A stretch of 35,553 nucleotides of DNA from Acidobacteriaceae bacterium (GTDB lineage Bacteria; Acidobacteriota; Terriglobia; Terriglobales; Acidobacteriaceae). Position numbers and translations under genes: made by a program. Location: assembly GCA_025352065.1 (NCBI GenBank), contig JANXUC010000099.1, positions 1 to 35,553 on the forward strand, written 5' to 3'. Below are positions 1 to 35,553 of this stretch, in pieces. The notes beneath the pieces are model-generated. The model saw only the letters and a list, made by a program, of their open reading frames with translations. It searched no databases and was not told the DNA's origin. Positions within the stretch are counted from its first letter, which is position 1, and each line of letters starts with the position of its first letter.

Positions 1-39
1 TTCCCGGCAAACTCGCTTACGTAAAAACTGAAGATGAAA

Positions 40-60
40 AGTTTCTCTTACAGAGAAACT
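40..60 (-). terminator. Candidate minus-strand terminator hairpin
   Basis: Positions 40-48 and 52-60 form a perfect 9-base inverted repeat with a 3-base loop. Read on the minus strand, the stem is followed by a T-rich run (TTTTCATCTT), which fits rho-independent termination of the minus-strand gene ending at 137. The stem is AT-rich and therefore weak. It could also serve a gene left of the window. Confidence 0.4.
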
Positions 61-68
61 AGACCAAC

Positions 69-130
69 TGACGTAAACAGGCGATTACACTCAGAACCGG
101 GATTGTGAGTGTAATTGCGATATTACGTCA
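69..130. repeat. Imperfect palindrome, left copy of a repeat
   Basis: The outer arms TGACGTAA (69-76) and TTACGTCA (123-130) are perfect complements, as are the inner arms ATTACACTCA (84-93) and TGAGTGTAAT (106-115). The whole 62 bases can fold into a long interrupted hairpin. The left arm reappears in direct orientation at 741-774, on the other side of the hypothetical gene at 137-661. This suggests a small palindromic repeat family or the edges of an inserted segment. Confidence 0.6.
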
Positions 131-136
131 ACAATC

Positions 137-661
137 TCAAGGCCAAGGGACGGAATACACCGATAGAATTCTGTATGGCCCCGGCTCGCAATCCTTAAAC
201 GCTCCATTCTTGATATTTGTCTCGGCCTCATCGAAAGAAGCAAACAAGCAGTGAGCATTCGTGGGAATTTCGTCTGCGATCGAGTTGCATGACAGCGGGG
301 AGTGTTCCGGCGCAGCTCTGGCGCAAAAAGTTACGACGTCGAAACCTTCAAGTTGTTTGGGGGAGGGTATGACTACATTTGTCGAAAAGGACGCCTCCGG
401 TGAATGGGCCTGCCAGCCCTCGTCATCGAACTCCAATTCGTGTGCTTCATAATAAAAGAGCGTGGTTCCTTCAATTGGAATTGAGTGCTCCTTGGCGACG
501 GTCCCTATAATTTCGGGCGAGTCAAAAAACCAGTACCCATTGTGCTTCCAGTAGTTGATGTAGTCAGTGAAATCCTCAGAACAACAACTGCTAAAGGAAT
601 AGATGTCAGCGACATTGTTCGCCTTGAGCCAGTCAGGTTTCTTAACCACCCGCTTCGCCAT
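137..661 (-). CDS. Conserved hypothetical protein, 174 aa
   Basis: An open frame of 174 codons begins at the ATG at 661. An upstream in-frame ATG at 679 would add six residues; it has AGGA directly against it, too close for a good ribosome site, so the start is uncertain. The product is soluble-looking and acidic in its middle, rich in aromatic residues (motifs DWLKA near the start, YWKHNGYWFFDSPE, LFYYEAHELEFD). It has no signal peptide or membrane segment. I know of no function. It resembles uncharacterised proteins that begin MAKRxVKxPDWLKA, but that is from memory only. The gene stands alone, convergent with nothing visible, and is flanked by related repeat copies at 69-130 and 741-774. 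A hairpin at 40-60 may end its transcript. Confidence 0.75.
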   Translation of the reverse strand: MAKRVVKKPDWLKANNVADIYSFSSCCSEDFTDYINYWKHNGYWFFDSPEIIGTVAKEHSIPIEGTTLFYYEAHELEFDDEGWQAHSPEASFSTNVVIPSPKQLEGFDVVTFCARAAPEHSPLSCNSIADEIPTNAHCLFASFDEAETNIKNGAFKDCEPGPYRILSVYSVPWP

Positions 662-740
662 GTAGCCAACAGGAATCATTCCTGGCTAAGTCTATCGCCA
701 ACTCCTAGGATCGCGAAAGGTTCGGCGAAGGAGAGCATCG

Positions 741-774
741 TTGACGAAAACAGGCGTTTACACTCACAATCCGG
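741..774 (+). repeat. Right copy of the repeat seen at 69-100
   Basis: The segment TTGACGAAAACAGGCG plus the following TTACACTCACAATCCGG matches 68-100 with only a few substitutions and one indel. Its second half also matches the reverse complement of 101-118. Three related copies of the TTACACTCA core therefore bracket the gene at 137-661. Confidence 0.55.
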
Positions 775-845
775 CCAGCGACCCCGCCTTCGGGCCGCCG
801 CTCAGGTCCCTTACAGCAGAGGTGTAGCAAAATCCCCTCAGTGGG

Positions 846-851
846 TATACT
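846..851 (+). promoter_or_regulatory. Possible -10 element for valS
   Basis: TATACT lies about 105 bases upstream of the valS start in the only sizeable gap before the valS-nadC-birA-coaX run. The sequence 17 bases upstream (TGTAGC) is a poor -35 match, so this is a weak call. The rest of 680-955 holds only the repeat at 741-774 and nothing else I recognise. Confidence 0.2.
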
Positions 852-955
852 CCCAGGCTGGGTTTGACCGCGTTTTCCTTCCGCCTGTAAGATCAGCAAT
901 TGCCCCACAATGCCGCGCCCTTTCTTTGTTATGGCAGGCTGTCACTAAAAAACTC

Positions 956-3694
956 ATGGCCCACGAACTCCCTAAAGCTTACGAACCGGGCGCGATCGAA
1001 ACGTGCTGGGCCGAATACTGGACGAAAGAGAACCTTTTTGCGGTGCCGACGCCAGAGGCGTCGGATACGCGCGAACGCTTTGTCTTAATGTTGCCTCCGC
1101 CGAACGTCACAGGCCGTCTGCACATGGGCCACATGCTCAATCAGACGGAGATGGACGTAATCACGCGCTGGCACCGTATGCGCGGCCATCTTGCGATGTG
1201 GGTGCCGGGCACGGACCACGCCGGAATTGCGACGCAGATGATGGTGGAGAAACAGTTGGCGGCGGAGGGTCAAACTCGCCAGCAGCTCGGACGTGAAGCT
1301 TTTCTCCAACGCGTGTGGGAGTGGAAGAAGCTATACGGCGGCGCCATTCTCGACCAGATGAAGCGGCTGGGCGCGTCGGTGGATTGGGACCGAGAATACT
1401 TCACGATGGATGACCGCCTGTCGCGTGCGGTTCGCGAGGCTTTCGTTCGTCTATATGAAGAAGGGCTAATTTATCGCGGCAAATACATTGTGAACTGGTG
1501 TCCGCGCTGCGTGACGGCTATTTCGGATTTGGAAGTCGTGCATGAAGAAATACCCGGCAAGCTGTATCACATTCGCTATCCGGTGACGGGAACGCAGGAA
1601 TTTGTAGTGGTGGCGACAACGCGCCCCGAAACCATGCTCGGCGATACCGCTGTGGCGGTGAACGCTAAAGACGAACGCTACAAGCATCTGCATGGCAAAT
1701 CGATCAAGCTGCCGCTGACTGATCGCCAGATCCCTATCATCCTGGACGACATGGCGAATCCGGAATTTGGCACTGGCGCAGTGAAAATCACGCCTGCGCA
1801 TGATGCCAATGATTTCCAGGCCGGGCTGCGGCATTTGCTGCCACAGATCGACATCATGGACGACACCGGGCGGCTGAACGAGAACGCAGGCGTCTACGCC
1901 GGACTCGACCGCTACGCTGCGCGCAAACGTGTGTTGCTCGATTTGGGCGACCAAGGACTGGTTGAAAGCGAGAAAGACTACACGGTGCCGCTGGGCAAGT
2001 GCGATCGCTGCAAAACCGTGGTCGAGCCGCGCCTTTCGACGCAGTGGTTCATCAAGATTGCTCCATTAGCGGAACGCGCGATCGAAGCTGTAGAAAAAGG
2101 CGAGATTAAGTTCATCCCGGAAAACTACGCGAAAACTTACTTCGAGTGGATGCGCAACATTCATGACTGGTGCATTTCGCGGCAGCTGTGGTGGGGACAC
2201 CGCATTCCGGCGTGGCGTTGCGACGAATGCAAGACGATTCTGGTGGCACGTGAAGCTCCGGAAAAGTGTTCGCACTGCGGAAGTACGAGCCTGCGCCAGG
2301 ATTCCGACGTGCTGGATACTTGGTTCTCGTCCGGACTCGTGCCGTTCAGCACACTCGGCTGGCCCGACAAGACACCGGATCTGGACGCATTTTATCCAAC
2401 GACGCTGCTAATTACGGGCTCAGACATCCTCTTCTTCTGGGTCGCTCGGATGATTATGCTGGGCTGCCACTTCATGGCGGACCATCCCCAGGGCAGCGTT
2501 CCATTTCGGCAAGTTTATATTCACGCGTTGGTGCGCGACGCCGAGCGCAAGAAGATGTCGAAAACCAAGGGGAACGTTCTCGACCCGATTGAGGTGATCG
2601 CCGAGTACGGCACCGACGCTACGCGATTTACGCTAGCTGCAATGGCAGCGCCGGGCACCGATATTGCCTTCAATCCGGATCGCACGCAGGGCTATCGCGC
2701 CTTCGCCAACAAGATTTGGAACGCAGCTCGTTTCATGTTCATGAATGTGGACAAATCGCAGCAAGCGGGCATTTGGTCGCTGGACGACTTTCGCAAGTCT
2801 TTGGCAGACGGCAAGCCCGGTGCGGTGATTCAGGGCTGCCAGGCGCTCACACTCGAAGACCGCTGGATTTTTTCCCGCTTTAACACGGTCGCCGGAGAAG
2901 TTCACAAAGCGTTGGAAGAATTCCGCTTCCACGAAGCGGCAAATTGTATTTACGACTTCTTTTGGGGCGAATTCTGCGACTGGTATATCGAACTGGTCAA
3001 GCCCAGGGTTGCATTGGGAGATGCCAGCGCGGGCACAGTGCGCGCCGCATCGCAAAACTTGGTGGCGCTGTTTGAAGCCTCCCTGCGCCTGCTGCATCCG
3101 ATCATGCCGTTTATTACGGAAGAAATTTGGCATGCGATTTATGATGGCAAGCCGCCCCATAAGTCAATTGCCCTGGCAGCGTATCCGCAGGCAGATCAGG
3201 CGCAATCGGACAGCGTAGCCGAAACCAACATGGCAATTCTGCAGGATTTGATTGCAAATGTTCGCAACCTGCGTGCTGATCTTAAGATTGAACCTAAAGA
3301 AAAAGTTCCCGTACAGATTTACGCCAATAGTGAGATCCGTACGTTGCTGGACCAAAATCGAAACGCGATCGAACGGCTGGCAGGCGTTGAAAAAATAGCG
3401 TTTGTGGAATCTTCCTTGGCCAAGCTTCCCGGGGCACGCAGCACTACGCGGTTCGAAGTGCGCGTAGTCTATGAACGGAAGATTGACGTTGGAGCTGAAC
3501 GTCTGCGCCTGACTAAGGAACTTGAAGCCATCGAGAAAGAGCTGGAAAGTTCTCAACGCCAACTCGGCGATGTTGAATTTCTTTCCAAAGCCCCGACACA
3601 GGTCGTGGAAGGAAGGCGCAAACGAGCGCAGGAATTAATCGTACTGCGGGAGAAAATCAGGAAAGCGTTGGACGATCTCCCGGAAAAGAAGTGA
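956..3694 (+). CDS. valS: Valine--tRNA ligase
   Basis: Class I aminoacyl-tRNA synthetase that charges tRNA-Val in the cytoplasm. The 912-residue product has the usual bacterial ValRS length. The HIGH-type motif is HMGH (residues 56-59, within PPPNVTGRLHMGH), and the KMSKS-type loop is KMSK (533-536). Between them lie the editing domain and cysteine pairs (CDRCK, CDECK, CSHCG) that probably bind zinc. The anticodon-binding domain follows, and the last 60 or so residues are the charged coiled-coil arm typical of ValRS. The frame is open back to 485, but the extra 157 residues would overlap the gene at 137-661 and do not resemble ValRS. ATG 956, starting MAHELPKAYEPG, matches family N-termini. 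It is the first gene of a tight run with nadC 12 bases downstream. Confidence 0.97.
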   Translation: MAHELPKAYEPGAIETCWAEYWTKENLFAVPTPEASDTRERFVLMLPPPNVTGRLHMGHMLNQTEMDVITRWHRMRGHLAMWVPGTDHAGIATQMMVEKQLAAEGQTRQQLGREAFLQRVWEWKKLYGGAILDQMKRLGASVDWDREYFTMDDRLSRAVREAFVRLYEEGLIYRGKYIVNWCPRCVTAISDLEVVHEEIPGKLYHIRYPVTGTQEFVVVATTRPETMLGDTAVAVNAKDERYKHLHGKSIKLPLTDRQIPIILDDMANPEFGTGAVKITPAHDANDFQAGLRHLLPQIDIMDDTGRLNENAGVYAGLDRYAARKRVLLDLGDQGLVESEKDYTVPLGKCDRCKTVVEPRLSTQWFIKIAPLAERAIEAVEKGEIKFIPENYAKTYFEWMRNIHDWCISRQLWWGHRIPAWRCDECKTILVAREAPEKCSHCGSTSLRQDSDVLDTWFSSGLVPFSTLGWPDKTPDLDAFYPTTLLITGSDILFFWVARMIMLGCHFMADHPQGSVPFRQVYIHALVRDAERKKMSKTKGNVLDPIEVIAEYGTDATRFTLAAMAAPGTDIAFNPDRTQGYRAFANKIWNAARFMFMNVDKSQQAGIWSLDDFRKSLADGKPGAVIQGCQALTLEDRWIFSRFNTVAGEVHKALEEFRFHEAANCIYDFFWGEFCDWYIELVKPRVALGDASAGTVRAASQNLVALFEASLRLLHPIMPFITEEIWHAIYDGKPPHKSIALAAYPQADQAQSDSVAETNMAILQDLIANVRNLRADLKIEPKEKVPVQIYANSEIRTLLDQNRNAIERLAGVEKIAFVESSLAKLPGARSTTRFEVRVVYERKIDVGAERLRLTKELEAIEKELESSQRQLGDVEFLSKAPTQVVEGRRKRAQELIVLREKIRKALDDLPEKK

Positions 3695-3706
3695 CGAAGC
3701 CGACTC

Positions 3707-4588
3707 ATGGATTGGAACAGCCGCCGCCTAACCGCGATCATTGAAAATGCGTTGCTCGAAGACCGCGCCACTCGCGACGCCACGAGCTACTCCTGCATTG
3801 ATCCGCAGCAGCGGGCTTCTGCCACGATTCTCGCGAAACAAGATTGCGTCCTGGCGGGCATCGGTTGCGTGGCACGCATTCTGGACGTTTACGCTGCGCT
3901 GGACGGCGCGGTAGTTTCGCATTATGGAATAACCTCGCATCCTTCGATTTTCGATGGGGTGCGGTTGCACAAAGGCGATTCGATCGCGGTGATTCAGCAT
4001 AATGCTCGTGTTTTGCTTTCGTGTGAGCGCGTGATTTTGAATTTCCTGCAGCGTATGAGCGGCGTCGCGACAATGACACGCAGATTCGTTGATGCCGTTG
4101 CGGGAACAAACGCCAAGATTCTTGACACTCGCAAGACCGTGCCTGGCTGGCGCATCCTGGACAAGTACGCTGTGCGCTGCGGCGGCGGCACCAATCACCG
4201 GCTCGACCTTTCCGACGGCGTGCTCATCAAGAACAATCACGTTGCGTTAACGGGAAGCGTGGTCGAGGCGTTGGAGCGCACGCATCGCAATCGACGCGGC
4301 ACCCAACCAATTGAAGTAGAGGTTCACAACTTGGAGCAACTTGATCAGGCCCTGCAGCACGGCGCCGAGGCAATTTTGTTGGACAACTTACCGCCAGACA
4401 CGGTACGTGCTGCCGTCGAGCATGTGCGCAAACTTAAGCGATCTGTTCCTCTGGAATGCGCTGGCGGCATTCGGCTGGAAAATGTAAGGGCCTATGCGGA
4501 GACCGGCGTAAACTTTATCTCTGTGGGCGCACTGACTCATTCCGCTCCGGCCGCAGACATGAGTTTGAGAATTGTTCCAGCACAGTAG
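3707..4588 (+). CDS. nadC: Nicotinate-nucleotide pyrophosphorylase (quinolinate phosphoribosyltransferase)
   Basis: Converts quinolinate and PRPP to nicotinate mononucleotide in de novo NAD synthesis. The 293-residue length is normal. Family signatures are present: TRKTVPGWR, GGGTNHRLDLSDGVLIKNNH, IEVEVHNLEQ and AILLDN, followed by the C-terminal barrel strands ECAGGIRLENV and FISVGALTHS. The N-terminal region, usually GD(V/L)T, reads RDATSYSCI, a variant seen without other damage. It lies 12 bases after valS and 28 before birA, so co-transcription is likely. nadA and nadB are not in the window. Confidence 0.95.
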   Translation: MDWNSRRLTAIIENALLEDRATRDATSYSCIDPQQRASATILAKQDCVLAGIGCVARILDVYAALDGAVVSHYGITSHPSIFDGVRLHKGDSIAVIQHNARVLLSCERVILNFLQRMSGVATMTRRFVDAVAGTNAKILDTRKTVPGWRILDKYAVRCGGGTNHRLDLSDGVLIKNNHVALTGSVVEALERTHRNRRGTQPIEVEVHNLEQLDQALQHGAEAILLDNLPPDTVRAAVEHVRKLKRSVPLECAGGIRLENVRAYAETGVNFISVGALTHSAPAADMSLRIVPAQ

Positions 4589-4616
4589 CCTTTCGCGCGC
4601 AGAAGAATCAGACGCT

Positions 4617-5426
4617 ATGGAAATCCCCGATCTGCTCCTGCCGGAACTCCTGGCTCCGTTGATCTCCGAAACAATTTTTGCGGGCAAACTTCATCACGCG
4701 TTGAGCGTGGGTTCGACGAATGCCGTTGCGCTGGAAGCGGGCGCTGCCGGCCACCCCGAAGGGAGCGTCTTTCTAGCAGAAGAGCAGACATCCGGGCGCG
4801 GGCGCGGCGGCCACACCTGGTATTCCGCCCCGTCGCAAGGAATCTATTGTTCCGTCCTCTTGCGGCCGCAGCTTCCGCCAGACCATGTCCTTCTGCTTTC
4901 GCTCGCTGCGGGGTTGGCGGTTCGATCCGCTGTCGCTGATGTTACGGGATTGCACGCTGATTTGAAGTGGCCCAACGACCTATTGTTCAACGCTGCAAAA
5001 TTCTGCGGCATCCTTACAGAACTGCAGTGGGACGGCGCACGTGTCCGCCACGCCGTGGTCGGCATCGGGCTGAACGTGAACTATACATCGTTTCCCGATA
5101 CATTAGGCAAAGAAGCGACATCACTTCGTCTTGAGTCTGCAAAGACTCAGTCACGCCTCCAGGTTGCAGCGGCTTTGCTAAAATCGCTGGACCGGGAATA
5201 TTGGGCGTTGGTTGCGGATTCCGGTGCGCAGGAATCGATTCTTCGGCGCTTTCAGGAGCACTCGTCCTGGACGAGCGGATGCGCAGTCCGGGTGGAAGAA
5301 ACCGACAGCTTTACCGGCGTCACGGAAGGCTTGAATGCGCAGGGGTTTTTGTTGGTTCGCACGCCGCAAGGATTACGGACTGTAGTTTCTGGAACAGTGC
5401 GTCGCAGAGCCGGAACGCAGGAATGA
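4617..5426 (+). CDS. birA: Biotin--[acetyl-CoA-carboxylase] ligase, monofunctional
   Basis: Activates biotin with ATP and transfers it to the lysine of biotin carboxyl carrier protein. The 269-residue protein has the ligase fold motifs GRGRGGHTW (biotin/ATP loop) and DLKWPNDLL, plus the C-terminal SH3-like domain ending near GLRTVVSGTVR. It lacks the N-terminal helix-turn-helix of E. coli BirA, so it is a group I enzyme with no repressor role. An in-frame TTG at 4572 would overlap nadC by 17 bases. ATG 4617 is preferred because the family homology begins soon after it, although its ribosome site is weak. It sits between nadC and coaX in a cofactor cluster. Confidence 0.93.
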   Translation: MEIPDLLLPELLAPLISETIFAGKLHHALSVGSTNAVALEAGAAGHPEGSVFLAEEQTSGRGRGGHTWYSAPSQGIYCSVLLRPQLPPDHVLLLSLAAGLAVRSAVADVTGLHADLKWPNDLLFNAAKFCGILTELQWDGARVRHAVVGIGLNVNYTSFPDTLGKEATSLRLESAKTQSRLQVAAALLKSLDREYWALVADSGAQESILRRFQEHSSWTSGCAVRVEETDSFTGVTEGLNAQGFLLVRTPQGLRTVVSGTVRRRAGTQE

Positions 5427-5445
5427 ATCGGAAAGATAGGCACTT

Positions 5446-6309
5446 ATGCTGCTCGTACTCGACGTAGGAAATACAAACACCGTCCTCGGGGTCTTCGCCC
5501 GCACGGAGAGTCGCGCCAGCACGGGGGCGGAACTGACGCTACACTATGAACGCCTGGTTGCAAGCTGGCGCGTCACCACCAGCCAGACCCAGACAATCGA
5601 CGAATACGGAGTACTTTTTCGTAATCTTTTTTCCATGGCGCATCTTGAGGTCAGTGAAGTCCACGGCATCGTAATTTCTTCCGTGGTTCCACCGCTCGAC
5701 ACTGTATTGCGCTCGGTGTGCGAACGCTACTTCAGTTTGAAACCGTTGTTCATTGAGCCCGGCGTAAAGACTGGGATGCCGGTGCATTACGACAATCCTT
5801 CCGAAGTGGGCGCGGACCGCATCGTGAACGCGGTGGCTGCGGTCGAAAAATATGGAGCGCCCTGCATCGTTGTAGATTTCGGAACAGCTACAACCTTCGA
5901 CTGCGTTTCCGCAAAAAGCGAATACATGGGTGGCGTAATTTGCCCGGGCATCGGTATCTCCGCAGATGCTCTGTTCCAAAAGACCGCACGCTTGCCGCGT
6001 GTGGATATTCGCAAGCCCGCTCGCGTAATTGGCACCAACACAGTGGGCAGTCTGCAATCGGGCCTCTACTACGGCTATCTCGGACTGGTGGATGGCATTC
6101 TGGAAAATCTCTTGCACGAGATGGGCCCTCGGACGAAAGTCATTGCGACCGGCGGGCTCGCTCCTCTGATTGGGCCGGGCTCCAAACACATTGCGCAGGT
6201 GGATGAATTGCTGACGCTGGAAGGGCTGCGAATAATTTGGGAACGCAATCTCAGCGCGCGTCCCGCTGGAAGATCGACCGCGCCCAGCAAGCCCGCGCCA
6301 GTCCATTGA
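5446..6309 (+). CDS. coaX: Type III pantothenate kinase
   Basis: Phosphorylates pantothenate in the first step of CoA synthesis. It belongs to the acetate and sugar kinase superfamily. The 287-residue product starts with the phosphate loop LVLDVGNTNT, then GADRIVNAVAA, DFGTATTFDC and GGVICPGIGIS, which are the ordered CoaX signatures. The final 15 or so residues are a proline/serine tail outside the conserved fold. It follows birA by 19 bases. CoaX enzymes are known to be insensitive to CoA feedback and to need a monovalent cation; this is family knowledge, not visible here. Confidence 0.95.
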   Translation: MLLVLDVGNTNTVLGVFARTESRASTGAELTLHYERLVASWRVTTSQTQTIDEYGVLFRNLFSMAHLEVSEVHGIVISSVVPPLDTVLRSVCERYFSLKPLFIEPGVKTGMPVHYDNPSEVGADRIVNAVAAVEKYGAPCIVVDFGTATTFDCVSAKSEYMGGVICPGIGISADALFQKTARLPRVDIRKPARVIGTNTVGSLQSGLYYGYLGLVDGILENLLHEMGPRTKVIATGGLAPLIGPGSKHIAQVDELLTLEGLRIIWERNLSARPAGRSTAPSKPAPVH

Positions 6310-6323
6310 GGGATTCCGCCGCC

Positions 6324-7022
6324 GTGGAGAACTACTTCAACTACTTCACGGAAATCGAAGAACATTTCCAGCGCCATCGCAGCTCCACGCTGCTGCTAAC
6401 TACACTCGACTGGTCACTGATCGAGACGTGGAAGGATGCTGGGATTCCCTTAGAAGCGGTGCTGCGAGGCATCGATTCCACCTTCGAGCGTTATGCCAAG
6501 CGCCCCTTGCGCTCGCGCAAAATTAATGGCTTAGCCTATTGCTCCCAGGAAGTATTGGCTGCGGCGGAAGATATGAAAGAAGCAGCCGTTGGCACAGCGA
6601 AGACGGCGTCCTCGGAGCGGGGATTGGATGTGACGGAGATCGTTGTGTTCCTGGAGAGAAATGCCGAACTCCTTGCAAGGGCCGAGTTGCCAGAAAGCTC
6701 GACCGCCTCGCCGAGGATTGTTGCTCTAGAGAGCGCACGAGCCTTACGAGAATTGGCTGGAACTCTGAAGACTGCCCCCAACACGAGTTTGGAGGACATC
6801 GAGCGGCGACTCACCGTGATGGAGGAGAAGCTTTTCGCTGTGCTGCACGCGGCCGCTCCCGACGAAATTCTGGTCCACCTCCGCGCAGCGGCGGATCGCG
6901 AACTGGCTCCCTATCTTAGAAAGATGCCTGCCGCCCAAATCGCGCAACTTCACAAACAGTTCATCAATAAACGATTATTAGAACAGCATGGGTTGCCTCG
7001 GCTAAGCCTGTTCTACATGTGA
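6324..7022 (+). CDS. Conserved hypothetical protein downstream of coaX
   Basis: A 232-residue, mostly helical, soluble protein with no signal peptide or membrane segment. The frame is open upstream to 6237 inside coaX. I chose GTG 6324 because GAGGGA lies about 10 bases upstream and the conserved-looking sequence begins VENYFNYFTEIEEHFQ. A TTG at 6306 is an alternative. I recall similar proteins of unknown function in acidobacterial genomes with the same start and the motif LDWSLIETWKDAGIPLEAVLRG. No catalytic motif is visible. The C-terminal half is charged and helical. It ends the valS-to-coaX run with a 14-base gap after coaX, so it is probably co-transcribed. Confidence 0.8.
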   Translation: MENYFNYFTEIEEHFQRHRSSTLLLTTLDWSLIETWKDAGIPLEAVLRGIDSTFERYAKRPLRSRKINGLAYCSQEVLAAAEDMKEAAVGTAKTASSERGLDVTEIVVFLERNAELLARAELPESSTASPRIVALESARALRELAGTLKTAPNTSLEDIERRLTVMEEKLFAVLHAAAPDEILVHLRAAADRELAPYLRKMPAAQIAQLHKQFINKRLLEQHGLPRLSLFYM

Positions 7023-7055
7023 ACGTTCTCGCGCAATTTGTGCAGAAATAAAAAA

Positions 7056-7086
7056 CCCGCCAGAGAACCGTTACGTCTCTGGCGGG
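7056..7086 (-). terminator. Strong rho-independent terminator, minus strand
   Basis: A perfect 11-base GC-rich stem (7056-7066 with 7076-7086) closes a 9-base loop. On the minus strand it is followed at once by TTTTTTATTT, the classic U tract, so it ends the transcript of the gene at 7146-7562. On the plus strand the stem also lies 33 bases past the stop at 7022 but lacks a T tract, so it would only weakly stop the coaX-side transcript. Confidence 0.88.
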
Positions 7087-7145
7087 GATTACCTGACGGA
7101 AACCTCTTCCCCCCGAAATTAATTTCCGTTCGGTAAGTGCAAAAC

Positions 7146-7562
7146 CTATTTGCGGGCCAGTACTTCCACCGTCTCCGGCTTGCCCCGGCTCACAATTACT
7201 TTTTCCAGCGGCACAGGTGGGATCGCGCGCCCTGTGCCATCCCCTTGCTTCCAGATCTGTGCCAGAAAGTAGTACTTTCCAACGTGGCGGAAAACCAGCT
7301 TGCTCTCCTTCGCCGCAACCAGCGATGTTGCTGCCTGCGAGTTGGCCGCCTTGATACTCGTCCCGGTGCCTTTGAGCCACACCGTGCCTTGCCACGTCAC
7401 GGAGATTTCATACGGGCCCGGCTGGAACGTCGTGTCGCCGAGAACGAACTCGAACGGTATCTCCGCCTTCACGACTTTCGACAAATTCGATTGCGAATGT
7501 GAGACGGCCGACAGGGCGACAACTAATGCCGCGATTAGGTAGAACACGTTCTCTGGCTTCAT
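7146..7562 (-). CDS. Secreted conserved hypothetical protein, 138 aa
   Basis: Starts at ATG 7562 with AAGGGG six bases upstream; the frame is open further upstream but the extension is basic and unlike a protein start. Residues 1-22 or so (MKPENVFYLIAALVVALSAV) form a signal peptide. The mature part has the motif IPFEFVLGDTTFQPGPYEI, typical of small exported acidobacterial proteins of unknown function with IPFxFxxGxxxxxxGxY patterns. It is probably beta-rich. It is monocistronic, with a strong terminator at 7056-7086 and a leader hairpin at 7578-7611. No enzymatic motif is visible. Confidence 0.85.
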   Translation of the reverse strand: MKPENVFYLIAALVVALSAVSHSQSNLSKVVKAEIPFEFVLGDTTFQPGPYEISVTWQGTVWLKGTGTSIKAANSQAATSLVAAKESKLVFRHVGKYYFLAQIWKQGDGTGRAIPPVPLEKVIVSRGKPETVEVLARK

Positions 7563-7894
7563 GACGTTCCCCTTGCACCGAGGGCCCCCTTTGTTCTTTT
7601 GCCGCCCTCGGCGAGCAACCTTCGTGTTCGTCGCTCGATACTTGTAATGGCAAGGTAAGGGCCAAAGTCGTGCAAGCATCCTCATGACAAGTGCGCATCT
7701 ACATAAGCCATTGCCGCAAATGGACTTACGCGGCATCGACTTCGAACCCGCCAAAGTCGGCGCGCAGTGCGGGAAACGAGCCATCCTATCCGCGCGTGCT
7801 CTCGGTCTATCCGTTGAGATAGCGTTAGCGGCCAAAGGCCACTCGTAACGCAAGCATGTATGCTGGAGAATCTGCGAACGGCCTTGAATCCACC
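7563..7894. other. Divergent intergenic region
   Basis: This 332-base gap separates the minus-strand secreted protein from the plus-strand rRNA methyltransferase and must hold both promoters. Apart from the leader hairpin at 7578-7611 I see no clear -35/-10 pair, operator or RNA gene. Frames running through it are shadow extensions of the flanking genes. Confidence 0.5.
7578..7611 (-). promoter_or_regulatory. Leader hairpin before the secreted protein
   Basis: CCGAGGGC (7578-7585) pairs perfectly with GCCCTCGG (7604-7611) around an 18-base purine-rich loop (minus-strand sense). The stem ends about 15 bases before the ATG at 7562, just upstream of the AAGGGG ribosome site. It could stabilise the mRNA or tune translation; no known riboswitch consensus is recognised. 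Confidence 0.4.
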
Positions 7895-9244
7895 ATGCAA
7901 CTGACGATTGAAAAACTCGTGTACGGCGGCGATGGACTGGCGCGGTTGCCGGCCGACGATTCTGCGATCAACGGCCCCGGCAAAGGTAAAGCTGTGTTCC
8001 TCCCCTTCGTTCTGGCGGGGGAGGCAATTGCGGCAACTCTTGTTGAGCAGCGTCCTGGTTTCGCGCGGGGACGTCTCGATTCAATCCTGCAAACGTCTCC
8101 TGATCGCGTCGCTCCGCAGTGCCCTCACTTCACAGCGTGTGGAGGTTGTCACTATCAACATGCGGGTTACGAAGAGCAGTTGAAAATTAAGGTTGAGATT
8201 CTGCGAGAAAATCTTCGTCGTCTGGCGAAGTTTGAGCTAGAGACGGAGATTATTGTTCACGCTTCGACTCCCTGGAACTACCGCAACCGCACGCGGCTGG
8301 CTTTGCGTCATGAAGGTGGATTCAAGCTGGGCTATCGACGCTTCGCTTCCGACGAAGTGTTGGCCGTCGAGGAGTGTCCCATCGTCTCGCCCCTGCTGCA
8401 GCAAGCCATCTATGCGATTTGGAAGCTAGGCCGTGACGGATCTATCCCAGCTTCACTGCATGAGGCGGAGCTCTTTGCTGACGCGGAAGACGAAAAGATG
8501 ATGGCGGTCTTTCATCAGGCCGCTGGTGATCAAAATTTCCCCGCGCGCCTGATTGGATCGCTACAGGCCGAGTTGCCGAGCCTTGAGTCGATTGCAGCGG
8601 TAAGCGAAAGAACTCCGTCGCGCAAGCAACCAGACCCCGAGCCTTCGAAGCCAAAGATTCTTGCAGGGAGTGGCGCTCTCACCTACAACGTTGGCGGGCA
8701 TGCCTACCAGGTCAGCGCGGGCGCGTTCTTCCAAAGCAATCGATATCTGATTCCGGAACTGGTCCGTCTCGTCACGGCCGGGCCATCTGGAAAGACGGCC
8801 GCAGGAGAAGTCGCGTTGGATCTATACGCCGGTGGAGGACTGTTTTCCCTGCCGCTGGCAGCAGACTTTCAGCGCGTCATCGCGGTGGAATCTTCTCCCC
8901 TTTCATTTGGCGATTTGCGTCGCAACCTTCCGCCTCACGCCAAAGCCGTCCGCGCAACCACCGAATCGTATTTAGAAGACGCTGGCCGCAAGTTGCGCGC
9001 GGACTTGATCGTCGTTGACCCCCCGCGCACAGGACTCGGCGCTCGTGTCGCCAAGAGCCTGGTGCAAAGCGGGACACCGCGCATCACTTACGTGTCGTGT
9101 GATCCTGCAACCTTGGCGCGTGATTTGGCGATACTTATCGACGGCGGCTACCGCGTCGCCGAGGCGCATCTGGTGGACTTGTTTCCGCAGACTTATCACC
9201 TTGAGACCGTTCTACATCTGGCTTGGCAAGGTGCGCGCAAATGA
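7895..9244 (+). CDS. 23S rRNA (uracil-5-)-methyltransferase, RlmD/RumA type
   Basis: SAM-dependent methyltransferase that makes 5-methyluridine in 23S rRNA. An N-terminal TRAM domain (about 1-65) is followed by a 4Fe-4S cluster site with C76-x5-C82-x2-C85 and C161. The Rossmann-like methyltransferase domain has the SAM loop LDLYAGGGLFSLP (309-321), VDPPRTGL (374-381), catalytic C402 in YVSCDPATLARD and general base E436 in PQTYHLETV. ATG 7895 is chosen because the TRAM domain starts there; the frame opens at 7856. The length of 449 is typical. It could be RlmD (m5U1939) or RlmC-like; the sequence does not decide the target. Its stop overlaps the next start as ATGA. Confidence 0.92.
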   Translation: MQLTIEKLVYGGDGLARLPADDSAINGPGKGKAVFLPFVLAGEAIAATLVEQRPGFARGRLDSILQTSPDRVAPQCPHFTACGGCHYQHAGYEEQLKIKVEILRENLRRLAKFELETEIIVHASTPWNYRNRTRLALRHEGGFKLGYRRFASDEVLAVEECPIVSPLLQQAIYAIWKLGRDGSIPASLHEAELFADAEDEKMMAVFHQAAGDQNFPARLIGSLQAELPSLESIAAVSERTPSRKQPDPEPSKPKILAGSGALTYNVGGHAYQVSAGAFFQSNRYLIPELVRLVTAGPSGKTAAGEVALDLYAGGGLFSLPLAADFQRVIAVESSPLSFGDLRRNLPPHAKAVRATTESYLEDAGRKLRADLIVVDPPRTGLGARVAKSLVQSGTPRITYVSCDPATLARDLAILIDGGYRVAEAHLVDLFPQTYHLETVLHLAWQGARK

Positions 9245-9879
9245 CTCCCAGTGAAATCACTCTGCTTTGGTTCCTTCTCGGCACCTGCCTTACGTTTGCG
9301 ATTATCGTCTATCTCGGATTGCGCCTGCGAAAACGTAGCATGATGGAAAACCTGCAATTCAAAGCGCAGGATATCTGGGTGCCGTTACAGACCTCAGGAT
9401 GGAACATCGCAAACCTGCTTTATGGCGTTCTACAGGATTTCTCCGCAACCGAAGCAGGCCTGATTGTAAGAGACTCTCGCGATGAAGAAGTCGGGAAGAT
9501 CACCTTCCACACCGGCGCGCGGAAGGGATGGATCACGATCCAGACGGGCGCCGAATTGCTCGAGGCGGACGTTTTACCCACACTTCTGCAGAGCATCACC
9601 CTGCACTCGGCAAACACCGCGCAAATCATCTGCACGTTCACTCGGCTACGAGGCGGCATCTACCGCTTCGACGCGAAGGGCATTGGCGCTCTCGAGAGCA
9701 AGCCTTCGAATCGATTCCAATTGACGCCGTGGTTCGAGTACCGATTGAATGATCAACCCATTGGCGGTGGCCAGCGCGTCGGTCGTTGGATTGACCGCGG
9801 AAGTTTGGTGGTTCTCCCCCACGATATTCCGCTGTCGATTCGGATGTTCGTTCTGGCGCTTCAAAGGCAAAGGGCTTAG
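9241..9879 (+). CDS. Single-pass membrane hypothetical protein
   Basis: A 212-residue protein whose ATG overlaps the stop of the methyltransferase gene (ATGA), a sign of translational coupling. An N-terminal hydrophobic segment (about residues 6-27, LLWFLLGTCLTFAIIVYLGL) is followed by basic residues, so it is probably anchored with the soluble part inside the cell. The soluble part contains LQTSGWNIANLLYGVLQDF and many beta-type stretches. I do not recognise a domain. The overlap may reflect compact packing more than a shared function. Confidence 0.8.
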   Translation: MTPSEITLLWFLLGTCLTFAIIVYLGLRLRKRSMMENLQFKAQDIWVPLQTSGWNIANLLYGVLQDFSATEAGLIVRDSRDEEVGKITFHTGARKGWITIQTGAELLEADVLPTLLQSITLHSANTAQIICTFTRLRGGIYRFDAKGIGALESKPSNRFQLTPWFEYRLNDQPIGGGQRVGRWIDRGSLVVLPHDIPLSIRMFVLALQRQRA

Positions 9880-9927
9880 CTCATATCATCCGCAGGTTCC
9901 CAATTTCTCGGCGAACTGCGACAATCG

Positions 9928-10968
9928 ATGCTTCGCCATTCAGACTATTGGGAGTCGTTTCTGAATTCAACTTTCCGCATTAATGTCGCCGTCATAGGGG
10001 CTGGAGCGTTCGGCCGCAACCACGCTCGCGTCTATCACGAATTGGAACAACAAGGGGAGGCCGTCCATCTGGCGGCTATCGTCGACGCCGATCCTGTTCG
10101 CGCGGATGCGGTGGCCCGCGAGTTTGGCGCGCGCGCTTTCGGATCGCTCGATCAGTTGCTGACCTGGAACGAGATTCAGGCAGCCTCGGTCGCGGTACCT
10201 ACGCAATTCCATCTGGCCACTGCGCGTCCTTTGATGGAAGCTGGCATCGATGTCCTCATTGAAAAGCCCATTGCTGCAACCCTGGCAGAGGCTGATGAAC
10301 TCGCGCAGGTCGCGAAACAGTACCAGCGGATCGCACAGGTCGGACATTTGGAGCGCTTTAACGCAGCGGTCCGCGCCACTTACCCTCTATTGAACCACCC
10401 TCTGTTTTTTGAGGTTCACCGGCTCAGCGTTTTCTCGCCGCGGTCGCTCGATGTCGATGTCGTCCTCGACTTGATGATCCACGACCTGGATATTGTTTTA
10501 TCTTTTGTAAACTCGCCTATCGAGCGTCTCCACGCGGTTGGACTGCCGGTGTTGACCAGTAAAGTGGACATCGCCAATGTTCGCCTGGAATTCGCCTCTG
10601 GGTGCGTGGCGAACCTGACCGCTAGCCGCGTTTCGACGGAGCGCGTTCGCAAGGTCCGCTTCTTCCAGCCGCACCAATATCTCTCTATCGACTACGGGCG
10701 GCAAGACTTACTGGTCTTCACCGTCGACCCTTCGGGGACAAATCCTGTCCCTGGACAGCCCGATTCGATGATTAAGGTGGCCAAGCCCGTGGTCGGCGCC
10801 GAGGAGCCTCTACGGGCCGAGCTTAGGGCCTTCCTGCACTCCGTTCGCACCCGGACCCAGCCCGTGGTGCCCCTGGAAGATGGTCGCCGTGCCCTTTCCG
10901 TGGCGCTGGACATTTTATCGGCCATCCGGGAGCACGGTCAGCGCATCCAAGTCCCAAGCATGCAATAG
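9928..10968 (+). CDS. Gfo/Idh/MocA-family oxidoreductase
   Basis: NAD(P)-dependent sugar oxidoreductase, 346 residues. The Rossmann motif VAVIGAGAFGRNHARVY lies near residues 20-36, and the family motif LIEKPIA about 90 residues later. The C-terminal substrate domain contains DLMIHDLDIVLSF and an arginine-rich strand. ATG 9928 has no ribosome site; a GGAG at 9951 precedes CTG 9961, so the true start may lie slightly downstream. In acidobacteria, similar enzymes lie near lipid A genes and some relatives (GnnA) oxidise UDP-GlcNAc at C3, but no lpx gene is in this window, so the substrate stays open. It lies 48 bases after the membrane protein gene. Confidence 0.88.
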   Translation: MLRHSDYWESFLNSTFRINVAVIGAGAFGRNHARVYHELEQQGEAVHLAAIVDADPVRADAVAREFGARAFGSLDQLLTWNEIQAASVAVPTQFHLATARPLMEAGIDVLIEKPIAATLAEADELAQVAKQYQRIAQVGHLERFNAAVRATYPLLNHPLFFEVHRLSVFSPRSLDVDVVLDLMIHDLDIVLSFVNSPIERLHAVGLPVLTSKVDIANVRLEFASGCVANLTASRVSTERVRKVRFFQPHQYLSIDYGRQDLLVFTVDPSGTNPVPGQPDSMIKVAKPVVGAEEPLRAELRAFLHSVRTRTQPVVPLEDGRRALSVALDILSAIREHGQRIQVPSMQ

Positions 10969-11193
10969 GTTGCCTTCCATCCGCCTTAGCGTCCAAATAA
11001 GGTCGTGACCTGGTCGCGGGCTAGGGAACGCTGAGTTGACGGTCTGGATGCCGCTGCAAGCGCCCGTAACTTTCGTTTTTCGCGTGGCAAGGGCAAGGAT
11101 GCGACAATAGATTTACCCAGGACAGCATCCTTAATTCATGCGCCTGCTTGTGAAATTCGGGCTAGCCCGGAGGCAGCCCCAACATTTCTGCTG

Positions 11194-12309
11194 ATGTCGA
11201 CGACCCAAATCCCGCCACGCGATCCTTCGGCCCCGCCGCCGAAACCCACGCCTCGATCCTCCGGAACCGAACTCTACGACCCCAACCACTGGGAGGATGC
11301 CTACCGGAATTCGGAGGTTTTTGACCCGCCCAAGCTCCTGATGGAAATGCAGGACGAGCTTTCCAAGTCGCGGCGTCGCGAAGCATTCTGGATCTCGGTT
11401 GCGGCGCATGTGATATTTTTCGCGGTTTTTTGGAACTCCGACAAATTTATCCGCTTCTTCCCAACCAACCACACATTGGTAAAGGCACCCAATTGGATGA
11501 AGCAGGAAGACGCGACGTTCATTGAGCTTCCAACAGACGCACAGAAGGTGACGAAGCGCCCTGATACCAAGATTATTTCCGACAAAGACCGCTTGGCCAC
11601 GCACAATATGCCAATCGATCCCAAGGAGCTGCAGAAGATCATTGAAAGCGCGCGGGCCGGAGCCCGGGGCGCCGCCGCACCCAGAGAAGCCGAACACCAG
11701 GGCCAAAACCAGGCAGTCGCCCAAAGCGCACCGGGCCCGAATCTGCCAAGCGCTCCGCATGAGGAGCATCTCCAACCACGTCAGGAGGTTGCGGAGATTA
11801 AGCCGTCACCCGATGGACCCAAAGTTTTGTTCGGGGGAACTGTTTCCGCAGGGACTGCGGTAGAACAAGCCGCCAGAGCGGCCGCAGCGAACCGCGGTGG
11901 AACCTACGGAGATGGCGGCGATAACGGCCTCTCTCACGGACGCCAGTCCAGCGCCGCCAGTGGGCTCGATATATTAAGCGACACGATGGGTGTCGACTTT
12001 GGCCCCTACCTGAAGCGCATAACCCATGACATCCAACGAAACTGGGAGAATCTGACTCCCGAGGTCGCTCGCCCGCCTCTTTATAAGAAAGGTATTCTTT
12101 CCATCGAATTCGTGATTTTGAAGGACGGAAAAGTAAGTGCGATGCGCCTTTCCACTACTTCAGGAGATGTAGCACTGGACCGCGCTGCCTGGGGCGGTAT
12201 AACGAACTCGAACCCGTTCCCTCCGCTTCCCAGCGACTTCCAGGGCGAAAACTTGATTCTTCGCTGCACGTTTTTCTACAACACGGACGGCAAGGATACC
12301 CTCCGGTAA
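11194..12309 (+). CDS. TonB-like energy transducer / TonB C-terminal domain protein
   Basis: A 371-residue inner-membrane protein. Residues 1-60 are cytoplasmic and proline-rich at the start. A single membrane span lies at about 64-80 (AFWISVAAHVIFFAVFW). A long periplasmic linker (90-260) is rich in Pro, Ala, Gly and Gln, and the last 110 residues form a TonB C-terminal domain (YLKRITHDIQRNWENL ... LSIEFVILKDGKVSAMRL). TonB proteins pass proton-motive force to outer-membrane receptors. This one has a much longer cytoplasmic part than E. coli TonB, so it is a TonB-family protein of unknown partner. It is followed by the peroxiredoxin-like gene after 21 bases. The 225-base gap upstream shows nothing clear. 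Confidence 0.85.
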   Translation: MSTTQIPPRDPSAPPPKPTPRSSGTELYDPNHWEDAYRNSEVFDPPKLLMEMQDELSKSRRREAFWISVAAHVIFFAVFWNSDKFIRFFPTNHTLVKAPNWMKQEDATFIELPTDAQKVTKRPDTKIISDKDRLATHNMPIDPKELQKIIESARAGARGAAAPREAEHQGQNQAVAQSAPGPNLPSAPHEEHLQPRQEVAEIKPSPDGPKVLFGGTVSAGTAVEQAARAAAANRGGTYGDGGDNGLSHGRQSSAASGLDILSDTMGVDFGPYLKRITHDIQRNWENLTPEVARPPLYKKGILSIEFVILKDGKVSAMRLSTTSGDVALDRAAWGGITNSNPFPPLPSDFQGENLILRCTFFYNTDGKDTLR

Positions 12310-12330
12310 AGCTCCGACGGAGATTAGCTC

Positions 12331-12864
12331 ATGCATGACACGCTAAGCGCGAAGCTGTCGCAGATCGTCCTACCCGACTCGGAAGGCCAGCAGATTCGGT
12401 TGGGTTCGTTGTGGGCAACCCAGCCCTGCGTGGTGGCTTTTCTTCGGCATTACGGTTGAATTTTCTGCCGTGAGCATGTCGCGCAGTTGCGCGAACGCGA
12501 AAAAGGATTCCAACTCAAGGGAGCAAGGATTGCCGCCATCAGCCTCGGCGACATGGCTTACGCTCGCATCTTCCGCGAAGACACCGGCATCACTTTTCCG
12601 TTGCTGATCGACGAAAACAAAATTGCTTACAACGCGGTTGGACTGCAGAATGGATCCATATTTCATGTGCTGCGCGCCGACAACCGCGCTGCCCGTATGC
12701 GAGCGAAGGCGGGCGGTCATGAGCAACACAAACTCGGCAGGAATCCGTTTCAGCTTGGAGGGAGCTTCATCTTTGCTCCCGGCAATGTGGATCTCTTTGC
12801 ACACCTGAGCGCAACGTTCGGAGACAATGCGCCGATGGCGAATTTGCTGGCGGCGTTGCCGTAA
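12331..12864 (+). CDS. Peroxiredoxin-like (AhpC/TSA_2, PRXL2-like) protein, candidate selenoprotein with in-frame TGA
   Basis: From ATG 12331 (GGAG eight bases upstream) one frame runs 177 codons to TAA 12864, broken only by TGA at 12457-12459. Around it the protein reads FLRHYG-[TGA]-IFCREHVAQLRE. In the AhpC/TSA_2 family this motif is normally RHFGCxxCRE, so TGA replaces the first redox Cys (residue 43) and the second, C46, is kept. Both sides are fully conserved in character: DSEGQQIRLGSL before; ITFPLLIDENKIAY, QLGGSFIFAPG and the C-terminal helix after. No other stop or frameshift occurs. A SECIS-like hairpin follows at 12479-12494. I infer a UxxC thiol-disulfide or peroxidase-type selenoprotein. 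The alternative is a nonsense mutation or base error from TGC/TGT. Selenocysteine machinery genes are not in the window, so this needs genome context. Confidence 0.82.
12469..12497 (+). promoter_or_regulatory. Candidate bacterial SECIS element
   Basis: TCGCGC (12479-12484) and GCGCGA (12489-12494) form a perfect 6-base stem around loop AGTT (12485-12488). CGT (12469-12471) can pair with ACG (12495-12497) across a one-sided 7-base bulge, extending the base. The apical loop begins 28 bases after the T of TGA 12457 and has G as its second base. Known bacterial SECIS rules (loop about 16-37 bases from UGA, small loop, G in its first two positions) are met. Its sequence is also coding, as expected for bacterial SECIS. 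Confidence 0.6.
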
Positions 12865-13039
12865 AGGGAGCAATGGCTGAACTGGAATACTTGGGAGGGG
12901 CATCGGCTTCAGCCGTCCCATTAGGGACCGGAAACATTCGGGCTTCAGATTCTGAGGCGGATCTTGTGGAGTTCGCAAAGAAACTCATGAAGAGGTCAAT
13001 CTTAGTCGTGCTGGGCCGACGTGATTTCGCGTTGATGGA

Positions 13040-13067
13040 GAGCCGAGAGCTGACAGCCGAGAGCCGC
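13040..13067. repeat. Four-copy 7-base tandem repeat
   Basis: GAGCCGA, GAGCTGA, CAGCCGA and GAGCCGC follow one another in the gap between the convergent peroxiredoxin-like and M13 genes, ending seven bases before the M13 stop. Degenerate 7-base repeats of this AGCTGA/AGCCGA type occur between genes in several bacterial groups. The rest of 12865-13074 holds small palindromes near 12904-12927 and no supported gene. Confidence 0.5.
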
Positions 13068-13074
13068 TCTTCCC

Positions 13075-15099
13075 CTACCACACCCGGCAGCGATCCTTCT
13101 TCACCATCGCCGCATCCGCCTTGCAGTGAAATGCTTCCCGGAACTCCGGCATATTAACAACCACGCCGCTGGCGCGATACTTCTCCGGAGAGTGTGGATC
13201 GGTCGTCGCTCGCAGGCGTTTTTCTTCGTCGCGTTCGTTGGCGCACCAACTCTGCCCGTAGCCGATGAAAAAGCGCTGCTCCGGGGTAAAGCCTTCAATC
13301 GGCTCCAGCTTCTGGACTTTCGTTGCATCCTTCCATGCGGCGTAGGCCAGAATCAAGCCACCAAGATCAGCGGTATCTTCCCCCAGCGTCAGCTTGCCGT
13401 TGATCTTGATGTCATCGACGATTGTGTAGCCCGAATATTGATCCGAAATACACTGCGCTCGCTTTTCGAATTCCTTGGCGTCTTCTGGAGTCCACCAGTC
13501 TTTCAGGTTCCCTGTCGCATCAAACTGGCGGCCCTCGTCATCAAAACCGTGCGTCAGTTCGTGACCCACCGTGCCACCTGTGTTGCCGTAATTGGGAGCG
13601 TCATCACTCTTTGCGTCGAACAGCGGCGGCTGCAAAATGCCCGCCGGGAAATTGATGTCGTTTACTTGCGGGTTGTAGTAAGCGTTGACCGTGGGAGGGG
13701 TCATTCCCCACTCGCCGCGATCAACAGGCTGGCCGATCTTGGCAAGTTGACGTCGATATTCGAAATGCGTGCCGCGATTGCCGTTGCTCGCATAGTCTCC
13801 TCGCTCAACCTCCAGCTTGGTGTAGTCGCGCCATTTATCGGGATAGCCAATCTTGTTGGCCATGCCATGCAATTTTTCCCGCGCCTTCTTCTTGGTGGTT
13901 TCGCTCATCCACGGAAGCTGTTGCAGATCGCGCTCCATGGCTTCCTGAATTCCCTTCACCATCCTGGCAGCGCGTTGTTTTGCATCGGGGCCAAAATATT
14001 TCTCCGCGTAGACCTGACCCAGCGCTTCGCCCAGATCGCTGTCCACTCCGTTGACGCACTTCTTCCAACGCGGCGGCATCTCTTCGCGACCTTGTAGAGT
14101 CTTGCCATAAAAACTAAAATCCTCTTTCAAGAATGGTGATGCTAGGTATTGGGCCTGCGAGTGCATGTAGTGCCAGCGCAAATAAGTTTTCCAATCGCTC
14201 AACTTCTCTTTTTTCAGTTCAGCTTCCAATCCGCTAAAGAATCCGGGCGAAGCCACATTGAGTGAAACCACCGTTGGCGTTCCTTCCTTCGCAAAAAAAG
14301 TACGCCAATCGAACGATGGAGTAATCGCTGTCAGTTCCTTCAGGGTCATACGATGATCCAGATTGTGCGGATCGCGCCGCTCGACTCGCGTCTGCGAGGC
14401 CTTGGCTAGCGCAGTCTCAATTCGCATCACGGTATACGCTGCCTTCTTGGCGGCGTCCGGCTTGTCCCCCAAAATTTCGAACATCTTCGCAACGTGTGCG
14501 ACATAGGCTTTGCGCAGGTCAACGGATTTTGCGTCGTCCTTGAAATAGAAATCGCGATCCGGCAAGCCAAGCCCGCCTTGATCCACGCCAGCAATCTGCT
14601 GCGTTGAATCCTTGAAATCTTGCAAAGAACTGTACCCAAAGAAATACAACGACGCATCCGGAGCGCTCGCCACCCAAGAGGCAAGTTCGCGCTTACTCTT
14701 CAGCGCAGCAATTTGCGCGAGTGTAGGTACCAGAGGCTTCGATCCCAAAGCTTCCACTGCGCTCTCATCCATGCACGAGGCGTAATAATCGCCAATTTTC
14801 TGTTCGTTGGAGCCTCGTGCCGCGTCCGCCTTGGCTGCGCTCTCCAGAAGCGCACGCAACTGCAGCAAGGTTTCATCCTGCAGCTTGCCGTAAGCACTCC
14901 AGCTGGACTGGTCGGCGGGAATCGGATTCTTCTTTTGCCAGTTGCTACACGAATACGCGTAGAAGTCCGTACAAGGATCAATGCTCGCATCCATCGAAGT
15001 GGTATCCAAAACTGGCTGCTTGAGAGCAGCGTCAGGGCTCTGCGCCACGGCAGCAGTCACCAACAGCACAGCAAGTAGAACGGTGAGCAACAAACGCAT
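13075..15099 (-). CDS. M13-family (neprilysin-like) zinc metallopeptidase, exported
   Basis: A 674-residue peptidase that cleaves oligopeptides. Residues 1-19 are a signal peptide (MRLLLTVLLAVLLVTAAVA). The M13 N-terminal domain follows (IDPCTDFYAYSCSNW, 40-54). The M13 catalytic domain has NAYYNP (472-477), the zinc site HELTH (513-517) within GHELTHGFDDEG, and the third zinc ligand E574 in GEDTADLGG (usually GENIADLGG). The C-terminus ends CRVW, the CxxW signature of M13 enzymes. The length matches the family. It is probably periplasmic or secreted. It lies 110 bases downstream of a membrane-anchored winged-helix regulator on the same strand. Confidence 0.95.
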   Translation of the reverse strand: MRLLLTVLLAVLLVTAAVAQSPDAALKQPVLDTTSMDASIDPCTDFYAYSCSNWQKKNPIPADQSSWSAYGKLQDETLLQLRALLESAAKADAARGSNEQKIGDYYASCMDESAVEALGSKPLVPTLAQIAALKSKRELASWVASAPDASLYFFGYSSLQDFKDSTQQIAGVDQGGLGLPDRDFYFKDDAKSVDLRKAYVAHVAKMFEILGDKPDAAKKAAYTVMRIETALAKASQTRVERRDPHNLDHRMTLKELTAITPSFDWRTFFAKEGTPTVVSLNVASPGFFSGLEAELKKEKLSDWKTYLRWHYMHSQAQYLASPFLKEDFSFYGKTLQGREEMPPRWKKCVNGVDSDLGEALGQVYAEKYFGPDAKQRAARMVKGIQEAMERDLQQLPWMSETTKKKAREKLHGMANKIGYPDKWRDYTKLEVERGDYASNGNRGTHFEYRRQLAKIGQPVDRGEWGMTPPTVNAYYNPQVNDINFPAGILQPPLFDAKSDDAPNYGNTGGTVGHELTHGFDDEGRQFDATGNLKDWWTPEDAKEFEKRAQCISDQYSGYTIVDDIKINGKLTLGEDTADLGGLILAYAAWKDATKVQKLEPIEGFTPEQRFFIGYGQSWCANERDEEKRLRATTDPHSPEKYRASGVVVNMPEFREAFHCKADAAMVKKDRCRVW

Positions 15100-15209
15100 T
15101 GCACTCTCCTACAACAAAAAGATGGCAAAGTTATCGGCGAATAGTATTACACGTCAACGCAAACTTGAAGATCGCCACTCGTTAGACGCGCGACTGCTGT
15201 TGATGTTAG

Positions 15210-16088
15210 CTAAGTGGCATGATAAGCCATCCGGATCAATGCACGCTGCGCAAACGGCACATAGAGGAGTGCAGCCATGGCAGCAATGGCGCCACCCAAT
15301 CCAAGCTGCTGCAGAATCAAGAACGGTGCGCACGCCCACAGCAAATCCAAGAGTAAGACGGCCGGGAAAAGACGCCGAAATTTCTCTCCCAGACGCTTTT
15401 GGTCGAAAGCCACGCTCGACAGCAGATAAAGCCGCAGCGGAATTCCGATGGCCGCGGTGAGCAGCACAATGCTCACGATTGTCTCCGGCCTCAACGGTGT
15501 GAGATGGATTCCCGCGGCGACCCCCACTTCCTCCAGTCGCACCAACGCTAGAATGTAAAAAATCAGATACATAATTTGCAGGAGGGCAAACCAGGTCCGC
15601 GACCAGACTCGACCTACAGCCGGGAGATCGCTCTCGACGAAGTCACTCTTTGGACGAACAGCCTCCGGCGGTTGATCTAGAGGCCGTTGATCCAACGGCA
15701 ATGGCGCGGAGACTGCTGGATTCGATTCAGAAACCGCCGCTTCTCCCCAGCGCACCGGTGCAATGAATCGGTATCCACGCCGAGCTAGTGTCTCGACAAA
15801 TCTAGGGTTCGCGGCTGAATCGTCGAGCGCATCTCGCAGCTTGTTGATTGCGGTGTTCAGGCCGTGATCGAAATCTACGAAGGTGTCATCTTTCCAAATG
15901 CGCGTCCGCAGTTCTTCGCGAGTCACAACTTCTCCGGGTCGCTCCACCAGCGCTGCCAGGATTTGGAAAGGCTGCTCCTGCAGACGAACCTTGACACCAC
16001 CCTTGCGCAGCTCCCCAGTCGCGAGGTCCGCCTCAAAGATCCCAAAATACACGACGCGCCCCGAGGCGCTTGGTGACGTAGTCGACAT
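15210..16088 (-). CDS. Membrane-anchored winged-helix (OmpR/PhoB-type) regulator
   Basis: A 292-residue protein starting at ATG 16088; the open frame extends to 16487 but the extra part is Arg/Ser-rich and antisense to miaA. Residues about 12-112 form a PhoB-type winged helix (LQEQPFQILAALVERPGEVVTREELRTRIW ... FVETLARRGYRFIAPV, quoted in part). A proline-rich linker follows, then about four hydrophobic segments (WFALLQIMYLIFYILALV; ETIVSIVLLTAAIGIPL; LFPAVLLLDLLWACAPFLI; GGAIAAMAALLYVPFA, boundaries approximate). There is no receiver domain. The layout resembles CadC/ToxR-type one-component regulators, though the C-terminal part is all membrane rather than a periplasmic sensor. It is followed on the same strand by the M13 peptidase, a possible target. 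Confidence 0.85.
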   Translation of the reverse strand: MSTTSPSASGRVVYFGIFEADLATGELRKGGVKVRLQEQPFQILAALVERPGEVVTREELRTRIWKDDTFVDFDHGLNTAINKLRDALDDSAANPRFVETLARRGYRFIAPVRWGEAAVSESNPAVSAPLPLDQRPLDQPPEAVRPKSDFVESDLPAVGRVWSRTWFALLQIMYLIFYILALVRLEEVGVAAGIHLTPLRPETIVSIVLLTAAIGIPLRLYLLSSVAFDQKRLGEKFRRLFPAVLLLDLLWACAPFLILQQLGLGGAIAAMAALLYVPFAQRALIRMAYHAT

Positions 16089-16210
16089 ACGAACGCGTAA
16101 GTGTAGCATTGCGCGAGTTGCTGCCTTGGTAGCGCTGGCGTCTCGCTGGTAGTCGCGGGGGCATCTTGCCCGCGCAGCCGCTGGTGTAAGTTCGCGCATA
16201 GAATACGCAT

Positions 16211-16357
16211 ATGAACGATCCGAACGAGAAGTCGCCTGAAACGCCGACGCGGCAGGCTTTACGCACCGAGACTCGCGGCGTGATTGTAGTTGCGCTCGCA
16301 GTTTTTGTCTTCTACATGGTCCGCTACTGCCACTTGGTGCATCGGAGCGCGCACTAG
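16211..16357 (+). CDS. Small single-span membrane protein upstream of miaA
   Basis: A 48-codon frame from ATG 16211 to TAG 16355-16357. The TAG shares its last base with the GTG start of miaA (TAGTG), suggesting translational coupling. The first 23 residues are polar and charged; then comes one hydrophobic span (GVIVVALAVFVFYMV, about 23-37) and a short basic, His-rich tail. The predicted topology is an N-in or N-out single-pass protein. No ribosome site is obvious. I do not recognise a family. The exact overlap and clean membrane segment are the evidence that it is real. Confidence 0.5.
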   Translation: MNDPNEKSPETPTRQALRTETRGVIVVALAVFVFYMVRYCHLVHRSAH

Positions 16358-17310
16358 TGAGCGAGTCACTTCCGGAACAAGAAACAAGCCAGGACCCACT
16401 GCTCGTCGTCATCCTGGGTCCGACCGCTAGCGGTAAGACCTCGCTCTCTCTAGGCCTCGCCCAGCGCTTCAACGGAGAAATCCTCAATTGCGATTCCGTC
16501 GCACTCTATCGGGAGTTCGATATTGGAACGGCCAAGCCCACGCCCGAAGAACGCTCCCAGGCGCCACATCATTTGATCGATGTCGCCGAACCCACACAGT
16601 CCGTCACCGCCGGAGAATATGCTCGGCAAGCTCGCCAGGTTTTAGAGGAGATTCGCAGCCGCCACAAACTTCCAATCGTCGTGGGAGGAACCGGCCTCTA
16701 TCTGCGCGCACTGCTCAATGGCCTTTTCGCCGGACCCCGGCGATCGGAAGAGCTTCGTGATCGCCTCCGCGACCGCGCCACCGCCAAGGGATCAAAGCAT
16801 CTTCACCGGATATTGCTCAACCTCGACCCCACAGCGGCAGCCAGAATTCACGCCAACGACACGCCCAAACTCATCCGAGCCATTGAAGTTTGCTTGACGG
16901 CCAAGGCTCCGATGACGGAATTACTGGAACAAGGAACCGCGCCGCTGACTGGCTTCCGCATTCTCCGTATCGGTTTGAATCCAGGCCGCCAAGCCCTTTA
17001 TCAACACATCAATCAACGCTGCCTTAAAATGTTCGAAAACGGGCTCGTCGAAGAAACGAAAGACTTATTCCAGAAATATGGCGACACCGCGATCCCGCTA
17101 GCCGCCCTGGGCTACAAACAATCCATGCAGGTCCTGCGCGGAGAACTCACCCGCTCGCAAGCCCTAGAGGCCGCACAACAAGCTCACCGCAACTACGCCA
17201 AACGCCAGATGACCTGGTTCCGCCGAGAACCGGACGTTCAATGGCTTCCAGGCTTTGGGAACGACGAGGCTATCCAGCAGGAAGCTGCGGCACTTGTCAC
17301 CCGCTCTTAA
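16357..17310 (+). CDS. miaA: tRNA dimethylallyltransferase
   Basis: Adds a dimethylallyl group to A37 of tRNAs that read codons starting with U. The product has 317 residues with the P-loop GPTASGKT (21-28). DSVALYREFDIGTAKP occupies the place of the usual DSMQVYRGxDIGTAKP, HHLIDV and GGTGLYLRALLNGLF follow, and the C-terminal tRNA-binding part ends YAKRQMTWFRRE. The start is GTG, overlapping the stop of the small ORF by one base. hfq, often next to miaA in proteobacteria, is absent. It converges with the zinc-ribbon gene one base after its stop. Confidence 0.96.
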   Translation: MSESLPEQETSQDPLLVVILGPTASGKTSLSLGLAQRFNGEILNCDSVALYREFDIGTAKPTPEERSQAPHHLIDVAEPTQSVTAGEYARQARQVLEEIRSRHKLPIVVGGTGLYLRALLNGLFAGPRRSEELRDRLRDRATAKGSKHLHRILLNLDPTAAARIHANDTPKLIRAIEVCLTAKAPMTELLEQGTAPLTGFRILRIGLNPGRQALYQHINQRCLKMFENGLVEETKDLFQKYGDTAIPLAALGYKQSMQVLRGELTRSQALEAAQQAHRNYAKRQMTWFRREPDVQWLPGFGNDEAIQQEAAALVTRS

Positions 17311-17311
17311 T

Positions 17312-17668
17312 TCACGTTGCGTTTTCCTTCTTTCCTTTGCTCCCTGATTCCAGGGCCTCCCACCACAGAAATTCCGATTCTCGTTCATCACTTCGCACAG
17401 GCACGATTTCTTCCGGCGGACCAAAGCCGCGCTTGTGAGCGGCTTTCGAAACTCTGTAGCTCTTGAAAGCGCTCCCGTGCCACCGACTTGCAACGCGCGG
17501 GTTTCCGCATGTGCAGAACAAGATGTATTCGTCCGACAAAGTATAGTTGCCCGACAAATATGGAACCGCTGGAACAACATACGAACCATTACGGTAAGGG
17601 CTGGACGCGATCAGATATCGGGTTAGGCACTTGGGACATTCCACACAATGGCGAATTCGGACTGGCAT
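17312..17668 (-). CDS. Zinc-ribbon-like conserved hypothetical protein
   Basis: A 118-residue protein with ATG 17668 and GGAG seven bases upstream. Two cysteine pairs, CVECPKC near residues 8-14 and CTC near 52-54 (FCTCGN), suggest a small metal-binding ribbon. The rest is a polar C-terminal half (KAAHKRGFGPPEEI). There is no signal peptide or membrane segment. I recall similar uncharacterised acidobacterial proteins with CPKCLTRYL and SPYRNGSY motifs, but no function. It is convergent with miaA (one base between the stops) and divergent from the Ada-AlkA gene across a 164-base gap. Confidence 0.75.
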   Translation of the reverse strand: MPVRIRHCVECPKCLTRYLIASSPYRNGSYVVPAVPYLSGNYTLSDEYILFCTCGNPRVASRWHGSAFKSYRVSKAAHKRGFGPPEEIVPVRSDERESEFLWWEALESGSKGKKENAT

Positions 17669-17832
17669 GGCTTAGCTCCGACGCTCCGCAAGATTCCCCG
17701 ACGGCTTTAGGCCGACGATATTGCAATGGATGCATCCGGATCGGACGTTTGCGGACCTCAATCCTCACGCGCGCTGATCGAACCGGGATCGCGGTCCGAA
17801 AACGTCCAGTTCAGTGACCTGCGTCGGCTATC

Positions 17833-19419
17833 ATGATTACGAAGGCGTTGCGAGCGAACGCGAAACCTATGACTCTGGACTTGCAAGTGTGTTCGCGAGC
17901 AAGGCTCTCCCGCGATCCGCGCTTCGACGGCAAGTTCTTCATTGCTGTGTTGGGCAGCCGTGTTTATTGCCGGTCGATTTGTCCTGCACCCACCTGTAAA
18001 GAAAAAAATGTGCGTTACTTCGCTACCGCCGCCGCCGCCGCCGAAGCGGGTTTTCGTCCCTGTCTACGCTGCCGGCCGGAATGCTCACCTGGAACTCCAG
18101 CCTGGCTGGGAACTTCCAATACAGTTTCACGAGCCCTACGCCTGATAGGAGAAAGCGGCCTGGAAGATGGTGGGATCGAGGTCCTCGCCCAGCGGCTCGG
18201 TGTCGGCTCGCGACATTTGCGGCGCCTCTTCCTGCGACATCTGGGAGCAACGCCGAGTGCGGTGGCCCATACGCGCCGCCTGCATTTCGCCAAGAAGCTG
18301 ATCGACGAAACGAAGCTGCCCATGAACCAGCTAGCTCTGGCAGCAGGATTTGGATGCGTAAGAAGATTCAACGCTGCCATCCGTGGGATCTACAAGCGAA
18401 CGCCAACCCAGATTCGGCAACTGGCGCATCAAAAAACGAATGAGCCGGAAAATCAATACGTTTTCCATTTGCGTTTTCGTCCGCCCTACCACTGGCAGGG
18501 AATGCTGGAGTTTCTCGCAGCCCGCGCCACGCCCGGCGTTGAAGCAGTCGAGTCGGGTACGTATTCTCGTTCCATTTCTTTGGATGGCGTTGCGGGCTCT
18601 CTTGCCGTTTCACTCGAAGAAGGACAGGATTCGCTCAAGGTACGCATTCAGTTTGGTGATCCGCGCGCCCTGTTCTTCATTGTCGGGCGCGTCCGCTCCA
18701 TGTTTGATTTAAATGCCGACTGGACCGACATCGCACGCATTTTGAAAAGCGATCCGATTTTAGCCCAACGCGTGGACGCCGCACCGGGTCTGCGCGTGCC
18801 TGGATGCTGGAACGGATTCGAGTTGGCGACACGCGCGATTCTTGGCCAACAAATTAGCGTTCGCGGCGCGACCACCCTGGCGGGACGAATCGCCAAATCC
18901 TTCGGCCAAACCTTCCCCGGAACCGGCAGACTGACTCATCTCTTTCCGCTACCGGAAGCTCTCGCCGATGCGGATCTGAGCAGCATCGGTTTGCCAAAAG
19001 CTCGCCAACAGACAATTCGCGCTCTCGCCCGCGCGGTCTGCGAAGGGCGCATTCGGTTCGAAGGAATCGTCGAATCCGAATCCTTCCTGCAACGCCTCAT
19101 GGAAATCCCCGGCATCGGCCGATGGACCGCACAATATGTCGCCATGCGAGCCTTGGGCGAACCCAACGCTTTCCCAGTCGGCGACGTCGCTCTCCTCTCC
19201 GCGCTCAAATTGACCACCCACGCTGAACTCGAACACCACTCCGCCGCTTGGCGTCCCTGGCGCGCCTACGCAACTATGTATCTCTGGAGGGACCCCAGCG
19301 ATAGCGGCGCTCAAGGCAAAACGCAGAAGCCTTCCACCGCCCGGAAGCAATCCGCAGGTAGGACCGGCCAAAACTTACCAAAACCTGATCAGATTGCGGC
19401 AGCTGGCCTCAATCTCTAA
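17833..19419 (+). CDS. Ada-AlkA fusion: Ada metal-binding domain, AraC helix-turn-helix and 3-methyladenine DNA glycosylase
   Basis: A 528-residue DNA alkylation repair protein. Residues 1-85 are an Ada N-terminal zinc domain with C46, C50, C77 and C80 (YCRSIC ... PCLRC), in which one Cys accepts methyl groups from phosphotriesters in E. coli Ada. An AraC-type helix-turn-helix covers about 95-200. The AlkA N-terminal domain starts near 208, and the HhH glycosylase domain has LMEIPGIGRWTAQYV (422-436) with catalytic D451 in FPVGDVALL. The O6-methylguanine transferase domain of E. coli Ada is missing. Such fusions are known in many bacteria and may sense damage, regulate their own gene and excise damaged bases. 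The last 50 residues are a low-complexity polar tail. The start could also be ATG 17869. Confidence 0.93.
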   Translation: MITKALRANAKPMTLDLQVCSRARLSRDPRFDGKFFIAVLGSRVYCRSICPAPTCKEKNVRYFATAAAAAEAGFRPCLRCRPECSPGTPAWLGTSNTVSRALRLIGESGLEDGGIEVLAQRLGVGSRHLRRLFLRHLGATPSAVAHTRRLHFAKKLIDETKLPMNQLALAAGFGCVRRFNAAIRGIYKRTPTQIRQLAHQKTNEPENQYVFHLRFRPPYHWQGMLEFLAARATPGVEAVESGTYSRSISLDGVAGSLAVSLEEGQDSLKVRIQFGDPRALFFIVGRVRSMFDLNADWTDIARILKSDPILAQRVDAAPGLRVPGCWNGFELATRAILGQQISVRGATTLAGRIAKSFGQTFPGTGRLTHLFPLPEALADADLSSIGLPKARQQTIRALARAVCEGRIRFEGIVESESFLQRLMEIPGIGRWTAQYVAMRALGEPNAFPVGDVALLSALKLTTHAELEHHSAAWRPWRAYATMYLWRDPSDSGAQGKTQKPSTARKQSAGRTGQNLPKPDQIAAAGLNL

Positions 19420-19440
19420 AGCGAAAAATCATCTAAGGAT

Positions 19441-19528
19441 TTGTCATTCTGAGCGCAGCGAAGAATCCCTTTGGGACCCAACAATCTTTGCGTCGACAGG
19501 GATTCTTCGCTGGCGCTCAGAATGACAA
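19441..19528. repeat. Dispersed inverted repeat with GTCATTCTGAGCG ends
   Basis: The left arm 19441-19470 (TTGTCATTCTGAGCGCAGCG...) and right arm 19498-19528 are complementary over about 30 bases with a single one-base insertion, around a 27-base centre. Variants recur at 21577-21616 and 23691-23789. The family resembles small palindromic elements scattered between genes in acidobacterial and other genomes. It could act as a bidirectional terminator after the Ada-AlkA gene, whose stop is 21 bases upstream. Confidence 0.75.
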
Positions 19529-19643
19529 AGTACGATTAGTATTTACGAAACAAGCTCTAGAGTATCCTTGCAAGAATCAACTTGGGCAACGTTCCTCTAC
19601 ACGAACGCACCCCTTCGGAGTTCGTCCGGATCAGGAGACATAC

Positions 19644-20773
19644 TTGGAAGTCGCCACACGTCCAAGCCAGCCGCTCGCATTCCTTATTGCGTTCTTAAGT
19701 CTTTTGCTTGCTGGCACGCTCGCCCACGCCACCGACCTGACCGGAAAGATCACCAACGCCCAAGGCGGAGAGCCTCTTGGCAAAGTTCATATAGCGGTAA
19801 TCGGAACACAGCTTGTGGCCGTTACCGCGAACGATGGCACGTTCCGCATCGCAAATGGCCCCGCCGGAGAGCAAGCGCTCCAGATCAGCGCGGTCGGCTA
19901 TCGCACAATTTCCGTGCCGTTCAAGTCCGCCGCTGCCGCGCCGGGGAACCCGAACGAAGTCACCGAATTTTCCATCAGTCTGCTTCCTGACAACTTTCAG
20001 CACACGGAAAAAGTCGTAGTCAACGCCGATATTTTCCAGTCTCCCGAGTGGCCCGCAGTCGGCGACACGACTCTAACTCCTCGCATTACATTGCCGCCGT
20101 CGAACAACGACTCGGCGAGCGCACGCGTCTTCGCATTGAGGCTTTTGACCGCCAAAACCAGACGCGCGCCGATATCTTCACCGCGCCGCTCCCTCCGGCG
20201 CCGTTCGATTTTACGCTCGTAGCACGTTCAGGCACCCTTAACCGGGACCATTCTCGAGGCTTGCAGGTCCTCCTGCAACGCCGTAGTGAAAATCGGCTTT
20301 CCGGCTGGATTGGATACACGTACACACAAGCGCGATCTCGCAGCTACCAGATAACTCTGCCGTCGCCAGTGCCGACCTTCGACTTTGACACGCCCTATGA
20401 ACCCACGGAACAAGACCAGCCCCACACCGCGAACGTCTTTGGCAGCTACCGCCTGACGCCCTCCGTCCGCCTGAGCGCCAAGGCTCTGTACGGGTCAGGT
20501 TTTCCAGTCACTAGCGGACTGCCTCTATCTGTCACCGGGGGACTACCGATCCCGCGCATTGGTCCCTACGAACGCATCGACCTGCGAGGAGAGAAATCCT
20601 GGACCTTCCAACGCTGGAAACTAAGCCTCTACACCGAACTGCTGAACGTTACAAACCACGACAACCGCAGACTGAGCGCCTTTTTCGTCGACCCAGTCAC
20701 GCATAAGACAATCGTAAACACAGGCCCCGGCCTCCCCTTCATCCCCACCGCAGGCCTAGGTTTCGATTTCTAA
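19644..20773 (+). pseudogene. TonB-dependent receptor remnant with internal deletion
   Basis: Two pieces in different frames. Piece 1 starts at TTG 19644 (AGGAGA about seven bases upstream). It has a signal peptide (FLIAFLSLLLAGTLAHA) and a carboxypeptidase regulatory-like domain (LTGKITNAQGGEPLGKVHI ... GEQALQISAVGYRTISVPF), then EKVVVNADIFQ, where a plug domain should follow. Near 20070-20086 the sequence jumps to another frame that reads HYIAAVEQRLGERTRLRIE and continues as the last 230 or so residues of an outer-membrane barrel, ending FIPTAGLGFDF with terminal Phe. The plug and most of the barrel are missing and the joint is out of frame. The deletion is inferred from family architecture. 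Whole receptors of this type run 700-1100 residues and import large substrates. A functional product is unlikely. Confidence 0.82.
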
Positions 20774-20788
20774 CCAGACTCACGTAGC

Positions 20789-20807
20789 GACAGGCGCCTC
20801 GCCTGTC
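20789..20807. repeat. Short perfect hairpin after the receptor remnant
   Basis: GACAGGCG (20789-20796) and CGCCTGTC (20800-20807) pair perfectly around CCT. It lies 15 bases past the receptor stop but has no T tract, so it is more like a REP-type palindrome than a terminator. Confidence 0.5.
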
Positions 20808-20852
20808 CAGCCGTTGCCCTTCGTGACACAGCGGGGAAACCGGCTACCCCGT

Positions 20853-21149
20853 CCTTGTCGCGCACTTTGCGATAAGGCGGGGATTTACCATTTCATTCGC
20901 AGAAATAAACGGTGCCCCAGGTTCGCGTCCGTTTTGTGGACGATAACCTGGGTAGACGTACACTCGTAGCAGTTCGTCTTTGGTTTTTGGTTCCCGGCTT
21001 CGACGCATGAGGAAGTAGGACAATTGTCTAGACTCCCGTGGACTGCGTAAATCGCGGGGTATAAAAAAGCGAAGCTACTGCACCGAAGTCGACTCATCGT
21101 GCCAGCAGCACCCAGGTTAACGTCAAAGAACGACGTAAACCTGGGGCAC
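20853..21149. repeat. Long repeat unit A with palindromic inverted ends (MITE-like)
   Basis: The unit starts with a 6-base-stem palindrome TGTCGCGCACTTTGCGATA (imperfect here). Its core, 20912-21149, begins GTGCCCCAGGTTCGCGTCCG and ends AACCTGGGGCAC. Each end (20912-20952 and 21110-21149) is itself a hairpin of about 40 bases, and the two ends are inverted copies of each other. There is no coding capacity. Unit B at 21273-21562 matches over its whole length, so the pair is a tandem duplication or two insertions of one element. Confidence 0.75.
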
Positions 21150-21272
21150 CTAGCTGGGATGGAAATCACACCCTATAATCATCATGCGAAGGCTCCTTCC
21201 TTTCCGAGAAGCCTTTAGTCCTCAAACCAAGACTACCGGATTCGTCGAGGGCCTTCGTTCTTATCCCATCAA

Positions 21273-21562
21273 TCCTTGTCGCGCACTTTGCGACAGGGCG
21301 GGAGATACTATTTCATCCACAGAAATAACGGTGCCCCAGGTTCGCGTCCGTTTGGTGGACGATAACCTGGGTAGACGCACACTCGCGGCAGTTCGTCTCT
21401 GGTTTTTGTTTCCGGCTTCGACGCGTGAGGAAGCCGGACAATTGTCCAGATTCCCTTGAACACCGTAAATCGCGTGGCATGAAAAACACGAAGCACCGAA
21501 GCTGACTCATGGCGCCAGCAGTACCCAGGTTAACGTTAAAGCACGACGTGAACCTGGGGCAC
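21273..21562. repeat. Long repeat unit B, second copy
   Basis: Same organisation as unit A: the start palindrome TGTCGCGCACTTTGCGACA is perfect here, the left palindromic end is 21331-21372 and the right end 21523-21562. It differs from unit A by scattered substitutions and small indels, by eye roughly 15 percent. A shared tract between the ends contains GGCTTCGACGC and GGACAATTGTC. A solo copy of the right end lies at 25354-25394. Confidence 0.75.
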
Positions 21563-21576
21563 AGTGCAAAGATCGC

Positions 21577-21616
21577 GGGGATCCTTCCGCCGATGGTGCT
21601 CGGCGTCAGGATGACA
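21577..21616. repeat. Partial arm of the GTCATTCTGAG dispersed repeat
   Basis: GGGATCCTTC ... GGCGTCAGGATGACAG resembles the right arm of the inverted repeat at 19498-19528 (GGGATTCTTC ... GGCGCTCAGAATGACAAA) with an 8-base insertion. No left arm is evident, since repeat unit B ends 14 bases upstream. It is a degraded relative. Confidence 0.4.
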
Positions 21617-21710
21617 GTCGATGGGAGAATGTGTTCAATTACCTTCCACCCCTTCGCCGCAGCACCCCCGGCCTCTTACGCCTTTCGTGCGTCTCTGTTA
21701 TTGTCGGCTG

Positions 21711-23657
21711 ATGGGTCGCAGACTGCCTAAAATCGAGCTGGCTTTACTGTTTTCGGTGCTGACATTCACCATGGCGGCCGCCCCCACGTCGGGCAAGAAT
21801 CGCCCCATCTCGACCCAAATCCGCCTCGATCACGACGGCGAAAAGTGGGCTGCCAAGACCCTCCGCAAGATGTCTCTGGAGGAAAAGGTCGGCCAGGTCA
21901 TCATGCCGTGGGCGCGCGTCCGCTTCCTGAACACCAAGAACCCCGAGTACCTCAAGTTAAACGATGCTCTCCGCAAGTACCATGTAGGCGGATTCGTGGT
22001 CAGCGTCCCGGTCGAGGGGTCAAAGCTGCTGTACAGCGAGCCTTATGGGACCGCTGCGCTCACCAATCAGTTGCAGCACGATTCCAAGCTGCCACTGCTC
22101 TTCGCGGCCGACTTTGAGCGAGGGCTCTCCATGCGACTGCTGGGCACCAGCGTGTTCCCGCATGCCATGGCCTTCGGCGCCGCAGGCAAGCTGGAATACG
22201 CCGAGGCGCTGGGTCGCGTCACGGCGCAAGAAGCCAGAGCTATAGGGATCCACTGGAACTTCTTCCCTGTCGCGGACGTGAACTCGAATCCGGCGAACCC
22301 GATCATCAATACGCGCTCGTTTGGCGAAGACCCGAAGCAAGTCGGCGACATGGTTGCAGCCTACATTCGTGGGGCCCACTCCCAGGGCATGCTGACCACC
22401 GCTAAGCACTTTCCCGGTCATGGAGATACAGGCAGCGACTCCCATCTGGGCGTGGCCCAAGTCACGGGAGATCAAGCACGTTTAGATGCCATAGAAATGC
22501 CTCCCTTCCAGCAAGCAATTGCCTCTGGCATTGATGCGGTCATGGTCGCCCACGTTTCTGTCCCGGCCATCGAGCCTGACCCCAAACGAGTTGCCACCAC
22601 GTCAGTCAAGGTAGTGCGCGGAGTTCTGCGCGAAAAGCTTGGCTTTAAAGGGATTGTGGTCACCGATGCCCTCGACATGGGCGCACTGACGCGACTTTAT
22701 GCAGGGCAGATCGGCCGCACCTGCGTGGATGCTTTCAAGGCTGGCAACGACGTGCTGCTGATCCCGGCGGATATCGATGCCTGCTTCCGGTCGATGGTGT
22801 CGGCGGTCAAGAGTGGCGAGATTCCCAAAACGGACCTGGACGCCTCGGTTCTCAAATTGCTACGCGCCAAAGCCTCTCTGCGCCTCCAGAAACGTCGGGA
22901 GGTCGATCTGACCGCCCTGCCCGACAGGATCGCGTCTCCGGACAACCTGGCGCTAGGGCAGCGTATCGCAGACGACTCTCTGACCCTGGTTCGGGACAAC
23001 GGGAAGGTTTTGCCCATGCGCCCAACTGCCGTCACCGGAGATCATGGAACCGATCCCGCTCCCCTGCCGTATCAGACAGTGGAGACGACAACGAACCGTG
23101 TTGTTGCCGTCGTTTTGACCGACGATGTGCGTTTGGAGTGGGGACGTGTGCTCGAACGCGAGCTGCGCGCCCGTGTACCGGACGCGAATGTGATTTTTGT
23201 CGATCCTAGGAACGCTAAGTCCATGACAGAACAGGTGCTTAACTCGGCTGAAGAGGCGCAAACCGTGATTGCGGCGGTTTACCTGGTTCCTTCGGGCGGC
23301 AAGCGGGCGAAGGCTGGCGACCGTTCGACCAGCGCGGTCGGGCTTGGAGATGCGGCAGGGTCGTTGTTGCAACAAGTTCTGACACGTGCGGGAGATAAGA
23401 CGTTTGTCGTTTCCTTGGGCAGTCCGTACTTTATTTCAGATTTTCCGGATGCGCAGAATTATCTCTGTGCGTTTTCGAACTCGACCGTTTCGGAGACGGC
23501 GGCGGTGAAGGCTTTGTTCGGAGAGATTCCGATTCATGGTCACTTGCCGGTAACGATTCCGAACATTGCACAACGCGGAGCGGGGATCGAGAAGTCTGCT
23601 GCGCTGGCTGTCAATTCGTCCGCTGATTCTGGAGATAAATCTCATGGCCAACAGTAG
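21711..23657 (+). CDS. Glycoside hydrolase family 3 protein (beta-N-acetylhexosaminidase/NagZ-like), exported
   Basis: A 648-residue enzyme, from ATG 21711; the frame opens at 21621 but the extension is repeat-derived. A signal peptide is likely (IELALLFSVLTFTMAAA, 8-24). The GH3 barrel contains AADFERG (132-138), the NagZ-type motif KHFPGHGDT (232-240) followed by SDSH, and the nucleophile D319 in VVTDALDMGAL. The His/Asp loop is the NagZ hallmark, which points to removal of N-acetylhexosamine, for example from cell-wall muropeptides. A second, C-terminal GH3 domain (about 430-620) makes it longer than the 340-residue E. coli NagZ, similar to exported two-domain forms. The substrate is inferred only. 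Confidence 0.9.
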   Translation: MGRRLPKIELALLFSVLTFTMAAAPTSGKNRPISTQIRLDHDGEKWAAKTLRKMSLEEKVGQVIMPWARVRFLNTKNPEYLKLNDALRKYHVGGFVVSVPVEGSKLLYSEPYGTAALTNQLQHDSKLPLLFAADFERGLSMRLLGTSVFPHAMAFGAAGKLEYAEALGRVTAQEARAIGIHWNFFPVADVNSNPANPIINTRSFGEDPKQVGDMVAAYIRGAHSQGMLTTAKHFPGHGDTGSDSHLGVAQVTGDQARLDAIEMPPFQQAIASGIDAVMVAHVSVPAIEPDPKRVATTSVKVVRGVLREKLGFKGIVVTDALDMGALTRLYAGQIGRTCVDAFKAGNDVLLIPADIDACFRSMVSAVKSGEIPKTDLDASVLKLLRAKASLRLQKRREVDLTALPDRIASPDNLALGQRIADDSLTLVRDNGKVLPMRPTAVTGDHGTDPAPLPYQTVETTTNRVVAVVLTDDVRLEWGRVLERELRARVPDANVIFVDPRNAKSMTEQVLNSAEEAQTVIAAVYLVPSGGKRAKAGDRSTSAVGLGDAAGSLLQQVLTRAGDKTFVVSLGSPYFISDFPDAQNYLCAFSNSTVSETAAVKALFGEIPIHGHLPVTIPNIAQRGAGIEKSAALAVNSSADSGDKSHGQQ

Positions 23658-23690
23658 AAGCAGCCTCGTCAATGTCCGATCAAATGGAAA

Positions 23691-23789
23691 TTGTCATTCT
23701 GAGTGCAGCGAAGAATCCCTATCCCACCAGCAGCCCTTCCCGCGAAATGGATGCTTCCGCTTCACTCCGTTCAGCGTCAGCATGACAAG
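23691..23789. repeat. Dispersed inverted repeat, second full-length copy
   Basis: The left arm 23691-23720 matches 19441-19470 with one change (GAGTGCAGCG for GAGCGCAGCG). The right end CGCTTCACTCCGTTCAGCG ... CATGACAAG (23759-23789) is the complement of the related variant GTCATGCTGAACGAAGTGAAGC found in such families. The arms pair imperfectly. The right end supplies the ATG proposed for the lipoprotein at 23782. Confidence 0.6.
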
Positions 23790-24372
23790 AGGAATCCTTG
23801 GGATCGGCATCGTTTCCCTTCTGGTTGTGAGCCTCTCCGCGTGCAGCGTAAACGTAAAGGAAAACAAGAACACGAATGGTGATAAGGACGTGACCATCAA
23901 GTCGCCGATCGCTGACATGCACATTGGGAAGGATGTGGAAGGTGCCGATACCGGAATTTCCGTCTACCCTGGGGCGCGACTGGTTGAGAAAGACGATGAC
24001 GGCGGCAGCGACCGCGCCAACTTGAACATTTCAACCGCCTTGTTCGGATTGAAGCTGGTAGTGGTGAAATACGCCTCGGACGACGCGCCTGAAAAGGTGG
24101 TGGCCTTTTACAGGAACGACTTGAAGAAATACGGCAAAGTCTCTGAGTGCAAAAAAGAAGGTAAAGATCCGCATGTGAACGTAGACCTGCAATCTGGTGG
24201 CGACTCCAAGCACGCGAGCGATAAGAAGTGTTCCGGGGATGGCAAGGGCGAGACCGTCGAACTCAGCGTTGGCAACGACGACAATCACCACATTGTAGCC
24301 GTCTCTCCCAAAGGCAAGGGGTCGGAATTCGCGCTGGTGTATGTGCGTACGCGGGACGATAAGACGATCTAA
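23782..24372 (+). CDS. Putative lipoprotein, 196 aa
   Basis: From ATG 23782 the protein starts with a lipoprotein signal: basic MTRG, a hydrophobic core, then the lipobox LSAC with C21. The mature part is hydrophilic and charged (KENKNTNGDKD; KKEGKDPHV). A segment around ISVYPGARL and DDAPEKVVAFYRNDLKKYGKVSECKK resembles small domains that precede YxNDLKxxG motifs in uncharacterised exported proteins. The start has no ribosome site and lies inside a dispersed repeat, so the repeat may have replaced the original leader. The frame is open up to 23566, overlapping the GH3 end, but that part is repeat sequence. Function unknown. Confidence 0.7.
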   Translation: MTRGILGIGIVSLLVVSLSACSVNVKENKNTNGDKDVTIKSPIADMHIGKDVEGADTGISVYPGARLVEKDDDGGSDRANLNISTALFGLKLVVVKYASDDAPEKVVAFYRNDLKKYGKVSECKKEGKDPHVNVDLQSGGDSKHASDKKCSGDGKGETVELSVGNDDNHHIVAVSPKGKGSEFALVYVRTRDDKTI

Positions 24373-24405
24373 AGAATCTTCTGACTGATTTTAAGGATGC
24401 GCGCG

Positions 24406-24699
24406 TTAGCGGGATTGCCACCGTCTTGGATTGCGCTTGCTGTGGAAGCAAGCAATCACCACAATTCGATGCTCTTGCACCTCGAAGAATATTCCATAGG
24501 GAAATCGCCGTACTCCAGCACGACGCCGCCCACGGTAGACGACGGGAATTGCAATGGGTTTCTTGCGATTGCTTCAACTGCCGCTTCAACCGAAAGCGCA
24601 AAGACTCCGGCAAGCTGTCCGCGTATATCCTTGCTACCATTTGCGGGCATCTCTTAAGTCTGCGTTCGCTTCTGGCATCCACACGACCGGCAGGTTCAC
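24406..24699 (-). pseudogene. RelE/ParE-type toxin, frameshifted
   Basis: The GTG at 24699 overlaps the antitoxin stop (GTGA), the usual layout. Reading on, VVWMPEANADLRDARKW matches a ParE N-terminus and meets a TAG at 24634-24636. The family-like stretch DIRGQLAGVFALSVEAAVEA followed by IARNPLQFP is in the next frame (about 24635-24543). The first frame then resumes with VVYRGRRRAGVRRFPYGIFF and RIVVIACFHSKRNPRRWQ to the stop at 24406. The pattern fits one extra base followed by one missing base. Total length (97 codons) is normal for ParE. It is probably inactive unless these are sequence errors. Confidence 0.75.
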
Positions 24700-24908
24700 G
24701 GCTTTTTGAACAACCCCGCCCGAACTTGCTCCCACGGGATCACATCGGACGGATTTTGCTCATGCCGAGCGATGCGGTAATCCAGCTCCGTGCTTTGCGC
24801 TTCGGTCAACGACAACGCATCCGCATCCAGACTTTCCCAGACTGCGTCCAGCAGTTCCACCTTCTCCGTGGCTGAGAGGTTCTCGATTTGAATTCGTAGA
24901 TTGCTCAT
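24696..24908 (-). CDS. Addiction-module antitoxin (CHP02574 family)
   Basis: A 70-residue protein with the pattern of small antitoxins paired with RelE/ParE toxins: LSATEKVELLDAVWESL, then LSLTEAQSTELDYRIARHEQNP and a C-terminal Trp-containing tail (IPWEQVRAGLFKKP). It probably binds and neutralises the toxin encoded directly downstream, whose start overlaps this stop. AGGG lies about ten bases before the ATG. The toxin is frameshifted, so this antitoxin may now be an orphan. Confidence 0.82.
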   Translation of the reverse strand: MSNLRIQIENLSATEKVELLDAVWESLDADALSLTEAQSTELDYRIARHEQNPSDVIPWEQVRAGLFKKP

Positions 24909-25230
24909 TTGTCTATAACCCTAGCTCGATTCATGCGCTCTGGCAAGTGCACTTTGAGCATCGTCATCCACCCTATTTTTCGTTACGTGTCCCGCTTTCG
25001 AACTTGCCGAACGGATCAACTAATATCCCACTGTCATCTCTGCACGGTGTGTTCCACTTCCCGGCTTCAGGAACAGTCGAACACTTCGGCAAATTCTCGA
25101 CTGCCGAATGCGGACCGAGGTTGATGGGAGCGTAATCCCTTTCCCTTCCTCCGTAGATCAAGAAGTGCAAGTCGAAGTCCGGAGGATGTTTACCGCTAGG
25201 GAACCTCTGCACAAGTCTGGTTTCAGGTAG

Positions 25231-25250
25231 TGCGGCGCTTCAGCGCCGCA
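25231..25250. repeat. Perfect short hairpin
   Basis: TGCGGCGC and GCGCCGCA pair perfectly around TTCA. No T tract follows on either strand, so a REP-like palindrome is more likely than a terminator. Confidence 0.45.
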
Positions 25251-25353
25251 AAAACACCGCGAAATTCCCCGGTTTCAGTCACCCAGATAATGGGGCACGA
25301 AACTTGTTCAGAGCTTCCCTGGCTGCGAGCATGTAAGTCCAAGAGGTACGCCG

Positions 25354-25394
25354 CCCAGGTTAACGTCCAAAGAACGGACGTGAACCTGGGGCAC
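25354..25394. repeat. Solo palindromic end of the long repeat family
   Basis: CCCAGGTTAACGTCC (25354-25368) pairs with GGACGTGAACCTGGG (25376-25390), followed by GCAC. It matches the right ends of units A and B (21110-21149, 21523-21562) and is the most perfect palindrome of the three. It lies 31 bases upstream of the kinase start, so it may affect that promoter or leader. Confidence 0.7.
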
Positions 25395-25424
25395 CCAGCA
25401 TATTTTCTGTTAAGATTCGGCCTT

Positions 25425-28421
25425 ATGATTGGCCAGACTATCTCGCACTATCGCATTGTTGAGAAGTTGGGCGGTGGCGGGATGGGCGTGGTTTACAAGG
25501 CCGAAGACACTCGGCTGCACCGTTTCGTCGCTCTAAAATTTCTGCCCGCCGAAGTCTCCAAAGACCCCCAGTCTCTCGCCCGGTTTGAGCGCGAGGCGCA
25601 AGCTGCGTCCGCCCTCAACCATCCCAATATTTGCACCATTTACGACATTGGAGAGCATGAGGGCCAAGCCTTCATCGCGATGGAGTTTCTGGACGGCACG
25701 ACACTGAAGCATCGCATTGGCGCGCGGGCGATGGAAATGGAGACGCTGCTCGCTTTGAGCATTGAGGTGGCGGATGCGCTTGATGCCGCTCACGCGGAAG
25801 GGATTGTTCACCGCGACATCAAGCCAGCCAATTTGTTCGTGACCAAGCGTGGGCACGCGAAGATTCTGGACTTTGGATTGGCGAAGGTATCGGGAACACC
25901 GGGCCGAAATGAACTGGGCGAGGGAGATGCGACGCTTGCCACCATGGACGATCAGCATCTAACCAGTCCGGGGACTACGCTGGGGACGATTGCCTATATG
26001 TCGCCGGAGCAGGCGCGGGGCAAGGAACTGGACGCGCGCAGCGACCTGTTCTCGTTTGGAACAGTCCTGTATGAGATGGCGACGGGAACACTGCCCTTCC
26101 GCGGCGAGACCTCGGCGGTCATTTTCAATTCAATTTTGGAGCGTGCGCCGACGCCTCCTATCCGGCTCAACCCGGATGTTCCTGCCGAGCTGGAACGCAT
26201 TATCAACCGTTCGCTGGAGAAGGATCGCGAACTTCGGTATCAGCACGCGTCGGAAATACGGGCGGAGTTGCAGCGGCTGAAACGGGATTCGGACTCGAGC
26301 AAGCGGCTGGTGGTGCAGGAGCCGCCAGTGGACGGATCGGCGAGTGGTCTGTCGGGAGCTTCGCAGGCGTTGGGCGGGACTGTGGGAGTTGCTTCTGATT
26401 CTGGGGTTCCCGTTGCGGCTTCTTCTGTTGGAACGGCAGGTTCGGGCTCGCAAGTGGCTGCGGCGCATCCTTCTTCGGCAGCGAGTTTGCCTGTTCCCAC
26501 CCCAGCGGCTCGCCCCAAACGGTGGATACCGGTCGCTGTCGCGGCTTTGGTAATCGCGGGCGTAGTGGGTGGTGGCTTGTATTGGCGATCGGCTCCTGTT
26601 GCCAAGCTGACCGAGAAGGATCCCATCCTGCTGGCGGACTTCGTGAACACAACCGGGGACGCGGTGTTTGACGGCACTCTGAAACAGGCGCTGGCCGTGC
26701 AGATGGAGCAATCGCCGTATCTCAACATCGTGCCTGACCAGACGATTCGCAAGGCCTTGCAGTTCATGGGGCGTCCGGCGGATGAGCGCGTGACGGGCAG
26801 CGTGGCGCGGGAGATTTGCCAGCGCGAAAACATGAAAGCGCTGCTGAGCGGATCGATTGCGATGCTAGGGAGTCAATACGTCATCGCCGTGGACGCCACC
26901 AACTGCGCGACGGGGGATTCGCTGGCGCGGGAACAGGTGACGGCGGACAACAAGGAGGGTGTGCTCTCCGCCGTGGGCAAAGCGGCATCGAGTCTGCGCG
27001 GGAAGCTGGGTGAGTCGCTGGCGTCGATCCAGAAATTCGATACGCCGGTGACCGACGCGACGACTTCGTCGCTGGAGGCATTGAAAGCTTTCGCGGCTGC
27101 GGACCAGACGCGCAATGGCGTCGGAGAGCAGGAGGCCATACCGCTGTTCGCGCGCGCCACGGAGCTTGACCCAAATTTTGCCATGGCATACGCACGGCTG
27201 GCGGCCATCCACGGCAACATCGGGGAAGAAGAGAAGCAAACAACGTTCGCCCGCAAAGCGTTCGAACTGCGCGACCGGGTGAGCGAACGCGAAAGATTCT
27301 ACATCGACCTCCACTACTATAGCGCCATCGGAGACATCCCGAAGGCGACAGAAACGCTGGAGTTGGCAACCAAAGCGTATCCGAATGACGCCACCGCTTT
27401 CGGCAATCTCGCGCTCATCTACAACCTCTTCTACGGGCAGTTCGATAAGGCTTTGGCAGTGGCACAAGAGTGCATGCGCCTAGAGCCCGGAACCCCTTTC
27501 GGCTACCTGCACACTTCGCTCGCATACCTAGCGCTGAACCGACCGGAGGAGGACCGCATCACGTTGCAACGGGCCCTGGACGCAAAGTTGAACAGCCTAT
27601 TCATCCATAGGGGGTTTTTCGAGTTGGCTTACGTCAATTCCGACTCGGATGGAATGCAAGAGCAACTGAAATGGGCAGTGGGAAAACCGGGTGAACCCTC
27701 CCTCCTGAATGAATCGGCGGCGGTCGCCGCTTCGCATGGGCAGATCAAGAAGGCCGAGGAACTCGCGAAAAAATCGGAACAAATTACTCAGCGCCTGGGC
27801 TTTAAGGAAGGGACAGCGAATACCCTGGCGGGTTCGGCGCAGACGGAAGCCGAGATGGGGAACTTCGCGAAGGCCCGGGAACTGACGGCGTCGAGCATTG
27901 CCTTGGCCAATGGCCGCGACAATTTGCAGAATGTGGCCATAGCACTCGCCATGACGGGCGATGGGAGTCGCGCCCAGGGCATCGTGGACGATTTGGGCCG
28001 CCGCTTTCCCGCCGATACGCTTCTGCATCAGGTGACCATCCCGAACGTGCAAGCGCTGATTGCAATGAACCGCAAAACGCCGGAGCAGGCCATTCAGACA
28101 CTGCAAGCGACAACACCCTATGAGCTGGGCACCTCGCAGGGAATGCTCCCCATTTACCTGCGCGGCCTGGCTTACTTGCAAGCCAAGCGCGGCGGGGATG
28201 CTGTCGCGGAGTTTCAAAAAATCGTCGACCATCGGGGAGTTAAGCCGACGGCTCCCGAGCATTCTCTGGCACATCTTGGGTTAGGACGAGCTTACGTTCT
28301 GGCCGGGGATACGGCGAGGGCGAAAGCGGCGTATCAGGATTTCTTCCCGCTATGGAAGGACGCCGATCCCGACGTTCCAATCTTGAAGCAGGCCCAGGCG
28401 GAGTACGCAAAACTGAAGTAG
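25425..28421 (+). CDS. Membrane-bound Ser/Thr protein kinase with C-terminal repeat (TPR-like) region
   Basis: A 998-residue PknB-type kinase starting at ATG 25425; the frame opens at 25230 through repeat sequence. Kinase domain: glycine loop [12 protein letters not shown] (15-26), K38 in [13 protein letters not shown] (129-136), DFG (149-151), SPEQARG (193-199). A Ser/Ala/Pro-rich juxtamembrane linker leads to one membrane span (about 367-387). The outer part of about 600 residues starts with a domain like those that assess small-molecule or envelope signals ([23 protein letters not shown]) and continues as helical repeats of TPR type. This architecture is abundant in acidobacteria. Ligand and substrates are unknown. 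The GH27 gene follows after 28 bases and may be co-transcribed. Confidence 0.93.
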
Positions 28422-28449
28422 GCGAATCAGGCGGAAAAAGGACGCGTCC

Positions 28450-29637
28450 ATGAAACTTGCGAGAATTGCAATCTTGCTCGCTGTTGCTGCCTTCTCGATT
28501 CCGCAACATCTTTTCGCGCAGGAGATTTTGGCCGCCACGCCGCCAATGGGATGGAATAGTTGGAACAAGTTTCAGTGCAATGTGGATGAAAACCTGATTC
28601 GTCAAACCGCCGACGCGATGGTGAAGTCTGGCATGAAAGACGCGGGGTACCAGTACGTTGTCATCGACGACTGCTGGCAAACTGCGCGCGATAAAGGCGG
28701 GAATATCATTGCCGATCCGGAACATTTTCCTTCTGGCATCAAGGCTCTCGCCGACTACGTTCACTCCAAGGGCTTGAAGTTCGGTATCTACTCCGATGCG
28801 GGCGAAAAGACCTGCGCGGGTCGCCCCGCCAGCCGCGGGCATGAATTCCAGGATGCGCGGCAATACGCTGCATGGGGCGTCGATTACCTGAAATACGACT
28901 GGTGTAATACCTCAACGCAGGATGCGCGTGGTTCTTATGCGTTGATGCGGGATGCGCTGAACGCGGCCGGGCGTCCGATTGTGTTCAGCCTATGCGAGTG
29001 GGGTACAGCGAAGCCCTGGTTGTGGGGCAATGGCATCGGCAATCTTTGGCGCACCACAGGCGACATCCAGGATCGATGGGCAGGAAGAAAAGAATGGAAG
29101 CCCGGAGATTGTTGCAGCAATGGAATGCTGGACATCGTGGATGCGGAAGACGGCCTGGAATCTTACGCAGGGCCGGGACACTGGAACGATCCGGACATGC
29201 TGGAAGTTGGGAACGGTGGAATGACGCTGCCGGAATATCATGCGCACTTCAGTTTGTGGGCGATTCTTGCGGCGCCGCTCATTTCTGGCAATGATCTGCG
29301 GGACATGAAACCTGAGATTCAGGAAATTCTCACGAATAAAGAAGTGATCGCCGTTGACCAAGACAAATTGGGGCGCCAGGGTCGCCGCGTGCGGAAAGAT
29401 GGCGATCTGGAAGTTTGGGCGCGTCCGCTGGAAGGTGGCAATCGTTCCGCGGTGCTGTTGAACCGGGGGACGGTGGAGAAATCTATCACGGTGAAGTGGG
29501 GGGATCTGGATTATCCCGGCCAAATGTCGGCGGATGTGCGGGATCTGTGGCAGAAGAAGGATCTGGGGAAATTTAAAGGTGAATTTTCCGCGCCGGTCGC
29601 ACCGCACTCGGCGGTGATGATTACGATCAAGCCGTAA
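28450..29637 (+). CDS. Alpha-galactosidase, glycoside hydrolase family 27, exported
   Basis: Hydrolyses terminal alpha-1,6-galactose from oligosaccharides or galactomannan. The 395-residue product has a signal peptide (1-23, LARIAILLAVAAF core) and GH27 motifs PPMGWNSWN (31-39), VIDDCW (71-76), nucleophile D150 in YLKYDWC and acid/base D205 in WRTTGDIQD. The two Asp are 55 residues apart, as in the rice enzyme. WNDPDMLEVG and the C-terminal beta-sandwich domain follow. It lies 28 bases after the Ser/Thr kinase gene, suggesting a shared transcript but not proving a link. Confidence 0.95.
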   Translation: MKLARIAILLAVAAFSIPQHLFAQEILAATPPMGWNSWNKFQCNVDENLIRQTADAMVKSGMKDAGYQYVVIDDCWQTARDKGGNIIADPEHFPSGIKALADYVHSKGLKFGIYSDAGEKTCAGRPASRGHEFQDARQYAAWGVDYLKYDWCNTSTQDARGSYALMRDALNAAGRPIVFSLCEWGTAKPWLWGNGIGNLWRTTGDIQDRWAGRKEWKPGDCCSNGMLDIVDAEDGLESYAGPGHWNDPDMLEVGNGGMTLPEYHAHFSLWAILAAPLISGNDLRDMKPEIQEILTNKEVIAVDQDKLGRQGRRVRKDGDLEVWARPLEGGNRSAVLLNRGTVEKSITVKWGDLDYPGQMSADVRDLWQKKDLGKFKGEFSAPVAPHSAVMITIKP

Positions 29638-29685
29638 GGGCACACGTTCTTGCTCATTGCTCCGCTTGTGCTGTACCTTGCCTGA

Positions 29686-30333
29686 GTGGATCATCCTTGT
29701 TCGAGTTGCGGCCATGTGGTCGCCGATGGAGCGCCGTTCTGCTCCAACTGCCGCGCTCCCCAGATTCGGTTCGTCGTCCCGGAGCCCGTGGAACCCGTCC
29801 CATCGGCGGTTATCATTGCCGGAGACGAGTCGTCAGTCGTTTCTGCGCGATTGCTGTGGCCCAAGGCCTTCTACTCCGCATTCCTAGGGGGCGTTTTCTC
29901 CGCTGTAGCCATGAAATTCCTATTCGGATTGCTGGGACTAGGTTTCATTGCCGGGGGAGTGATCGCAGTCTATGCCTACCGACGGCGAGTTCCAGGCGCC
30001 GTACTGAGTCTCGGATCCGGTGTAAAACTAGGCGCAGTTTGCGGCCTTTTTGGGTTCCTGGTCTTTTTCCTCATGGCCATGGTGCAGATTCGCGTGTCGC
30101 ACCAAGGCGAGGAGATCCGGCAGGCCTTCTTTGCCAACTTGGACAAGACCGTGAAGGATGCCGATCCTCAAGTTCAGCAGGAAATTCAGCAAATGGCTCA
30201 GTATCTTAAAACACCGGAAGGATTCGTAGCGTCGATAGTTTTGATGGCGATCTTCGTCTGTGCCCTTTTCGTCTTTTTTTCGATTCTTGGCGGCGCTATC
30301 GGATCGAGTATGACGCGGCGAAAGTCCCGTTAG
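29686..30333 (+). CDS. Zinc-ribbon multi-span membrane protein
   Basis: A 215-residue protein beginning at GTG 29686 (MDHPCSSCG). An N-terminal zinc ribbon has C5-x2-C8 and C19-x2-C22. Hydrophobic segments follow (LLGLGFIAGGVIAVYAY; GAVCGLFGFLVFFLMAMV; FVASIVLMAIFVCALFVFF), separated by a helical loop with VKDADPQVQQEIQQMAQYL. It is likely an integral inner-membrane protein with the ribbon in the cytoplasm. Acidobacteria encode many such ribbon-plus-membrane proteins of unknown role. It lies 56 bases upstream of pyrR. Confidence 0.8.
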   Translation: MDHPCSSCGHVVADGAPFCSNCRAPQIRFVVPEPVEPVPSAVIIAGDESSVVSARLLWPKAFYSAFLGGVFSAVAMKFLFGLLGLGFIAGGVIAVYAYRRRVPGAVLSLGSGVKLGAVCGLFGFLVFFLMAMVQIRVSHQGEEIRQAFFANLDKTVKDADPQVQQEIQQMAQYLKTPEGFVASIVLMAIFVCALFVFFSILGGAIGSSMTRRKSR

Positions 30334-30389
30334 TCGATCCCACTGTTAAGTTGCCCCCAAGGCTTTCCTCCGCGTATGATCCTGAGTTC

Positions 30390-30965
30390 ATGCCTAGCCG
30401 ATCAATTCAGCGCCCAGCGCACTTGCGAGAGAAGACCCAGCTCATGTCGCCCTCGGAAATCGAGCGCACGCTGGTGCGTCTGGCGCACGAAATCAATGAG
30501 CGTAACAACGGTGTCAAAGACCTGGCCTTGGTGGGAATCCGTCGACGGGGCGTGCCGCTGGCGCAACGCCTGGCGAAGCTGCTGCAACGTATAGAGCACA
30601 AAGAGATTCCGGTGGGGACTCTGGATATCAGCCTGTATCGCGATGACCTAACCACGCTGGGCCCCAAGGCGGTTGTGAATCCAGGCGAGATTGGAATTAC
30701 GGTCACCGACAAGATTATTGTGCTGGTGGACGACGTCCTCTACACCGGACGGACGACACGCGCGGCGATGGAAGCCCTTTTTGCGCATGGTCGGCCGCGG
30801 CTGGTACAGCTTTGCGTTCTGATCGACCGCGGACATCGCGAGCTTCCCGTGGAAGCCACTTACGTAGGACGCAAAATCCAGACCTCAGACAACGAAATTA
30901 TCGAAGTGCAGCTGAACGAATTGGACGAGGCAGAGAAGGTTCTGCTCGTCGAGAAAGTAAGTTAG
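30390..30965 (+). CDS. pyrR: PyrR bifunctional protein (pyr regulator / uracil phosphoribosyltransferase)
   Basis: A PRTase-fold protein of 191 residues. The PRPP-binding loop is VLVDDVLYTGRTTRAA, with upstream LVGIRRRGVPLAQRL and the PyrR hallmark DISLYRDDL. It may bind pyr mRNA and sense UMP, and it may salvage uracil. ATG 30390 was chosen because REKTQLMSPSEIERTL matches PyrR N-termini; a TTG at 30351 and ATG 30444 are alternatives. No PyrR-type attenuator (anti-antiterminator plus terminator) is visible in the 56 bases before it, so any RNA control here is unproven. It starts the pyrR-pyrB-pyrC run. Confidence 0.93.
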   Translation: MPSRSIQRPAHLREKTQLMSPSEIERTLVRLAHEINERNNGVKDLALVGIRRRGVPLAQRLAKLLQRIEHKEIPVGTLDISLYRDDLTTLGPKAVVNPGEIGITVTDKIIVLVDDVLYTGRTTRAAMEALFAHGRPRLVQLCVLIDRGHRELPVEATYVGRKIQTSDNEIIEVQLNELDEAEKVLLVEKVS

Positions 30966-30990
30966 GAATCGGCAAACTCTTTGTAGACGC

Positions 30991-31905
30991 ATGAAGACTC
31001 CAGCACGCGGCTCGCTTCTGAGCATTGAGCACCTGCCAACCCGCGATATTAACGCCATCCTGAAACTGGCGCGACGGATGAAACCTGCGCATCCGCAGCC
31101 ACTGTTGCGGGGAAAGCGGGTGGCGCTGTTGTTTTATGAAACTTCGACGAGGACACGCGCGTCATTTGAAGTTGCCGCCAAATCGCTCGGTGCGATCACG
31201 GTGCTGATTCAAACTTCAGGTTCCAGCATTGAAAAGGGCGAATCGCTGCTGGACACGGGATACACGTTGAGCGCGATTGGAGCGGATGTTATCGTCCTCC
31301 GGCATCCGAACTCGGGTGCGCCGAATTTATTGGCGCAGCATCTCGACATTCCAGTGATTAACGCTGGCGATGGGATGCACGAACACCCTTCGCAGGCTCT
31401 GCTCGATGCGTATACGATTTTGCGCCACAAGAAAAAAATAGCAGGCCTGCAAGTCGCGATTATCGGAGATATTTTTCATAGCCGAGTGGCGCGTTCCAAT
31501 ATTCACCTACTGAGCAAGCTGGGAGCGAAGATGACTCTGTGCGGTCCACCGGAACTGGTGCCGGAGTTGGCAACGACGCTTGTACCCGGACTGAAACTGG
31601 CCCGTCACGTAGAGGATGCGGTTCGCGGCGCCGATGTTGTTATGTTGCTGCGGGTTCAAAAAGAACGCCTTGCGGGGCTGAAGCTGCACGCGTTTGACTA
31701 CATTGCTCGCTATCAAATGACGCCTGCTCGGTTGAGGCTGGCAAAGCGCGATGCGATTCTTATGCATCCCGGTCCTGCTATTCGCGGAATGGAACTGGAA
31801 GGGGATTTGGCCGACGCGCCGCAATCCGTAATTCGCGAAGAAGTGCGGAACGGCGTGCCGGTCCGCATGGCGATTTTGGCGCGTGCCGTGAGGAAGGCGC
31901 GATAA
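30991..31905 (+). CDS. pyrB: Aspartate carbamoyltransferase catalytic chain
   Basis: Joins carbamoyl phosphate and aspartate in the second step of pyrimidine synthesis. The 304-residue product has the carbamoyl-phosphate motif STRTR (52-56) in FYETSTRTRASFE, the HEHPSQALLDAYT loop and the C-terminal MHPGPAIRGMEL motif that binds aspartate. No pyrI regulatory chain is present, so it should be an unregulated trimer or a complex with dihydroorotase, as in some bacteria (inference). It is 25 bases after pyrR and six bases before pyrC. Confidence 0.96.
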   Translation: MKTPARGSLLSIEHLPTRDINAILKLARRMKPAHPQPLLRGKRVALLFYETSTRTRASFEVAAKSLGAITVLIQTSGSSIEKGESLLDTGYTLSAIGADVIVLRHPNSGAPNLLAQHLDIPVINAGDGMHEHPSQALLDAYTILRHKKKIAGLQVAIIGDIFHSRVARSNIHLLSKLGAKMTLCGPPELVPELATTLVPGLKLARHVEDAVRGADVVMLLRVQKERLAGLKLHAFDYIARYQMTPARLRLAKRDAILMHPGPAIRGMELEGDLADAPQSVIREEVRNGVPVRMAILARAVRKAR

Positions 31906-31911
31906 GAATTC

Positions 31912-33216
31912 ATGTCTGAGAAATCCAAATCGAACAGCCTGCTCATCAAGGGCGGGCACCTCATTGATCCGGCGCAGAATATCGACGCGCCCATGGACGT
32001 TCTGCTGCGCGACGGTCGTGTGGCGGAAATTGCCGCGCCTGGCAACATTCGGGGCGGAGCGGAAACCAAGTTCGACGCGCGCGGACTGATCGTTGCGCCA
32101 GGCTTTATCGATCTGCATGTGCACTTGCGTGAGCCGGGGCAAGCTTATAAAGAGACGGTCGCAACTGGAACAGCTGCGGCTGCCGCTGGAGGCTTCACGT
32201 CCGTCTGCTGCATGCCGAACACAAATCCGGTGATCGATTCCGCGGAATGGGTTTCGTGGCTGCTGCATCCGGATCGTGGAGCTCTAGTAAATGTGTTCCC
32301 CTTGGCCGCTGCTACGCTCGCTAGCCGGGGCGCAACGTTGACTGACTTCCGTGCGCTGCATCGTGCTGGAGCTGTGGCGGTGACTGATGATGGCAAGCCT
32401 GTGCTGGATGACAAAGTGATGCGCGATACGTTACGGCTTTCGTCGGATCTGAACATCACGGTTGTGCAGCACGCCGAAGACACGCGGGCTACAGAAGGCT
32501 GCCCGATGCATGAAGGACCAACGTCATTCCGGCTCGGTTTGCGCGGCAGTAAAGCTTCTGCCGAGGCTGATGTCGTCGAGCGTGATGTCCAACTGGCGCA
32601 GTCTACGGGCGGGCGGCTGCACGTGGCACATCTTTCCGCCGAAGGTTCACTGACTGCCGTACGTCGCGCGAAACGGGCCAAGGCTCGCGTGACTTGCGAA
32701 GTTACGCCGCACCACTTCACGCTGACCGATGCCGACATCCGCGACTACGATACGCGCTACAAAATGAATCCGCCTTTGCGTTCGGCGTCGGATGTAGAAG
32801 CTTTGATTGCTGGCATTGCCGATGGCACAGTGGATGCGATCGCTACGGACCACGCTCCGCACGCGGCGTACGAAAAGAATCAGGAATTCGACCGCGCGCC
32901 GTCCGGAATTACTGGGCTGGAGACCGCGCTGGGATTGTCGATCACACGCCTGCACAAAGATCGCCAAATTCCGCTCATGCGGATTGTGGAACTGTTTACT
33001 TCGGGTGCGGCTCGCGTGTTCGATCTGCAGGCGCGCGGCACCTTGGCTAAGGGCGCACACGGAGACGTAACGATCTTTGATCCGAAAAAACGCTGGACTT
33101 ACGACGCCGCGAAGTCGCTATCAAAGTCGCACAACTCGCCTTTTGATGGCTGGTCGTTCACGGGAAAAGTTGTGGCTACGATTGTTGGCGGACGGATTGT
33201 GCACGACGCCCGCTGA
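31912..33216 (+). CDS. pyrC: Dihydroorotase
   Basis: Cyclises carbamoyl aspartate to dihydroorotate. It is a 434-residue type I (amidohydrolase) enzyme with the zinc motif DLHVHLREPG (H69, H71), CCMPNTNPVID, AVTDDGKPV, the later His ligands in HVAHLS, and TDHAPH. The C-terminal strand FTGKVVATIVGGRIVH is typical. All metal ligands expected for an active enzyme seem present, so this is not one of the inactive PyrC-like subunits. It starts six bases after pyrB and converges with the Kbl-type gene (nine bases between stops). Confidence 0.95.
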   Translation: MSEKSKSNSLLIKGGHLIDPAQNIDAPMDVLLRDGRVAEIAAPGNIRGGAETKFDARGLIVAPGFIDLHVHLREPGQAYKETVATGTAAAAAGGFTSVCCMPNTNPVIDSAEWVSWLLHPDRGALVNVFPLAAATLASRGATLTDFRALHRAGAVAVTDDGKPVLDDKVMRDTLRLSSDLNITVVQHAEDTRATEGCPMHEGPTSFRLGLRGSKASAEADVVERDVQLAQSTGGRLHVAHLSAEGSLTAVRRAKRAKARVTCEVTPHHFTLTDADIRDYDTRYKMNPPLRSASDVEALIAGIADGTVDAIATDHAPHAAYEKNQEFDRAPSGITGLETALGLSITRLHKDRQIPLMRIVELFTSGAARVFDLQARGTLAKGAHGDVTIFDPKKRWTYDAAKSLSKSHNSPFDGWSFTGKVVATIVGGRIVHDAR

Positions 33217-33225
33217 GGCATTCTG

Positions 33226-34440
33226 CTAACCAAGAATCCCCATCCGCTTCCCTACTTGCTTCAACACATCCAGCGCCTGGTCGAGCTGTTCCCTCGTGTG
33301 CGTGGCTGTCATGATGGTGCGGATGCGGGCCTTGCCTTCTGGAACGGTTGGGGATGCAATCCCAGTTCCAAGCACGCCTTCTTTGAAAAGCTCGCGAGAG
33401 AATTCCATAGTCAACTTCCCGTCGCCGATGATGATGGGCGTAATCGGAGTCTCGCTGGCTGGCGTAGTCACTCCTCCAATGTTGAAGCCGAGCAGGCCGA
33501 GTTCTTTCTTGAAGTAGTGCGTGTTCTCCCAGAGCTTTTCCATGAGCTGCGGTTCTCGCTCCAGAACGTCGAAAGCCGCGATGCAAGTTGCGGCTACGGA
33601 TGGCGGGTGCGCAGTAGAAAACAAAAACGGGCGAGCGCGGTGATAGAGAAATTCAATGAAATCGCGGCTCCCACAGACATATCCGCCAAGCGCGCCGATG
33701 GCCTTTGAGAGCGTGCCGACTTGAATATCCACGCGACCATGGACTTTGAAATGGTCAATGGTGCCGCGACCATTGCGGCCCAGAACACCGGAAGAGTGGG
33801 CATCGTCGACCATCATGATGGCGCCGTATTTTTCAGCAGCGTCGCAGAGCGCGGGTAGCGGGCCGATGTCGCCATCCATAGAAAATACGCCATCGGTGAT
33901 CAACAGCTTGCGTCCGGGCTGATCCTTCACGCTGGCGAGTTGCTCTTCAGCGTGCGCTGCATCTTTGTGACGAAATACCAATATCTTGGCGCGGGAAAGG
34001 CGGCATCCATCAATAATGGATGCGTGGTTCAGCTCGTCCGAAATAATGAAGTCGTCTTTTCCCAGAAGAGCGGAAACGGTTCCCGCATTCGCCGTGAAGC
34101 CCGACTGAAACACGACGCAAGCTTCTACGTTCTTGAAACGGGCGATCTTTTCTTCCAGCTCCATGTGAATCTTCATGGTGCCGGCGATGGTGCGCACAGC
34201 TCCCGAACCAACACCGTACTTGCGCGTAGCTTCCAGCGCGGCTTCACGAAGCTTGGGGTGCGTCGTCAACCCAAGGTAGTTGTTCGAGGCCAGATTGATC
34301 ACCTTCTTGCCGTCAAACGTGCAGACTGCAGCTTGTTCGTCTTCAAGAACGCGCAGGCGAAAGTAGGTGCCCTTAGCTTTCAACTCGTCGAGCTGGGTCG
34401 TCAAATAGGAGAGCGGGTTCGTGCGGGTCGCGGTCGGCAT
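33226..34440 (-). CDS. kbl: Glycine C-acetyltransferase (2-amino-3-ketobutyrate CoA ligase) or related alpha-oxoamine synthase
   Basis: A PLP enzyme of 404 residues. ATG 34440 has GAGG eight bases upstream; an upstream start at 34479 is less likely. Motifs: INLASNNYLGLTTHP (48-62), DELNHASIIDGCRL (135-148), ITDGVFSMDGD, VDDAHSSGVLGRNGRG (211-226) and the PLP lysine K246 in GTLSKAIGALGGYV. The closest resemblance is to Kbl, which splits 2-amino-3-ketobutyrate into glycine and acetyl-CoA. BioF (8-amino-7-oxononanoate synthase) and serine palmitoyltransferase share the fold, so specificity is likely but not certain. No threonine dehydrogenase gene (tdh) lies next to it. It is divergent from rnr. 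Confidence 0.88.
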   Translation of the reverse strand: MPTATRTNPLSYLTTQLDELKAKGTYFRLRVLEDEQAAVCTFDGKKVINLASNNYLGLTTHPKLREAALEATRKYGVGSGAVRTIAGTMKIHMELEEKIARFKNVEACVVFQSGFTANAGTVSALLGKDDFIISDELNHASIIDGCRLSRAKILVFRHKDAAHAEEQLASVKDQPGRKLLITDGVFSMDGDIGPLPALCDAAEKYGAIMMVDDAHSSGVLGRNGRGTIDHFKVHGRVDIQVGTLSKAIGALGGYVCGSRDFIEFLYHRARPFLFSTAHPPSVAATCIAAFDVLEREPQLMEKLWENTHYFKKELGLLGFNIGGVTTPASETPITPIIIGDGKLTMEFSRELFKEGVLGTGIASPTVPEGKARIRTIMTATHTREQLDQALDVLKQVGKRMGILG

Positions 34441-34527
34441 GAAGGAAACCTCGGTTCGTGAAAGAATTGGAGCGAGCAACCGTTTAGTGTAATACCGAAG
34501 ACACCGTTAGGGTCGTCCACAAAACAA

Positions 34528-35553
34528 ATGAGCCAGCTATCCGATTCCGAGATTCTTCGCCACATACGGCGCCAACCCAAGGGCACCGCGGGTTTCAAGC
34601 AACTCGTGCGCGAACTGGGCGTCAAGGGTCCGAATCGTCGCGACCTCGCCGAGCGCCTGGAACGGCTCGCCGCTAGCGGTCAACTGATGCAGATAGATTC
34701 CGACCGGTTCGCGATTCCGAAAGCCGCGATGAATCAGTTGGTCGGGCGGCTGAGTATGCATCGCGACGGCTATGGCTTCGTGATTCCGAACCGTTCCGAT
34801 CTCTCGGAGCCGCTGCGCAGCCAGCTTTCCGGAGATGTATTCATCGCTCCGCACCAGATTGGTTCGTCGATGCACGGTGATCGCGTTTTAGTGGAAGTCG
34901 GCAATGTGCGCTCGGATGGTCGTTGTGAAGGCCGTATTTTGCGCACTGTAGATCGTGCCCATGCCACCGTCGTCGGCAAGTTCCACTACGGCGGACGCCA
35001 CAACTACGTAACTCCGATTGACGAAAAGATTACGCAAGATATTTTGATTGCTGCAAGTATGGAATATCCGCCGGGTGCCCCGAGTGGCGCGGATTCGCAA
35101 GGCGGCGAGAAATCCGTGACTCCACACCGTGTACTCGGCGAAGAGGCCGCGCGGCACACGGAATGGGACGATCTTGAAGGCGTAGTTGTCGATGTGGAGA
35201 TTACCGATTGGCCGAGTGCGACGCAGAATCCTCGCGGACGTGTGGTCGAAATTCTTGGCTACGAAGATGATTTCGGCGTTGATGTTGAGATCATGATTCG
35301 CAAGCATCACCTACCGCATCGCTTCCCAGCAGGAGTGCTGGAGGATGCTGAAGCTACTTCCGAGATTATTTCCGCGCACGAACTCGCTAAACGACGCGAC
35401 TACCGGGACTTACCGATTGTCACCATCGACGGTGAAACTGCACGCGACTTCGACGATGCAGTTCTCGTTCGTATCCTCCAAAATGGCAACTACGAGCTGC
35501 AGGTTCATATTGCCGACGTCGCTCACTATGTAACGCCGGGCTCGAAGCTGGAT
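34528..35553 (+). CDS. rnr: Ribonuclease R, 5' part (runs off the window)
   Basis: A 3'-5' exoribonuclease acting on structured RNA. It starts at ATG 34528 (MSQLSDSEILRHIRRQPKG), and 342 codons are present with no stop before the window ends. An N-terminal winged-helix RNase R/B domain (about 1-65) is followed by cold-shock-type OB domains (GYGFVIPN; GDVFIAPHQIG; GDRVLVEV). The RNB catalytic domain begins with LPIVTIDGETARDFDDAV, whose Asp residues bind metal. A linker around residues 170-200 (GAPSGADSQGGEKS) looks like a lineage-specific insertion. The S1 domain would lie outside the window. It is divergent from the Kbl-type gene over an 87-base gap. Confidence 0.93.
   Translation, partial: MSQLSDSEILRHIRRQPKGTAGFKQLVRELGVKGPNRRDLAERLERLAASGQLMQIDSDRFAIPKAAMNQLVGRLSMHRDGYGFVIPNRSDLSEPLRSQLSGDVFIAPHQIGSSMHGDRVLVEVGNVRSDGRCEGRILRTVDRAHATVVGKFHYGGRHNYVTPIDEKITQDILIAASMEYPPGAPSGADSQGGEKSVTPHRVLGEEAARHTEWDDLEGVVVDVEITDWPSATQNPRGRVVEILGYEDDFGVDVEIMIRKHHLPHRFPAGVLEDAEATSEIISAHELAKRRDYRDLPIVTIDGETARDFDDAVLVRILQNGNYELQVHIADVAHYVTPGSKLD

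Follow-up and report, generated by a model that had tools for sequence, protein, structure and literature searches.

The reading frame at positions 12331–12864 of the contig studied, from an Acidobacteriaceae bacterium, is very probably a genuine selenoprotein gene of the Acidobacteriota, in which the UGA codon at 12457–12459 is read as selenocysteine (Sec) by means of SelB and a hairpin lying within the frame, giving a PRXL2-like product with a UxxC motif. The whole stretch of DNA analysed, 35,553 nt in length, is called the window below. The reading of the TGA as Sec in a UxxC form, put forward in the preliminary description of this DNA, is strongly supported by the Sec genes of the host, by the TGA or Cys codons found in the same column in relatives, and by a covarying hairpin. 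The features concerned are the following:

11194–12309, forward strand: gene with a TonB_2 domain, 21 bases upstream, a neighbour only (domain match; not conserved)
12319–12322, forward strand: GGAG, a likely site of ribosome binding separated from the ATG by 8 nt (sequence)
12331–12864, forward strand: very probable selenoprotein gene, for a 177-residue AhpC-TSA_2 (PRXL2-like) protein with Sec43 and Cys46 (frame, homologues, motif column)
12457–12459, forward strand: TGA, very probably read as Sec, residue 43 of U-I-F-C (same column in 113 distinct loci)
12466–12468, forward strand: TGC, Cys46, presumed resolving residue of UxxC (sequence; in the alignment it matches the second motif Cys of human PGF synthase)
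12479–12494, forward strand: bacterial SECIS-type hairpin, 6-bp stem 12479–12484/12489–12494 and loop AGUU 12485–12488 (model fit, conservation, covariation)

Reading frame, motif codon and gene tree

The frame comprises 177 codons and a final TAA, and its sole internal stop is the TGA of codon 43, in the context LRHYG-U-IFCRE. The single continuous frame with one internal TGA, as first claimed, was confirmed on reading it and in the family sample, where the gene was detected in 15 of 150 genomes (E 1e-10 or better) and all 15 carriers had exactly one stop, a TGA, in the same alignment column. The start codon proposed upstream is likewise in place, preceded by a likely ribosome-binding site. 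Under translation table 11, which cuts these genes at the TGA, the only ORF of at least 100 aa in the frame of the gene begins with TTG at 12487 and encodes 125 aa; an antisense ORF of 202 aa overlaps the gene (12370–12978, minus strand; table 11).

The presence of this 125-aa ORF would suit a TGA acting as a true stop, with a 42-residue peptide followed by a separate C-terminal protein started at TTG 12487. However, this TTG sits within the hairpin, the Pfam match to AhpC-TSA crosses the TGA, the predicted fold is a single domain, and residue 43 aligns with the first motif Cys of the Cys homologues; division into two products is accordingly rated as very improbable.

In total, 122 loci were tabulated, corresponding to 113 distinct ones. 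The motif codon of 84 of these was TGA; 28 had a Cys codon (TGC or TGT), and one had GGA. Relatives thus share the TGA at this very codon or, where they belong to other lineages, have Cys. The 84 TGA loci were divided into 79 with UxxC, three with UxxU, one with UxxY and one with UxxG. The phylum scan gave a match in 81 of 396 genomes, the motif column being read in the loci that were fetched. From the scan of named genomes 80 loci were retained. The column table contains 79 of them, L078 being partial and lacking the motif. That scan employed two peptide patterns, one of which required Cys at the motif, and any bias is therefore towards Cys. Among the 50 closest loci (L028–L077), 44 came from records with acidobacterial titles, and the other six from Deltaproteobacteria (two), Planctomycetota, Acidimicrobiia and records named just bacterium (two).

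No TAA or TAG was found at the motif column in the segments examined of the 84 TGA loci, and no Trp in any of the 113 distinct loci. A changed genetic code that makes the TGA Trp or Gly, or simple readthrough of it, could be proposed from the Gly codon (GGA) of one relative, but 28 relatives have Cys at this column, none has Trp, genes for tRNA-Sec and SelB are present, and TGA terminates 5 of the 18 long ORFs of the window taken as genes. Such decoding is thus about as improbable as a true stop. The relative with GGA (L035) is a close one and keeps a complete hairpin, and the GGA is consequently regarded as a recent change or an error.

Further disruptions in relatives, considered in the preliminary description as evidence against a selenoprotein, were rare among the 84 TGA loci: a second TGA three codons on in the three UxxU loci, a TAG located 35 codons upstream of the motif in L126, and a frame break just after the motif, followed by one TGA, in L074. 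The three UxxU loci (L125, L127 and L128, all from Acidobacteriota) have their two TGAs 9 nt apart and one hairpin each, with spacings to its loop of 25 and 16 nt, both inside the range of bacterial SECIS elements. A class-wide search for more UxxU forms around genome G156 yielded a match in 9 of 38 genomes, with two TGAs in the same three. Two distant relatives from genomes of the same family (L022 and L023) have Sec, with Tyr or Gly replacing the resolving Cys; the hairpin of L023 is wholly different in sequence (CACCTG-GTC-CAGGTG) and lies in nearly the same place.

The part of the gene 3' of the TGA, described earlier as undamaged, shows purifying selection in all 11 comparisons made, with pN of 0.23–0.27 and pS of 0.67–0.89 beyond the hairpin; the part before the TGA behaves like the downstream part (pN 0.18–0.29, pS 0.48–0.82). 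Silent changes are near saturation, and for this reason the direction of pN/pS alone is meant.

A tree was built with 108 of the 113 rows, excluding L047, L061, L064, L074 and L134. The window gene belongs to a branch of 56 rows (support 100/99), mostly from Acidobacteriota. The Sec codon is present in 55 of these rows and a Gly codon in the remaining one, Cys being absent; it is as a clade of selenoproteins that this branch is added to those known. The Sec label changes at least nine times on the tree, or at least four times if well-supported branches only are trusted, indicating that Sec and Cys have been exchanged more than once, in a tree whose bootstrap is unsettled and whose long branches make the deep joins unsure.

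The conservation described above also bears on the reading of the TGA as a sequencing error or as the sign of a pseudogene, in which a Cys codon would have mutated recently to a stop. The codon is one base from TGC or TGT, and the GGA of L035 and the frame break of L074 indicate that members can decay; nevertheless, the same TGA occurs in 84 distinct loci, TAA and TAG being absent from the column, selection is purifying past the TGA, and the hairpin covaries, for which reasons this explanation is considered extremely improbable, the least probable of all. For the family as a whole it is refuted by the recurrence of the TGA in independent assemblies. The same stop, usually with an RNA hairpin after it, has been kept in dozens of related genes, and the gene is therefore taken as real even though its product is truncated under the plain code.

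Hairpin and selenocysteine machinery

The hairpin 3' of the TGA has the sequence UCGCGC-AGUU-GCGCGA, with 25 nt between the TGA and the loop. The bacterial SECIS model given in PMC13188914, as far as its text was available, has a loop of 3–9 nt, a stem of 4–16 bp, a spacing of 16–37 nt, a G within the first two positions of the loop and a minimum free energy of -7.5 or lower. The hairpin of the window gene agrees with this model, with a loop of 4 nt, a stem of 6 bp, G at loop position 2, a spacing of 25 nt and -10.2 kcal/mol. Considered alone, the window gene gave fold z-scores of -1.56 and -0.17, and 6% of its synonymous recodings reached an equal stem length; this single-sequence signal is weak, and the evidence for the hairpin is hence comparative.

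A stem of at least 4 bp at the fixed register was present in 68 of the 84 TGA genes versus 5 of the 28 Cys genes (Fisher P 3e-9), the expectation from synonymous recoding being 8.3 of the 84 TGA genes. The stem was absent at that register in 16 TGA genes, several of which have a shifted stem. Synonymous codon identity in 61 close genes was 0.78 over the hairpin (codons +6 to +12) versus 0.41 elsewhere. The codon over the end of the loop was TTG in 71 of the 84 TGA genes and in 2 of the 28 Cys genes, the TTG share of Leu codons in TGA genes being 15.5%.

Covariation was determined on alignment A3, which contains 83 of the 84 TGA loci (79 distinct sequences), since L074 was excluded on account of the frame break just after its motif. 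All seven pairs showed changes on both sides. Both-side changes amounted to 38 cells versus 10.2 in shuffles, and paired cells to 80.5% versus 71.6%, values of shuffle tests that are inflated by kinship. Real replacement of pairs was seen in the Chloroflexota form (GGCCC-AGUU-GGGCC) and in others.

The genome of the host is 98.5% complete. The Sec genes, whose search in the host had been advised with the first reading of the TGA, are all there above the cut-offs of their families: tRNA-Sec with 75.4 bits (cut-off 47; ARAGORN SeC, anticodon TCA), selA with 545.1 bits (cut-off 267.9), selB with 383.6 bits (cut-off 242.25) and selD with 368.6 bits (cut-off 125). The selD gene of the host (L025, contig C80 of G000) has an in-frame TGA of its own, which forms part of a UxxK motif and precedes a hairpin. 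A second tRNA-Sec match of the host over the cut-off (47.3 bits) was a tRNA-Ser according to ARAGORN. No match above the cut-off was obtained in the host genome for a Sec formate dehydrogenase, and seven matches had no internal stop. Among the control genomes, weak tRNA-Sec matches were obtained in 14 of 14, five of them above the cut-off and 3 of 14 at E 1e-9; selA was above the cut-off in 1 of 14, selB in 2 of 14 and selD in 2 of 14.

Of the 150 genomes sampled from the family, 81 had tRNA-Sec and 85 had selB above its cut-off; with 15 carriers, the gene is thus absent from most Sec-decoding relatives. The carriers had selB above the cut-off in 14 of 15 cases, tRNA-Sec in 11 of 15, and at least one of the two in 15 of 15. 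Four carriers (G001, G006, G059 and G073) had no tRNA-Sec at E 1e-9 under strict filters, all four with selB above the cut-off, and one (G124, 71% complete) had tRNA-Sec and no selB above the cut-off. Genomes with selB or tRNA-Sec numbered 93 of 150, a union that rests on 84 of the 85 selB-positive genomes, and all 15 carriers are inside this group (P = 0.0005, related genomes not being independent).

According to the mechanism proposed, SelB carrying Sec-tRNA-Sec would bind the hairpin at 12479–12494 inside the frame, and this binding would lead the ribosome to read the UGA at 12457–12459 as Sec.

Gene neighbourhood

The adjacent TonB-family gene had been presented in the preliminary description as an operon partner of the selenoprotein gene. 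Its TonB_2 domain, 21 bases upstream, was recovered, but the pairing is not conserved: by tblastn it was found only here, in 1 of 84 loci (81 of them with at least 1200 bases upstream), and the gene was rejected as a partner. Given that TonB sequences diverge and tblastn could miss some, a domain scan was added for ten of the 47 remaining ORFs lying close upstream, and no TonB domain was detected (0 of 10). No conserved neighbourhood was found among the flanking ORFs of the 84 loci, as none of the 14 largest groups spans more than seven loci; several of these groups occur within a single sub-branch only (L017, L018, L034, L048 and L077).

Two separate observations were made. A gene for a MerR-type regulator is placed directly upstream of a Chloroflexota Sec form (L092, 2046–2930). 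In the window, positions 19488–20773 contain two overlapping ORFs in different frames, which by eye have a carboxypeptidase-regulatory-like start and an outer-membrane receptor end; the sequence suggests a shortened or frameshifted TonB-dependent receptor.

Protein family and comparison with known systems

With Cys in place of Sec, the protein matched the Pfam families AhpC-TSA_2 (PF13911; 48.1 bits, gathering cut-off 27) and AhpC-TSA (47.6 bits, cut-off 26), the latter over residues 10–107 and thus spanning the TGA. The AlphaFold2 model obtained with alignment A1 (15 rows, Cys for Sec) had a pLDDT of 93.0 and a pTM of 0.90, in one domain. In this predicted model the protein has a thioredoxin fold in which residue 43 is located after strand 33–37 and just before helix 44–55, the placement known from PRXL2. 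The best solved match was human prostamide/PGF synthase (9usa), with a Z of 23.1, an rmsd of 1.5 over 158 residues and 25% identity; the two cysteines of its motif, which are mutated in 9usa, are Cys44 (aligned with U43) and Cys47 (aligned with C46). The motif T/SxxU, by which the classical Sec peroxiredoxin is defined in the available text of PMC1794560, is absent, His40 being three residues before Sec.

The window protein is most likely a UxxC thiol/peroxide oxidoreductase, to judge from the model, and its fold would make a hydroperoxide or other peroxide the most likely substrate. The product would be a thioredoxin-fold protein of 177 residues in which, as placed in the model with Cys for Sec, Sec43 immediately precedes the active-site helix and Cys46 follows after one turn. 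The selenolate of Sec43 would attack a peroxide or disulfide substrate, Cys46 would resolve Sec43 by forming a selenenylsulfide with it, and the enzyme would be recycled by a thioredoxin-like reductant. Protein disulfide exchange of the ResA/TlpA type, instead of peroxide reduction, is a less likely role that deserves some weight: UxxC resembles the CxxC of thioredoxin and ResA chains are among the high-ranking matches of both the sequence search and Foldseek, but the best match in both sequence and fold is PGF synthase, and the next rows of VIA-align are peroxiredoxins, of the Q/Bcp types. Prostamide H2 is an endoperoxide. Its reduction by PGF synthase is described in PMC3473315.

The name PRXL2 is taken here to designate the SelU family, including human prostamide/PGF synthase. 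In animals, Sec decoding uses an element in the 3'-UTR. The window protein shares with SelU/PRXL2 (human PGF synthase and invertebrate SelU3) the fold and the position of the active-site pair, and differs in being bacterial, in its 25% identity over the aligned part, and in having its hairpin inside the frame. SelU3, the animal branch of PGF synthase, has Sec forms in invertebrates according to the available part of PMC3473315.

SelL is reported as a Prx-like selenoprotein that occurs in fish, in invertebrates and in bacteria of marine origin (PMC2397514, PMC2398784, both from partial texts) and as having two Sec, two residues apart (PMC3316567, likewise). The comparison with SelL made in the preliminary description was upheld in part. 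The NCBIfam model NF040769, named SelL-related redox protein, is matched by 15 of 15 members of A1. On the other hand, SelL is UxxU and the window protein UxxC, with TGC at 12466–12468, the UxxU motif being found in three relatives; and with Cys for Sec the window protein reached 117.2 bits, below the cut-off of 120. When ten proteins were compared with NF040769, seven, including Sec and Cys forms, were above the cut-off and three (window, L022 and L023) below it.

A broader reading, rather unlikely although conceivable, is that of an Acidobacteriota PRXL2/SelL-like lineage in which Sec is the rule, one hairpin at a fixed place serves both UxxC and UxxU (spacings 25 and 16 nt), other members have Sec without a resolving Cys, and the bacterial root of animal SelU and SelL might be found. 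The wider family constitutes a natural series (UxxC, UxxU, UxxY, UxxG, CxxC) on which the benefit of selenium in the active site can be tested.

The AhpC/TSA selenoprotein of pfam13911/cd02970 has the same Pfam domain, AhpC-TSA_2, but its motif is UxxS, not UxxC, as stated in the accessible portions of two reviews (PMC13188914, PMC9312934). The 2006 survey (PMC1794560) counted four selenoproteins of three families in Acidobacteria, and the deep-Sep study (PMC12013277) three known selenoprotein genes, and none that was new, in Occallatibacter riparius, their names being absent from the available text of both. The family of the window gene may be among these three genes of Occallatibacter riparius. 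In the literature on selenoproteins of Acidobacteria or Acidobacteriota, to the extent of the texts available, no description of this clade as such was found.

By published descriptions alone, the bacterial Prx-like UxxC proteins (Prx-like 1, pfam00578; Prx-like 3, pfam08534; PF00578 thiol:disulfide oxidoreductase) have the same domain and motif as the window protein. Prx-like UxxC selenoproteins appear in ocean surveys (PMC1088965, PMC2398784), and a Prx-like PF00578 selenoprotein family with UxxC or UxxU in reviews (PMC13188914, PMC9312934), all as far as their available texts go. Since bacterial Prx-like UxxC selenoproteins are already known, the window gene is a well-supported addition to them, from a clade consisting mostly of Acidobacteriota.
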